This document shows, piece after piece, positions 1 to 64,000 of a DNA stretch of 64,000 nucleotides. How positions within the stretch are numbered: position 1 is the stretch's first letter; each line of letters begins with the position of its first letter. The stretch covers positions 1 to 64,000 of the forward strand of contig CACKSH010000006.1 in assembly GCA_902602765.1 (NCBI GenBank). Reading direction: 5' to 3'. Below the pieces are notes generated by a model, which did no database searches, was not told the DNA's origin, and worked only from the letters and a program-made list of their open reading frames with translations. This DNA comes from Paracoccaceae bacterium. Lineage in GTDB: Bacteria > Pseudomonadota > Alphaproteobacteria > Rhodobacterales > Rhodobacteraceae. The position numbers and the translations under genes are program-made.

Positions 1-82
1 ATCCAAAGATGCTTAGGAGTGATTGAGCTTTCATCTTATCACTCCTAAACCATGTAAAACAAATCCGTCGGACAGAGACAAA

Positions 83-1021
83 TTACTTGGTCCAAAACGC
101 ATCTGCCAATTTTTTAACGGCCTTAATATTTCGAGGTCCAGGAGTCGCTTCAACATACTCGAGAGTTACAAAACGGTCATTCTTTACCGCTGCAATGTTT
201 TTAAATGCTGGATTGGACATCATGTAGTCTCGCTTTTGCTCTGCAGTAACGTCACCATAATTTACAATAACCACAACATTTGGATCGCGTTCAACAACTT
301 CTTCCCAAGTAACTGTGCCCCAGCTTTTGTTAAAGTCGTCCATTATATTACGGCCACCAGCGGCTTCAATAAGGGCCGTAGGCATGGCATAGCGCCCAGC
401 TGTAAATGGAGCGTCTTCGCCACTGTCATATACAAATACACGGAGGCCTTCCTCAATGCTTGTCAGACTTGCTTTAAAATTCTTGAGATCCGACTTATAT
501 CCCTCTACTAATGCTTCTGCACGGGCCTCAACACCAAAAATGGTACCAAGGTTCAAAATGTCAGCATACATATCTTTCAAGCTTGCTTTATCTTTATCCA
601 TTATGTGAGAACAAGATTCAGTAAGTTCATAAACTTTTATACCAAATGGAGCGAGGGTTTCAGGCGTTACTTCACCGCCCACTTTCATGCCATAATTCCA
701 ACCTGCAAAAAAGAAATCAGCATCTGCGCCAACTAGAACTTCTTTCGTGGGATACTTAGCCGATAGTTCTGGTAGTTCTTTTACACCTGAGCGCATTTCC
801 GCATCTAAGGTTTTCCATCCAGATATGCCCGTGTAACCTACCATACGATCGGCGAGACCAAGAACGAGCATTATTTCTGTAAGATTAACGTCGTTGGAGA
901 TTGCACGCTCTGGGGTATTTTCAAATGTCACATTGCGGTTACAGCTCTTTACCGTAGTTTCAGCAAGCAAAAGGCTCGCACTAAAAGACATAAATATAGT
1001 AATAATAAAAGTATTCTTCAT
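83..1021 (-). CDS. ABC transporter periplasmic substrate-binding protein (FecB/BtuF-like)
   Basis: 312-aa ORF with signal peptide and periplasmic binding protein features (PERAISNDVNLTEIMLVLGLADRMVGYTG; WEEVVERDPNVVVIV); next to an ABC ATPase. Confidence 0.85.
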   Translation of the reverse strand: MKNTFIITIFMSFSASLLLAETTVKSCNRNVTFENTPERAISNDVNLTEIMLVLGLADRMVGYTGISGWKTLDAEMRSGVKELPELSAKYPTKEVLVGADADFFFAGWNYGMKVGGEVTPETLAPFGIKVYELTESCSHIMDKDKASLKDMYADILNLGTIFGVEARAEALVEGYKSDLKNFKASLTSIEEGLRVFVYDSGEDAPFTAGRYAMPTALIEAAGGRNIMDDFNKSWGTVTWEEVVERDPNVVVIVNYGDVTAEQKRDYMMSNPAFKNIAAVKNDRFVTLEYVEATPGPRNIKAVKKLADAFWTK

Positions 1022-1032
1022 TGGTTTCTTTC

Positions 1033-1890
1033 TTATGTTTTGAGATTAAAAGTTAGTAGGTTTTTATCACTAGGTGCGAGCCGCTCATAACTTGCGGCGA
1101 CTTCGAACGTGCCTGAGATTGCTTCGGCTGAAAAAACTGCTCCTGGTACGCCAGAACCCTTAAGGTTTCCGTCTTTCAGTATTAAAACTTCATCGCAGAT
1201 GTCTGCTGCCATGTTTAAATCATGCAGTGAGGTAACAATCGTAAGTGGGAGGTCTTTGATAAGTTCAAGAATTTCTAACTGATGACGAATATCAAGATGG
1301 TTTGTTGGTTCGTCTAAGATCAAAACGCACGGCTCTTGTGCTAGAGCTCGAGCAACCATAACGCGCTGGCGCTCTCCACCTGATAATGTGCCCAAAGATC
1401 GATTTGAAAAGCGGTTTAAATTCATTCGGTTTAGCGCAGCGTCCACTATATGACCATCTTGCGCACCATTGCTTCCGCCAAAGCCAACATGGTGTGGAGT
1501 TCGGCCGAGGGTAACAATTTCCCGAACTGTTAAAGCAAAATCTGTCGGTTGCTCTTGTAGAACTGCCGCGACTTTGCGTGCAGCCATCCGGGCAGTGATT
1601 TTCCAAATATCTATGCCGCCAATCTCAATAGTTCCAGTGGTAGGCTTGTGATACCGATATAACAGCCTCAGAAGCGTTGATTTTCCGGCGCCATTCGGCC
1701 CTACTATGCCAAGAATACGGCCAGACGAGAGTTCAAAGCTCATCTCGTGCAGGATTGTTTGTTTGCTTCGTGACAATGACCAGGAAACATTTCTTACACA
1801 AACAGTTGCACCGGATTTGACGACAGCACTCAAATGATTTGTTTCTTGGTTTTCAAGAGAAAGCGGATCCTTTGACATAAAATCTTTCAT
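1033..1890 (-). CDS. ABC transporter ATP-binding protein (FecE/BtuD-like)
   Basis: Walker A GPNGAGKST, signature LSGGERQRV, Walker B CVLILDEPTNHLD. Confidence 0.92.
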   Translation of the reverse strand: MKDFMSKDPLSLENQETNHLSAVVKSGATVCVRNVSWSLSRSKQTILHEMSFELSSGRILGIVGPNGAGKSTLLRLLYRYHKPTTGTIEIGGIDIWKITARMAARKVAAVLQEQPTDFALTVREIVTLGRTPHHVGFGGSNGAQDGHIVDAALNRMNLNRFSNRSLGTLSGGERQRVMVARALAQEPCVLILDEPTNHLDIRHQLEILELIKDLPLTIVTSLHDLNMAADICDEVLILKDGNLKGSGVPGAVFSAEAISGTFEVAASYERLAPSDKNLLTFNLKT

Positions 1891-1935
1891 CAGTAAAATT
1901 ACATTCTAAATATGAAATGGTTTAAAGGCATAAAA

Positions 1936-2367
1936 TCATACCACTATTGTAGAATTTAATTCTACTATTAGTGGTGACGAACTGATCATTGGTGGAAGTC
2001 TGGCCAGAATCCCTTTTTGAAGAGCTATCGGGCGATTTTTGCGCTCGACAAAACCTTCTGGGGCATCAATGTATAATGACATGAATTCAAAAAGAGCATC
2101 GATATGTTCGGACTTGTCAGTATCAAGATCCCCAAAAATATAAGAAAAGCATCCACTTGCAGAAACTGCTGAAATGCAAGGTCGTTTACATTGGCTCATG
2201 CAGGCAACGCCCCGAAGATCAAATGGCTGATCGAGCGATTTCTTCCTTCTGGTCAGGACTGACGTCGCCAAACGCGTTCCCCCTCGAGTGGAATTATACT
2301 CAGCTTCATGGCCATCTCGACATCTAGTGCAAATAGATAATATTGGACGATTGAGGTTCAATTTCAC
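1936..2367 (-). CDS. DUF1636 family predicted metal-binding protein
   Basis: CTRCRDG...CMSQCKRPC Cys pattern, GCFSYIFGDL, ARLPP C-terminus; same family as 5358..5726. ORF track start (2403) would lie upstream of the palindrome; GTG at 2367 is preferred but the start is uncertain. Confidence 0.75.
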   Translation of the reverse strand: MKLNLNRPILSICTRCRDGHEAEYNSTRGGTRLATSVLTRRKKSLDQPFDLRGVACMSQCKRPCISAVSASGCFSYIFGDLDTDKSEHIDALFEFMSLYIDAPEGFVERKNRPIALQKGILARLPPMISSSPLIVELNSTIVV

Positions 2368-2376
2368 TTCCCCATA

Positions 2377-2397
2377 AAATGTTATGTTATAACATTT
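2377..2397. promoter_or_regulatory. Zur-box-like operator: inverted repeat AAATGTTAT-gtt-ATAACATTT
   Basis: 9-3-9 inverted repeat whose half-sites match the classical Zur box core (AAATGTTATANTATAACATTT); lies just downstream of TATAAT (minus strand, 2406-2411) with TTGACA (2424-2429) upstream. Hexamer spacing is only 12 nt, so the exact promoter is uncertain. Confidence 0.55.
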
Positions 2398-2566
2398 CAA
2401 CATTTATTATACTGCTCAAGGGCTGTCAAGAAATTTTAAAAATGTGCCTGAAACAACTCATTTTTCCAAGAGATTAAAAACTATTTTTAATAATTCGTCT
2501 CTAAATTCATTTCATGTATTATTTCGCAGTCAGTCAATTAGTTACAATTTGTAAAAAATAGTTTTA

Positions 2567-2635
2567 TTACCTAAAAATTTTATAGCCAAGAATGGAGTCG
2601 CCACTAAACGAGGTTGTAGTACTTGCTAAAATCAT
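2567..2635 (-). CDS. 22-aa ORF (MILASTTTSFSGDSILGYKIFR) directly downstream of a cobalamin riboswitch
   Basis: AAGGAG Shine-Dalgarno 7 nt before ATG; below the ORF-track length cut-off; could be a leader peptide or a gene remnant. Confidence 0.4.
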   Translation of the reverse strand: MILASTTTSFSGDSILGYKIFR

Positions 2636-2675
2636 AGTTCTCTCCTTACCGTCCACCCTACGGCGGTTAAATTTT

Positions 2676-2849
2676 ACATTCTAGCCGGTCTCCTGGCTCA
2701 TGGTTCATCGCCTAAGTTCCTTCCCAACCTTCTACTAAGATCAGTGGTTAATGACTTCAGCTCACCATATACAGTCGCGGGCGCGGCTTTGGTTTTTTAC
2801 TTTTCCAAATTCCCTGGTTACTTACACAAATAAACAACCGCTAGAATGT
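2676..2849 (-). ncRNA. cobalamin riboswitch
   Basis: B12 box AGCCAGGAGACCGGC (revcomp of 2684-2698), GCCCGCGACTGTAT, CCACTG, GGGAAGG elements; perfect 10-bp P1 (ACATTCTAGC / GCTAGAATGT). Confidence 0.92.
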
Positions 2850-2931
2850 TAAGATGATACGAGGGATAACCGAGTACGGCAATTCTTTTAATTTCTTTTT
2901 TTAAGTTTATTTTTGATGAGCGCTCCCAGCT

Positions 2932-4383
2932 CTAACGGGCTATCGAGATAAAAGTATCAATATCAACATTTTTTTCCATGTGATCAGCGAGCTTATCAAG
3001 TATATTTTCAACTTCTTGATCATAATCAAGATTAGAAGGCTTAGCGCCAATATTTTGTAAGAAATACTGTCGGAAACCGTTGTTAGAAAAAAGACCGTGT
3101 AAGTACGTACCCATTATCCTCCCTGTAAACGTTATTGCACCATCTGGCGTACCATTTGACGTTGCAAATGGTCTGGTGCAGTCATTGCCAATGGTATCGC
3201 CGATGTGAATTTCGTAGCCATTTATTTGAGCACCAGATGCCAAATGTACTGCTGTGGTTGGCGTAACTTTTTTATTCGCTGTCATCGTTGTGTGAACGTC
3301 TAGGTAACCTAATCCCTCAGTACGTCCAGCGGGACCCTCAATTCCGTCGGGATCTGAAATCGTGTTACCCAATATTTGGTAACCACCGCATATTCCAAGC
3401 ACATATCCACCGCGGTTGATATGGCCAGCTAGGTCAAGATCCCACTTTTGTTCGCGCAAAAATTTTAAATCCCCTATGGTAGATTTTGTACCAGGTATGA
3501 TGACCAACTCTGCGTTGCCGGGTATTGCATTACCAGCGGTAAGCATCACAAGATCAATATTAGGCTCCTGCGATATAGGATCTAAATCATCAAAGTTTGC
3601 CATTCTGGAAAGACAGAGACAAACAACTTTAAATTTAGCTTGATTTTTATTTGCTGAGCGAATGTCCATTGAGTCCTCAGCTGGTAATTTCCAGGCGCTT
3701 TCGAACCATGGCACCACACCCAATCCCTTCCACTTAGTCATTCTTTCTATCGAATTGTACCCCTCATCAAACAAGCTCGCGTCGCCTCTAAATTTATTGA
3801 TCAAAAAACCCTTCACTAATTCTCTATCTACTGAGTCCAAGACTGCCTGAGTACCCACAATTTGTGCTATCACACCACCTCGATCGATATCTCCGCACAA
3901 TATAACCGGTACCTCTGCCTCGACAGCAAAGCCCATATTTGCAATATCTCCTTCACGCAAATTTATTTCTGCTGGGCTACCAGCTCCTTCAACGATGACT
4001 AAATCATTATGTTCTTTCAATGAATTAAACGAACTCAAAACATACTTCATCAATTTCGGTTTCAATTTAGCATAATCTCGCGCTGAAACGGTTGTTAAAC
4101 GTTTTCCCTCTACTATCACCTGTGACCCAATCTCTGACTCGGGTTTTAACAATATTGGGTTCATTCGAACATCAGCTATTTGACCACATGCTCGAGCTTG
4201 TAATGCCTGAGCTCTGCCAATTTCCTGACCAGCAGTTGTTACAGCTGCATTATTAGACATATTTTGGGGCTTAAAAGGTGCAACTTTTAAATCTCTATTT
4301 TTAATTGCTCTGCAAAGACCTGCGACAAGCATCGACTTACCTACATTTGAGCCGGTGCCCTGGATCATTATCGCACGAGTCAT
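2932..4383 (-). CDS. cobQ: cobyric acid synthase
   Basis: [56 protein letters not shown]. Confidence 0.96.
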
Positions 4384-4399
4384 AATTTTGCTCCTAGTA

Positions 4400-5050
4400 T
4401 TAAAACTCTATTCCTTTTTGTGCTTTAATCCCATCCCTAAAGGGGTGCTTTATTACCTCCATCTCGGTAACCAAATCCGCGGCCTCAATAAGTTCCTTCT
4501 TTGCATTGCGGCCGGTTAAGCAGACGTGCGTCATGTGGGGCTTTTCAGTAAATAAAAAGTCTATTACTTCATCGATATCTATATAGTCATAACGTAATGC
4601 AATATTGATTTCATCCAGCAGCACAAAGTCAATCGCTGGGTCAAGGATAAAAGACTTTGCCTTTGCCCATCCAGCCTGCGCAGCCGCTATATCTCTATCT
4701 TTATCCTGTGTTTCCCAAGTGAATCCTTCTCCAGAAACTACAAACTTTACTTGATTTGAAAACTTCTCTGTTAATAGTTTTCGCTCTCCAGTCATCCAGC
4801 TGCCTTTTATAAATTGGACAACTGCACTTTGCATGTCGTTCCCAATACATCGAAGAATCATGCCAAATCCAGAAGAAGACTTCCCTTTACCTCCGCCGGT
4901 ATTAACAATAATGAGGCCTTTTTCCTCAGTTTTGTTCTGCATCATTTTATCTCTGGCAGCTTTTATTTTACGCATTTTTTCAGTGTGACGTTCTGCATCT
5001 TTACTAGAATAAGAAGTTGCTTTCATTCTAAAGTCCAATTCAGTTGACAA
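4400..5050 (-). CDS. cobO: cob(I)yrinic acid a,c-diamide adenosyltransferase
   Basis: [21 protein letters not shown]-loop and LLDEIN..; VCLTGRNA. Confidence 0.95.
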
Positions 5051-5076
5051 TTAATTAAGCGGGTGTAATACCAATT

Positions 5077-5257
5077 ATGTTGGTGCCTGTTTTAATCCAG
5101 GTGAAAAGGGAATGCGAGAGTGCAATTTAAAAAGCATAAATCGCAGCCGCCCTCGCGACCGTGACCAAATTGAAGTACAAATGCCACTGACTATAAGTTG
5201 GGAAGGCTGTACTTCGGGGGGCAACCCCAATTTGCAAGCCGGGAGACCTGCCAACAT
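5077..5257 (+). ncRNA. cobalamin riboswitch
   Basis: B12 box AAGCCGGGAGACCTGCC (5236-5252), GCCACTG, GGGAAGG, P1 ATGTTGG/CCAACAT; upstream of DUF1636-cobW-cobN. Confidence 0.92.
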
Positions 5258-5357
5258 GAGACCAACTTGGGCGAGGTGACCTGATGTCGGATGAAGGCCG
5301 GTTCAATAAAAACTGCTTATCAGCCGCTGTTATCTTCCCATAAAATAGGAAAACGCA

Positions 5358-5726
5358 GTGGATAAATCCAATGTTGAGTTACTTGTTTGTACGACCTGCA
5401 AAAAAGGACGGAGTTTACCAGAGGGTTTAAAAAGTCCAGGTCAAGTCTTGTTTGACAATTTGGTGGCCGCTGAAGTGCCTCACGGGGTACACATAAAATC
5501 AGTTGGATGTTTAGCCAATTGTTCCAATGGCTGCTCTATTGTGCTTAGAGCTCAAGGGTTCTGGTCCTATGTCTACGGAAACTTGGATGAAAGTAATCAT
5601 GTAGAAACTATTTTAGAGGGGGTATCTAAATACCGTGACTCTGATGATGGTCGGGTTCCATGGAGAGAACGTCCAGAGCATTTTCGTAAAAATTGTGTAG
5701 CCCGTATACCGCCAATTGAGGATTGA
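5358..5726 (+). CDS. DUF1636 family predicted metal-binding protein
   Basis: CTTCKKG...CLANCSNGC Cys pattern, FWSYVYGNL, VARIPP; GTG start. Confidence 0.82.
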   Translation: MDKSNVELLVCTTCKKGRSLPEGLKSPGQVLFDNLVAAEVPHGVHIKSVGCLANCSNGCSIVLRAQGFWSYVYGNLDESNHVETILEGVSKYRDSDDGRVPWRERPEHFRKNCVARIPPIED

Positions 5727-5729
5727 AAA

Positions 5730-6767
5730 ATGTCTGATTATGAAAAATTACCGGTTACAGTAATAACAGGATTTTTAGGCTCAGGCAAAACTACCTTAAT
5801 AAGGCACCTAATGCAAAATCCAGGCGGTAAGCGTTTGGCCGTTGTAGTAAATGAGTTTGGTGACGTCGGGGTTGATGGAGACATTCTCAAAAGTTGTGCT
5901 ATTCCAGAGTGTCCTGCCGAAAATATTATGGAATTGGCCAATGGGTGCATATGCTGCACGGTGGCCGATGATTTTATACCTACAATTGAAGCTCTTATAA
6001 AATTAGACCCTCAGCCACAGCATATTATAATAGAAACGTCTGGTTTGGCTCTTCCAAAACCCCTCTTGAAGGCTTTTGATTGGCCAGAGATAAGATCAAA
6101 AATTACCGTCGACGGTGTTGTTGCTCTGGCTGACGCGGAGGCTGTTGCGAGTGGACGTTTTGCACCGGACGTTGCAGCTGTTGATGCGCAGCGAGAGGCA
6201 GATGATAGCATAAATCATGAAACGCCCCTCTCAGAGGTCTTTGATGATCAAATGTCGTGCGCTGATTTAGTGCTGCTGACAAAATGTGATTTGACAGCAG
6301 AAAACGAAATTGAAAAAGCTAAGAATTTTATCAGTTCGAGAAGTCCTCGTTCTCTTCCCGTTATTGATGTCGTTGAGGGTAAAATTGACCCTCGCGTGGT
6401 ACTTGGATTGGAGGCTGCAGCTGAAGATGACATAGATGCACGACCGTCTCATCACGATGGTCCTCATGATCATGATCATGAGGACTTTGATAGTATTGTT
6501 GTAGATTTGTCGGAGTTTGAAAAACCAGAAGATCTTGTAAAGAGAATAGAAGGTCTAGCTATTAGGCAAAATATTCTTCGAGTTAAAGGGTTTGCCGTAG
6601 TACGGAGCAAGCCCATGCGATTGTTAGTCCAGGCAGTAGGGGCTAGAGTGCGATGGCAGTATGACCGAGCTTGGGGTGCAAATGAAGATAAGAAGGGTCG
6701 TCTTGTTGTAATAGCCGAACATGATAATATCGTCCGTTCATCTGTAGAAGCAGAATTGTTGGGATAA
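5730..6767 (+). CDS. cobW: CobW GTPase/metallochaperone (COG0523)
   Basis: GFLGSGKTTLIRHL, CICC motif (GCICCTV), His/Asp-rich HHDGPHDHDHEDFD linker. Confidence 0.94.
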   Translation: MSDYEKLPVTVITGFLGSGKTTLIRHLMQNPGGKRLAVVVNEFGDVGVDGDILKSCAIPECPAENIMELANGCICCTVADDFIPTIEALIKLDPQPQHIIIETSGLALPKPLLKAFDWPEIRSKITVDGVVALADAEAVASGRFAPDVAAVDAQREADDSINHETPLSEVFDDQMSCADLVLLTKCDLTAENEIEKAKNFISSRSPRSLPVIDVVEGKIDPRVVLGLEAAAEDDIDARPSHHDGPHDHDHEDFDSIVVDLSEFEKPEDLVKRIEGLAIRQNILRVKGFAVVRSKPMRLLVQAVGARVRWQYDRAWGANEDKKGRLVVIAEHDNIVRSSVEAELLG

Positions 6768-6773
6768 CGGATT

Positions 6774-9700
6774 ATGCATGTCGTTTTCCGAGAAGCGCAA
6801 GGTCTAGAGGAGACGGAGATCTCTATGGATCTTGGGCAAACTCCAGCTGATTTGGTTGTTCTGTCATTTTCCGATAGCGATTTAGGGGCCTTTAGTGAGG
6901 GGTGGAAGAAGGAGAGAGAGGGCTTGCCATCGCTTCGGTTAGCAAATTTAGTTGCGTTAAAACATCCTCTTTCCGTTGACACCTATATTGATCAAACTTT
7001 GTCTGGCGCCAAAGGTATTTTGATAAGATTAATTGGTGGTGTTCAGTATTGGGAATACGGACTAAATCAAGTTTATCAATTAGCTCAAGAAAAGGGTATC
7101 GCTTTAGCTGTTCTTCCTGCAGATGGACGTGAAGATACCAGGTTGGACGAATATTCAACTATTCCAAAATCGACTTTGCAGAGATTGAAAAAACTGACAG
7201 ACACCGGTGGATCAAAAGCAGCTGCGGCTGCTTTGGCCCAATTAGCAATAGCTGCAGGTTTATATGCTGCTCCAATTATTGGAGATAAATCCCTACCAGA
7301 AGTCGGCTATTGGTCCCTTGAGAGGGGTGTTGTCTCCAAGTTTGTGAGCAGTAAAAATAACCAAGTAGTGTCCATAATATTTTATAGATCTTTTTTAGCA
7401 TCTGAAGATATGGCTGCAGTAGAAAGGCTCTCAGACGCCTTTGTTTTGTTGGGTTATCAAGTTGTAGGAATTTTTTCACCAACTCTGAAAAACCCGAAAT
7501 ACGGTTTATGGATTCAAAAAGCGATTGAGGATTTACAGCCCGTTGCAATAATTAATGCGACTTCGTTTTCATCAAAAGGTGCCAACGGATACTCGCCTTT
7601 AGATATTTCTACTGCTCCTATATTTCAAGTTGCCTTGTCAACATCGAATAGAAAAAATTGGGTTGATGCCTGTAGGGGTTTGTCGCCTACAGATTTAGCA
7701 ATGCATGTGGTGCTCCCAGAAGTTGATGGAAAGATATTTGCCGGTATTGTTTCGACAAAGGAAGCAACTAAAAAAGATCAAAATCTGCAATATAGCCGTT
7801 TTATCCATTCTCCATTAGAGGAACGTGTGAATCAGATATCGGTAAAGATAGATAAGTGGATAAAATTACAGACTAAGCATAAAAAAGAAGAAGTTCCCAA
7901 AGTCGCACTTGTGTTGTCTACTTACCCAGGTAAAAAATGGCAAATGGCTCATGCGGTAGGGCTCGATGCAATTGCCTCAGCCGCTGCCGTCGCCACTGAT
8001 TGTTCCCTTACAGAATTTGATTTAACGAATATTCCTGCGCGATTAGAAAACGAGCAAATTCTATGGCCTGTTGCAAGTTACAGAGCTGCTTTAAGAACTC
8101 TTCCCAATAAGTTAAAAAATATGCTTACAAAAGCTTGGGGAGAGCCCGAAGATGATCCAGATGTGGTGGACAATTGCTTTAGATTTCCAGCTTTCAGGGA
8201 GGGTTTGTCTCTCATAGCCTTGCAGCCTGAGAGAGGGCGCCCAAATATTAGAGATGAAGAGTATCATGACTTGGGTCGTACTCCAAGACACTCCTATGTG
8301 GCTTTTTATTTGTGGTTGCAAAATGAGGATATTGATGCTGTTATTCACATGGGTGCACATGGAACTTTGGAATGGCTACCTGGAAAATCTGTTGCGTTAT
8401 CAGATGAGTGTTGGCCAGATGCCTTAGCTGGTTCGATGCCGTTTATTTATCCATTTATTGTAAATGACCCAGGAGAAGCTGCCACCGCAAAACGTCGGCT
8501 AGGAGCAGTAACCTTGGGGCATATTCCTCCACCGTTACGTAAAAGTGAGGTTCCGGAAAGTTATGCTGGTTTAGAAGCACTTTTAGATGAGTTTTCGAAT
8601 GCGGATGGCTTGGATCCGAAACGCCGTGAAAGACTTAAACTAGATATTTACGAAACGGCAGAATCTCTTGGAATTCATGGCGATTTGGGGATAACTGGTC
8701 AGATGTCTGAGGCCGATGCTTTGACACGCATCGATCGCTTTGTATGTGATGTCAAAGAAAGTCAGTTTGGTGATGGTCTCCACGTTTATGGACGGTGCAC
8801 AAATCAAAATGTGGATCTAGCTTGCGCAGAAAATGAGAGATCAGGTATTGTAGCTGCCTTAAGGGGGCTTAGAGTTGACGCCGGCCCTGCCGGATCTCCA
8901 TACCGAGGCCGAAACGATGTTCTGCCCACCGGCCGAAACTTATATGCGTCTGACCCACTGTCAGTACCCACAAAAGCCGCCTTCTCCCAAGGGAAAATAC
9001 TAGCCGACGAGCTAATTCGTAGAAATTTGCAGGATAATGGAGATTGGCCTCAGGGATTATTGGTTGATTTATGGGGGTCCGCGACGATGCGAACTGCTGG
9101 AGAGGAGTTTGCAATGGCATTTGCCTTGATGGGTGTAAAACCATTATGGCGAGATGGTTCAGAGCGTGTATCGGGCATCGAGATCATTCCTATTGCAGAG
9201 TTAGACCGGCCTAGAATTGATGTTACATTACGTATTTCTGGGCTGTTCCGGGATGTATTCCCTACTTTATCCAAGCTTTTTAATCAGGCAGTTGAGCTTC
9301 TCGCAAATCGTGATGAATCGGCTGACTGGAACCCATATTTAAAGCGTAATAATACTTGCAGCGCACGTGTGTATGGGCCCGCTCCGGGTCAGTATGGATT
9401 AGATATAGGCTGTTCTATGGATGACTACTCAGAGGAAGCAAGATCTAAAGCTGGTGATATGTGGTTTAAAAATAGTTCATGGGTAATTGATGGAGACGAA
9501 GCTTTCCGTAACGAAATTGGTATTAGAGATCGTGTTAAAAAAATTGATACCTTTGTGCACTTACAGGACTTAGCTGAAACAGATGTTTTGATGGCAGCCG
9601 ATTATGCAGCTCACGAGGGTGGCTTCGCCGCTGCTAAATCTAGTGTAGGAGGAAAAGCGGTATCTCTTTATCATTTGGATGCTACTACTCCATCAGCTCC

Positions 9701-10073
9701 AAAGGCGCGCACGCTTAAGGAAGAAATTGCTAAAACCGTAATTGCACGTGCTACAAATACCAATTGGATTAATGGTATGCTTAAGCATGGGTTTCGGGGT
9801 GCTGCAGAAATAGCTGCCACGCTTGAACATATGGGGGCTTTTGCAAATCTCGCCAACTTAGTGGAGAGCCATCTTTTTGATGCATACTTTCTTTCTACAC
9901 TGGGCAATGAACATGTTTTCAAATTCCTTGAAGAAGAGAATCCTCAGGCATTGCAGTCCATGATCGAGCGTTTCAGTGCTTTGCAGCAAAGTGAGATATG
10001 GATCACCAGAAGGAACTCAATTCAATCTCAATTACTAGCGCTGAAGAATGAGGTTGCTAATGTTGATAGTTAA
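6774..10073 (+). CDS. cobN: aerobic cobaltochelatase subunit CobN
   Basis: 1099 aa; HMGAHGTLEWLPGKSVALS, YPFIVNDPGEAATAKRR, YGPAPGQYG. Confidence 0.95.
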   Translation: MHVVFREAQGLEETEISMDLGQTPADLVVLSFSDSDLGAFSEGWKKEREGLPSLRLANLVALKHPLSVDTYIDQTLSGAKGILIRLIGGVQYWEYGLNQVYQLAQEKGIALAVLPADGREDTRLDEYSTIPKSTLQRLKKLTDTGGSKAAAAALAQLAIAAGLYAAPIIGDKSLPEVGYWSLERGVVSKFVSSKNNQVVSIIFYRSFLASEDMAAVERLSDAFVLLGYQVVGIFSPTLKNPKYGLWIQKAIEDLQPVAIINATSFSSKGANGYSPLDISTAPIFQVALSTSNRKNWVDACRGLSPTDLAMHVVLPEVDGKIFAGIVSTKEATKKDQNLQYSRFIHSPLEERVNQISVKIDKWIKLQTKHKKEEVPKVALVLSTYPGKKWQMAHAVGLDAIASAAAVATDCSLTEFDLTNIPARLENEQILWPVASYRAALRTLPNKLKNMLTKAWGEPEDDPDVVDNCFRFPAFREGLSLIALQPERGRPNIRDEEYHDLGRTPRHSYVAFYLWLQNEDIDAVIHMGAHGTLEWLPGKSVALSDECWPDALAGSMPFIYPFIVNDPGEAATAKRRLGAVTLGHIPPPLRKSEVPESYAGLEALLDEFSNADGLDPKRRERLKLDIYETAESLGIHGDLGITGQMSEADALTRIDRFVCDVKESQFGDGLHVYGRCTNQNVDLACAENERSGIVAALRGLRVDAGPAGSPYRGRNDVLPTGRNLYASDPLSVPTKAAFSQGKILADELIRRNLQDNGDWPQGLLVDLWGSATMRTAGEEFAMAFALMGVKPLWRDGSERVSGIEIIPIAELDRPRIDVTLRISGLFRDVFPTLSKLFNQAVELLANRDESADWNPYLKRNNTCSARVYGPAPGQYGLDIGCSMDDYSEEARSKAGDMWFKNSSWVIDGDEAFRNEIGIRDRVKKIDTFVHLQDLAETDVLMAADYAAHEGGFAAAKSSVGGKAVSLYHLDATTPSAPKARTLKEEIAKTVIARATNTNWINGMLKHGFRGAAEIAATLEHMGAFANLANLVESHLFDAYFLSTLGNEHVFKFLEEENPQALQSMIERFSALQQSEIWITRRNSIQSQLLALKNEVANVDS

Positions 10074-10075
10074 AG

Positions 10076-10960
10076 ATGACAGATGAGGTCAGAAATATAG
10101 CGACTAGAAAAGGCTGGTGCCCGTCGGTTCTTAAGCCAATGGAAACTATGGATGGTTTGCTTGTGCGCGTAAAACCAAAGTTCAGTTCGATAAGCCTCCA
10201 ACAACTTTTCGGCCTTTGTGATCTTAGCATAAAATATGGTAATGGTTTGATGGATTTGACAAATCGAGCTAACTTTCAGCTTCGAGGTATTACAAACCGG
10301 TCACATCGAAAATTGGTAGATGGGCTGGTTGACATGGGACTGGGCTCTCGTTGTCCTGAAGTAGATAACGCTCCTCAAATTCTGGTATCACCAATGCTAT
10401 CCGAGGAGTTTAGGGATTTGTATAGACGTCTTGTAGCATTAGATTTAAAAGATTTATCGCCAAAGTTTGGCTTCGTATTGGATTATTTTGACCAGCCTAG
10501 ATGCATGCAGTATTCTGGTGATATTCGCATTTATTTAAAAGAACACGATGTGTTGCTTGCGCTAGATGGTGCGGATGCTGGCGTTACTGTAAATTACAGC
10601 GAAATTGAGTATCAAATTAAAGATATGGTCGATTGGTTTATGTCAAATCGCTCTGATAAATTTAGCCGTGTTTCTACTGTGGTTTCCATGGCGGGTTGTC
10701 CGCCGTCATTTGTTTCTTCGCCAATTCCGAAAGAAACAAAGTTCAAAAAACTTGGGCCCATAGAGGGAGGAGTTTCATTTGCATTAAATTCTGGCCAATT
10801 TAATGCCTCACAATTAATAAAAGTATTAAAGCGGGCCTCTTTCTCAGGCAATATTCGCGTAACACCTTGGAGGGCATTATACCTACCCAATTGTGAATTA
10901 TTTGATGTTGCTCCCTATCAGGTTAATGAACAAAAATTTTTTGATAGAGTAAATTTTTAA
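10076..10960 (+). CDS. cobG: CobG-like precorrin-3B synthase, C-terminally short
   Basis: GWCPSVLKPMETMDGLLVRVKP, sulfite/nitrite-reductase-like N-terminal part, RVTPWRALYLP; lacks the C-terminal Cys motifs expected of CobG. Confidence 0.8.
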   Translation: MTDEVRNIATRKGWCPSVLKPMETMDGLLVRVKPKFSSISLQQLFGLCDLSIKYGNGLMDLTNRANFQLRGITNRSHRKLVDGLVDMGLGSRCPEVDNAPQILVSPMLSEEFRDLYRRLVALDLKDLSPKFGFVLDYFDQPRCMQYSGDIRIYLKEHDVLLALDGADAGVTVNYSEIEYQIKDMVDWFMSNRSDKFSRVSTVVSMAGCPPSFVSSPIPKETKFKKLGPIEGGVSFALNSGQFNASQLIKVLKRASFSGNIRVTPWRALYLPNCELFDVAPYQVNEQKFFDRVNF

Positions 10961-10961
10961 A

Positions 10962-11591
10962 ATGTTACATAAGTATGAAAAGAATGGCGCGGCCATTTAT
11001 AAAAAATCATTTCGAATTATTCGCGAAGAAAGCAAATTGGATCACTTTAGTGTGGATGAAGAGCCAGTTGCCGTGCGTATGATCCACGCAGCCGGTATGG
11101 TAGAGTTGGCCAAATACATTCATTTTTCCAGTGGCTTTGTTCAATCTGCGAGAGCCGCCCTTGCAAACGGTGCACCGATTTTTTGTGATGCAAAAATGGT
11201 CTCCGAAGGGATAACCCGTCGCAGATTGCCAGCTGATAATGATGTAATATGCACGTTAAACGCACCAGATATTTATGAACTAGCTTCGACTATGAATAAC
11301 ACTCGCTCTGCAGCAGCCTTGGAGCATTGGCGTGATCGCTTAGAGGGTGCGGTGATTGCTATAGGTAATGCCCCAACCGCACTATTCCATCTCTTGAATA
11401 TGTTGCAAGATCCTGATTGCCCAAAGCCAGCCGCCATAGTCGGCTGTCCAGTTGGTTTTGTTGGCGCGGTCGAAAGTAAAGATGCCTTGTGGAAGCAAGC
11501 CCCGGCTCCTTGTTGCGTTGTTGAAGGGCGTTTGGGCGGAAGTGCGATTACTGTTGCTGCAATTAATGCTCTCGCAAGTCGTGAAGAATGA
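10962..11591 (+). CDS. cobH: precorrin-8X methylmutase
   Basis: RMIHAAGMVELA, GNAPTALFHLL, GCPVGFVGAVESK. Confidence 0.96.
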   Translation: MLHKYEKNGAAIYKKSFRIIREESKLDHFSVDEEPVAVRMIHAAGMVELAKYIHFSSGFVQSARAALANGAPIFCDAKMVSEGITRRRLPADNDVICTLNAPDIYELASTMNNTRSAAALEHWRDRLEGAVIAIGNAPTALFHLLNMLQDPDCPKPAAIVGCPVGFVGAVESKDALWKQAPAPCCVVEGRLGGSAITVAAINALASREE

Positions 11592-12319
11592 AAAATATTG
11601 GGCAATTACATGGTGTAGGTCTCGGTCCAGGTGCTACTGATTTAATGTCAGTAAGAGCCGATCGGTTAATCCGTGGTGCGAAGCATATAGCTTTTTTTAG
11701 AAAAATGGGTAGTAAGGGTCATGCATGGACTATTGCTTCCCCTCTTTTATCTCGTGATGTTAATGAAATCGCATTAGAGTATCCAGTAACGACCGAGATC
11801 AAACTGACAGATCCACGCTATAATGAAGTTCTATCCGAGTTTTACGCAAATTGTTGCAATAGACTGAAAGAATACTTGGGAAATGGTGAAGATGTAGTTG
11901 TTTTATGCGAGGGTGATCCGTTTTTCTATGGCTCATTTATGCACTTGCATTCCAGGCTTGCCAATTTTGCGCGAATACAAGTGGTTCCGGCTACAACTGG
12001 TATGTCAGGAGCTTGGACTGCAACTGGGCAGCCTATTACGTGGGGCGATGACGTTTTGACAGTTTTAATGGGCACAATGCCTAAAGAAGAACTTGTTTAC
12101 CAAATGAATAAAACAGATGCTCTTGTGATTATGAAGATTGGAAAGAATTATCAAAAAGTTAAGGCTGCTTTAAAAGAAGCTAATCTTTTTAATCGAGCCT
12201 GGTCGGTACACTATGCGACAATGGAAAATCAAAAAGTTTTAAAACTTAGTGACTATCTCAGTGAGGAAATGCCCTACTTTGGCATTATACTGGTTCATGG
12301 CACGGGACGAAGACCATGA
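11588..12319 (+). CDS. cobI: precorrin-2 C20-methyltransferase
   Basis: GVGLGPGATDLMSVRA, VVLCEGDPFFYGSFM. Confidence 0.95.
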   Translation: MKNIGQLHGVGLGPGATDLMSVRADRLIRGAKHIAFFRKMGSKGHAWTIASPLLSRDVNEIALEYPVTTEIKLTDPRYNEVLSEFYANCCNRLKEYLGNGEDVVVLCEGDPFFYGSFMHLHSRLANFARIQVVPATTGMSGAWTATGQPITWGDDVLTVLMGTMPKEELVYQMNKTDALVIMKIGKNYQKVKAALKEANLFNRAWSVHYATMENQKVLKLSDYLSEEMPYFGIILVHGTGRRP

Positions 12320-13104
12320 TCAAAATGAGTCCTCATAGTGAAAACAAAAAGGGAAGTTTGTTTGTTGTCGGTCTTGGCCCGGGTGATGTGGATATGATTT
12401 TACCAAAAGTGGCTAAAGTTATTTCTTCGGCAACAGATATTGTTGGATACGGTCCATATGTCGACAGAATTAAACCTCGGTCAAACCTGACGATACACTC
12501 CAGTGATAATCGCGTAGAATTAGAAAGAGCAAGGTTGGCTCTTGAGTTAGCTTTGGACGGGAAAACTGTGGTAGTTGTTTCATCTGGAGACCCCAGTGTT
12601 TTTGCAATGGCTTCTGCTGTTTTTGAGGTAATTGAAAATGGCCCAACCGAGTTTTTTGAAATAAATGTCACGGTTTTGCCTGGAGTGACTGCGATGTTAG
12701 CTGCTTCGGCTGAGGTTGGAGCATTTCTTGGACATGATTTTTGCACCATAAATCTTAGTGATAATCTAAAGCCATGGGATGTAATTGAGAAAAGATTGAG
12801 ACTTGCAATCCAAGGTGACTTTGCGATCGCGCTTTACAACCCAAGATCAAAGGCGCGTCCTGACGGATTTAAAAAAACTTTGTCAATATTGATTGATGAG
12901 GGTGTTGGTGATCGTTTGATAGCCTTTGCAAGGGATGTAAGTTTACCTTCGCAATATCTATCTTCGATGCGAATTGTTGATGCTACTCCTGAAATGGCTG
13001 ATATGCGCACTGTTGTTTTAGTCGGCTCATCATATACTAGAAAGATCAAGCGGGATGGAGTGAAAAATTTTTATATCTATACGCCAAGATATTATGGAGA
13101 ATAG
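12316..13104 (+). CDS. cobJ: precorrin-3B C17-methyltransferase
   Basis: VVGLGPGDVDMILPK, VVVVSSGDPSVFAMA, LPGVTAMLAASAEVGAFLGHDF. Confidence 0.95.
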   Translation: MIKMSPHSENKKGSLFVVGLGPGDVDMILPKVAKVISSATDIVGYGPYVDRIKPRSNLTIHSSDNRVELERARLALELALDGKTVVVVSSGDPSVFAMASAVFEVIENGPTEFFEINVTVLPGVTAMLAASAEVGAFLGHDFCTINLSDNLKPWDVIEKRLRLAIQGDFAIALYNPRSKARPDGFKKTLSILIDEGVGDRLIAFARDVSLPSQYLSSMRIVDATPEMADMRTVVLVGSSYTRKIKRDGVKNFYIYTPRYYGE

Positions 13105-13842
13105 CTAATGCTTAAGCCACTCCACAATCTCTGCTGGCGAATTATAAGTTATTCTCTCTGGAAGCTTTGGTCTGTTTATCATTATAACAGGCAACTTGAG
13201 CCTGCGACCCGCGAGCAACTTAGATACAGCTCCAGTGCCACCAGAGTTTTTACAGATAATAATATTTACTTCATTCTCACTCATCAATTTAATGTCATGA
13301 GAAACTTCGAAGGGTCCCCGCGAGATAATCGTATGAGCGTTTTTAAGAGGCAAACTTCCTTCAAATGGATCAACCAGACGCAAAATATATTTATGCTGTT
13401 GAGCAATTTTAAATTCAGGAACTTGTATTCGGCCAATTGCGAGGAAAACTGTTCTTGGTTTATAACTTTTGAGCATAATTGCAGCCGCTTTTACACTGTC
13501 AACATTTTTCCAATTATCGCCAGGTTCTTCAACCCAAGGATTTCGTGTCAACGCCGCAAAGGGTATTCTCAAGTCGGTACAAGCTTTAAAAGTATTCCAG
13601 CTAATTTGTTCTGCAAATGGATGTGTCGCATCGATAACGTGGGTAATTTTGTTTTGAACAATGTAATCACACAGACCCTCTGGACCTCCAAAGCCTCCAA
13701 CACGAATAGGTATAGGTTGAGGCTTAGTTCGCTTGACACGGCCAGCAAAAGAAAGGGTGGCATTAATTTTGGCAACTGCCACCAGCTTACTAAGATGAGT
13801 GGCTTCCGATGTCCCGCCGAGTATCAAAAGGTTTTGTGACAT
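13105..13842 (-). CDS. cobK: precorrin-6A reductase
   Basis: MSQNLLILGGTSEATHLS, HVIDATHPFAEQIS; ATG at 13842 with AAGGA Shine-Dalgarno; ORF-track start at 13860 (GTG) is less likely. Confidence 0.93.
   Translation of the reverse strand: MSQNLLILGGTSEATHLSKLVAVAKINATLSFAGRVKRTKPQPIPIRVGGFGGPEGLCDYIVQNKITHVIDATHPFAEQISWNTFKACTDLRIPFAALTRNPWVEEPGDNWKNVDSVKAAAIMLKSYKPRTVFLAIGRIQVPEFKIAQQHKYILRLVDPFEGSLPLKNAHTIISRGPFEVSHDIKLMSENEVNIIICKNSGGTGAVSKLLAGRRLKLPVIMINRPKLPERITYNSPAEIVEWLKH
13108..13839 (+). other. full-length antisense ORF (243 codons) across cobK, with SD and operon-like spacing to cobJ and cobL; coding status unknown
   Basis: GGAGA (13096-13100) 7 nt before ATG 13108; TGA at 13837-13839; longest ORF opposite a recognised gene in the supplied ORF track. 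Confidence 0.4.
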
Positions 13843-15037
13843 GAAAAATCCTTGGCTCACGATAATTGGTATAGGTGAAAGCGGTTTACAGTATCTTGCA
13901 GATGTAAGTCAAAACCGACTTGAATCTTCAGATATTATAATTGGACCACCAAGACATCTACGTCTCTTAGGCTTGTCTGGAAGTAAGGTTTTAGAGTGGC
14001 CCGTACCATTTAGTGACGGTTTAAAACTACTCGATAAATATAGAGGCAAGAAAGTTGTCGCTTTAGTCTCGGGCGACCCGTTTTGGTATGGCGCTGCAGC
14101 CACTATTCTGCGAAAGTTTTCCTTTGACGATATTGAGGTTTTTCCTGGCCCATCAACATTTGGTTGGGCTGCTGCGAGGATGGGTTGGTCAATTGAGGAT
14201 ATTTCATGCGTCGGATTACATGCAAAACCCGTTGAACATATTAGGTCGTTAATCGCGCCAAAACGAAAAATATTAGCTTTAATGCGAGATGGTGATCAGG
14301 TTAAATCGCTGGCTCATTACTTATCTAAACTGGGTTTTGGTCAAACCAAGATCCACGTTTTAGAAGCTTTGGGTGGAAATAATGAAAGAATAAGGGAAAT
14401 TGCAGCCGAAGAATACAATTTAGTTGACGTTAAGCATCCTGTATGCGTAGCAATTTGCGTTGATGGTCTGGGCTCGGCAATTCCTTTGTCTACTGGCATT
14501 GATGATAAATTCTTTGAAAATGATGGCCAAATAACAAAAAGTCAAATTAGGGCATTAACTATAACCGCTTTGGCTCCACAATACGGCCAACATTTGTGGG
14601 ACTTGGGTGCAGGGTCAGGTTCAGTAAGTATTGAGTGGCTTATGCGTGATAAATCATTGTATGCCACTGCAGTTGAGAGAGACCCATCTCGTTGCGCTAT
14701 TATTGAGCAAAATGTCAAGAACCTGGGCTTAGATAATCTATCTCTCCATAACGGCTCTAACATGGAGGTAATTATGACACTTAAGCCACCCCACGCTGTC
14801 TTTGTAGGTGGGGGGTTAACAAAAGAATTAATGAAAAAATTGTGGGCAATTGTTCCAAGAAAAACCCGCTTTGTTGCAAATTCTGTTACTTTGGAAACTG
14901 AAACTATATTACAAGATGCTCGAAATGAATATGGTGGAAATTTAATTCGCTTTGATATTTCAACAGCCAGAGCAATTGGTTCAAAGAACTTATGGCAACC
15001 CGCTTATCCGATAACACAATGGAGTATTGAAAAATGA
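13841..15037 (+). CDS. cobL: precorrin-6Y C5,15-methyltransferase (decarboxylating)
   Basis: WLTIIGIGESGL, VSGDPFWYGAA, second domain HLWDLGAGSGSVSIEW; ATG 13841 preferred over ORF-track 13799. Confidence 0.95.
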   Translation: MKNPWLTIIGIGESGLQYLADVSQNRLESSDIIIGPPRHLRLLGLSGSKVLEWPVPFSDGLKLLDKYRGKKVVALVSGDPFWYGAAATILRKFSFDDIEVFPGPSTFGWAAARMGWSIEDISCVGLHAKPVEHIRSLIAPKRKILALMRDGDQVKSLAHYLSKLGFGQTKIHVLEALGGNNERIREIAAEEYNLVDVKHPVCVAICVDGLGSAIPLSTGIDDKFFENDGQITKSQIRALTITALAPQYGQHLWDLGAGSGSVSIEWLMRDKSLYATAVERDPSRCAIIEQNVKNLGLDNLSLHNGSNMEVIMTLKPPHAVFVGGGLTKELMKKLWAIVPRKTRFVANSVTLETETILQDARNEYGGNLIRFDISTARAIGSKNLWQPAYPITQWSIEK

Positions 15038-15408
15038 TTGTATCTGGCTTTGGTTTTCGAAGTAATGCAACCGTTGACAGCTTCAGAAGTGCTTTTGAAA
15101 ATACAATATCTAAACATAAATTTTCTAAACCTTTGGTAGTTGCGGTTCCACAAGATAAGGTTAACCACAACTCATTAATTTTATTTGCTAGAGAAATTGG
15201 TTGCAAGATTTTGGCAATAAATCCAAGTGATATAGAAAGTATGCAGACAGAAACGAATTCTGCCATATCAGAGCGCTTTCGCAATACTGGCAGTGTATCA
15301 GAGGCTTGTGCTTTAGTTGCGGCAGGTTCTGAAGCAGAATTAATTGTCTTCCGTGAAATTTCGGCTGACCGGCGCGCAACATGTTCAATAGCCAAGGGCA
15401 AATTTTAA
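15034..15408 (+). CDS. cobE: cobalamin biosynthesis protein CobE (CbiG C-terminal-like)
   Basis: [13 protein letters not shown]..., [13 protein letters not shown]; position between cobL and cobM. Confidence 0.85.
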
Positions 15409-16193
15409 TGACTGTTCATTTTATTGGCGCAGGCCCCGGTGCACCAGATTTACTCACCCTTCGGGGAAGAAATCTAATAGCTCAATGCGATTTATGTTTG
15501 TATGCTGGCTCCCTTGTTCCTGACGAAATTCTAGCTCATTGTCCACCTCATGCGCAGAAAATTAACACTGCTCCTCTTAATTTGGAGGAAATAATTAAAG
15601 AGATAAAAGTTGGTATTGAAAATGGAGCATCAATAGTTCGCCTACATTCAGGTGATTTATCAGTTTGGTCAGCAATGGGAGAACAGCTGCGTATGCTGAG
15701 ATTAGAAGGTATTCCCTACACGGTTACCCCAGGAGTGCCAAGTTTTGCTGCAGCTGCTGCAGCACTCGAAACGGAGCTTACTTTGCCTGGAGTTGCTCAG
15801 TCTGTTGTATTAACTAGAACATCAGGTCGGGCTTCAAAAATGCCAAAGGGAGAAACACTAGAGAATTTTGCTAAAACTGGAGCAACTCTTGCGATCCATC
15901 TATCAATACAAGTTTTGGAGGAGGTCGTTGAGCAGGTCACTCCACATTTTGGATCTAAATGCCCATGTGCGGTTATTTTTCGTGCAACATGGCCAGAGCA
16001 AAAAATTTTTCGAGGAACTCTTGATACGATAATTAATGCAGTTGACCCAGACATTGAAAGGACAGCATTAATTTTGGTTGGTAATGCGATAGGATCAGAA
16101 AACTTCGAAAATAGCCGTTTATATGCAGGGGATTATGACCGGCGTTATAGGCCGGCAAATGCGAGGAGTTCTATCGGTAATGAAAAAGCATAG
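15408..16193 (+). CDS. cobM: precorrin-4 C11-methyltransferase
   Basis: [39 protein letters not shown] overlaps cobE TAA. Confidence 0.95.
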
Positions 16194-17496
16194 GGGTTTA
16201 TTAATATCAGCCCCTAGTTCAGGGACAGGAAAGACTACGGTAACTCTTGGACTATTGCGGGCTCTCCGTAATAGAGGTTTCACAGTACAGCCATTTAAAA
16301 GTGGTCCTGATTATATTGACCCAGCTTTTCATAGATTTGCGGCAGGAAGACCTTCTTTTAATTTGGATACATGGGCCATGGGCTCTGGTTCTTTGAGGTC
16401 TATAGAGCAGAAAGCTCTTGGGTCCGACATAATTGTAGCGGAAGGATCAATGGGACTTTATGACGGAGTACTTAAACAGGGTGTAACAGGTTTCGGCTCC
16501 AGCGCTGAAACGGCAATGTTTTTTGGATGGCCGGTCATTCTAGTAATTGACGTCAGTGGTCAAGCACAGTCCGCCGCCGCGACGGCTTTGGGTCATTTAC
16601 ACTATAATAGTGAGCTATCGCTGGCAGGGGTAATATTAAATCGAGTTGCCAGTCCACGACATGAACGTTATGTCCGCCGTGGTATGGAAGAGGCTGGGAT
16701 TAACGTTTTGGGTGCTTTACCTCGACGCGGTGATCTGGTTTTGCCTGAAAGGCATTTAGGGTTGGTACAGGCCGTTGAGCATGAGGATTTAGATAAAGCC
16801 ATAGTTGATTATGCTAATTTTGTCGAAGATCATATTGATATAGCTAAATTAGTTGAGTTGGCTAAATCATCTCAGCTCTTAGAACACGAAGATCAATTCA
16901 TGGAGCCACCTGCCCAAAGGATAGCTCTAGCACAAGACGAAGCGTTTTCTTTCACCTACCCACACCTGTTGGAGGGGTGGCATAAAGCTGGGGCAGAGAT
17001 TTATCCGTTTTCGCCTCTTGATGACCAATCCCCAGATCAATTTGCTGACTTGGTTTGGTTGCCCGGGGGGTATCCTGAGTTGCATGCAGCAAAAATAGCT
17101 GGTGCAGATAGATTTCTTACAGGATTGAGAGATCACGCGAAGACAAAGTTTGTCCATGGTGAATGTGGTGGTTATATGGTTCTAGGAAAGTGTTTGGTAG
17201 ATAAGGATGGAGTGAGCCACCAAATGGCTGATTTACTTGGACTTGTTACTAGCTATGAAAAGCGAAAGTTTAATTTGGGCTATCGTAAAGCGTTTCCGAA
17301 ATCACCATTTTTAAAATTTGACCACTCAGATTGCTTGCGTGGCCATGAGTTTCATTATAGCTCTATTTTGGATCAGCCTGATCAACCTTTGTTGGAGATA
17401 ATGGACGCTGATGGAAATAGCCTACCACAAACTGGGTCGCGTCGTGGCAATGTTTCTGGAACATTTTTCCATTTAATTGCGAAGGAAACTAAATGA
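16180..17496 (+). CDS. cobB: cobyrinic acid a,c-diamide synthase
   Basis: [53 protein letters not shown]. Confidence 0.95.
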
Positions 17497-18221
17497 GTGG
17501 TTTCGTTAGCTTTGTTGGTTCAGGCCCTGGAGACCCCGAACTACTAACAGTAAAAGCTGTAAATCGTATTTCTAAGGCTGACGCGGTTTTATTCGATGAT
17601 CTGTCAGCGGGGCCAATTTTGGCGCATGCCAAACCATCAGCTGACCTTGTAGGAGTTGGCAAGCGCGCGGGTCGGAAGTCGCCGAAGCAAAACCATGTTA
17701 GTAAGCTATTAGTTGATTATGCCAAAACTGGAGCGCATGTCGTTCGATTAAAATCTGGTGATAGTGGTTTATTTGGTAGGCTTGAGGAGGAGCAATTGGC
17801 TCTAAGGGAGGCAGGCTTTAAATATGAAATAATCCCAGGAGTATCATCTGCGTCTGCCGCAGCTGCTGCTGCAAATATCCCTTTGACTAGAAGGTTTACT
17901 GCGCGCCGCGTTCAATTTGTAACTGGTCATGATACAAACGGTGACTTGCCTGAAGATCTTAACTTTGCAGCATTAGCCGATCCAGACACTACCACGGTTG
18001 TTTTTATGGGAAAACGTACTTTCGCAAAATTAGTTGAAAAACTAGAAGCTTATGGCCTAGATTTAAAAACGCCAGCTTTGTTGGTAGAATCTGTTTCTAC
18101 TCCGGAGCAGTATATTCGCCGAACAAATATTAAAGAATTGGCAGACATTTTAAAAAATAATGTTGGTTCAAAACCCGCTATAATTATGTATGGCCCACTG
18201 GCAGATTTTACGAATGTTTGA
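17493..18221 (+). CDS. cobA: uroporphyrinogen-III C-methyltransferase
   Basis: FVGSGPGDPELLTVKAV, VRLKSGDSGLFGR, PGVSSASAAAA. Confidence 0.95.
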   Translation: MSGFVSFVGSGPGDPELLTVKAVNRISKADAVLFDDLSAGPILAHAKPSADLVGVGKRAGRKSPKQNHVSKLLVDYAKTGAHVVRLKSGDSGLFGRLEEEQLALREAGFKYEIIPGVSSASAAAAAANIPLTRRFTARRVQFVTGHDTNGDLPEDLNFAALADPDTTTVVFMGKRTFAKLVEKLEAYGLDLKTPALLVESVSTPEQYIRRTNIKELADILKNNVGSKPAIIMYGPLADFTNV

Positions 18222-18957
18222 GTTATTTTTGGTAGGCATAGGGACAGGCAACCCTGAGCATATTACAATACAGGCGAGAAGGGCTATAGAGGAAGCTGAC
18301 AGTATTCTTATTCCTTACAAGGGTAGTGAAAAATCTGAACTGGTAGATGTGCGACTAAAGATATGTAAGGAAATTGTTAAAGGTAAAAACACCAAGATTA
18401 TTCAGTTTGATTTGCCTTCAAGAGATTTGTCGTATTCCTACCAAGAGGGGGTTGAGAAATGGCATGACAATGTGGCTAGAGTATGGTCAAGCACCATTCG
18501 AAAAAATTGTTCTGAGGATACTAAAGTTGCTCTTTTAATTTGGGGCGACCCGTCGCTGTACGATAGTTCGCTGCGAATTGCTGAGCGTTTAAGGCCTAAG
18601 CCAAAAATACAAGTATTTGCTGGAATAACATCAATACAGGCTTTAACTGCCGCACATAAAATTCCGATCAATGAAGTTGGCAAGCCGTTCATCGTAACAA
18701 CAGGACGCAATTTACTTGAATGTGGTTTTCCTCAAGGGGTTAAAACTGTTGCAGTTATGCTAGATGGTAAATGCTCTTTTCAATCGCTTCGGGAGTCAAA
18801 GCTATATATTTATTGGGGAGCTTACCTTGGAATGGAAAATGAAATTATTTTAGAAGGTTGGGTTGAGGATGTCTCAAACAAAATCACAGAAATTAGAGCT
18901 GATGCACGCAACTTAAATGGCTGGATAATGGATAGTTACATATTGCAAAAGCGATAA
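18214..18957 (+). CDS. cobF: precorrin-6A synthase (deacetylating)
   Basis: MFELFLVGIGTGNPEHITIQA, LIWGDPSLYDSSLRIAERL. Confidence 0.93.
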   Translation: MFELFLVGIGTGNPEHITIQARRAIEEADSILIPYKGSEKSELVDVRLKICKEIVKGKNTKIIQFDLPSRDLSYSYQEGVEKWHDNVARVWSSTIRKNCSEDTKVALLIWGDPSLYDSSLRIAERLRPKPKIQVFAGITSIQALTAAHKIPINEVGKPFIVTTGRNLLECGFPQGVKTVAVMLDGKCSFQSLRESKLYIYWGAYLGMENEIILEGWVEDVSNKITEIRADARNLNGWIMDSYILQKR

Positions 18958-18990
18958 ACCATTCGAAAACGATAGTCATTTGATCAAATA

Positions 18991-19932
18991 TCAAATAAAA
19001 ACAGTACCCAAAATAAAAAACAGAAAAATTAGCGCGACGATAGTTCTATGAAACAAACTTAATGCTTTCCCAATAGCGACTGGTGTCGCGTCTGGTGCGC
19101 TCTCATTAAGCCAAGCATCGTTGCTCAAACTATTATTGTAAGCTCTAGGTCCGGATAGCTTTACATTCAGTAGGCGAGCTACCATTCCTTCAGGCCATCC
19201 AGCATTAGGTGATCGATGCAGATTTGCCTCATGACGGAGGCCTCGAATTTTGCCAGGAGCTAAGCCCACAATTGAATATAAAACTGCTGTTAATCTTGCT
19301 GGTATATAGTTGACGACGTCATCAATTTTTGCAGGTATCAGGCCGTAATCTTTGAATCTTGCAGTTTTATAAGCAATCATACTATCTGCCGTATTGATCA
19401 CTTTATAAGCGACCAAACCGGGCAAACCCAAAACGAAACACCAAAATAGTGGCGCAATTACTCCATCTGAAGTATTTTCTGCTAAACTTTCGATGGCACT
19501 TCGACTGATCTCATTTTCGTCTAAATTAGCAGTATTCCGTCCAACGATCATTGATAATTCATATCTTGCTTGTTCAATGTTACGGTTTGAAAGGGGAATA
19601 AGAATATTGGAAATGTGTATATGCATTGATCTAATTGCAAGCCAGGGCCATATCATTATTGCTAATATAAATACTCTTATCCAACCGTCGGAATGTGCAG
19701 AAATGTATTTTTCTATAAAGAACATAAGGATATAGAAAATCGCTATTAAAAAGATTGTTGAACAACCACCAAACAAAACCTTTTGTCTTTTTGACCCATA
19801 GTTAAAATTCTTTTCAAACCATGAAATTGCTTTGCCAATAAAAATAACTGGGTGGCCAATAAAATTTATCAATCTTTTTGGCCAGCCGACGGCGGAATCA
19901 ATACAAATTGCTAAGCAAAGAGCATAGAACAC
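18991..19932 (-). CDS. cobD: adenosylcobinamide-phosphate synthase (CbiB/CobD)
   Basis: GHPVIFIGKAISWFEK, AENTSDGVIAPLFW, SPNAGWPEG. Confidence 0.95.
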   Translation of the reverse strand: MFYALCLAICIDSAVGWPKRLINFIGHPVIFIGKAISWFEKNFNYGSKRQKVLFGGCSTIFLIAIFYILMFFIEKYISAHSDGWIRVFILAIMIWPWLAIRSMHIHISNILIPLSNRNIEQARYELSMIVGRNTANLDENEISRSAIESLAENTSDGVIAPLFWCFVLGLPGLVAYKVINTADSMIAYKTARFKDYGLIPAKIDDVVNYIPARLTAVLYSIVGLAPGKIRGLRHEANLHRSPNAGWPEGMVARLLNVKLSGPRAYNNSLSNDAWLNESAPDATPVAIGKALSLFHRTIVALIFLFFILGTVFI

Positions 19933-20150
19933 TATAAATTTTCCTATTCTACTTTTGTAAAGAATATTTGGTAGTTTTTTATCATAATTTGACCGTTCGA
20001 TCCATTATCATGAAAGCCAATTCCTCTGCCTACGGCCTCATAAATAAAAGTATTTTTTGTAAATCATCTAAATGTGGTTTCAAGCTATTGCATTAATACA
20101 AAAGTGTTAATATCCCAAATGACGAATTTACAAAAAAATAGGCTTCTAAA

Positions 20151-21152
20151 ATGTTCGAAACTGTTAATGATTTTCAAGATTCTTTAAATGGTTTAACAAA
20201 ACGAAATGAAGTTTTTTTCAAAGCAGCTTTTGAACGTCAGAAACAGCTTACAAAACCTCCAGGATCTCTTGGAAAACTTGAAGAATACGCTTGCTTTATG
20301 GCTGCTTGGCAAGGCAATGAAAGACCTGAAATAAAACTTGCTCAAGCACTGGTATTTGCTGGCAATCATGGCGTGTGTGACCAAGGCGTGAACCCATTTC
20401 CGCAAGAGGTCACAATGGCAATGGTCGAAAATTTTCGCAATGGGGGTGCTGCGATCAACCAGCTCGCTGCGTACAGTGGTGCCGACTTGGATATAATCCT
20501 GTTATCGGATGGGCAGGCAACTGCAGATATTACTGTTGGTCCCGCCATGAGTGAGCAAGAGTGTCTTGAGGCCATTAATCATGGCGCTGAAGCAGTGAAT
20601 TCAAAATCCGATATTTTATTATTGGGTGAAATGGGAATAGGTAACTCAACAATTTCATCCGCTCTGTGTCTGGGCACATTTGGTGGCCAGGGTTTGGACT
20701 GGGTAGGAGGCGGCACAGGAAGTAATACCGAGGGCATTTTAAAAAAAGCAAAAGTTATAGAGCGTGCTAGAATTAGGAACCAAGAAAGTTTAAATACTCC
20801 ATTCGAAATTTTGATGTCCCTAGGTGGTCGCGAACAGGCTGCAATCTGTGGTGCCTTGGTAGCCGCGAGGTGCCATAGCATACCGGTAATCATTGACGGG
20901 TTTATTGCGTCCTCAGCAATAGCTCCTCTTGTATCTGTAGATCAAATTTATGATAACGTTATATTTGCCCATCAAAGTGCTGAGGCGGGTCATAGCAGGT
21001 TACTTAGTAAATTGGGAAAAGTACCAATGTTTGACTTAGGTATGCGTTTGGGAGAGGGGTCAGGGGCTGCTTTAGCGTTGAGTATCGTTAGAGCGTCTCT
21101 TGCATGTCACAATGGTATGGCAACTTTTGCTGAAGCGGGTATCGGAGAGTGA
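20151..21152 (+). CDS. cobT: nicotinate-nucleotide-dimethylbenzimidazole phosphoribosyltransferase
   Basis: TKPPGSLGKLEE, FAGNHGV, GEMGIGNST, LSLGGREQAAICGAL. Confidence 0.95.
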   Translation: MFETVNDFQDSLNGLTKRNEVFFKAAFERQKQLTKPPGSLGKLEEYACFMAAWQGNERPEIKLAQALVFAGNHGVCDQGVNPFPQEVTMAMVENFRNGGAAINQLAAYSGADLDIILLSDGQATADITVGPAMSEQECLEAINHGAEAVNSKSDILLLGEMGIGNSTISSALCLGTFGGQGLDWVGGGTGSNTEGILKKAKVIERARIRNQESLNTPFEILMSLGGREQAAICGALVAARCHSIPVIIDGFIASSAIAPLVSVDQIYDNVIFAHQSAEAGHSRLLSKLGKVPMFDLGMRLGEGSGAALALSIVRASLACHNGMATFAEAGIGE

Positions 21153-21218
21153 AAAGAATATTTGCCAATATTAATTTTATTGTAATTTCTTAACTTTGAT
21201 CTGCACCAAATATTAACA

Positions 21219-21944
21219 TTATTCGAGTATTTTCGTAATGAATATATTTAGTATAATCCAATAAATAAGGGCACAAATAGTAAGCATCACGGCGATTGTT
21301 CCAAACAAACTTTCGGGAAGAAGGGTCGTCATGAGAGATTCTTGATAGTAGAAAAACCACTGACCTTTATCCGCAAAAAACACTTCATGTAAAATGTGGA
21401 AAACTTTTCTTGCACCAACTAAAAAGACGCCGCCAGTTATCAAAAGTAAGGTTAAGACCATCGAAGATAATGATAAGAAAGTACTTACTGGTTTCCAGAA
21501 ATATTTAGACCGGTTTACCTTGTAATAAAAAGAAAACCCATAGAATGCGATTAAAACAAATGATAAAAATAAAGCTATTTCTGTGGAAGATACGATTAAA
21601 CCACTCACATCTTTGAGATGTATGATCTCATCATTCGTTAGAAATGTATCAATTTTGGCGCCAGAGGGATCAAAATAACTAATTTTTGCCAACCCTTCAC
21701 CGTTAGAGTTAATGCTTGAAACAATTTTTCCAAAAATTCTTTCATGCTCTAAGCTTGATGTTATTTCAAAGTTTTCTTTGTTTCGGTTTTGAGGGGCGTA
21801 TTTTTTGATCTGTTCTTCAATAGCATGGAATTCATACAAGCGGTCGAAGAAAAAATTTGCTGATGAGAGGGTTTTCCATGCCAAAAATAGGCAAATTATA
21901 AATAAGGATATTGATAGTATAGATGTAATAAATATTTTTTTCAT
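21219..21944 (-). CDS. DUF1461-like integral membrane protein
   Basis: multiple TM helices, FHILHEVFFADKGQWFFYYQESLMTTLLPESLF motif. Confidence 0.7.
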   Translation of the reverse strand: MKKIFITSILSISLFIICLFLAWKTLSSANFFFDRLYEFHAIEEQIKKYAPQNRNKENFEITSSLEHERIFGKIVSSINSNGEGLAKISYFDPSGAKIDTFLTNDEIIHLKDVSGLIVSSTEIALFLSFVLIAFYGFSFYYKVNRSKYFWKPVSTFLSLSSMVLTLLLITGGVFLVGARKVFHILHEVFFADKGQWFFYYQESLMTTLLPESLFGTIAVMLTICALIYWIILNIFITKILE

Positions 21945-22252
21945 GGGTATTCCCCGCCACTCATCAATTATTCAATAGTTTGACCGTTCTAAATTATCAA
22001 CTTATTAAAACGTTAAGCGTATAAAATTTCAGTGAAACAAGTATCTTCACTTCAGTAACCAATTTAGGCCATTTGAGTGATTCATTTTTTGCATAAATTG
22101 TTTATTTTCTGATTTATGAATTTTGTATTAATAATTTAATTAGCATTTAGTATACTGAAATATAACACAAATTAAAGTATACCATTGTATTTGTTGACTT
22201 TTTGTAGGTTTGAGCCCTTTTTAATGATATATTCAATGGAAAGGGAATAGCT

Positions 22253-22507
22253 ATGACAAAAGCCAATACGACCTTCAATTTGGACATTAGAGATGTAGAA
22301 CTGATTGAGAATGCATTGAATTCTATTATAACGAAGCAGTCCTCAACGATAATCAATTCAGCAGATAATCGAAATGCCAAACCGCAAGACGATTGTCCAG
22401 TAGAAGCTAAAAGTCAGATCGCTGAACTGAGAGATCTGCTGGGGCGTCTACATAACCAAAAAATTTGGTATAGACCGAAGAATGCAGCTACCTACATCGG
22501 TGGATGA
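22253..22507 (+). CDS. conserved small hypothetical protein
   Basis: 84 aa; DLLGRLHNQKIWYRPKN C-terminal motif that I associate with a Rhodobacterales small protein. Confidence 0.65.
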   Translation: MTKANTTFNLDIRDVELIENALNSIITKQSSTIINSADNRNAKPQDDCPVEAKSQIAELRDLLGRLHNQKIWYRPKNAATYIGG

Positions 22508-22516
22508 TTTTAGTTA

Positions 22517-22981
22517 TTACTGTTGAAGTGATAACTTTCGACTGAAAAATCCCCTGTTGGTATCATCTGATTGTTTCAATAAATCTGTAAATCTGTCGTA
22601 AATAACTCGTGGCATTTCAGTAATTTTAGGTGTTGGAACAGTTTTTACATGCACCTGAAGCATCTCCGACGTAGCTACTTTTTTATCATTTACAAGCATT
22701 TGAGATTGTAGAATAAATTTCTTTTTGTCTGTATCCAAAAGAGTTGTTTTAATTACAAGTTCAGACCCGAGTTTTACCTCGTTTAGATAAAATTTATGAT
22801 CCTCAACAACAAATATTGTGCATCCAGTTCGTGTTCTGTAATTCTCATCAAACCCTACCGCATCTTGGAAATGATCGACTGCATAGCTAAAGGCCAAACC
22901 GTAATATGCGTCTTGCATGTGACTGTTATAGTCTATCCACTCTTCCTGAACATTTATTTTAAATATAAATTGGTTTAACAT
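22517..22981 (-). CDS. thioesterase family protein (hotdog fold)
   Basis: EEWIDYNSHMQDAYYGLAFSYAVDHF; acyl-CoA thioesterase-like. Confidence 0.8.
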   Translation of the reverse strand: MLNQFIFKINVQEEWIDYNSHMQDAYYGLAFSYAVDHFQDAVGFDENYRTRTGCTIFVVEDHKFYLNEVKLGSELVIKTTLLDTDKKKFILQSQMLVNDKKVATSEMLQVHVKTVPTPKITEMPRVIYDRFTDLLKQSDDTNRGFFSRKLSLQQ

Positions 22982-23089
22982 TTTAAGAAGCTGTTTCCTT
23001 TGCCAAAATGATAGGTAATATCGACGTCGGAATTTTCAATTTTTATATACACTAGTAGTTAAGTTTACCAAAGAGAGTTAATAAACACA

Positions 23090-24064
23090 GTGACTGATGG
23101 ATCTGCAAAAAGAGTTTTAGTGGCTGGAGCCAGCGGTTATATTGGTAGAGCCGTAGTGGCAGAACTGATTGAGCGTGGTTACTTTGTTTACGTAATAGTC
23201 AGACAAAATACTAAGTTCGCTCAATCTAATTCAAGTAATGTTAATGTTCTTTCAGTGGATATTGATACAAAAGAAGACTGGACGCAGCAATTTCCGAAAG
23301 TTGATGTTGTCATTTCTTGCCTAGCTAGTAGATCTGGCAGAGCAGAAGACGCCAATTACGTCGACTATGGTTTAAACTCCGATCTTTTGCGATTTGCTTG
23401 TAAAACTAAAGTTCAACATTTCATACTTTTATCTGCAATTTGCACTCAAAAGCCAAAACTTGCATTTCAAAATGAAAAATTAAGATTTCAAAACGAATTG
23501 ATTGCTTCGGGTTTAAGGTATTCGATTGTACTACCGACTGCTTTTTTTAAATCATTATCGGGTCAAATAAATCGTATTAAGCAGGGTAAATCTTTTTTAG
23601 TATTCGGATCGGGCCGAGAAACTAGCTCACTTCCTATTTCAGAGACAGATTTGGCAAGATACATTAGCAATTGCATAGTTCAAAAAGAATTTTGGAATAA
23701 ATCGTTACCGGTGGGTGGACCTGGGCCGGTGATTACACCTTTAGATCAAGCAGAAATGATTTTCGAAATATTTAATAGACCAAAAAAAATCAGGCATGTC
23801 TCTCACCGTATATTCGATATACTTATAGCTTTTTTATTACCTGTCTCTGTTTTCTCCAGCAAAATAAAAGATCATATCGAGCTGCTAAAAATAGGTAAAT
23901 ATTATGCTCAAGAGTCTATGCTTCTTTATGATGCTGAGACAGGTTCTTACAGTGCAGAGAAGACGCCACAATATGGTGAAAAATTGCTTTATGAATATTA
24001 CTGTTCGTTGCGCGATGATCCTCACAAAATACCCGATATGGGTTCGCAAAAGCTATTTAGCTGA
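23090..24064 (+). CDS. NAD(P)H-binding SDR, BciA-like divinyl (proto)chlorophyllide 8-vinyl-reductase homolog
   Basis: VAGASGYIGRAV, LRYSIVLPTAFFKSLSGQINRIKQGKSFLVFGSG, GGPGPVITPLDQAEMIF, GKYYAQESMLLYD. Confidence 0.75.
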   Translation: MTDGSAKRVLVAGASGYIGRAVVAELIERGYFVYVIVRQNTKFAQSNSSNVNVLSVDIDTKEDWTQQFPKVDVVISCLASRSGRAEDANYVDYGLNSDLLRFACKTKVQHFILLSAICTQKPKLAFQNEKLRFQNELIASGLRYSIVLPTAFFKSLSGQINRIKQGKSFLVFGSGRETSSLPISETDLARYISNCIVQKEFWNKSLPVGGPGPVITPLDQAEMIFEIFNRPKKIRHVSHRIFDILIAFLLPVSVFSSKIKDHIELLKIGKYYAQESMLLYDAETGSYSAEKTPQYGEKLLYEYYCSLRDDPHKIPDMGSQKLFS

Positions 24065-24283
24065 ATACAATTTTTCAAAGATGATAAAATCTATAGATCC
24101 TCTTCAATATTCTACATTTATTTAAACATTTTTATTTAAGTTAAATTGCTTGCCCTTTTAACAGTCTTCGGTTATTTCACGGTAAGTTTACTAATATCGA
24201 TCGCTGATCCTCATAGGCAGTCTCTCGAATTTGGAAGACTAGATCAACAATGGGTTTACCCCATATGCATAGGAGAAAGATCG

Positions 24284-24490
24284 ATGGCTACTGGAACAGT
24301 AAAATGGTTCAACGGAACAAAAGGTTATGGGTTTATCGCCCCAGATGATGGTGATGCAGATATTTTTGTTCATATCTCACAAGTTCAACAATCAGGTCTA
24401 AACGAGCTTCAAGATAATCAAAAAGTGTCTTTTGATGTTGAAGAAGGCCGTAATGGTAAGAACCAAGCTACAAATTTGAAATTAGCTTAG
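24284..24490 (+). CDS. cold-shock protein (CspA family)
   Basis: MATGTVKWFNGTKGYGFIAPDDGDADIFVHIS; internal ATG preferred to ORF-track start. Confidence 0.96.
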   Translation: MATGTVKWFNGTKGYGFIAPDDGDADIFVHISQVQQSGLNELQDNQKVSFDVEEGRNGKNQATNLKLA

Positions 24491-24502
24491 TTTAAGCTGT
24501 TA

Positions 24503-25063
24503 CTACTCTCTTTGTAATATAGCATTTTCCCATTCTTCTAAGAATTTTTGCTTTTTAAATTGATCTAAATAAACCATTAAGGCGGGTCCAAGGCTGATCC
24601 GGTTTATTGTGTTTTCTTCAAACCTGTTGAAGTTTGAAATATATAAATTGTTTTGTAAGCTTGGGTCGTACACCGTTTTTAGGACATGATCGATAAATAA
24701 TTTTGCTGCGCGTTCATTTCTAGAACTTACAGGCAATATCATTGATCGGGACATTACAGTTGTCATATCTGCTGGATAAATGATGTAATATTTATCATTC
24801 AGTGGGTGGTTACTGGCGTAACTACCCAGAACATTATATGCTATATAAATTGTTCCGGAAATAACATCATCTATCATGTCGGAAGAACAACAATATAAAT
24901 TTGTTTCAAGTTGGCCCATGACTTCAGTTAGACGCCAGTAAGTTTCTGTCGCTCTTGCATCCTGAGTTGCAAATAAATAACCCAGCCCAGATTTTCTAAG
25001 ATCATATGTACCCATTCTGCCTTTAAAGCGTTGTGGATTTTCCCTTAATTCCCTATATTGCAA
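24503..25063 (-). pseudogene. C-terminal fragment of an ABC-type substrate-binding protein linked to tripartite tricarboxylate transporter loci
   Basis: YRELRENPQRFKGRMGTYDLRKSGLGYLFATQDAR...YCCSSDMIDDVISGTIYIAYNVLGSYA; N-terminal domain missing. Confidence 0.65.
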
Positions 25064-25395
25064 AAATTCTTACAATTCCAAGGACGTTTCTCATTCCCTT
25101 TATCTTATTTTTTACTCTCATGGGAAGTTACATTGGACAAAACAACTCCACGGAACTTTTAATTTTGGTTGGTCTTGGGGTTTGTGCGACCATCATGCGA
25201 TTTGCTAATTACCCAATGGCACCTTTACTTATTGGTTTCATATTGGGTCGAATGCTTGAGGACAATTTTAGTAGGTCCATGCAACTTTATGATGGTATTA
25301 ATTTTATTATAGAAAGGCCAATGACAATGGTTCTTTTGTTTCTCGCAGCTTTTTTAGTTGTTTTACCTTTTCTTCGGCTAGTCAAATTTAAATAG
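25033..25395 (+). pseudogene. C-terminal fragment of TctA permease (tripartite tricarboxylate transporter)
   Basis: MRFANYPMAPLLIGFILGRMLEDNFSRSMQLYDG...RPMTMVLLFLA resembles the TctA C-terminus; most of the permease is absent. Confidence 0.7.
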
Positions 25396-25435
25396 TCCAA
25401 TTAACTTTTCGAATTAAGCTAAAAATAGTTGGAGA

Positions 25436-26389
25436 CTATTGCTGATTATGAAAAATAAATCCGAGAAAATTGAGTAAAATTTGAGCTGCAAGGATTGTAG
25501 TTGATCCTGAGTGATCATAGTCGGGAGCAACTTCCACTAGATCTATTCCTACAACTTTATTTTGTTTCGATAAATGTTGTAATATTTCGAGGACTTCGTA
25601 GTAAAGAAAACCGCCGTGACTTGGTGTACCAGTTCCAGGTGCAATGGAAGGACAAAAGGCGTCTATATCTATGGTTACGTAAACGTTTGAGTCTTTGGGA
25701 ATTCTACCTACTAAATTTTTTGGTCCTATTCTTCGTGTTTGCCGAACTGATAAAATATCAGAATTCATTGCCTTTGCGTCCTCATATCCCTCTTTTGAGG
25801 TTGAACTTACATTTCTGATCCCAACTTGGGTAAGTCCAGTAACGTAGTTTTTTTCTGCAGCCCTTCGCATTGGGTTCCCATGTCCATACTTTACTCCATG
25901 TCTCTCATCTACAAAGTCAAGGTGCGCATCTATTTGAAGTATGTGAATTGGGCCAGAATTTGAAAAGGCATTTACGCATGGAATATTTACCGAATGATCT
26001 CCACCGAGCACTACTGGTAAAGCCCCAGCTTTCAGGATTGACCTAACCCCCTTTTCAATATTTTTATGACTTTTTATTGTATCGGTGTGAATTATATCGG
26101 CGTCTCCAATATCCACAATTTTCACATCTTCGGTTAGGTAAGTAACATCATCTTCGTGATCATATGCGCCGGAATGGCCAAAACTGAATAAAGTAGATGC
26201 CTCACGAATGCCTCTTGGGCCGAACCTAGCTCCAGCCCGCCACTGCGTTCCAAAGTCGAATGGTGCACCAAGTACTGCTACGTCGGCATTAATTTGTGAC
26301 CAGTCTGTAACTAACTCGCGTTTTGCAAATGTAGAAACACCTACAAAGGGTAAATTTAATCTACCAGTCTCATATCCATGACCCGACAT
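25436..26389 (-). CDS. agmatinase/ureohydrolase family protein
   Basis: GGDHSVNIP, QIDAHLDFVD, YVTIDIDAFCPSIAPGTGTPSHGG; metal-binding Asp/His motifs. Confidence 0.9.
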   Translation of the reverse strand: MSGHGYETGRLNLPFVGVSTFAKRELVTDWSQINADVAVLGAPFDFGTQWRAGARFGPRGIREASTLFSFGHSGAYDHEDDVTYLTEDVKIVDIGDADIIHTDTIKSHKNIEKGVRSILKAGALPVVLGGDHSVNIPCVNAFSNSGPIHILQIDAHLDFVDERHGVKYGHGNPMRRAAEKNYVTGLTQVGIRNVSSTSKEGYEDAKAMNSDILSVRQTRRIGPKNLVGRIPKDSNVYVTIDIDAFCPSIAPGTGTPSHGGFLYYEVLEILQHLSKQNKVVGIDLVEVAPDYDHSGSTTILAAQILLNFLGFIFHNQQ

Positions 26390-26559
26390 CAATTTCTCCT
26401 TCTATTAATTGACATGTTAAGTCGTGGAACACAGTAAACCAACTAAAACTTGTCTGGATGATGTTAGTCAGAGAAATTATTCTTGCATTGATGGGCTTTT
26501 CTGCGACAAAAATGACTGTATCAAAAATAAACTCTGAAAATCGAAAAAGGATTTTTTTG

Positions 26560-27735
26560 ATGACAAATAATAGTCTGCTAGATCATAAAGATTGGGGGTT
26601 TCCTGTTCCTATATTTTATGGTCCTGGGCGTATCGCTGAGATCGGTTCAATTTGTAAAAATCTAGGAATTAATAACCCACTCATTGTAACCGACAGAGGA
26701 AGTTCGAAGTTATCATTCGTTCAAGAACTGCGCAGTTTACTTCTCAAAGCTGGAATTTCCAGTGAGCTCTTTTTTGATATTTCCCCTAATCCTGTAGGTA
26801 ATGAAATTGAAGCTGGTTGTATTGCTTACAGAGACGGAAACCATGACGCTATAATCGGTATCGGTGGGGGAAGTGGTATGGATGGAGCAAAAGCTATCTG
26901 CTTAACAGTTAATAATAATTTTGATTTGTGGGCTTTTGATTATAACAAGCCTGTACCACAGATCAGAAGTTCAGACCCATTTCCAAAGCTAATTATGGTG
27001 CCGACAACTGCTGGTACAGGTGCTGAAACGGAAAGTACCGCCATGGTGACGCACGCTGGAAAAGGTATGAAATTTTGTCTAGATCATCCGCATTTAAAGA
27101 TTAGTGCTGCAATTTTAGATCCTTCGCTGACACTTGGATTACCTCCTAATTTAACTGCGTGGACAGGTGTTGATGCATTAACACACGCAATTGAAGCATA
27201 TATCGTGCCTGATTTTCACCCATTATGTGATGGTGCTGCGATCGAAGCATTAAGGCTAATTGGTAAATATTTAGTAAAGTCTGTCGAGGAACCGGAGAAT
27301 CTGGAAGCGCGTGGTGGCATGCTGGTAGGATCTTGTTTGGCAGGAATTTCATTTTTGAAAGGGCTCGGCTTTGTTCATGCTATATCTCACATGGTAGGTG
27401 CTGAGTACGACACGCAACACGGTTTGACCAACGCAATAGTCTTGCCAGTAGTACTTCGCTATAATCTTCCTTCGTTGGATGAAAAGCGCAATATTATGGC
27501 TGATGCTTTAGGTATGTCTGACAAAACTAGTGATGGTTTTATTGGAGAAATAGAGGCAAAGCTTGATCGGCTGAATATACCTAAATCTTTGGGTGAAATT
27601 GGTGTTCCATTTGATTGTGCAGGTCGAATTTCTGAGAAAGCGATGCTCGACAGTGCTGCTTCGACTAATCCTGTTAGAGGAGATGTTGCATCTGTAAAAG
27701 AGCTTGTTGAAAAATCTATAAAAAAAGCTCGTTAG
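26560..27735 (+). CDS. iron-containing alcohol dehydrogenase
   Basis: AIIGIGGGSGMDGAKAI, PTTAGTGAE, ISHMVGAEYDTQHGLTNAI; internal ATG preferred. Confidence 0.9.
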   Translation: MTNNSLLDHKDWGFPVPIFYGPGRIAEIGSICKNLGINNPLIVTDRGSSKLSFVQELRSLLLKAGISSELFFDISPNPVGNEIEAGCIAYRDGNHDAIIGIGGGSGMDGAKAICLTVNNNFDLWAFDYNKPVPQIRSSDPFPKLIMVPTTAGTGAETESTAMVTHAGKGMKFCLDHPHLKISAAILDPSLTLGLPPNLTAWTGVDALTHAIEAYIVPDFHPLCDGAAIEALRLIGKYLVKSVEEPENLEARGGMLVGSCLAGISFLKGLGFVHAISHMVGAEYDTQHGLTNAIVLPVVLRYNLPSLDEKRNIMADALGMSDKTSDGFIGEIEAKLDRLNIPKSLGEIGVPFDCAGRISEKAMLDSAASTNPVRGDVASVKELVEKSIKKAR

Positions 27736-27744
27736 TTGGTTTTG

Positions 27745-27936
27745 TTAGAAACGATCGATTGTAAGAAATTGATCTTTTTTCTTATCCATATCCCATAAGC
27801 CATAATTAGAAGAAGCTATTTCATTGTCAGCCTTCAGCCTAGCAGTTTCAGCATTTGCCAGGTTTGCTTTATATGATATCTTGTTTGCCGTGGAACTCGT
27901 ATCGAAGTTATGTAGTATTTGTTTTTCAGAAAGCAT
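27745..27936 (-). CDS. 63-aa hypothetical protein
   Basis: AAGGAGAT Shine-Dalgarno at suitable spacing before ATG; charged, no recognised domain. Confidence 0.5.
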   Translation of the reverse strand: MLSEKQILHNFDTSSTANKISYKANLANAETARLKADNEIASSNYGLWDMDKKKDQFLTIDRF

Positions 27937-28517
27937 GTTTATCTCCTTAACATATGATATACGTCAGCAAGGCCTATGCCAGATCAAAAAAAGTTATTTG
28001 AATCATAGTGATATATTCCACAAAGTAGTAATTTGGTGACTAAGCTTCTCAGAAATTACTATTTTATTGTTGTTTCTCCAATTTCAACTCGAACAAATTT
28101 ATCCTCGCTTTTAGGTCGAACTGCGAAGATGGCTCCTTTTCAACCATCAGAAAAAGACCGGATCTTTGCTAGATCCAAATGTTGGTAAGCTAAAATTTTT
28201 TTTGCAATTATTATGTTCAGCGTTATAGCCCCGATGTGAAAAAATTTTTTATTAGCCTTACGCAAGGTTACCTAAGTTTCGTCTTGTAAACAATAAGATA
28301 GCCGCATAAGTCGATTTTCGTACTCACTACTATTTTTAGTTTCAAGTTCGCTTTATTTTTAGGCAGAGAGATAAAAATTGTCAGAAAATTATCGTTTTAG
28401 TTCATTTTTTTGTTTCAAAAGTGCTTTTAAACAAAAAGAAGTCATATGCCGGACTACTGGTAATAAATTAATCGAATATTGTTTTGTAAAGAGCTTGAAA
28501 AATGACATGGAGCTAAT

Positions 28518-30839
28518 ATGAATTTTACAAAGTCGTCTTATGGAGAAATGCTTTTAAACAACCGTATATTAGCAATTATTTTTCTTTTTCTAGTAACTGT
28601 TGGAATGTCATATGGTGCTAAAAATCTTTATTTTGACAATGATTATCGGGCATTTTTTGGGAAAACAAATCCACAACTTGAGGCTTTTGAACGGCTCCAG
28701 AAAACTTACACAAAAATTGATAATGTTCAATTTGCTGTAGAGCCAGACCCAGGCAGTGATGCCAGTTCCGTTCAAATATTGGCAGCTATTGAGGAGTTAA
28801 CCGAATTAGCTTGGCAGATTCCCTATTCATTGCGTGTCGACAGCATATCTAACTATCAACATACAGAGGTGGATGAAGATGATCTACTTGTAGAAGATCT
28901 TTATGGATATGCGGAAGAGCTAACCGAACAAGAATTAAAAGACATACGTGCAATAATTACCACCGAACCCTCAATAATTGGTCGTATTCACGACCCAGCG
29001 CATAGATCTACCGCTGTCACAGCTACCGTCCAATTGCCTGGTAAAGATCCCATGGAAGTGGTTGAAGTTGTCGAGGCTGCTAGAGTATTAAAGGAAACAA
29101 TTGAGCGAAATCATGAAGTAACATTAAGGCTTGGTGGTATCGCACTTTTCAACAATGCGTTTCTTGAGGCATCTGAAAACGACATGATGACGTTGATGCC
29201 TGCTATGTATATAGTCATCTTGATTGTCACCTATTTATTGATAAGATCAATCTATGCAACTGCGGTGGTTGTACTAATTATTGTACCAAGCATTACTGTA
29301 GCTATGGGGTTTGGTGGATGGATTGGTGTAGGGTTAACGCCACCGTCTGCAAGCGCCCCAACAGTGATTACAACCTTAGCGGTGGCAGACTCCATTCATT
29401 TCCTTGTTACGATGTTTCAGCGAATGAACGCAGGCCACAGTCAACGTGACTCAATTATTTACAGTTTAAGTGTTAATGGGAAGCCAATTTTTCTGACATC
29501 GATAACAACTGCTGTTGGATTTTTATCTTTAAATTTTTCTGACTCACCACCCTTTCATGACCTAGGAAATATTACAGCAGCTGGAGTGATGGCAGCATGG
29601 CTTTTTTCTATTATGCTTCTCCCTATTTTAATGAGTTTTGTAACTGTAAAACCAAAGGAAACGCTAGGTGCGCTTAATAAGTGTATGGCTATCATTGGGG
29701 AATTTATTTCATCAAAATATAAGGCTGTTCTGCTCGTATCAATGTTGGTGTCAGTTCTTATAACCGCGGCAATTACAAGGAATGAAATTAATGATGATTT
29801 TCTGAAGTATTTTGATGAAGATATAACGTTCAGATCAGATACTGATTGGATAAGCCAAAATTTAACCGGTTTAAATCAAATACAATTTGATATGCAGTCA
29901 AAAATGCCAAATGGTATAAGTGAGCCCCAGTTCTTAAATAAGCTCGAAACATTTTCTAACTGGGCTCGCAACCATGAAGTGGTCACCAATGTGCAAAGTA
30001 TAACGGATGTATTTAAGCGTCTGAATAAAGACTTAAATGGAGGGGACGAACAGTTTTATAAGATACCAGAAAGTCGTGAGCTATCTGCACAGTATCTATT
30101 ACTCTATGAATTATCGCTTCCGTTCGGTTTGGATCTTAACAATCAAATTGATATAGATAAGTCATCAACCCAAGTCATTGTGACTATTGATGATCTAACC
30201 ACCAATCAAATAAAAGCTTGGATCAAAGAAGCAGAAACTTTTCTCGAAAGCGAGCTTGGAATGGATGCAGTTGCAGCAGGCCCCACTGTGATGTTTTCGT
30301 ACATAGCTGAAAGAAATATTGAGGGCATGTTGTGGGGGACTTTATACGCTGTTTTGATTATTTCAGGAATTATTCTGATTGCTTTGAAGGATGTAAGGCT
30401 TGGACTTTTAAGTCTCGTTCCTAACTTGCTTCCGGCTGCATTAGCTTTCGGGGTATGGGGCTTATTCGTTGGGCAAGTAAACATGGCAGTGGCTGTAGTA
30501 ACTGGCATGGCGCTTGGAGTAATTGTGGATGATAGCGTACATTTTCTCACAAAATATCAATTGGCACGAAAAAATGAGAAACTATCTGCGGAACGAGCGG
30601 TTGTGTCTGCTTTTAGTGGGGTCGGTACTGCATTGCTCGTAACAACGATTATTTTAGTTGCTGGTTTTGCTATTTTAGCACAGTCAAGTTTTGGACTTAA
30701 TAGTGCCATGGCTAGCTTAACAGCTATAGCATTATTTATGGCTTTGGTAGCGGACTTAACTATATTACCCGCATTACTCATCCTATTGGATAGAAAAATG
30801 AACAAAAGTAATGCTCAAGAAAATGTTGTTACGGCATAA
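28518..30839 (+). CDS. MMPL/RND-superfamily exporter
   Basis: 773 aa, two repeated TM halves; PTVITTLAVADSIHFL and GVIVDDSVHFLTKY motifs. Confidence 0.92.
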   Translation: MNFTKSSYGEMLLNNRILAIIFLFLVTVGMSYGAKNLYFDNDYRAFFGKTNPQLEAFERLQKTYTKIDNVQFAVEPDPGSDASSVQILAAIEELTELAWQIPYSLRVDSISNYQHTEVDEDDLLVEDLYGYAEELTEQELKDIRAIITTEPSIIGRIHDPAHRSTAVTATVQLPGKDPMEVVEVVEAARVLKETIERNHEVTLRLGGIALFNNAFLEASENDMMTLMPAMYIVILIVTYLLIRSIYATAVVVLIIVPSITVAMGFGGWIGVGLTPPSASAPTVITTLAVADSIHFLVTMFQRMNAGHSQRDSIIYSLSVNGKPIFLTSITTAVGFLSLNFSDSPPFHDLGNITAAGVMAAWLFSIMLLPILMSFVTVKPKETLGALNKCMAIIGEFISSKYKAVLLVSMLVSVLITAAITRNEINDDFLKYFDEDITFRSDTDWISQNLTGLNQIQFDMQSKMPNGISEPQFLNKLETFSNWARNHEVVTNVQSITDVFKRLNKDLNGGDEQFYKIPESRELSAQYLLLYELSLPFGLDLNNQIDIDKSSTQVIVTIDDLTTNQIKAWIKEAETFLESELGMDAVAAGPTVMFSYIAERNIEGMLWGTLYAVLIISGIILIALKDVRLGLLSLVPNLLPAALAFGVWGLFVGQVNMAVAVVTGMALGVIVDDSVHFLTKYQLARKNEKLSAERAVVSAFSGVGTALLVTTIILVAGFAILAQSSFGLNSAMASLTAIALFMALVADLTILPALLILLDRKMNKSNAQENVVTA

Positions 30840-30857
30840 CTGTAAAAGGAATAGATT

Positions 30858-31640
30858 ATGAAATTCATGCAAATTATTATTATAGCTTTAATTTCCTGTT
30901 TATTTGCAGCTAACGTTTATGCTTCTGATGGGAGGGGTCTTGAAATAGCGACAGAGCTAGATGTCAGAGATAATGGTTTTGGTGACACGACATCTACAAT
31001 GACCATGACCTTGTTTGATCAATATGGGAACTCAACCTCCAGGAAGATCAGAAATAGAACCCTAGAGGGCACAGATGAAGGTGATTTGTCACTGGTTATT
31101 TTTGACACTCCAGCCGACGTTAAGGGTACAGCTTTTCTTTCCCACACAAAAAGATCAGGGTCAGATGATCAGTGGTTATACTTACCGGCCCTGAAGCGTG
31201 TAAAGCGTATTGCCTCATCGAACCAAGCGGGACCGTTTATGGGGAGCGAGTTTGCATATGAAGATATCTCGAGCCAGGAACTTGAAAAGTATACTTATAA
31301 GTACTTGCGTAATGAGGCATATAACGGGTTGGATTGTTTTGTAGTTGAGTATGATCCTGTAGATCGTAAGAGTGGCTATTCGAAGCAAATTGTTTGGATA
31401 GATACAAAAGAATATAGGTCTCACAAAATTGAGTTTTATGACCGGAAAGAAAGCTTGCTCAAAACTTTAGAATATAAGGGTTACTCTCAATATAATGATA
31501 AATTTTGGCGAGCGGATGTCTTAGAGATGGAAAATCATCAGACTGGGAAGAGGACGGTATTGGAATTTGATGATTGGAAATTTCAAACTGGTTTGACTGC
31601 AAAAGACTTCAATAAGAAATCACTTAAAAAAGTTCGTTGA
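30858..31640 (+). CDS. outer-membrane lipoprotein-sorting (LolA-like) protein
   Basis: signal peptide; WLYLPALKRVKRIASSNQAGPFMGSEFAYED motif. Confidence 0.85.
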   Translation: MKFMQIIIIALISCLFAANVYASDGRGLEIATELDVRDNGFGDTTSTMTMTLFDQYGNSTSRKIRNRTLEGTDEGDLSLVIFDTPADVKGTAFLSHTKRSGSDDQWLYLPALKRVKRIASSNQAGPFMGSEFAYEDISSQELEKYTYKYLRNEAYNGLDCFVVEYDPVDRKSGYSKQIVWIDTKEYRSHKIEFYDRKESLLKTLEYKGYSQYNDKFWRADVLEMENHQTGKRTVLEFDDWKFQTGLTAKDFNKKSLKKVR

Positions 31641-32785
31641 TGAACTCGGTAACAAAAACATTATGTTTGTGGCTGCTACTGGCGATACAAGTTAACGCTG
31701 AGACAAGTGGTTCACTGGCGATTACTGGATCTTATTTTCCCAAGTCTTTAGATGAGAGTTTTGATACAAATATTACAGCAGAAGCAAAAGTTATAGGATA
31801 TGAAGAGTTATCTCACTTTCAGCTAGTGTATGAATTTATATTTAGAAAAAGTCTAAACGATAGTGGCATGGACATAGTAGAGCCACGTCAATTTTTTCTT
31901 TCGAAGACTTTTGGAGAAATAGACGCTTATTTAGGTTATCGCCATACTTTTTGGGGGGTGGTGGAAAGTAAAAATCTTGTTGATTTGATTAATCAGCACG
32001 ACTTGGCGGCAGGTATTTCCGCAGATAATAGACTTGGTGCGCCATCCATTTCTTTCGAGACCTATTTAGGTTCTGGAGATTTCCAATATTGGTATATCCC
32101 CAGGTTTCGTGAAAGGACATTTAATGAGCAAAATGCTCACCCTGGGTTAGGATTACCAGTTTTGCCAGCTCAGTTTGCGCACACTAAAAGATCGAAAGCT
32201 CCCGATCATGCTATAAGGTATGGTAATTCAATTGGTGATATTGACTATGCCCTGAGTGTATTCGATGGAACCGCTCGAGAACCAATAATTCGTGTTGAGG
32301 AAATGAGTAGCATCCGTCCATATTATGAGCGAATGCGCTCTATTGGTTTGGAGCTTCAATATACTGGAGACTCGATCTTGTATAAATTTGAAGGCCTGAA
32401 TGGCACTCAAGGTGAGGAGGATTTTAATGCAGCAGTTATGGGAATTGAAAAAACTGTTTATTCAATTTTTGAAACACAATGGGATATGGGGTTAATAATT
32501 GAGTACCAATATGATGACAGAGTTCAGGCTCTAATAGATCGTACTCTCGTCTCAGGAATTCGATTAACATCAAATGATGAGTTCGACACCAGTCTTCTTG
32601 TTCTATACACCGATGATCATGAATTTAGCCAGTCTCTATTTGGTTTAGAGGCTTCTAGGCGGCTACGTAACGGAATGACCCTAGACTTAAAATATTTACT
32701 CTATAAGTCTGACGAACAGAATTTACCATTTTATTCGTTTGTAGATGATAGCGAATTAAGCCTAACCCTCGGTTATTACTTTTAA
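31637..32785 (+). CDS. predicted outer-membrane beta-barrel protein
   Basis: signal peptide, alternating beta-strand pattern, C-terminal LSLTLGYYF; overlaps previous CDS. Confidence 0.65.
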   Translation: MMNSVTKTLCLWLLLAIQVNAETSGSLAITGSYFPKSLDESFDTNITAEAKVIGYEELSHFQLVYEFIFRKSLNDSGMDIVEPRQFFLSKTFGEIDAYLGYRHTFWGVVESKNLVDLINQHDLAAGISADNRLGAPSISFETYLGSGDFQYWYIPRFRERTFNEQNAHPGLGLPVLPAQFAHTKRSKAPDHAIRYGNSIGDIDYALSVFDGTAREPIIRVEEMSSIRPYYERMRSIGLELQYTGDSILYKFEGLNGTQGEEDFNAAVMGIEKTVYSIFETQWDMGLIIEYQYDDRVQALIDRTLVSGIRLTSNDEFDTSLLVLYTDDHEFSQSLFGLEASRRLRNGMTLDLKYLLYKSDEQNLPFYSFVDDSELSLTLGYYF

Positions 32786-32879
32786 AATTTGGAAAAGCCA
32801 ACTATAAATTTTCTCAAAATTTTGAATTATCAAGATATTTGGACATTATATTCATGAGGAATAATGAAATTAAATCTAT

Positions 32880-32954
32880 TGGAGCGGGCGATGAGATTCG
32901 AACTCACGACATTTACCTTGGCAAGGTAACGCTCTACCCCTGAGCTACGCCCGC
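32880..32954 (-). tRNA. tRNA-Gly(GCC)
   Basis: GCGGGCGTAGCTCAGGGGTAGAGC...TTGCCAA...GTGAGTTCGAATCTCATCGCCCGCTCCA; paired acceptor, D, anticodon and T arms, encoded CCA. Confidence 0.97.
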
Positions 32955-33050
32955 ATCCTTGAGTATCTCGCTGTTTATAAAGATCCGTTTGTAACCGCAA
33001 GCATAAAATGAATTACTTCGTAAATATGTATTCATTTTGGGATCAACCGT

Positions 33051-36000
33051 TTACTCCAACTCCACGATTAAATCTTTTGCGTCAATTTGCGTCGCAGCAT
33101 TGACGTGAACAGCCTTAATTTTTGCGTCCCGCTCGACATGTATACCAGTTTCCATTTTCATAGCTTCAATTGTTAATAGAAGGTCACCCTTTTTGACTGT
33201 CTGCCCTTCAATTACGCTTACCGTGGAAATCACACCAGGCATAGGGGCTCCGATGTGGCTAGAATTATCAGGATCCGCTTTTGGTCGTGATGTGGTTTCA
33301 GAAGTTACTAATCTATTTGGAACCCTAATTACTCTTGGCTGTCCATTGAGTTCGAAGAAAACTTTGACTTCACCATTTTCATCAGTCTCACCGATCGCTT
33401 GCATTCTTATTTCTAATGTTTTCCCCGGATCGATCTCCAAACTTATTTCATCGCCTGGGTTCATGCCATAGAAAAAAGTTTTTGTTGGCAGAGTTCTTAC
33501 TGGGCCATAAGTGAGATGCCTTTCCATATAGTCTAGGAAAACTTTTGGATACATTAAATACCCATTTAAGTCCTCATCATCAATTTTCATGCCATCAAGC
33601 TTGCTAGAAAGCTCTTGCCGTGTTTTTTCAAGATCTATCAACTCTAGATTTTTACCTGGCCGATCTAAATTTGGTTTTTCACCTTTCAACGCTTTTGTTA
33701 CTATGTGCTTTGGAAAGCCCCCAGGTGGCTGTCCTAGGTTTCCTTTCAGCATATCAACAACACTTTCAGGGAAGGCGACGTCTGTATTTGGATTTTCGAC
33801 ATCTTCACGGTTTAGATTTTGGGCAACCATCATTAGGGCCATATCTCCTACCACTTTTGAAGATGGGGTCACCTTTACGATATCACCGAACATTTGGTTA
33901 ACGTCCGCATATGTCTCGGCAATATCATGCCATTTTTCTTCCATGCCCATTGATCGCGCTTGAGCTTTTAAGTTTGTAAATTGCCCTCCGGGCATTTCAT
34001 GTAAATACACCTCTGACGCTGGTGACGATAGTCCACTTTCAAAAGCGGCATACTGAGCTCTTACTTGCCCCCAATAATCGCTGATTTCTCGCAAGTTCTC
34101 GATATCTATTCCAGTATCTCGCTCAGAGTTATGCAGGGCTTCAACGATCGAACCCATACAAGGTTGTGAAGTTCCACCCGAAAATGCATCCATCGCGGTA
34201 TCAACTACATCTACGCCAGCGTCTGCTGCAGCTAGGATGGTAGCGCCTGCAATGCCAGAGGTGTCGTGAGTATGAAAATGAATTGGTAATCCTACTTCTT
34301 CTTTAAGTGCCTTGACCAGTTGACGCGCAGCAGCCGGCTTCAATAGACCCGCCATATCCTTCAGTCCAAGAAAATGCGCACCTGCTTTCTGAAGATCTTT
34401 AGCCATGTTCACATAATATTTTAAATTGTACTTAGATCGATCTGGATTTAAAATATCTCCAGTATAGCATATTGTGCCTTCGCAAATTTTTCCACTTTCC
34501 AATACAGCATCCATGGCAATCCGCATGTTCTCAACCCAATTAAGGCTGTCGAAAACACGAAATACGTCGATACCTTTCGATGCTTCGGCTACAAATGCTT
34601 GCACAACATTATCGGGATAATTTGTGTAGCCAACACCATTTGATGCGCGTAATAACATCTGCGTCATAAGGTTTGGCATTTGAGCTCGTATATCTCTTAA
34701 ACGCTGCCATGGGCATTCTTGTAGAAACCTGTAAGCAACATCGAACGTTGCCCCGCCCCAACATTCAACAGAGAAAAGTGATGGTAAATTTGATGCGTAA
34801 GCTGGCGCAACCCGTATCATATCCACGGAGCGCATTCTTGTTGCAAGTAACGACTGGTGACCATCGCGCATTGTTGTATCAGTTAGTAGCAGTTGTCTTT
34901 GTTTCAAAACCCAATCTGCGACCGCTCCAGGACCTTTTTGCTCAAGTAAATTTCGGATTCCATAGCTCATGTCACCAACTGGATTAGGAGAAATTGGGGT
35001 TGGAGTATCAAAATTTGGTAGGGGCCTGTCTGTAGTTTCTGGATGACCATTTACGCTTACATCTGCTATATATGTAAGAACTTTAGTTCCTCTATCTCTT
35101 CGTTTGTCAAAGTCAAAAAGATCTGGAGTAGTGTCAATAAATTTGGTGGTATATTCATTTGATAAAAATACGTTGTGTTTCAGCAAATTTTCTACAAAAG
35201 CTATATTTGTGGAGACTCCCCTTATCCTAAATTCCCTCAATGCACGATCCATTCGCGCGATAGCTTTGTCTGGTGTGGGTGCCCATGCTGTTACTTTTAC
35301 CAGTAAAGAATCATAATATCGCGTAATTACGCCCCCAGCATATGCAGTGCCTCCATCAAGCCTAATACCCATACCGGTAGCAGATCTAAAAGCGGTTATA
35401 CGGCCATAATCTGGGATGAAGTTGTTCTGAGGGTCTTCAGTAGTTATTCTTGTTTGCAAAGCATGCCCGTTTAATTTCACTTCACTTTGGTTAGCTTTAC
35501 CAGTTGCTTCATTTATCGTTTTGCCTTCCGCAATAAGAATTTGAGCTTGTACAATATCTATTCCAGTTACCTCTTCAGTCACCGTGTGCTCTACCTGTAC
35601 TCTTGGGTTAACCTCTATGAAGTAAAATTCTTCGGTATCCATATCCATTAGGAATTCAACAGTACCAGCGCATTCATAGTTTACATGTGCGCAGATCCTT
35701 CTACCTAGATCACATAGAGTTTCGCGCTGCTTTTGTGTTAGATACGGTGCGGGCGCCCGCTCAACCACCTTTTGGTTTCTCCGTTGTACTGAGCAATCTC
35801 GTTCCCAAAGATGATAAATCTCACCATGCTTATCGCCTAGAATTTGTACTTCTACGTGGCGGGCACGGATAATCATTTTTTCCAGATAACCTTCACCATT
35901 CCCAAAGGCTGACTCCGCTTCCCTTCGTCCCTCTAATACTTTGTCTTCCAACTCATCCGGGTGTTCGATTGGACGCATTCCCCGACCCCCACCACCCCAT

Positions 36001-36488
36001 GAAGCTTTTAGCATTAATGGATAACCAATTTTAGCTGCTTGAGACTTGATGACTGACATGTCATCACCTAAGACTTCTGTGGCTGGAATTACTGGCACGT
36101 CTGCTTGGACTGCAACTCTTCTTGCGCTGGCTTTATCACCTAATGCTCTCATTGTCGCGGCTTGTGGCCCGATAAATATGATTCCGTTTCTTTCGCACGC
36201 ATCAACCAAGTTGGGGTTTTCAGAAAGTAAACCGTAGCCTGGATGGATTGCGTCTGCTCCGCTATCTCGAGCTACGCGTATAATTTCATCGATTGAAAGG
36301 TAAGCAGCCACTGGTCCCAACCCATGGCCAATTCTATAGGCTTCATCCGCTTTGAACCTGTGCAGTCCCAATTTATCTTCTTCAGCAAAAACGGCTACGG
36401 TTTTTTTACCCATTTCATTTGCAGCTCGCATAATTCGGATCGCAATCTCGCCACGGTTTGCTATGAGAATTTTATTGAAGTCGGGCAT
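33051..36488 (-). CDS. pyc: pyruvate carboxylase
   Basis: 1145 aa; biotin carboxylase, carboxyltransferase (DTTMRDGHQSLLATRMR) and biotinyl (IEAMKMET) domains. Confidence 0.97.
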   Translation of the reverse strand: MPDFNKILIANRGEIAIRIMRAANEMGKKTVAVFAEEDKLGLHRFKADEAYRIGHGLGPVAAYLSIDEIIRVARDSGADAIHPGYGLLSENPNLVDACERNGIIFIGPQAATMRALGDKASARRVAVQADVPVIPATEVLGDDMSVIKSQAAKIGYPLMLKASWGGGGRGMRPIEHPDELEDKVLEGRREAESAFGNGEGYLEKMIIRARHVEVQILGDKHGEIYHLWERDCSVQRRNQKVVERAPAPYLTQKQRETLCDLGRRICAHVNYECAGTVEFLMDMDTEEFYFIEVNPRVQVEHTVTEEVTGIDIVQAQILIAEGKTINEATGKANQSEVKLNGHALQTRITTEDPQNNFIPDYGRITAFRSATGMGIRLDGGTAYAGGVITRYYDSLLVKVTAWAPTPDKAIARMDRALREFRIRGVSTNIAFVENLLKHNVFLSNEYTTKFIDTTPDLFDFDKRRDRGTKVLTYIADVSVNGHPETTDRPLPNFDTPTPISPNPVGDMSYGIRNLLEQKGPGAVADWVLKQRQLLLTDTTMRDGHQSLLATRMRSVDMIRVAPAYASNLPSLFSVECWGGATFDVAYRFLQECPWQRLRDIRAQMPNLMTQMLLRASNGVGYTNYPDNVVQAFVAEASKGIDVFRVFDSLNWVENMRIAMDAVLESGKICEGTICYTGDILNPDRSKYNLKYYVNMAKDLQKAGAHFLGLKDMAGLLKPAAARQLVKALKEEVGLPIHFHTHDTSGIAGATILAAADAGVDVVDTAMDAFSGGTSQPCMGSIVEALHNSERDTGIDIENLREISDYWGQVRAQYAAFESGLSSPASEVYLHEMPGGQFTNLKAQARSMGMEEKWHDIAETYADVNQMFGDIVKVTPSSKVVGDMALMMVAQNLNREDVENPNTDVAFPESVVDMLKGNLGQPPGGFPKHIVTKALKGEKPNLDRPGKNLELIDLEKTRQELSSKLDGMKIDDEDLNGYLMYPKVFLDYMERHLTYGPVRTLPTKTFFYGMNPGDEISLEIDPGKTLEIRMQAIGETDENGEVKVFFELNGQPRVIRVPNRLVTSETTSRPKADPDNSSHIGAPMPGVISTVSVIEGQTVKKGDLLLTIEAMKMETGIHVERDAKIKAVHVNAATQIDAKDLIVELE

Positions 36489-36761
36489 TGGACCATCCTT
36501 GAATTCTTAATTCTACAAAATACATCTTTAACCTGCTGCGTTGCAGAACAGAAAAAAAGTGTCAATACATTTTGAAATCTTTTTTCAGTAAATTAGATCG
36601 ATTTATTTGGTATTTTATATATTTTTAACCATATGGTTTATTAAGTCTTGATGGCTGCCATGTGCAGTGTATTTTTGGCCTAAAATTACAATTGTGAAAA
36701 CCAGAAGAACAAATTAAGAACATATCTTTTCAAATTTAAAATTTATGTCTAAAAGGTTTCT

Positions 36762-39104
36762 ATGAGCCAGAACTCAAAAAATATGATTGAGTCTTCAAGC
36801 AAGCTTTCAGTCCGGGCAATGAAAGCTGGGTCTGAGCCGTATTTGCAAGAATTAAATGAAGCCCAAAGAACTGCTGTAGAGGCGTTAGAGGGGCCAGTTT
36901 TGATGTTGGCTGGTGCAGGAACAGGTAAAACAAAAGCTTTGACTGCAAGAATTGTGCATTTGTTAAATACTGGAAGTGCTCGACCAAACGAGATACTGGC
37001 AGTGACTTTTACAAACAAGGCAGCTCTAGAAATGAAAAGTCGCGTTGCAAGTACATTGGGTCGACCCGTTGAAGGAATGCCGTGGCTTGGAACGTTTCAT
37101 TCGGTTTGTGTAAAGCTTTTACGCCGACATGCCGAATTAGCCCACTTAAAGAATAATTTCACGATATTGGATACTGATGATCAGTTAAGGCTCCTGAAAC
37201 AACTAATAAAAGCTGCCAATGTAGATGAAAAACGTTGGCCAGCAAGACATCTAGCAAGTTTAATTGATGGATGGAAAAATAGAGGGTGGGTACCTGAATT
37301 GGTGCCGGCCTCACATGCTAACGCTTTTGATAATATCGGCACTGAATTATATTCCCAGTACCAGCAGAGGTTGCGCGAGTTCAATGCAGTGGATTTTGGT
37401 GATTTAATTCTACTTGTTGTAGAGCTATTTCAAAACAATGCTGAGATACTTTCTAAGTATCAAAAATGGTTCAAATATATTCTTGTTGACGAATACCAAG
37501 ACACCAACGTTGCCCAGTATTTATGGCTCAGATTGTTAGCACAAAGCCATAAAAACATATGTTGTGTCGGTGATGACGATCAATCTATTTATGGATGGCG
37601 TGGTGCTGAGGTAGGAAATATTCTTAGATTTGATAAAGATTTCATTGGCGCAAAAATCATACGGTTGGAGCAAAATTACAGATCAACTCCACACATTTTA
37701 GCAGCAGCTGGCGCAGTAATTTCTGGGAATAAAGATCGCCTTGGTAAAAATCTTTGGACAAAAAATGAAGATGGAGAAAAAGTTCGGTTAATTGGCCACT
37801 GGGATGGTGAGGAAGAGGCTCGATGGATAGGCGAAGAGATAGAGTCCATTCAACTGTCAAATAGAAATTACACAATAGCCGGCCTTGACGAAATTGCTAT
37901 CTTAGTGCGTGCAAGTCATCAGATGCGGGCTTTTGAGGATAGATTTCTGACTATAGGTTTGCCGTATAGGGTAATTGGTGGTCCAAGATTCTATGAGCGT
38001 ATGGAAATACGAGATGCTATGGCTTACTTTCGATTAAGTCTGAGCTTAAATGATGATTTGGCTTTTGAGCGAATTGTTAACACTCCAAAAAGAGGGATTG
38101 GTGAAAAAGCTCAACAGAAAATTCAGCAGGTAGCTAGAGATAATCAAATGTCACTTGCTAGAGGTGCTCGTTTGTTATTAGACGAAAACGGTTTGTCTGG
38201 TAAAGCTGGTATTCAACTTGATTTATTTTTAAAAAATTTAGATCGCTGGAATTCATTTATTTTGCAGGAAAATATCGATCATGTCGAATTGGCAGGTCAG
38301 ATTCTTGATGAAAGCGGCTATACTGAAATGTGGCAAAACGATAAAACGCCAGAAGCTGCCGGGCGGCTGGAAAACCTCAAAGAACTTGTAAAAGCATTAG
38401 ATGATTTTGAAAATTTACAAGGTTTCTTGGAGCATGTTAGCCTCATAATGGAGAACGAGAGTGAAGAGTTTGAGCAGAAAGTCTCTATAATGACCCTACA
38501 TGCTGCCAAAGGTCTTGAGTTCCCAATAGTTTTTTTACCTGGTTGGGAAGACGGCCTTTTCCCTTCTCAGAGAAGTATGGACGAAAGTGGGGTAATTGGT
38601 TTAGAGGAAGAAAGAAGATTGGCTTATGTTGGCATAACTAGATCTGAGCAAGCATGCTATATTTCTTTTGCTGGTAACCGTCGTGTTTTTGGTCAGTGGC
38701 AATCATCTATGCCATCGCGTTTTATAGACGAATTACCAGAAAAGCATGTTGAAGTTATTATGGCATCAGAAATTTACGGTAGTTCCCCTGACCTCACTGT
38801 AAATTCCTCGAATTTAGAAACTGAGGCATTCCAAACTGATGGGTATGACAGCCCCGGATGGAAAAGGTTGCAGACTAATAAAAAACAAACGTCATTATCT
38901 AAGCCAACTGAAAGTACAACTATAATTGTTAACGGTAATTCTGACTCAATTTTCGCTATTGGTGAACGGGTTTTTCATCAAAAATTTGGATATGGTCAGG
39001 TCGCTAATATAGAAGGTGACAAGTTACAGATTAACTTTGATAAAGCAGGTGTGAAAAAAGTTGTTTCTAATTTTGTCTGTAGGCCTGATGAAATAACATT
39101 TTAA
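36762..39104 (+). CDS. UvrD/PcrA-type ATP-dependent DNA helicase
   Basis: LAGAGTGKTKALTARI, VDEYQDTN, GDDDQSIYGWRGA, EERRLAYVGITRS. Confidence 0.95.
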   Translation: MSQNSKNMIESSSKLSVRAMKAGSEPYLQELNEAQRTAVEALEGPVLMLAGAGTGKTKALTARIVHLLNTGSARPNEILAVTFTNKAALEMKSRVASTLGRPVEGMPWLGTFHSVCVKLLRRHAELAHLKNNFTILDTDDQLRLLKQLIKAANVDEKRWPARHLASLIDGWKNRGWVPELVPASHANAFDNIGTELYSQYQQRLREFNAVDFGDLILLVVELFQNNAEILSKYQKWFKYILVDEYQDTNVAQYLWLRLLAQSHKNICCVGDDDQSIYGWRGAEVGNILRFDKDFIGAKIIRLEQNYRSTPHILAAAGAVISGNKDRLGKNLWTKNEDGEKVRLIGHWDGEEEARWIGEEIESIQLSNRNYTIAGLDEIAILVRASHQMRAFEDRFLTIGLPYRVIGGPRFYERMEIRDAMAYFRLSLSLNDDLAFERIVNTPKRGIGEKAQQKIQQVARDNQMSLARGARLLLDENGLSGKAGIQLDLFLKNLDRWNSFILQENIDHVELAGQILDESGYTEMWQNDKTPEAAGRLENLKELVKALDDFENLQGFLEHVSLIMENESEEFEQKVSIMTLHAAKGLEFPIVFLPGWEDGLFPSQRSMDESGVIGLEEERRLAYVGITRSEQACYISFAGNRRVFGQWQSSMPSRFIDELPEKHVEVIMASEIYGSSPDLTVNSSNLETEAFQTDGYDSPGWKRLQTNKKQTSLSKPTESTTIIVNGNSDSIFAIGERVFHQKFGYGQVANIEGDKLQINFDKAGVKKVVSNFVCRPDEITF

Positions 39105-39370
39105 AACGCTGGAATAATTTCATAACACAGACATCTCTTTTCATATTTTGAAATACCAATGCTTTTCTGTATGGGAATAGATGGTCTTTTATATAAAAAA
39201 TGTCCCTTTTAAATTATTTCTGCTGAAATTTTAACTTTTCATAAAAAAAATGATTTTTTTTATAATTTTCTTCCAAATATAAAAATCAATATGTTGATCA
39301 TAATTTTACTTTTAGTCTATATATAGTGCAGCAAATTAGGCTGTACTCAATTTTTATTCCTAAGTGTAAT

Positions 39371-39390
39371 AAATTCCCATAAATTCCCAT
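39371..39390. promoter_or_regulatory. putative MraZ box (tandem AAATTCCCAT; TGGGA repeats with 10-nt period on minus strand)
   Basis: perfect 10-bp tandem repeat upstream of the dcw leader; matches TGGGN-N5-TGGGN pattern of MraZ targets. Confidence 0.5.
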
Positions 39391-39419
39391 TTTTTTCTTG
39401 CAATTTTTAGAATGCTCGT

Positions 39420-39629
39420 GCACAAATGGTCCCATGATGATTAGGGATTAATAAAGGACGCTAAGATCCTAAAGTGAAAGTCAGGTTTCATACAGGCCCC
39501 AATTTCATCAAAATAGTTGGAGCGCCGACACAATTCCCCCCAGATGTTGCGCTTCGGTGTAGCCTGAAGTAGTCGGGCACGAATTCGACGGATTGGGCAG
39601 TGGCAGTAGCCCGGTCCGTCTTTTCGTTT
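39420..39629 (+). ncRNA. UpsM-like sRNA / dcw 5' leader RNA
   Basis: about 200 nt, more GC-rich and structured than the AT-rich DNA upstream of it, directly before mraZ, ending in an intrinsic terminator; 5' end estimated. Confidence 0.6.
39587..39629 (+). terminator. intrinsic terminator upstream of mraZ
   Basis: GACGGATTGGGC-AGTGGCAGTA-GCCCGGTCCGTC 12-bp stem (two G-U) followed by TTTTCGTTT. Confidence 0.85.
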
Positions 39630-39659
39630 GTGGGCCAAAGAACGAGATTTGTTGGGTGA

Positions 39660-40175
39660 TTGAAGTTGGTACGTAGATTTCGAGGTGAAGGACTTAATAA
39701 AGTTGATAGTAAGGGTAGGGTTTCTATTCCTGCTCTGTTTAGGCGTGTGATTGAAGTGTGTGACCCCGCATGGACTGATGGACTTCAGCCGGAGCTTGTC
39801 ATTGTTTATGGAGACAGCAGAAAAAACTTTCTTGAGTGCTACACGATTGACGCAATTGACGAAGTGGATCAGAAAATTAGTGATCTGCCCAGGGGATCCA
39901 ATCAACGAAAAATGCTAGAGAGACTATTTCATGGTCAAAGTTTTCCAACATCAGTTGATGATACAGGAAGATTAGTCATTCCTCATAAATTAAGGGAAAA
40001 AATAGGAATAAAGGCAGAAGCATACTTTATTGCGTCCGGTGATACATTTCAAATATGGAACCCAGAAACTTTTCAAGAGGATCAGGACAAGGCAAATGCT
40101 TGGCTGCAGTCGTTGCCGGAAGATTTTGATCCTTTGATTTATTTGGACGCCTCTGACCGTCAAATAGATGAGTGA
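39660..40175 (+). CDS. mraZ: MraZ transcriptional regulator
   Basis: VRRFRGEGLNKVDSKGRVSIPALFRR, DDTGRLVIPHKLREKIGI; TTG start (39660 or 39666). Confidence 0.93.
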   Translation: MKLVRRFRGEGLNKVDSKGRVSIPALFRRVIEVCDPAWTDGLQPELVIVYGDSRKNFLECYTIDAIDEVDQKISDLPRGSNQRKMLERLFHGQSFPTSVDDTGRLVIPHKLREKIGIKAEAYFIASGDTFQIWNPETFQEDQDKANAWLQSLPEDFDPLIYLDASDRQIDE

Positions 40176-41169
40176 TATGCAGTTATCTATTTCTGACTTA
40201 GCACATACTCCTGTTTTAATTGAGCCTATTATAAATTTGATTTCTCCCGTCTCAGGATCTTGGTTAGATGGAACTTTTGGTGCGGGTGGTTACACGCGAG
40301 CATTACTTGAGGCAGGGGCTGATAACGTTATTTCGATCGACAGAGATCCCCATGTTTTTGATTTAGCAAAGGAATGGGTCGGCAATTACGCAAATAGAAT
40401 TCAATTGCACAATGATAAGTTTTCTAATTTAGGTAAGTATGGATCAAGTTTTGACGGTATAGTGCTTGATTTGGGCCTTTCGTCAATGCAAATTGATGAG
40501 CCCAGTCGTGGCTTCTCATTTATAAAAGACGGTCCCCTTGATATGCGAATGTCTGGGAGTGGTCCCAGTGCTGCAGACCTAGTTAATAATTTAGCCCGGT
40601 CTGAAATCGCTAACATTCTCTACTTTTTTGGTGAGGAAAGATCAAGCCGCCGCATTGCAAATGCCATCGTCAAAAGACGAACTGAGAAACCTTTCACGTC
40701 TACTTTGGATCTGTCTAATGTAATTGAGAATTGTTTGCCGAGGAAAAAGCCAGGAACAAGTCATCCTGCAACGCGATCATTTCAGGCATTAAGAATAGCA
40801 ACTAATGATGAATTTACTGAGCTTTATAAAGCGTTATTCGCTGCAGAGAAAGCGCTTCGTTGTGGAGGCATACTGGCGATAGTTACATTTCACTCACTCG
40901 AGGATCGGATCGTAAAACGTTTTTTACAACTTCGAAGTGGCTCCGCAGGAAATTCCAACCGATATGCGCCTGAATTAAAAAGTGAAGAAAAACATTTTGA
41001 AATATTGAATAGAAAGGCAATTGTTGCTCCAGACCCAGAACTTTTACAAAACCCTAGGTCGAGATCAGCAAAGCTGAGAATAGCAAAAAGATTGAGCTCT
41101 GAGCCAGGTCCAAATCTTTTGCCAAGCCAGCTTGGCGTTCCGTTGCTCGAAGGAAAGTATAATGCGTAA
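40168..41169 (+). CDS. rsmH: 16S rRNA m4C1402 methyltransferase
   Basis: HTPVLIEP, DGTFGAGGYTRALL, LDLGLSSMQIDEPSRGFSF. Confidence 0.96.
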   Translation: MSDMQLSISDLAHTPVLIEPIINLISPVSGSWLDGTFGAGGYTRALLEAGADNVISIDRDPHVFDLAKEWVGNYANRIQLHNDKFSNLGKYGSSFDGIVLDLGLSSMQIDEPSRGFSFIKDGPLDMRMSGSGPSAADLVNNLARSEIANILYFFGEERSSRRIANAIVKRRTEKPFTSTLDLSNVIENCLPRKKPGTSHPATRSFQALRIATNDEFTELYKALFAAEKALRCGGILAIVTFHSLEDRIVKRFLQLRSGSAGNSNRYAPELKSEEKHFEILNRKAIVAPDPELLQNPRSRSAKLRIAKRLSSEPGPNLLPSQLGVPLLEGKYNA

Positions 41170-41521
41170 TTTGTTTTACATCATCACATTCGGTTTAATT
41201 ATCACTCTCGCATATTGGGCTTATCAAGAAAATGTAAAAACCCAGATGGCTATGAAGAAATCTGAAGAGTTACAGGCGGAAATTGGAAAAGCTAGAGCAA
41301 AATTGGCCGTATTAAAAGCGGAATGGGCATATTTAAATCGACCCGAGCGTCTTATTCATTTGACAAACCTTGGTTTTGATCAATTAAAATTGGGCCCAAT
41401 TAGAGCGGCAAATTTTGGAGAGGTTAACCGCTTAAATCAGAGAACAAGTAATATTAAGTGGAGCTCCACTTTAAATCCAAAGATTTCTCAATCTGAGGTC
41501 AAGTTATATGACAATGAGTAA
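41162..41521 (+). CDS. ftsL: cell division protein FtsL
   Basis: short N-terminal TM plus coiled coil, LNRPERLIHLTNLGFDQL; position in dcw cluster. Confidence 0.85.
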   Translation: MRNLFYIITFGLIITLAYWAYQENVKTQMAMKKSEELQAEIGKARAKLAVLKAEWAYLNRPERLIHLTNLGFDQLKLGPIRAANFGEVNRLNQRTSNIKWSSTLNPKISQSEVKLYDNE

Positions 41522-43310
41522 GTCTAGTGCCAGGGTACCTTTGAGGCCACTCGGTAGAGTGCTTGCAGCAAGAGAAAGAGGCGAGAACACCGACGCAATT
41601 GAGCAAGAAAACACTAGACAGCGCAACCAGGAGATTAGTAGCCGTGAATATGTGAAAGCAAAAGGCCGATTGGTGGTTCTTGCTGCAGTTTTTTTCTGTC
41701 TATATGGCGTTTTGGTAGTTCGGATGGGGCATTTGGCGGCCTCAGATCCATACGAGATGCAGGTTCAGCCATTAGGCTCATCGATCGTTGCTCAAAGAGC
41801 AAATATCGTTGATAGGCGGGGACGGATCCTGGCAACAAATCTGGATACCCATTCGCTTTATGTTGAAACTGCTCACTTAACCGATCCAAGAAAAGCAGCA
41901 GATGGGCTTGCGCAAATTTTCCCAGATTTAAATGCGGAAAAACTTTACAAAGATTTTACCAGTAAAAGGAAGTTCCTCTGGATTAAAAAACGTATTAGTC
42001 CAGAGGCTTATCAAGCTGTTCACGATCTAGGAGATCCTGGACTACGTTTCGGTCCAAGAGAGATGCGGCTTTATCCAAATGGAAGATTGGCAGCACATGT
42101 CCTTGGAGGTGCTAGCTATGGTCGAGAAGGGGTACATTCTGCTGAAGTAATCGGAGTTGCCGGTGTAGAAAAAACATTTGATGAAAGGTTGAGGAGCCCG
42201 TCATCATCAGCAGACCCTCTTAAACTTTCTATCGACCTAACCATACAGGCCGCTGTGGAGAATGTGCTGGCTAGTGGGATGTCGCTTCTTGACGCCAAAG
42301 GGGCGGCTGCTGTTTTAATGGATGTTAATAATGGGGAAATAATTTCACTTTCATCGCTTCCTGACTTTGATCCTAATCATAGGCCTAAATTACCTACAAG
42401 TGGTGATCCAGCAAATAGTCCATTATTTAATAGAGCAATTCAAGGCGTATATGAATTGGGCTCAACATTTAAAATTTTTGCTATAGCGCAGGCACTTGAG
42501 CTTAATCTTGTTTCTCCTGAAACTATTATTAATGTTAGTGGTCCATTAAGTTGGGGAAAATTTAAAATACGAGATTATCGCAATTATGGTTCCGAACTGC
42601 CCGTTAAAAAAGTAATCTCAAAATCTTCGAATATCGGAACAGCCCGAATTGCACGGGAAATAGGATCAGCTAATCAGCAAAAGTTTCTAAAATCATTGGG
42701 TTTTTTTGAAACAGTTCCATTAGAAATGGTGGAGGCGTCTGGAGGTAAGCCATTGCTCCCCAAAAAGTGGTCTGAATTATCAACAATGACGATTTCATAT
42801 GGGCACGGCTTGTCAGCTACCCCTCTCCATTTAGCGGCTGCGTATGCCTCAATAGGAAATGGTGGGTACAAGGTGACGCCCACACTGCAAATCCAGGAAA
42901 ATTATAAATATGGCGATAGGGTCATTTCCGAAGTGGTGTCTAAGCAGGCTCTTTCTATGCTACGAAGTGTAGTTACGGATGGTACTGCCACCATCGCGGA
43001 GGTGCCAGGTTACCCAGTGGCTGGTAAAACTGGTACTGCTGATAAGCCTAGCCCCACCGGTAGATACTATGATGACAAAGTCATAACAAATTTTGCTGCA
43101 CTTTTTCCGGCAGGCAATCCAAAATACGTTTTGGTTGTAACAATGGATGAGCCTGAAGATAGAACTGGAGAAGAGCCTAGGCGTACTGCTGGGTGGACAG
43201 CCGTACCCGTAGCCGCAGAAATAATTACTAGAATAGCGCCATTATTAGGCTTAAGGCCGGAGAATAACAACGACTCCTTGTTCAAAGTTTTGCCTGCAAG
43301 GATGAACTAA
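41508..43310 (+). CDS. ftsI: peptidoglycan transpeptidase FtsI (PBP3)
   Basis: STFKIF (SxxK), SSN, KTGTADKP (KTG) motifs. Confidence 0.96.
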   Translation: MTMSKSSARVPLRPLGRVLAARERGENTDAIEQENTRQRNQEISSREYVKAKGRLVVLAAVFFCLYGVLVVRMGHLAASDPYEMQVQPLGSSIVAQRANIVDRRGRILATNLDTHSLYVETAHLTDPRKAADGLAQIFPDLNAEKLYKDFTSKRKFLWIKKRISPEAYQAVHDLGDPGLRFGPREMRLYPNGRLAAHVLGGASYGREGVHSAEVIGVAGVEKTFDERLRSPSSSADPLKLSIDLTIQAAVENVLASGMSLLDAKGAAAVLMDVNNGEIISLSSLPDFDPNHRPKLPTSGDPANSPLFNRAIQGVYELGSTFKIFAIAQALELNLVSPETIINVSGPLSWGKFKIRDYRNYGSELPVKKVISKSSNIGTARIAREIGSANQQKFLKSLGFFETVPLEMVEASGGKPLLPKKWSELSTMTISYGHGLSATPLHLAAAYASIGNGGYKVTPTLQIQENYKYGDRVISEVVSKQALSMLRSVVTDGTATIAEVPGYPVAGKTGTADKPSPTGRYYDDKVITNFAALFPAGNPKYVLVVTMDEPEDRTGEEPRRTAGWTAVPVAAEIITRIAPLLGLRPENNNDSLFKVLPARMN

Positions 43311-43349
43311 GGTATCCTTATAATAATCGATTTAAAAAAAACCGTTTAT

Positions 43350-44837
43350 ATGAATTTACAAAAAAAAACATTGTCTGAGTTAGGTCTTACTATTCAAAGT
43401 GGTGAAAACCTATCTGTAACTGGTATTACTCAAGATAGTAGGACAGTGCAGGCTGGTTTCCTATTTGCAGCGCTACCTGGTGTAAATTCGCATGGTATAA
43501 GCTTTGCGCCCTCAGCAATTCAAGCTGGTGCTGTTGCCATTCTTACTGACAAGATGGGTTATTCAAAATACTTGAATAATTCAAAGTCGAAAGATGTTGT
43601 TGTTGTTGTTGTTGAAAAGCCAAGAGAAACCTTAGCCCGCTGTGCTGCGCTTTGGTTTAATCAACAGCCTGCTAAGATAGTGGCAGTTACCGGCACCAAT
43701 GGTAAGACATCTGTAGCAAGCTTTTGTCAGCAAATTTGGAGTAATTTAGAAATTGAGGCTGTTAGTATAGGAACCACCGGAGTTCATGGATCATGGACAC
43801 AGCCACTAAAGCATACAACGCCTAACGCTTTGGAAATGCATGAATTGCTCTCTACTCTTAAGGCGAATGGAATAGATCATGTTGCACTAGAAGCTTCAAG
43901 CCATGGTCTGCATCAAAGTCGTTTAGACGGCGTTCAGTTTTCGGGGGCAGGATTCACTAATTTTTCTCAAGATCATTTGGATTATCATAAATCTCTTGAG
44001 AAGTATTTTGATTCTAAAGCATTATTATTTAGGCAACTTCTTCCAATTGATAAGACTGCCGTAATTAATGTTGATAATGACAGAATAAAGGTACTTGCGG
44101 AGGAAATTAAAGCACTAGGTCACTCAGTTATCACTTTGGGAGCATCCAAACACTCAAATATTGTATTAAAAAAGCAAAGTTTTGATAGTTCGGGTCAGGA
44201 AGTTCTCTTTGAATACGATGGTAAGATTTATCAAAAAAGATTAAATTTAATTGGTGGTTTTCAAGCTCAAAATGTTCTAATGGCCGCTGCGTTGGTTATT
44301 TCTCTTGGCTCGGAGCCCCAAGACGTTTTCAGTATCCTTCATAATTTAACCACCGTTAAAGGTCGAATGGAACTTGCTGCCTCAAGAGCAAATGGAGCGA
44401 ATGTTTTTGTTGATTACGCGCATACTCCTGATGCAATAGAGACCGCAATAAAATCACTCCGACCTCACGTATTTGGAAGAATAATTGCGGTAATTGGGGC
44501 AGGTGGAGATCGTGATCAATCTAAAAGGCCTCTCATGGGCCTTGCAGCCTTTCAAAACGCTGATGTAGTAATAGTTACGGATGATAATCCTAGAAGTGAG
44601 GATCCATCAAAAATCCGGCAAATGGTCCTTCAGGGAATTGATCGTGATGCAGTTCATGAATTTGGGGATAGGGCGGAAGCAATTCTAAGAGCGGTTGATA
44701 TGCTCGATCCGGGCGATGCTTTGCTCATATGTGGAAAAGGACATGAAACTGGACAGGTCATTGGTGATGATATTCTTCCGTTTGATGACGTCGAGCAAGC
44801 ATCTATATCGGTTGAAGCCTTGGATGGAGTATTTTGA
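43350..44837 (+). CDS. murE: UDP-MurNAc-tripeptide synthetase MurE
   Basis: VTGTNGKTSVASF, DDNPRSEDP. Confidence 0.96.
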   Translation: MNLQKKTLSELGLTIQSGENLSVTGITQDSRTVQAGFLFAALPGVNSHGISFAPSAIQAGAVAILTDKMGYSKYLNNSKSKDVVVVVVEKPRETLARCAALWFNQQPAKIVAVTGTNGKTSVASFCQQIWSNLEIEAVSIGTTGVHGSWTQPLKHTTPNALEMHELLSTLKANGIDHVALEASSHGLHQSRLDGVQFSGAGFTNFSQDHLDYHKSLEKYFDSKALLFRQLLPIDKTAVINVDNDRIKVLAEEIKALGHSVITLGASKHSNIVLKKQSFDSSGQEVLFEYDGKIYQKRLNLIGGFQAQNVLMAAALVISLGSEPQDVFSILHNLTTVKGRMELAASRANGANVFVDYAHTPDAIETAIKSLRPHVFGRIIAVIGAGGDRDQSKRPLMGLAAFQNADVVIVTDDNPRSEDPSKIRQMVLQGIDRDAVHEFGDRAEAILRAVDMLDPGDALLICGKGHETGQVIGDDILPFDDVEQASISVEALDGVF

Positions 44838-46222
44838 TGCTTTGGTCTCAAACTGACTTAGTCGAAGCAACAGCAGGCGATTTATTAGGTGACTGGGGTA
44901 ATGATGGTATTACAGGCGTTTCCATTGATAGTAGAACGATTAAGGCTAATGAATTATTTGTTGCGATAAAGGGAAAGCGCGATGGGCACAATTTTATTAA
45001 TGATGCTCTAAAATTGGGTGCTAAAGCGGCTCTGGTTGATCATGTTCCTGTGGAAATCTCTTCGAACACTCCTCTGGTTTTGGTTTCTTGTGTTCAGGAA
45101 GCGCTTGAAAATCTGGCTAAATATAGAAGAAAGAGAAGCCAAGCGAAACTGGTTGCCATAACTGGATCAGTTGGGAAAACTTCCTCTAAAAATATGCTCA
45201 AAACTATTTTAGAGCTTCAGGGAAAAACGCACGCGGCACCTGCCAGTTTTAATAATCATCTTGGTGTCCCTCTAACACTAGCTAATTTGCCAATGGATGC
45301 AACTTACGCCGTAGTGGAAATTGGGATGAATAAACCTGGCGAAATCGAACCATTGGCAAAAATGACTTCAGCCGACGTAGTATTTATTACCGCAATTGCC
45401 GAAGCTCATTTGGTCGCGTTTGGAGACATAGCTGGAATTGCCAATGAGAAAGCTCAGATTGTTAAGGGTCTAAAGCGTGATGGCATTGCAGTATTAAATG
45501 CTGGCACGCCTTGTTACGAAATATTAAAAAAACAAACTATTGAAAATGGAAACCAACTTGTTTCATTTAGTGGTATCAAAAGTGATATTAAAGCTAAAAA
45601 AATTCAAAATTTAAATGGTAAAATAAAAGTTCAATACGAATTTAAGGAAAAAGAATTTGAATTTATTTTAAGTTCGGCTGGTTCTCATTTTGCAGAAAAT
45701 TCTTTGGGTGTTTTACTCTGTGTTGATTGTCTTGGAGGTGATATTGAAAAGGCATCCAGGGATCTAGAGAAATGGAAACCATCGGATGGAAGGGGCTCTA
45801 TCGAGAAAATCTTCTTACCATTAGGTGATATTTTATTGATAGATGATTCCTTCAATGCAAACCCATCTTCTATGAAAGCTGCATTGAGACTTTTAAGCCA
45901 AAAAAATATTTATGGTAACCGCAGGGTAGCTGTTTTGGGTGACATGTTAGAGCTAGGAATGAAAGAAGTTATGCTTCACGAAGAAATTAGTTCTTGGCCA
46001 GAACTAGCTAATATCGATATTATACACACAGTAGGACCTTTGATGCACAATTTACACGGCCAACTTCCCATAAATAAAAAGGGCTGTCATTATCGGAATA
46101 AAATTGAAATAATTTCTGACTTGGAAAATATTCTTCGAAAGGGTGATATAGTTCTAGTTAAATCGTCAAAGAGTGTTGGATTGTCTTCGTTAGTTGATGC
46201 AATACGAGATATGAAAAGATAA
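44834..46222 (+). CDS. murF: UDP-MurNAc-tripeptide D-Ala-D-Ala ligase MurF
   Basis: ITGSVGKTSSKNML, SFNNHLGVPLTL, DDSFNANPSSM. Confidence 0.96.
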   Translation: MMLWSQTDLVEATAGDLLGDWGNDGITGVSIDSRTIKANELFVAIKGKRDGHNFINDALKLGAKAALVDHVPVEISSNTPLVLVSCVQEALENLAKYRRKRSQAKLVAITGSVGKTSSKNMLKTILELQGKTHAAPASFNNHLGVPLTLANLPMDATYAVVEIGMNKPGEIEPLAKMTSADVVFITAIAEAHLVAFGDIAGIANEKAQIVKGLKRDGIAVLNAGTPCYEILKKQTIENGNQLVSFSGIKSDIKAKKIQNLNGKIKVQYEFKEKEFEFILSSAGSHFAENSLGVLLCVDCLGGDIEKASRDLEKWKPSDGRGSIEKIFLPLGDILLIDDSFNANPSSMKAALRLLSQKNIYGNRRVAVLGDMLELGMKEVMLHEEISSWPELANIDIIHTVGPLMHNLHGQLPINKKGCHYRNKIEIISDLENILRKGDIVLVKSSKSVGLSSLVDAIRDMKR

Positions 46223-46254
46223 ACAAAGTCGTAGCTTATCAAAGGGGACTATAA

Positions 46255-47337
46255 ATGTTATTTTGGCTTACAGCGCTTTCAGATGGAGGAGACTTCTTTA
46301 ATCTTTTCCGGTACATTACCTTTCGGGCAGGTGGAGCTTTCTTTACGGCTTTGATCTTTGGCTTTGTTTTTGGCCGACCACTAATTAATGTGCTGCGGCG
46401 TAAACAGGGAAAAGGACAACCCATCCGTGACGATGGTCCTGAGGCGCATGCGGCAAAGTCAGGAACTCCCACAATGGGAGGGTTGCTTATTTTGTCATCA
46501 TTGGTTTTTTCAACAGTTATGTGGGCAAGGCTCGATAATAATTACGTTATTATAGTTCTATTTGTAACAATATGCTTTGGTGGTATTGGGTTTATTGATG
46601 ACTACCTTAAGGTAAGCCGTCAAAACCCAAAGGGTGTTTCGAGCAAAGTGCGGCTATTATCTGGTTTTTTGGTGGCAGCGATAGCTGCCTATTTTATTTC
46701 TATTACCCACCCAGAAGCATTACAAAATCGGCTAGCACTACCAATTTTTAAAAATTTGTTAGTTGATCTTGGATTTTTATTCGTTCCATTTGCGATAATT
46801 GTCATTGTTGGCTCGGCGAATGCGGTAAATTTGACGGATGGCTTGGATGGGTTGGCTATTATGCCAGTAATGATCGCAGCCGGTGCTCTAGGGATTATTG
46901 CTTATGCTGTTGGGCGAGTGGACTTTACTGAATATTTGGATGTGCATTATGTAAATGGTACTGGGGAAATATTGATCCTTTGCTCTGGCATATTTGGTGC
47001 CGGATTAGGTTTTCTTTGGTATAATGCGCCGCCAGCTGCTGTTTTTATGGGTGATACGGGCGCTTTGGCCTTGGGGGGTGCCCTTGGTGCTGTTGCTGTC
47101 GTTACTAAACACGAAATCGTCTTGGCAATTGTGGGAGGGCTTTTCGTTGTCGAGGCTCTTTCAGTAATTATACAAGTGCTTTACTTCAAAATGACGGGAA
47201 AAAGAGTATTTTTGATGGCGCCAATCCATCATCACTTTGAGAAAAAGGGATGGGCAGAGCCTCAAATCGTAATCCGGTTTTGGATAATTTCACTTATTCT
47301 CGCTATGGTGGGTTTGGCAACTTTGAAAGTGAGGTGA
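46255..47337 (+). CDS. mraY: phospho-MurNAc-pentapeptide transferase MraY
   Basis: [39 protein letters not shown]. Confidence 0.97.
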
Positions 47338-47404
47338 TGTGAGTATCTGGCATCTAGAAATTAGGCATTTGAGTTTATTCTATATATAGTCAAAGGGGTG
47401 ACCT

Positions 47405-48826
47405 GTGATAAAATTACAGGGATGTGTTGATCAAAATTACATGGTTTTAGGCCTTGGTAGGTCAGGGATGGCTTCTGCTGGTGCTTTAAGTGCTAGTGGT
47501 GCCAAGGTGATCTGCTGGGATGATGATGAGGAAAAAAGAAGTTTAGCATCATCAAAGGGTTTTCAAATTAAAAGTAGCAGTTCAGATTTTGATTGGCAAA
47601 GTATTGAGCGCCTAATCATAAGCCCTGGAATACCACATCATTTTCCTTTACCGCACCCAATTATTGCTGCTGCTATTGCTGCTGGCGTATTGGTTGATAA
47701 TGACGTGGGGCTGTTCTTTCAGTCTGTAGCAACTGAGAGTTGGAGCAATTTTTCGGTACGTCCAAAGATTGTTGCGGTAACGGGATCTAATGGAAAGTCC
47801 ACAACAGCATCATTGTTATATTATATTTTTTCAACGCTGGGATATAAATCGCAGCTCGCAGGTAATATTGGACGCGCTGTTTTGGATATAAACCCACCAG
47901 ACAATAATGAGATAATTATACTAGAACTATCTTCCTACCAAATTGAAGTCGCACGAACTTTATCACCAGACATTGCTATTTTCACAAACTTTAGTGCTGA
48001 TCATCTTGAGCGTCATGGAGGGCTTGGAGGCTACCTGGCTGCTAAACGTCGTTTGTTTGCTGAGGGATGTCCAGATTACTCTATAATTGGGGTAGACGAA
48101 ATAGCAGGGCTTAATTTAGCTCAACAACTTGCTGTTAGTGCGGGAGATGAAAGTGTAATTAGAGTTGCAAATAAAAAATCAATCAGACAATTTGGTTGGT
48201 CCGTTTCTTGTGAAAACGGCCAGTTGTTGGAGTATCGAATAGGGAGGCAAACAAATTCGATTGATCTGACGGAATATGATAATTTTGTTGGTCGGCATAG
48301 CTACCAAAATGCAGCTAGCGCCTATGCAGCATGTAGGGTGCTTGGTCTTTCGCCTCGTAAAGTTGCCGAGGCAATGAAAGGATTTAATGGGCTCGCGCAT
48401 CGATCCCAGAAAATTGCTATTTTTAACGGCATTACTTTCGTAAACGATAGCAAGGCCACAAACGTTGAGAGCGCCATGATGTCTTTGGATGCCTACAAAA
48501 ATATTCGTTGGATTTGTGGTGGTCAGCAAAAAGATGGTGGCCTGTCAAAATTAAACTCAGTTACGCAGAGTGTTAAACGAGCATATATCGTCGGCCTAGA
48601 AGCTGAAGCTATATCAAAACAATTAAATTGTAGTACTGTTATTTGTAAGGATATGAAAAAAGCGGTTGAACAGGCTACTAAAGACGCTTCTGCTGGTGAT
48701 GTTATTTTATTGGCCCCTGCAGCATCAAGTTTCGACCAGTACGATAATTTTGAGGATCGTGGGGACGATTTTATCTCACAGGTACAGAGAGTAATTGAGA
48801 TCTCGCAAAAAATTAACTCCACTTAA
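47405..48826 (+). CDS. murD: UDP-MurNAc-L-Ala D-Glu ligase MurD
   Basis: GLGRSGMASAGAL, VTGSNGKSTTASL, NDSKATN. Confidence 0.96.
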   Translation: MIKLQGCVDQNYMVLGLGRSGMASAGALSASGAKVICWDDDEEKRSLASSKGFQIKSSSSDFDWQSIERLIISPGIPHHFPLPHPIIAAAIAAGVLVDNDVGLFFQSVATESWSNFSVRPKIVAVTGSNGKSTTASLLYYIFSTLGYKSQLAGNIGRAVLDINPPDNNEIIILELSSYQIEVARTLSPDIAIFTNFSADHLERHGGLGGYLAAKRRLFAEGCPDYSIIGVDEIAGLNLAQQLAVSAGDESVIRVANKKSIRQFGWSVSCENGQLLEYRIGRQTNSIDLTEYDNFVGRHSYQNAASAYAACRVLGLSPRKVAEAMKGFNGLAHRSQKIAIFNGITFVNDSKATNVESAMMSLDAYKNIRWICGGQQKDGGLSKLNSVTQSVKRAYIVGLEAEAISKQLNCSTVICKDMKKAVEQATKDASAGDVILLAPAASSFDQYDNFEDRGDDFISQVQRVIEISQKINST

Positions 48827-48953
48827 ATGTGGCAGTTTGGACATCCGCTCACCTACTTAAACCAACTAATACTAGTATTTTTTAAAAAAAAATTGTAAAC
48901 CATAGGCCACAGATCTCAGTAAATGGGACGACAGGCAGGGCTAGGCAGGAAAA

Positions 48954-50114
48954 ATGACAGAAATGGCGTATGGCTCAGTAGGGGCTGTGGATGGAGAAGC
49001 GGTTCTCTCAAAGTGGTGGCGAACATTAGATAAATCAGTTCTGACTGCCATATTCATTCTTTTCAGTATTGGGTTATTATTAGGTCTTGCATCCTCACCA
49101 CCTTTGGCGGAAAAAAATGGATTGTCGCCGTTTCATTACGTTAATCGGCAGGCTATATTTGGGTCAATTGCGCTTATTGTACTAGTAGCATTTTCTATGA
49201 TGTCATCGAAAGTAATCCGTAGGCTTGGTGTGATAGGATTTGTATTTTGTTTTGCTGCATTAATCTTGCTGCCTTTTTTTGGTACTGACTTTGGTAAAGG
49301 AGCTGTGCGGTGGTACGGCTTGGGGTTTGCATCAGTGCAACCTTCGGAGTTTATAAAACCGGGTTTTATAGTGACTGTTGCTTGGTTAATTTCCGCAAAT
49401 AGTCAAATTAATGGACCGCCAGGACGTCTTTGGTCATTTTTTTTAACAATGTCTGTCGTGGCTTTGTTAATTATCCAGCCTGATTTTGGGCAAGCATGCC
49501 TTATACTGTTTGGCTGGGGCGTTGTTTATTTTGTTGCAGGTGCATCATTTATACTGCTAGCTACATTAGCTTTAATGGTTTTGTTGGCGGGATCAATAGC
49601 ATACTCTTTTTCAGAGCATTTTGCGAAACGCATAGATGGTTTTCTTTCGCCTGATATTGACCCGCGTACACAGCTTGGGTACGCAACCAATGCAATACAA
49701 GAAGGTGGTTTTTTTGGAGTGGGTGTTGGCGAGGGACAGGTAAAATGGTCCTTACCAGATGCGCACACTGATTTTATAATTTCAGTTGCCGCTGAAGAGT
49801 ATGGATTGCTTTTAGTCGTATCAATTCTTTTGCTGTACACTTGGATAGTAATGATTTCATTAATAAGGCTCCTAAAGGAACGAGATGAATTCAACCGATT
49901 AGCTGGTTCAGGTTTGGTAGCCATGTTTGGAATACAGGCCATTATAAACGTTGGGGTGGCAGTTAGATTGCTTCCTGCTAAGGGTATGACTTTACCTTTT
50001 GTCAGCTACGGTGGCTCTTCTATAATTGCAATGGGTATTACGGTAGGAATGCTTCTCGCTTTAACACGAAATAGGCCCCAAAAAGACATTGGTGATATTT
50101 TTAATGGAAATTAA
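48954..50114 (+). CDS. ftsW: peptidoglycan glycosyltransferase FtsW
   Basis: SEDS family; QPSEFIKPGFIV, LPFVSYGGSSIIAMG. Confidence 0.95.
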   Translation: MTEMAYGSVGAVDGEAVLSKWWRTLDKSVLTAIFILFSIGLLLGLASSPPLAEKNGLSPFHYVNRQAIFGSIALIVLVAFSMMSSKVIRRLGVIGFVFCFAALILLPFFGTDFGKGAVRWYGLGFASVQPSEFIKPGFIVTVAWLISANSQINGPPGRLWSFFLTMSVVALLIIQPDFGQACLILFGWGVVYFVAGASFILLATLALMVLLAGSIAYSFSEHFAKRIDGFLSPDIDPRTQLGYATNAIQEGGFFGVGVGEGQVKWSLPDAHTDFIISVAAEEYGLLLVVSILLLYTWIVMISLIRLLKERDEFNRLAGSGLVAMFGIQAIINVGVAVRLLPAKGMTLPFVSYGGSSIIAMGITVGMLLALTRNRPQKDIGDIFNGN

Positions 50115-50117
50115 TTT

Positions 50118-51257
50118 ATGAATTATCCTTTGTTGGTTTTGGCGGCTGGTGGGACAGGAGGTCACATGTTTCCAGCGCAGGCAATTGCTGAGGAGATGGT
50201 AGCGAGTGGCTGGCAAGTAAAATTATCTACAGACAGTAGAGGTGCTCGCTATTGCGAAAACTTTCCGTTGGGTGTCGAGGTTACGGTTATAAATTCTGCA
50301 ACCTTTTCAGGCAGATCAATTTTTGGGAAGCTATTCGTCCCACTTAAAATCTTTTATGGTGTTTTTCAGTCATTACTTTGGTTTAAGAGAAACAAACCAA
50401 GCTGCGTAGTTGGTTTCGGTGGATACCCGAGCATTCCTGCCGTTACGGCGGCGCTTATATGGCGTATTCCGACAATATTACATGAACAAAATGGCGTTTT
50501 AGGACAGGTTAACAAGCTTTTTGCAAAGAAGGTCAATTTCGTAGCTTATGGAATAGCACCAGAAAGTTTAAGCTCTGAGAATTCATTATATATTGGTAAT
50601 CCTGTTAGAAATTCTGTTTTAAAGTTTAAAGCATCTCCTTACATTCCTCCCGGTGATTATCCAATAAACATACTCGTTATTGGGGGTAGTCAAGGAGCAA
50701 GAATTATGTCTGATATCGTACCCGCCGCTTTGTCATTATTGTCAGAAAAAAACAAAAAAAATTTGCGGGTCGCGCATCAGGCTCGTCCTGAAGATAGAGA
50801 TAGAGTGATTAAATTGTACTCTGAACACAATATTGATGCAGAAGTTTCTAGCTTTTTTGACGATGTGCCTAGGCGAATTTCAGAGGCTCAGTTGGTAATA
50901 AGTCGGTCAGGAGCCTCATCGGTAGCTGATATTGCGACGATTGGTCGTCCTTCGATCCTAGTTCCGTTGAAATCCGCCTTAAGAGACGAGCAGTCTATAA
51001 ATGCCGAAAGTATGACAAGTGTAAATTCAGCAATCAGTTTTGCGGAAGATGATTTCACTCAGGAAAAACTGTCAGAGTGTATTGCTAAATTTTTGGCATG
51101 TCCTAAAAAAGCGGAGGGAATGGCCATTGCGGCTTTAAAGAGGTCGTCCAAAAACTCTGTTCAAATAATGTCTGAATTAATAAATCGCTTGGTAAAAGAA
51201 AAGAAAGAGGAAGCGAAGCCCATAATTAAGTCTATCGATAAAGGAACTCCCCAATGA
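50118..51257 (+). CDS. murG: UDP-GlcNAc transferase MurG
   Basis: [43 protein letters not shown]. Confidence 0.96.
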
Positions 51258-52657
51258 GTGTGTCTACCAAGTTTCCAGTAGAAATAGGGCCGATACATTT
51301 TATAGGCATTGGTGGCATAGGTATGTCGGGCATTGCAGAGATTTTAATTAACCAAGGATATACTGTTCAAGGTTCTGATTTGAAGGAAACCGAAATTACT
51401 TCACGATTAGAAAGCATGGGTGCCTCCATAAAAATTGGTCATAATAAAAATAACCTTATGAATGTTGCCGTTGTTGTAATTTCTTCTGCAATTAATAGGG
51501 ACAATACTGAGTTAAACTATGCACGTTCTACCGGCCTGCCGGTTGTTCGTAGAGCTGAAATGCTTGCAGAGCTAATGAGAATGAAATCGAACGTCGCTAT
51601 CGCGGGAACGCACGGCAAAACTACAACTACCACGTTGGTTGCTACCTTATTAGATGAAGGTGGTTTTGATCCAACTGTGATTAATGGAGGAATAATTCAT
51701 GCTTACGGCTCCAATGCAAGAGCTGGAGCTGGTGAATGGATGGTTGTAGAAGCTGATGAAAGCGACGGAACTTTTACACGGTTACCTGCAACCATAGCGC
51801 TTATTACAAACATCGACCCTGAGCATTTGGAGCATTGGGGTAATTTCGACGCACTAAGGCAAGGTTTTTTAGATTTTATTTCTAATATCCCCTTTTATGG
51901 GGTTGCGGTTTGTTGCAGTGACCACCCCGAGGTGCAAAAACTTATTGATAAAATTTCTGATCGCCAAATTAAAACCTTTGGTCTGAATGCTAAGGCTGAT
52001 ATTAGAGGCGTAAACCTAAAGTACGATGAAGGTCGAGCACATTTTGATATTAAATTTCAGAAGGAGAATTTTACTATTACAGACTGTATTCTTCCTATGC
52101 CAGGTGATTATAACGTTTCAAATGCTTTGGGTGCAGTTGCGGTAGCGCATCATCTGGGTGTTGAAAATAACAAAATTCGCGAGGCTTTAGCTCATTTTAA
52201 GGGTGTTAATAGGAGGTTTACAAAGGTTGGGAAATTAAATGGGATCACATTTATTGATGATTACGCCCATCATCCAGTTGAGATATCTGCAGTATTAAGA
52301 GCTGCAAGGGAAATAAGTTCAGGGCGCATTGTAGCGGTTCATCAGCCCCACAGATATACTCGCCTAAGCGCCCTCTTTAAGGATTTTTGTTCGTGTTTTA
52401 ATGATGCCGATATAGTTGCAATTTCGGATGTTTACTCTGCTGGAGAGCAAAAAATTCCTGGAGTAAGTAAAGATGATCTCGTAACAGGACTGAGTGGTCA
52501 CGGCCATCGTCATGCTGTTGCCGTTTCTAATTTACAGGAATTGTCAAAACTGATCGCCGATAATGCTAAATCGGGTGATATTGTCATATGTTTAGGTGCT
52601 GGGAATATAAGCTCTTGGGCCAGTAAACTTCCAAAACTTTTATGTAATGAGTATTGA
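51254..52657 (+). CDS. murC: UDP-MurNAc-L-Ala ligase MurC
   Basis: [38 protein letters not shown]. Confidence 0.97.
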
Positions 52658-52658
52658 T

Positions 52659-53579
52659 ATGGTTGTTAAGCTTCCCAAAACTCGTGGTAAATTGACTGAC
52701 AACCAGATGCTATCTGACCTAACTTGGCTGAGGGTAGGCGGTCCTGCAGAATATTTTTTTCAACCTTCAGATTTAGAAGACTTAATTTATTTTTTATCAA
52801 ATGTGCCTGACGATATATCTCTTTTCCCTATAGGTGTGGGCTCAAATCTCCTTGTGCGTGATGGGGGAATTAAGGGTGTAGTCATAAGACTAGGAAAAGG
52901 TTTCAATTCTGTTGAGGTTTCAAATGGCCTAGTCGTCGCAGGCGCAGCCGCCCTAGTTTCTTTTGTCGCTAGAAGGGCGGCAGACAATGGTTACGATCTA
53001 ACATTCCTTCGGACTATTCCTGGTTCTATCGGAGGAGCGTTAAAAATGAATGCAGGCTGTTACGGCAATTATATTTCAGATTACTTCGTATCTGCAAAAG
53101 CGGTCAACCGAAGTGGTGATGTTGTAAAGCTGGAAAAGCCTGACGTCTTGTTCTCCTATCGAAATACAGATCTATCTGCTGATCTTGTTGTGGTTAGCGT
53201 GACATTTGCTCCGCCCTCTGGCGAAGTCGCGGCTTTGTATGAAAAAATGAGTATTCAAAAAGAAAAAAGAGATAGTGAGCAACCAACCAAAGAGATAACT
53301 GCTGGAAGCACATTCCGCAATCCTTGTGGGTTCTCAAGTTCTGGGCATATCAATGAAGATCATGAGTTCAAAGCCTGGAAAGTCATAGAAGACGCTGGGC
53401 TTAGGGGGTTTCAAATGGGTGCGGCTAAAATGCACGAAAAGCATCCAAATTTTTTGACTAATACTGGTGGTGCAACTGCATCAGAATTGGAGGAATTTGG
53501 GGAGATGGTAAGAAAAAGGGTTTTCAAAAATTCTGGAATTGATCTAAAGTGGGAAATAATTAGGGTCGGAGACCCTTAA
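52659..53579 (+). CDS. murB: UDP-N-acetylmuramate dehydrogenase MurB
   Basis: [40 protein letters not shown]; start codon approximate. Confidence 0.95.
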
Positions 53580-53628
53580 AATGACGTCTTTGAAAAGGCG
53601 CAAAAGCCCTTAAAGGGTAAGTGAGGCG

Positions 53629-54549
53629 ATGGGCATTTCGAGCGGAAAAGGTCCCAAAGTTGCAGTTTTAATGGGCGGTCACTCTCTGGAGAGGGAGGTG
53701 TCGCTCATTTCTGGACGGGCATGTTCTGCAGCTTTGAGAGGCAAAGATTTTGAAGTTTTAGAACTTGATGCTGGGCATGATGTTGTTCAGCGTTTATCAG
53801 AATTACGACCTGATGTGGTTTTTAACGCGCTTCACGGGCGATGGGGTGAGGACGGTTCCATTCAGGGAGTGCTGGAATGGCTTCGAATTCCGTATACTCA
53901 TTCTGGCGTAATGGCTTCGGCATTGGCTATGGACAAACATAGAAGTAAGCATATTTTCTCGGACTTTGGTTTACCAACGGCACAAGGTTTTATTGTTGAA
54001 AAGACGAATTTAATAAACGCACATCCACTGCAAAGACCCTATGTTGTAAAACCAATTAATGAGGGCTCTTCTATCGGTGTTTATTTTGTAAATCCAGCAG
54101 AGGATCCTCCTCTCGATCTATCGTCAGATATGCCAAGTATTCTTATGGTTGAAGAATATATTCCTGGCAGAGAACTTACAGTTACGGTGATGGGTAAGAA
54201 AGCGTTACTCGTTACTGATATAATTACACAAAAATGGTATGACTATGATGCCAAATACAAAAACGGTGGTTCGGTTCACGAAGTACCTGCTAAAATACCA
54301 GAAAAAATAAAAGAAAAATGCCTTGAGTATGCTCTCAGTGCACATGAACTAATTGGGTGTAGGGGAATAAGTAGAGCAGACTTTCGTTGGGATGAAAGTT
54401 TAGGACTTGATGGATTAATTTTGTTAGAAATTAATACTCAACCTGGGATGACACCTACTTCTCTTGTGCCCGAGCAAGCAGAGATTTGTGGGGTAAAATT
54501 TGGTGATCTATGCCAATGGCTCGTGGAGGATGCATCATGCGATCGCTGA
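53629..54549 (+). CDS. ddl: D-alanine-D-alanine ligase
   Basis: VLMGGHSLEREVSL, LHGRWGEDGSIQG, EINTQPGMTPTSLVPEQA. Confidence 0.96.
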   Translation: MGISSGKGPKVAVLMGGHSLEREVSLISGRACSAALRGKDFEVLELDAGHDVVQRLSELRPDVVFNALHGRWGEDGSIQGVLEWLRIPYTHSGVMASALAMDKHRSKHIFSDFGLPTAQGFIVEKTNLINAHPLQRPYVVKPINEGSSIGVYFVNPAEDPPLDLSSDMPSILMVEEYIPGRELTVTVMGKKALLVTDIITQKWYDYDAKYKNGGSVHEVPAKIPEKIKEKCLEYALSAHELIGCRGISRADFRWDESLGLDGLILLEINTQPGMTPTSLVPEQAEICGVKFGDLCQWLVEDASCDR

Positions 54550-55409
54550 AACGTAAGATGAGAACGAATATTGATCCAGCTCCCTCAATTGTCTCATATC
54601 GCCTGATGCGCTTGATGCTTATTCCAAGGTTGCGTTTAATTCTCACTTTAGGCATTCCCTCCCTCGTTATCTTTTGTGGAACTTTAATCTTATTTTTAAA
54701 TATAAATGTTCACGAAAATATTGAAGCCTTTAAAAAAGACTTGAAACGTGCATTAGTTGAGCGACCTGAATTCATGATAAAAGTAGCTTCTGTCGATGGG
54801 GCTTCTGATGAGTTGGCGCATGAAATAAGGGAAATTATGCCCCTAAATTTTCCCGTAAGTTATTTTGATCTTGACATAAAATATCTCCATAAGGTTTTGA
54901 ATGATATTCCGGCGGTTGCATCGGCTGCAATAAAAGTAACAGTAAGCGGCGTGTTGCAAATTAATATTTCAGAAAGAATACCAGCATTTATTTGGCGAAA
55001 AGATGATGTGATATCAGTTATTGATGAAAAAGGTGAATTTATACGACTAGTAACCTCAAGGCTTGATTACCCAGAACTTCCTTTAGTAGTAGGGGAAGCT
55101 GCAAACTTATCTATAACAGACATTTCAAATTTGATGGAAGATAATCAATATTTTCTGGAACAAGTTAGAGCCTTCGTTAGAGTAGGAGAACGTCGTTGGG
55201 ATCTTGTGTTGGACAACAATCTTAGGATCATGCTTCCTCAGACAGAATTTTTGGCAGCATTTGATCGCTTGATGTTAATGAGTCAGTCTGGCTCATTATT
55301 TTCTAACCAACTATCAAGTATTGATATGAGACTAGTTGAACGTCCTACGGTTAGGGTGGGCGCAGCGTCAGTGGACCAGTTAACGTACAATAGCAGTGGG
55401 GATTTGTAA
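54537..55409 (+). CDS. ftsQ: cell division protein FtsQ
   Basis: TM plus POTRA-like domain, WDLVLDNNLRIMLP, position between ddl and ftsA. Confidence 0.9.
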   Translation: MRSLKRKMRTNIDPAPSIVSYRLMRLMLIPRLRLILTLGIPSLVIFCGTLILFLNINVHENIEAFKKDLKRALVERPEFMIKVASVDGASDELAHEIREIMPLNFPVSYFDLDIKYLHKVLNDIPAVASAAIKVTVSGVLQINISERIPAFIWRKDDVISVIDEKGEFIRLVTSRLDYPELPLVVGEAANLSITDISNLMEDNQYFLEQVRAFVRVGERRWDLVLDNNLRIMLPQTEFLAAFDRLMLMSQSGSLFSNQLSSIDMRLVERPTVRVGAASVDQLTYNSSGDL

Positions 55410-55413
55410 AAAA

Positions 55414-56748
55414 ATGGCTAAATTTTATGAACTTCAGCGCGCGATGCGTGCAATGCGCCAGTCAGCGTTGCAACGTGGTGCACTGGCGATCCTTGATCTC
55501 GGCAGCACAAAAATTAGCTGTCTGATATTGCGTTTTGACGGTCTTGATCCAAGTCTTGCCTCCGATCAAGTAGGATCTTTAGCTGGGCAGTCATCTTTCC
55601 GAGTTGTAGGATCTGCAATAACCCAATCCCGTGGAATTGAATTTGGCGAAATCTCTTCGATGCAAGAGGCAGAAAGAGCAATTCGGACCGTTCTACAATC
55701 TGCTCAGAAAATGGCGAATTTAAGGGTTGATCACTTGATTGCATGTTTTTCAGGGGGTGGTCCACGTTCATACGGATTAAACGGAAATGTTAAAATTGAA
55801 AATCAAATCGTTCAAGATGAAGATATTGCGAGAGTTTTAAGCTCGTGTGATTGTCCTGACATCGGTGACGGCCGAGAAATATTACATGCTCAGCCTGTAA
55901 ATTTTGCATTGGATCATCGGTCTGGGCTTGTCGATCCAAGGGGACAGATTGGAAACAAGTTAGATGTAGATTTACACATGCTTACAGTACGGGCTAAAAC
56001 GATAAGAGACTTGGCGCATTGTGTCAAAAGGTGTGACTTAGAGTTGGCTGGCGTTGCGTCCGCAGCTTATGTTTCTGGCAGATCAACATTGGTGGAAGAT
56101 GAACAAGAACTCGGGGCAGTTTGTATCGACTTTGGTGGGGGATCCACGAGTTACTCAATTTTTCTTAAGAGGCATATGATTTTCGCCGGTTCTATAATGC
56201 TTGGAGGCAATCATGTGACACGCGATATCTCGTTAGGTCTTCGAGTTCCTATATCAGTGGCAGAAAAAATAAAGACCAAGAATGGTGGTTTGATAGTTAC
56301 AGGTCTAGATGATCGCGATTTAATTGAAGTTGGGGGCGAAACAGGAGATTGGGAACACGATCGGCGTACTGTAACCCGTAGTGAGCTGATAGGCATCATG
56401 AGGCCACGTTTAGAAGAAATTTTAGAGGATATTAGAACTCAGTTAGAAATAGCCGGCTTTTACGAACTCAAAAGTCAAAAGTTTGTTTTAACTGGGGGCA
56501 CTTGTCAAACCCCAGGGTTAGATACTCTTGCAAGTCGTATACTTGGCCAACAGGTACGCATTGGCCGACCATTAAGAATCCATCGTTTGCCCCAGGCCTA
56601 TTCTGGATCAACTTGTTCAGCGCTGGTTGGTTTAGCCCTTTTTGCAGCTGATCCGCAGGATGAATGGTGGGATTTTGAGCTTCCAAGCGCCGGTTACTCA
56701 TCTCGAACTGTTCGAAAAGCAGTGCGTTGGTTACGTGAAAACTGGTAG
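55414..56748 (+). CDS. ftsA: cell division protein FtsA
   Basis: LAILDLGSTKISCLI, VCIDFGGGSTSYSIF, VLTGGTCQTPGLDTLA. Confidence 0.95.
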   Translation: MAKFYELQRAMRAMRQSALQRGALAILDLGSTKISCLILRFDGLDPSLASDQVGSLAGQSSFRVVGSAITQSRGIEFGEISSMQEAERAIRTVLQSAQKMANLRVDHLIACFSGGGPRSYGLNGNVKIENQIVQDEDIARVLSSCDCPDIGDGREILHAQPVNFALDHRSGLVDPRGQIGNKLDVDLHMLTVRAKTIRDLAHCVKRCDLELAGVASAAYVSGRSTLVEDEQELGAVCIDFGGGSTSYSIFLKRHMIFAGSIMLGGNHVTRDISLGLRVPISVAEKIKTKNGGLIVTGLDDRDLIEVGGETGDWEHDRRTVTRSELIGIMRPRLEEILEDIRTQLEIAGFYELKSQKFVLTGGTCQTPGLDTLASRILGQQVRIGRPLRIHRLPQAYSGSTCSALVGLALFAADPQDEWWDFELPSAGYSSRTVRKAVRWLRENW

Positions 56749-56922
56749 TATCTACATCTAGTATTTTGATCAAAATACATCTAGTTCTTAAGCTATGGCT
56801 ACTACATTGTGTGGAAATTTGCTATTTTTTAGTGACCTTTTACAAATTTATGGGTATAACTGATTCAGTTGTTTGAGTAGAAAATAAAAAAATCCATTTA
56901 CGGATCACAGGCGGACCTGACT

Positions 56923-58521
56923 ATGACCTTAAATTTATCGATACCAGATCAGAATGATCTGAGACCCAGAATTACTGTTTGCGGTGTTGGCGGCGCCGGT
57001 GGCAATGCTGTCAATAATATGATTGAGAAAAGTTTGGACGGAGTTGATTTCGTCGTCGCAAATACAGATGCTCAGGCTCTTCAACAAAGCCGTGCAAATA
57101 GCAAAATACAGCTTGGTGTTAAAGTTACTGAGGGTTTAGGGGCTGGTGCTCGAGCTTCTGTGGGAGCGGCTGCTGCTGAAGAAAGTATTGAGCAGATTGT
57201 TGATCAGCTGGCTGGATCTCACATGTGCTTTATAACGGCTGGAATGGGAGGAGGTACTGGTACAGGAGCAGCACCAATAATAGCTCAAGCCGCACGGGAG
57301 TTGGGCGTGTTAACCGTAGGGGTCGTGACAAAGCCGTTCCAATTTGAAGGTATTAAACGAATGCGCCAGGCTGAAGAGGGTGTCGAGGCGCTACAGAAAA
57401 TGGTTGATACATTAATCATCATTCCAAACCAAAATTTATTTAGAATAGCTACAGAAAAAACAACATTTACCGAAGCTTTTAGTATGGCAGATGACGTTTT
57501 ATATCAGGGTGTCAAGGGCGTAACAGATTTAATGGTTCAACCGGGTTTGATCAATCTTGATTTTGCTGACGTTCGTGCAGTTATGGATGAGATGGGTAAA
57601 GCCATGATGGGAACTGGAGAAGCTGACGGTGAAGACCGGGCAGTCCAGTCTGCCGAAAAAGCAATTGCAAATCCACTGCTTGATGAGATTAGTCTTCGAG
57701 GGGCAAATGGGGTGCTTATCAATATTACAGGTGGTTATGATTTAACTCTTTTTGAATTAGACGAAGCTGCAAATAGGATAAGAGAAGAAGTTGATCCTGA
57801 GGCAAACATAATCGTTGGATCAACGCTTGATCCTAATTTAGAAGGGGTTATGCGAGTATCAGTCGTGGCAACAGGTATAGAAGCCAATACAAAATTCAAC
57901 TCGGTATCTGATGGGGCTAGAGAAACACAATCTTATCTGCCCCGGAGAGTTACATCGGCTGAAGAGAGTAAAGCTATAAGTAGCATGGCTGACAAGGTCT
58001 CTGCAGAAGCCAAGAGAGAGCATAACGAAAATTCATCCTTACCATCAACTGAACCCGGTTTGTTCGAAACTCAAAATATGGAAGCTAAATCTGGATTTGA
58101 TCCTGCTACGGCCGGTGAAGATAAACCCGATCAACGAGCCGCTAATGGTTATGAAACATTAAGTGGTATAGGCAGCAGCGATAGAATGGGTACCGCTCAA
58201 TCAAACCCACCTGGTACTCCGTCCAAAGAAACCCTTGAACGTCTTCGTGCCGCTGTATCGAAGTCTCCAAACAATCAAACTGAAAATTTTAGACCAATGG
58301 TTGCTACGAAGAGTCCAGAAATTAAGGATAAGCCACGGTTTGGTATAGGTTCTTTAATTAATAGAATGGCGGGTACGGGTACGGCCGCACCAATACAAAA
58401 TGAAACTCTAAGGTCTGATCAGGATAGTCAGCGAAATAATTATAACGCGGAACATAATGATACCGATGCTAACAAGGAAAAGATAGAGGTTCCTGCTTTC
58501 TTGAGACGCCAAGCAAACTAA
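56923..58521 (+). CDS. ftsZ: cell division protein FtsZ
   Basis: [23 protein letters not shown]-terminal [11 protein letters not shown]. Confidence 0.98.
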
Positions 58522-58578
58522 ATATTTTATTTCTTAACGCAAAGTAGATGTCAAAGATGTAGAGACTTGATAAAGTTG

Positions 58579-58601
58579 CTTTGTAACAATTAGTTACAAA
58601 G
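58579..58601. terminator. AT-rich hairpin between ftsZ and lpxC
   Basis: CTTTGTAAC-AATTA-GTTACAAAG perfect 9-bp stem followed by TTTGAATT; could be a weak terminator. Confidence 0.45.
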
Positions 58602-58666
58602 TTTGAATTGTCTACTGGCTCATTGCAATATAAGATGATGTTTGAGGTTATTCCAAAGGCTGTATT

Positions 58667-59587
58667 TTGCAAACTACGCTTGAAAGTTCAATAATATTTT
58701 CTGGGGTAGGCTTGCATTCAGGAAAGTCCGTAAGTCTCTCCATTAAACCGGCTTCCGAAAATCATGGCATTTTATTTAACCGTAAAGATATTGAAATTGG
58801 AAATCCTATTGTCCGCGCACGGTGGGATTATGTTTCGAAAACCAAACTCTGTACCAGGGTAACGAATGAAGATGGAACTGCAATTTCTACTATAGAACAC
58901 CTTATGGCGGCACTTGCCGGTTGTGGAGTGTCAAACGCATTGATTGAGATCGATAGTGAAGAAGTTCCGATTTTAGATGGAAGCGCGGCTCCTTTCGTTA
59001 AAGGAATATTAGAGACGGGTCTGAAAATCATAAGCTCCTCGTCGAGGATTATAAAGATTACCCGCCCTGTCATGTTTGAAAACCAGTTTGGATGGGCGAG
59101 ATTAAGTCCATTTAAGCGTCCAGAAATGGAGTATTTTATTGAGTTCGATGATCTTGTAATTGGTAAACAAAGTAAAATACTAAATATGTCTAATGGGTCA
59201 TTTGTAAAAGAGCTTTGTAGCAGTCGGACTTTTTGCAGTAATAAAGATGTTGAGACTATGCGAAGGAATGGTCTGGCCTTGGGCGGAAATTATTCTAACG
59301 CACTTGTTGTCGATGGTGATAAAGTTTTATCGCCCGGGGGGATGCGTTATCAAGATGAGGCAGTACGTCATAAAATGCTCGATGCATTTGGTGATTTAGC
59401 TCTTGCGGGTGCTCCAATTTTGGGTAAATACGAAGGCCATAAGGCTGGACACTTTATTACTAATTCACTTCTGCGTAAGTTGTTTTCAAAACCAGATTGT
59501 TACGTTGTAGAAAATTGTTGTGAAGATGTATTCAACCTTCTACCCGGTTCGGGTGTCAATTTGGACGAGTTTACAGCAGTAGCTTGA
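58667..59587 (+). CDS. lpxC: UDP-3-O-acyl-GlcNAc deacetylase LpxC
   Basis: MQTTLESSIIFSGVGLHSGK, EHLMAALAGCGVSNALIEID; TTG start with AAAGG SD. Confidence 0.96.
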   Translation: MQTTLESSIIFSGVGLHSGKSVSLSIKPASENHGILFNRKDIEIGNPIVRARWDYVSKTKLCTRVTNEDGTAISTIEHLMAALAGCGVSNALIEIDSEEVPILDGSAAPFVKGILETGLKIISSSSRIIKITRPVMFENQFGWARLSPFKRPEMEYFIEFDDLVIGKQSKILNMSNGSFVKELCSSRTFCSNKDVETMRRNGLALGGNYSNALVVDGDKVLSPGGMRYQDEAVRHKMLDAFGDLALAGAPILGKYEGHKAGHFITNSLLRKLFSKPDCYVVENCCEDVFNLLPGSGVNLDEFTAVA

Positions 59588-59772
59588 CTAATATAACTCC
59601 CAATAATGTTATTTTATTGCTCATAATTGAGCTATTTAAATATTGGAAAATCAATTATCTGTAGAAACTTTTGGATAATCTTATTATACACCAAGCACTT
59701 TACGATAGATTAAAAATTGTTGCATCATTATCTGTTACTACAGCGCTTCTCACCCCATTGGAGTAGGGATTT

Positions 59773-60570
59773 GTGAAAACTATAATTATTATACCTGCCC
59801 GTTATGCGTCTAGCAGATATCTTGGTAAGCCTTTAGTAGATCTCAATTTGCCTAATGGGGAAAAAAAGTCGTTAATTGAATTAACCTGGCGAACCGCAGG
59901 AAAAGTTAAAAATATTCATGATATTTTCATTGCAACTGATGATACCAGAATTGCTTCTTCTGCGAGAGCGTTTGGTGCTAAAGTCATAATGACATCTTCG
60001 CAATGTAGGAATGGCACTGAGAGATGTGCGGAGGCTGTTGATAATGCGAAGTTAGATGCTGATCTGATAATCAACTTTCAAGGAGATGCTCCGCTAACAC
60101 CACCTTGGTTTGTTGAAAGTCTCATTCAAGCAATGGAGAAAGATGATAAACTTAGTATGGCAACGCCAGTTGTAAGGCTTGATCGTTTAACATATGGCCA
60201 TTTCCTGGAAGACAGAAAAAAGGGTTTAGTTGGTGGTACAACGTCAGTATTTGGAGTTGATAATTATGCTCTTTATTTTTCAAAGGAAGTTATTCCCTTT
60301 GTGGATATTGAAAAACTAAGTATTGACGCCGATATACCTGTATTTCATCATGTGGGAGTTTATGCATATCGACCAAATGCTCTGAGTTCTTACGTGGAGT
60401 GGCCCATTGGGAAATTGGAGAAACTTGAAGGACTAGAACAGCTAAGATTTCTTGAAAACAACCAACTAGTAAAATGTGTAGTGGTATCTGCGCGCGGTAG
60501 AGTTTTTTGGGAACTGAATAATCCAGACGATGTGGAGAGAATTGAAAAGGTAATTGGCGATGCACTTTAG
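59773..60570 (+). CDS. kdsB: CMP-Kdo synthetase (3-deoxy-manno-octulosonate cytidylyltransferase)
   Basis: IIPARYASSRYLGKPL, NFQGDAPL, LEGLEQLRFLEN. Confidence 0.95.
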   Translation: MKTIIIIPARYASSRYLGKPLVDLNLPNGEKKSLIELTWRTAGKVKNIHDIFIATDDTRIASSARAFGAKVIMTSSQCRNGTERCAEAVDNAKLDADLIINFQGDAPLTPPWFVESLIQAMEKDDKLSMATPVVRLDRLTYGHFLEDRKKGLVGGTTSVFGVDNYALYFSKEVIPFVDIEKLSIDADIPVFHHVGVYAYRPNALSSYVEWPIGKLEKLEGLEQLRFLENNQLVKCVVVSARGRVFWELNNPDDVERIEKVIGDAL

Positions 60571-60627
60571 ATATAATTTCTGGCTGATGATGAAAGTATT
60601 GCAGTAAATAAATTTTGAATTAAGACC

Positions 60628-61416
60628 GTGAGTGGATTTATGTTGTTTGGTGATAAGGGATACATAGAATTTAAATATGAGGAGCAGATAGCTAAATGGG
60701 CAGAGTTTGCAGAAAAAAAAGGAAATGAGATCCTTGCAAATCCAAATCAATTAGCAAAATGGCTTCAGTGTGAGGGTACCTGGTTCGTTGGAGTTGATGT
60801 TCTTCCAAATGACTCAAAGGGGAATTTTGAAGAAGTTAAATTTCCAGATACTTTCAGTAGTTTAATGGAAAATATTAATTTAAAATCATATCATAAGGGT
60901 CAACTGTCAGTTATTTTTCCTGGTTATCCGAAGCCGCGCGCAGGGGATAGTGAGGCAGCTTTTGAATATAGATTGAAAAGAGACGCTGCTCACGTAGATG
61001 GGCTTTTGCCAATTGGTACAAAAAAAAGGCGGTACCTTATTGAGGCTCATGGAATTATTTTGGGTATTCCATTAAACAATACTCACTCTGGTGCAAGCCC
61101 GATAGTTGTTTGGGAAGGATCACATTTAATTATGAAGAAAGAATTTTCTAACTTATTGTCAAAAGTTCCACCATCAAGTTGGAAAGATATTGACCTAACG
61201 GATACATACAAAAAAGCTCGACAAAATTGTTTCGAAAATTGTAAGCGTAAAGTTATTGAAAGTCCCGTAGGCACAGGATATGCGTTACATCCTTTACTAC
61301 TACATGGAATGGCCCCGTGGGTTTCTCCATCAAAAGGAGTGGAAAGTTCAAATAGGCAAGTCGCTTATTTCCGGCCGTTGCTAAATAATGTACAAGATTG
61401 GCTTTCTATTATTTAA
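60628..61416 (+). CDS. putative Fe(II)/2-oxoglutarate-dependent dioxygenase-like protein
   Basis: HxD (AAHVDGLLP) ... H (ALHPLLLHGMAPW) ... R (NRQVAYFRP) arrangement. Confidence 0.55.
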   Translation: MSGFMLFGDKGYIEFKYEEQIAKWAEFAEKKGNEILANPNQLAKWLQCEGTWFVGVDVLPNDSKGNFEEVKFPDTFSSLMENINLKSYHKGQLSVIFPGYPKPRAGDSEAAFEYRLKRDAAHVDGLLPIGTKKRRYLIEAHGIILGIPLNNTHSGASPIVVWEGSHLIMKKEFSNLLSKVPPSSWKDIDLTDTYKKARQNCFENCKRKVIESPVGTGYALHPLLLHGMAPWVSPSKGVESSNRQVAYFRPLLNNVQDWLSII

Positions 61417-61643
61417 TCTCCTAAGCGCGTTGCTCTTCCGCCACGTCTGACCCTTAGTTTGGAGGATCTGTTGGGGAGTTCTTTTATTATTCCCTTTCTT
61501 TCTGTTTCACTCATCTTTGACCAACTTGAAATTTCATCAATGGTTCGAAAACATCCAGTACATATGTTCGCCTGTGGATGGACAATGCAAATATTTACGC
61601 ATGGAGAGTCTACCTCGTTTCGTTTCCAAATATCTTCACTCAT
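61413..61643 (-). CDS. DUF1289 family protein
   Basis: SPCVNICIVHPQANICTGCFRTIDEISSW Cys pattern. Confidence 0.9.
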   Translation of the reverse strand: MSEDIWKRNEVDSPCVNICIVHPQANICTGCFRTIDEISSWSKMSETERKGIIKELPNRSSKLRVRRGGRATRLGD

Positions 61644-61654
61644 TGTGTGACTTA

Positions 61655-62128
61655 TTATCCTGTTTTATCATGGGATATTCTATCTAACGCTCCCTGGAGA
61701 ATATAAGATGCTGCCACATGATCAATTACTTCGCTGCGGCGTTTTCTATTTATATCCGCCTCTAGCAGTGCTTTCTCTGCGGCCACAGTTGATAACCTTT
61801 CGTCCCAGAATGCTATTGGAAAATCTTTTAATCTAATTATGTTTCTCGCAAAAGCTCGTGTTGATTGACATCGTGGTCCCTCAGACCCGTCCATATTTTT
61901 GGGGAGTCCAAGAATAATTCCCGATATCTCTCGCTCTGTTATGAGATGAAACAAGATTTTGACCTCATCACTAAACTTTGTTCGTTTAATTGTTTTCAGT
62001 GGAGTGGCAACGGCTCTCAGGCCATCTGAAATAGCAACTCCAATTGTTTTGCTGCCTAAATCCAAACCCATTAAAGCTGAATTTTTAGATAATGAGTCAG
62101 AAAATTGTAAAATATTTTCATAAATCAT
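61655..62128 (-). CDS. ruvX: Holliday junction resolvase-like RuvX/YqgF
   Basis: MGLDLGSKTIGVAISD, GLPKNMDGSEGP, FWDERLSTVAAE; start at 62128 (TAATG overlap with ccmI). Confidence 0.93.
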   Translation of the reverse strand: MIYENILQFSDSLSKNSALMGLDLGSKTIGVAISDGLRAVATPLKTIKRTKFSDEVKILFHLITEREISGIILGLPKNMDGSEGPRCQSTRAFARNIIRLKDFPIAFWDERLSTVAAEKALLEADINRKRRSEVIDHVAASYILQGALDRISHDKTG

Positions 62129-63342
62129 TATTTCAGGCCTATATTTTGGGCAGCGGTATTCAATATTTCCAGAGAAGAGGGGCTTTCTGTAAAAATATTT
62201 TTTGCCTGATTCCATGCTGACCTGGCACTTTGAAACTCGCCAAGAACGCCTAAGGCATTTATTAATCTTGCCCACTCGTTAGGGCTTCCTCCGTCGGTTG
62301 ACAGCCTCTCCGACAATCTGGAAACCATGCCTCTAATCATCTCCTGTCTTTCCTCGTTGCTCATCTGCGATGCATTATCAACGTCTTCCGCGGTTGGTCC
62401 GGGAGTTAGCTCTATAGAAGGTAATTCAAATTTTGTATCACCTGCTAAGACTGCTAGCCTTTCAATATCATCCCTAATTAATGGTATCCACGGGGCGTCC
62501 AACTTATCAATTTTAAGTAGTTGCTTCCAAAGACGAAGTGCTAAATCTGGACGGTCATTTTGTGCTAACATCAGACCTATATAGTACTTTGCACCACCGT
62601 TCTGGGGATTTATTCTTAGTGCTGTTCTCAATGCTTTTTCGGCCTCAGGGGAAACAATGCCATCAACTTGATTTATCAATAAATCTGCGTAGTTAAAAAA
62701 ATCTAAATCCGACGCACTATCCCCTAATACTTGTAGGAATTGTTGTTGAGCTTTAACGGCTTCATCAATATTTCCAATCTTGGCTTCTATACCAGCGAGT
62801 AATTTTAGGCCTTCTAGATCAGTTGGGCGCTCGGCAACCTTTTGCCTCAGCTTTTTCACTAACTCTCCATAGTCTCCTTCTGGAGTTTTGAAGTTTTGGT
62901 GGTTGCCTCTATCTTGTAATAGCTTTCCTTGAGTAGCCCGTCCTTTTAGTAGTTCATTTGCATTTTTTATTCTTTGGCTCTGAGATATGTTTTCATATCC
63001 GGGGGCACCAAATTCTTGATAAATGAATGAGCCCCCTGCGACTAAAATAAGGAGAAAAATTGTACTTAAAATAAGGCCTGATACTTTTGTTTCTTTTTTA
63101 AATGCAAATTTTTTTCTTTTATCTAATTCTAGAATGCGTCTGCTAACCTCAGCCTTTATTCTTTCAGCTTCATCAATAGCAATTATTCCTCTAGACAGCT
63201 CTTTGTCGATATTTACAAGTTGATCCTTGTAAACTTCTAAATCTGAGTTGGGAACGATATCAGGGGCTTCCTGCGTTATGGTACGATAAAAAAATATCGA
63301 AATTAGCGCGCAAATTAAAAAGGTTATTACCCAAAAAATCAT
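62128..63342 (-). CDS. ccmI: c-type cytochrome biogenesis protein CcmI
   Basis: two N-terminal TM segments, TPR-like LRTALRINPQNGGAKYYIGLMLAQ. Confidence 0.85.
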   Translation of the reverse strand: MIFWVITFLICALISIFFYRTITQEAPDIVPNSDLEVYKDQLVNIDKELSRGIIAIDEAERIKAEVSRRILELDKRKKFAFKKETKVSGLILSTIFLLILVAGGSFIYQEFGAPGYENISQSQRIKNANELLKGRATQGKLLQDRGNHQNFKTPEGDYGELVKKLRQKVAERPTDLEGLKLLAGIEAKIGNIDEAVKAQQQFLQVLGDSASDLDFFNYADLLINQVDGIVSPEAEKALRTALRINPQNGGAKYYIGLMLAQNDRPDLALRLWKQLLKIDKLDAPWIPLIRDDIERLAVLAGDTKFELPSIELTPGPTAEDVDNASQMSNEERQEMIRGMVSRLSERLSTDGGSPNEWARLINALGVLGEFQSARSAWNQAKNIFTESPSSLEILNTAAQNIGLK

Positions 63343-63521
63343 ATAACTGGCTCATAAGTTCTAATCTTTGAATATGTACCCTCTGCTGATTTATTTAAAA
63401 AGCACAAAATTATATATTGATGATTAAATGGCGCAAAATTGGTTTAACGTGACGCTCTGAAACGAAGCTTGCTATTTCTTTTATCGCATCTTTTTATAAT
63501 TGAGGAAATGGATTCGTTTTA

Positions 63522-64000
63522 ATGAAAAAGTATTCAGCTTTTGCGGTTGCCCGTGAGGCATTACGAGATCATATCGGTTGGGAAAGGGCTTGGCAGTCGC
63601 CAGAGCCACGCAGCAAATATGACGTAATTATAATTGGCGCAGGCGGGCATGGCCTTGCCACAGCATACTACCTCGGTAAAAACTACGGCATCAAAAATGT
63701 TGCTATTTTGGAAAAAGGTTGGCTTGGAGGTGGAAATACTGGTCGTAACACAACTATAATTAGATCTAATTACCTCCAAGATCCTTCTGCTGCGATATAT
63801 GAAAAAGCGCGATCGCTTTATGAAAATTTAAGCCAGGACTTAAATTATAACATCATGTTCAGCCCCAGAGGTGTCATGATGTTAGCTCAGACCCAGCATG
63901 AAATAAGAGGTTATAAGCGAACTGCCCACGCAAACGCTTTACAGGGAGTTTCAACAGAGTTTATCAGTCCCCAAAAGGTAAAGAAGCTTTGCCCAATAAT
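63522..64000 (+). CDS. soxB: sarcosine oxidase beta subunit, truncated by window end
   Basis: translated from sequence: MKKYSAFAVAREALRDHIGWERAWQSPEPRSKYDVIIIGAGGHGLATAYYLGKNYGIKNVAILEKGWLGGGNTGRNTTIIRSNY. Confidence 0.9.
   Translation, partial: MKKYSAFAVAREALRDHIGWERAWQSPEPRSKYDVIIIGAGGHGLATAYYLGKNYGIKNVAILEKGWLGGGNTGRNTTIIRSNYLQDPSAAIYEKARSLYENLSQDLNYNIMFSPRGVMMLAQTQHEIRGYKRTAHANALQGVSTEFISPQKVKKLCPI

Follow-up and report, generated by a model that had tools for sequence, protein, structure and literature searches.

In bacterial operons, ribosomes pass from one cistron to the next where stop and start codons overlap, and untranslated stretches of RNA suffer Rho-dependent termination. The gal operon is an example of such translational coupling and relief of polarity (PMC9239205), and Rho selectively terminates untranslated and antisense RNA (PMC13323073). 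A noncontiguous operon, menE-menC-MW1733-ytkD, was described in Staphylococcus aureus by Saenz-Lahoya et al. 2019 (reviewed in PMC7154746). Like the cob locus that is the subject of this work, it has an opposite-strand gene inside a co-directional operon, so that the polycistronic RNA must cross this gene as antisense (PMC7154746). Open reading frames embedded antisense to annotated genes, which the frame described below resembles in this respect, are known from E. coli O157:H7 (ano, laoB, pop and asa; PMC5960689, PMC5810103, PMC7103648, PMC6294744). In the cobH-I-J-K-L series of Ensifer and 'Pseudomonas denitrificans', stop/start overlaps of the adjacent genes from cobH to cobL, cobK included, are reported in a section of PMC4070679.

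Organization of the Locus

The window (the whole 64,000-nt stretch of DNA analysed, from a Paracoccaceae bacterium) carries a plus-strand cob series within which cobK has the opposite orientation. The cobJ gene (precorrin-3B C17-methyltransferase; 12316..13104, plus strand; TIGR01466, 259 bits, above cut-off) is followed by cobK (precorrin-6A reductase; 13105..13842, minus strand; PF02571, E = 6.6e-62; NF005968, above cut-off) and then by cobL (precorrin-6Y methyltransferase, a CbiE-CbiT fusion; 13841..15037, plus strand; TIGR02467 and TIGR02469, both above cut-off), the first gene past the inverted segment. Opposite cobK, the plus strand holds an uninterrupted frame of 243 codons, from ATG to TGA (13108..13839), in exact codon register with cobK. 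The cobJ stop codon, TAG, occupies positions 13102-13104, and the ATG begins 3 nt later; a Shine-Dalgarno-like GGAGA lies inside the end of cobJ, 7 nt 5' of this ATG (13096..13100, plus strand; anti-SD duplex energy -6.4 kcal/mol). The frame is, in other words, a complete ORF with a start signal. Its TGA (13837-13839) is the complement of the cobK Ser2 codon, TCA, and the cobL ATG, at 13841, follows 1 nt after it. In CATG (13840..13843, both strands), cobK and cobL share part of their start codons in head-to-head orientation, a spacing that recurs in 91 of 133 relatives with an open frame; any cobK promoter must therefore lie inside cobL. An earlier reading of this DNA, made from the letters alone (the sequence-only reading), had pointed out the ORF, its register with cobK, the GGAGA and the spacing at both ends, and all of these agree with the sequence.

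A cobalamin riboswitch (5064..5269, plus strand; RF00174, 95.7 bits) is located upstream of the plus-strand cob series, and is likely to be the leader of the transcript that would cross cobK; we infer that this transcript reaches cobL. A second cobalamin riboswitch (RF00174; 2666-2860, minus strand) forms with it an opposite-strand pair flanking the start of the cob region. Scans of the region for promoters and terminators gave matches at chance level only. On the minus strand, an ORF of 165 aa (14904-15401) lies across from the last part of cobL and the small gene that comes after it.

Absence of Stop Codons from the Antisense Frame

When an antisense frame shares the codon register of cobK, its stop codons correspond exactly to the cobK codons TTA, CTA and TCA. 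As the sequence-only reading had noted, cobK has 22 leucine codons, none of which is TTA or CTA, and no TCA except at Ser2 (13 other serine codons are present). In the 38 other genes of the window, TTA and CTA make up 41.5% of leucine codons, in line with the earlier remark that TTA is common nearby, and TCA makes up 26.5% of serine codons. At this codon usage, 12.6 in-register antisense stops would be expected in cobK, and none was found (P(0) = 1.4e-7). The longest in-register antisense open run was 244 codons in cobK versus 121 in any of the 38 other genes. A comparison of codon frequencies had been proposed in the sequence-only reading, which allowed that such an ORF might be likely at the codon usage of this DNA; chance and codon usage are ruled out as explanations by the P value above.

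The cobI-cobJ-(inverted cobK)-cobL order is found across the family to which the window belongs, in other families of the class, and on named plasmids from Rhodobacterales, Hyphomicrobiales and Sphingomonadales; as this distribution shows, the order is an old one. Loci of relatives were gathered by similarity to CobK, regardless of whether the frame was open, and the number of stops expected in each was calculated from the codon usage of a few neighbouring cob genes. In 155 of 166 non-redundant loci with this order, the interval from the cobJ stop to cobL had not a single stop in register. The entire set contained 79 in-register stops versus 309 expected. Without eight loci assigned to a closed class, which was defined after the counts were seen, 3 stops remained versus 231.9 expected, with 674 and 821 in the other two frames; being related, these loci cannot be counted as independent trials, although at 45-55% protein identity third positions have reached saturation, and several of the AT-rich lineages are separate. 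Where at least three stops were expected (28 loci), 19 loci were stop-free, versus 0.4 under a Poisson distribution. The expectation fitted to GC content overshoots in AT-rich loci, and no claims rest on it; a codon ranking on stop-free loci is circular for TTA, CTA and TCA, and the claims made here use unselected counts.

The effect is clearly seen in loci of low GC content. No stops were present in the window (GC 0.41; 13.4 expected in this comparison), L148 (GC 0.40; 12.9 expected), L189 (GC 0.445; 9.1 expected), L033 (GC 0.49; 11.0 expected), L052 (GC 0.51; 10.0 expected) or L151 (GC 0.53; 8.7 expected). In the tree, the window, L148, and the group of L033, L052 and L151 fall in separate parts. 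The open-frame signal is independent of GC-rich genomes. The sequence-only reading had considered that relatives sharing the inversion might carry antisense stops at a neutral frequency; this is refuted in 155 of the 166 loci, but eight lineages do carry stops, most of them at the neutral level.

In current annotations of nine named alphaproteobacterial plasmids, no CDS is placed in the antisense frame. The PLSDB gene table lacks cobJ for L253 and L258 (Rhizobium leguminosarum Ta9k pRL2 and Rhizobium sp. C104), where the flanking cob genes are listed; the gene may be frameshifted or just unlisted.

Junctions of the Frame and a Model for Its Function

In most relatives, the cobJ stop marks the beginning of the frame (ATGA or TRATG) and the cobL start its end (ATGNNTGA). 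The ATG was found at position -1 of the cobJ stop (ATGA) in 95 of 133 open loci and at +2 in a further 19, i.e., in 114 of 133 together, and the TGA was found at +5 of cobL in 98 of 133. Thus, as in coupled cistrons, the start adjoins or overlaps the upstream stop, and the stop overlaps the downstream start. The base that makes the ATG lies at the wobble position of a codon in cobJ as well as in cobK. Among the loci with a GC content of at least 0.6, the last cobJ wobble base was A in 85 of 114, versus an A usage of 7.7% (P = 3e-69), and histidine at this site was encoded by CAT and CAC in a ratio of 85:20, versus 462:398 elsewhere. At the other end, the wobble base of cobL codon 2, which makes the TGA, was T in 89 of these 114 loci versus 12.8%. 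In-register stops just upstream of the start do occur (at -4 in L256, and in L052). Since stops are tolerated upstream but not downstream of it, the start codon is the first codon of the protected unit.

We propose, with a probability of roughly 0.8, that the frame serves as a conduit, by which the polycistronic RNA would stay occupied by ribosomes all the way from cobJ to cobL and polarity would be prevented. After finishing cobJ, ribosomes would restart at the start codon that overlaps or closely follows its stop, translate the full length of the strand opposite cobK, and terminate at the start of cobL; the cob mRNA would thereby be without a gene-length, untranslated, pyrimidine-richer antisense gap. 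What is selected would be an unbroken frame that begins with a start codon and closes with a stop, the product being a by-product. The benefit would be expression of cobL and later genes from a shared promoter, through prevention of termination (probably by Rho), decay or pairing with cobK mRNA, and perhaps through delivery of ribosomes to cobL. Read-through transcription, actual translation of the frame, and the role of Rho are the components of this model that we infer from sequence.

It is possible, if unlikely, that ribosome delivery is the main benefit, such that handing ribosomes on from cobJ to cobL fixes the CobJ:CobL stoichiometry and no termination shield is involved. The coupling-type overlaps at both ends of the frame (ATGA and ATGNNTGA), seen in most loci, would suit this purpose. 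However, cobL usually carries its own Shine-Dalgarno sequence (median anti-SD energy -5.2), and a handover at the cobL start would be compatible with early stops if an internal start came after them, whereas all of the ca. 240 codons are clean. Shielding is favoured over mere handover because cobL usually has this sequence and because the whole length is protected.

With respect to Rho, the antisense RNA was higher in C relative to G than the flanking genes in 107 of 141 loci, the excess being small (mean log2 of -0.01 versus -0.12). A search of 20 genomes recovered rho from 18, as a partial gene in one of these (G012). Neither the MAG of the window (G000, 82% complete) nor G322 (96% complete) yielded a convincing rho, although the two are AT-rich genomes with open frames; either assembly gaps or a real loss would account for this.

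Synonymous Sites of cobK and the Encoded Peptide

The frame could also be a functional antisense protein gene overlapping cobK, as reported for ano, laoB and pop of E. coli O157:H7. It is a long ORF with a start, a Shine-Dalgarno-like sequence and a stop, and its position is conserved across several orders. On the other hand, the predicted peptide had no match in Pfam, and its sole NCBIfam match had an E value of 0.039, far below the family cut-off. A known protein family is rejected by these searches, which bears out the remark in the sequence-only reading that the peptide resembles no known family.

In the cobK register, a synonymous substitution in cobK nearly always replaces the amino acid encoded on the opposite strand. 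Among distant pairs, the excess codon identity was 0.036 for cobK versus 0.044 for cobL, 0.033 for cobI and 0.019 for cobJ, and profiles along the gene agreed. Among 12 close Rhizobium loci, fourfold divergence was 0.264 for cobK versus 0.265 for cobL, 0.268 for cobH and 0.254 for cobM, while no stop-complement codon was present inside the frame in the same loci. Thus, purifying selection on the encoded antisense amino acid sequence was not detected in either synonymous-site test. Since cobK synonymous sites are as free as those of neighbouring genes, selection appears to act on the openness of the frame and not on the peptide. A peptide that is free to change, from which only stops are removed, is what one would expect if the frame were selected for being translated. 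We therefore regard a functional antisense protein as very unlikely. The sequence-only reading had preferred a polarity shield to a real protein, and the two tests of synonymous sites support this choice, the involvement of Rho being conjectural.

Composition and Gene Context

If TTA, CTA and TCA were simply rare, the frames would be open as a result of composition or codon usage. This applies to loci with a GC content above 0.7, where only about 0.2-0.3 stops are expected in each, but not to the window, where the three codons account for 37.5% of the leucine and serine codons of cobI, cobJ and cobL. Stop-complement codons numbered 0 of 35 in cobK versus 57 of 152 in cobI, cobJ and cobL, while other A-ending codons were used at the same rate (64 of 158, or 0.405, in cobK; 214 of 533, or 0.402, in cobI, cobJ and cobL). 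Since these other codons are used equally, there is no general third-base effect, and a general avoidance of A-ending codons in cobK is ruled out. Avoidance in cobK is restricted to the three codons that complement stops.

Further evidence comes from cobK in other gene orders, where it mostly shares a strand with cbiD and converges with cobM (as shown in L013), and where no transcript need cross cobK as antisense. None of 51 such loci with a GC content below 0.66, matched in GC, was free of stop-complement codons, and this holds even within one genus. In family f41, two loci with inverted cobK between cobJ and cobL (L104 and L192; GC 0.50-0.53) had no stops, while 19 loci with a cbiD-cobK-type order (GC 0.48-0.61) had 1-12 stops each. 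Stop avoidance is restricted to the order with cobK inverted between cobJ and cobL, and the 51 loci rule out that it is a property of cobK itself. An artefact of composition is refuted for loci with a GC content below about 0.65, and for the trait in general its likelihood is negligible. Read-through of the cobJ stop to yield a CobJ-antisense fusion, suggested by the fact that in the window the frame is in phase with cobJ (cobJ TAG, CTA, ATG), is refuted as a conserved trait and almost certainly does not explain the frame, since among 81 loci the two are in phase only in the window, being offset by 1 in 76 and by 2 in 4.

Lineages with a Closed Frame

The eight closed lineages are L003-L005, which belong to the window's own genus, L110, L128, L163, L233 and L237. 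None of the eight has a start codon at the cobJ stop. Among loci with a GC content of at most 0.605, an in-register ATG near the cobJ stop was found in 24 of 26 open loci versus 1 of 9 stop-bearing loci (P = 1.6e-5); the sole stop-bearing locus with an ATG, L158, has a single stop, about 22 nt before cobL. The open frame and the start codon are lost together.

In L128, L233 and L237, cobK and cobL are separated by 70-137 nt, which could provide room for a cobL promoter. L003-L005, L110 and L163 have no longer cobK-cobL gap to account for the loss. L163 belongs to the same genus as L189, and its loss is a recent one, since its genus sisters L189 and L191 are open. Closed loci presumably still make CobL, and so the trait appears to be dispensable in some settings.

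Within the window's GTDB genus (L003, L004, L005 and L027 versus L023, L024 and L025), some members have an inverted cobK with a closed frame, while in others the only cobK is 27-30% identical and lies outside the setting of cobJ and cobL. The cobK of the window is no closer to that of own-genus members than to that of other genera, which suggests different histories of the cob genes within the genus.

Discussion

We consider it probable that the cob frame represents an undescribed class of genetic element, a gene-length frame selected only to be translated, its product irrelevant, which lets an operon cross an opposite-strand gene at a cost paid in the codon usage of that gene. A search of open-licence papers returned no account of a frame whose sole reason to stay open is its translation. 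If the proposal is true, translation without a useful product is itself selected, over the length of a gene and in several bacterial orders, and a comparison of lineages that have the frame with those that lack it, within one and the same operon, provides a natural assay of polarity. It would explain how operons can hold inverted genes, and would give a constraint on codon usage an unexpected cause, TTA, CTA and TCA being avoided because of the opposite strand. It also calls for caution, since a conserved open antisense frame is not evidence for a conserved protein.

The section of PMC4070679 on the cobH-I-J-K-L overlaps of Ensifer and 'Pseudomonas denitrificans' mentions no antisense frame, unlike the present account. 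In the noncontiguous operon, the crossing is described as an internal untranslated region that pairs with the antisense mRNA (PMC7154746), whereas the cob crossing is an uninterrupted frame with conserved junctions, the translation of which is argued from sequence. The ano, laoB, pop and asa genes are reported as protein-coding with their own expression, whereas the cob frame is tied to the sense operon at both ends; unlike in these genes, its openness is conserved across orders and its peptide is not. Finally, in known coupled cistrons the frame is a gene wanted for its product, whereas the cob frame is the back of another gene.
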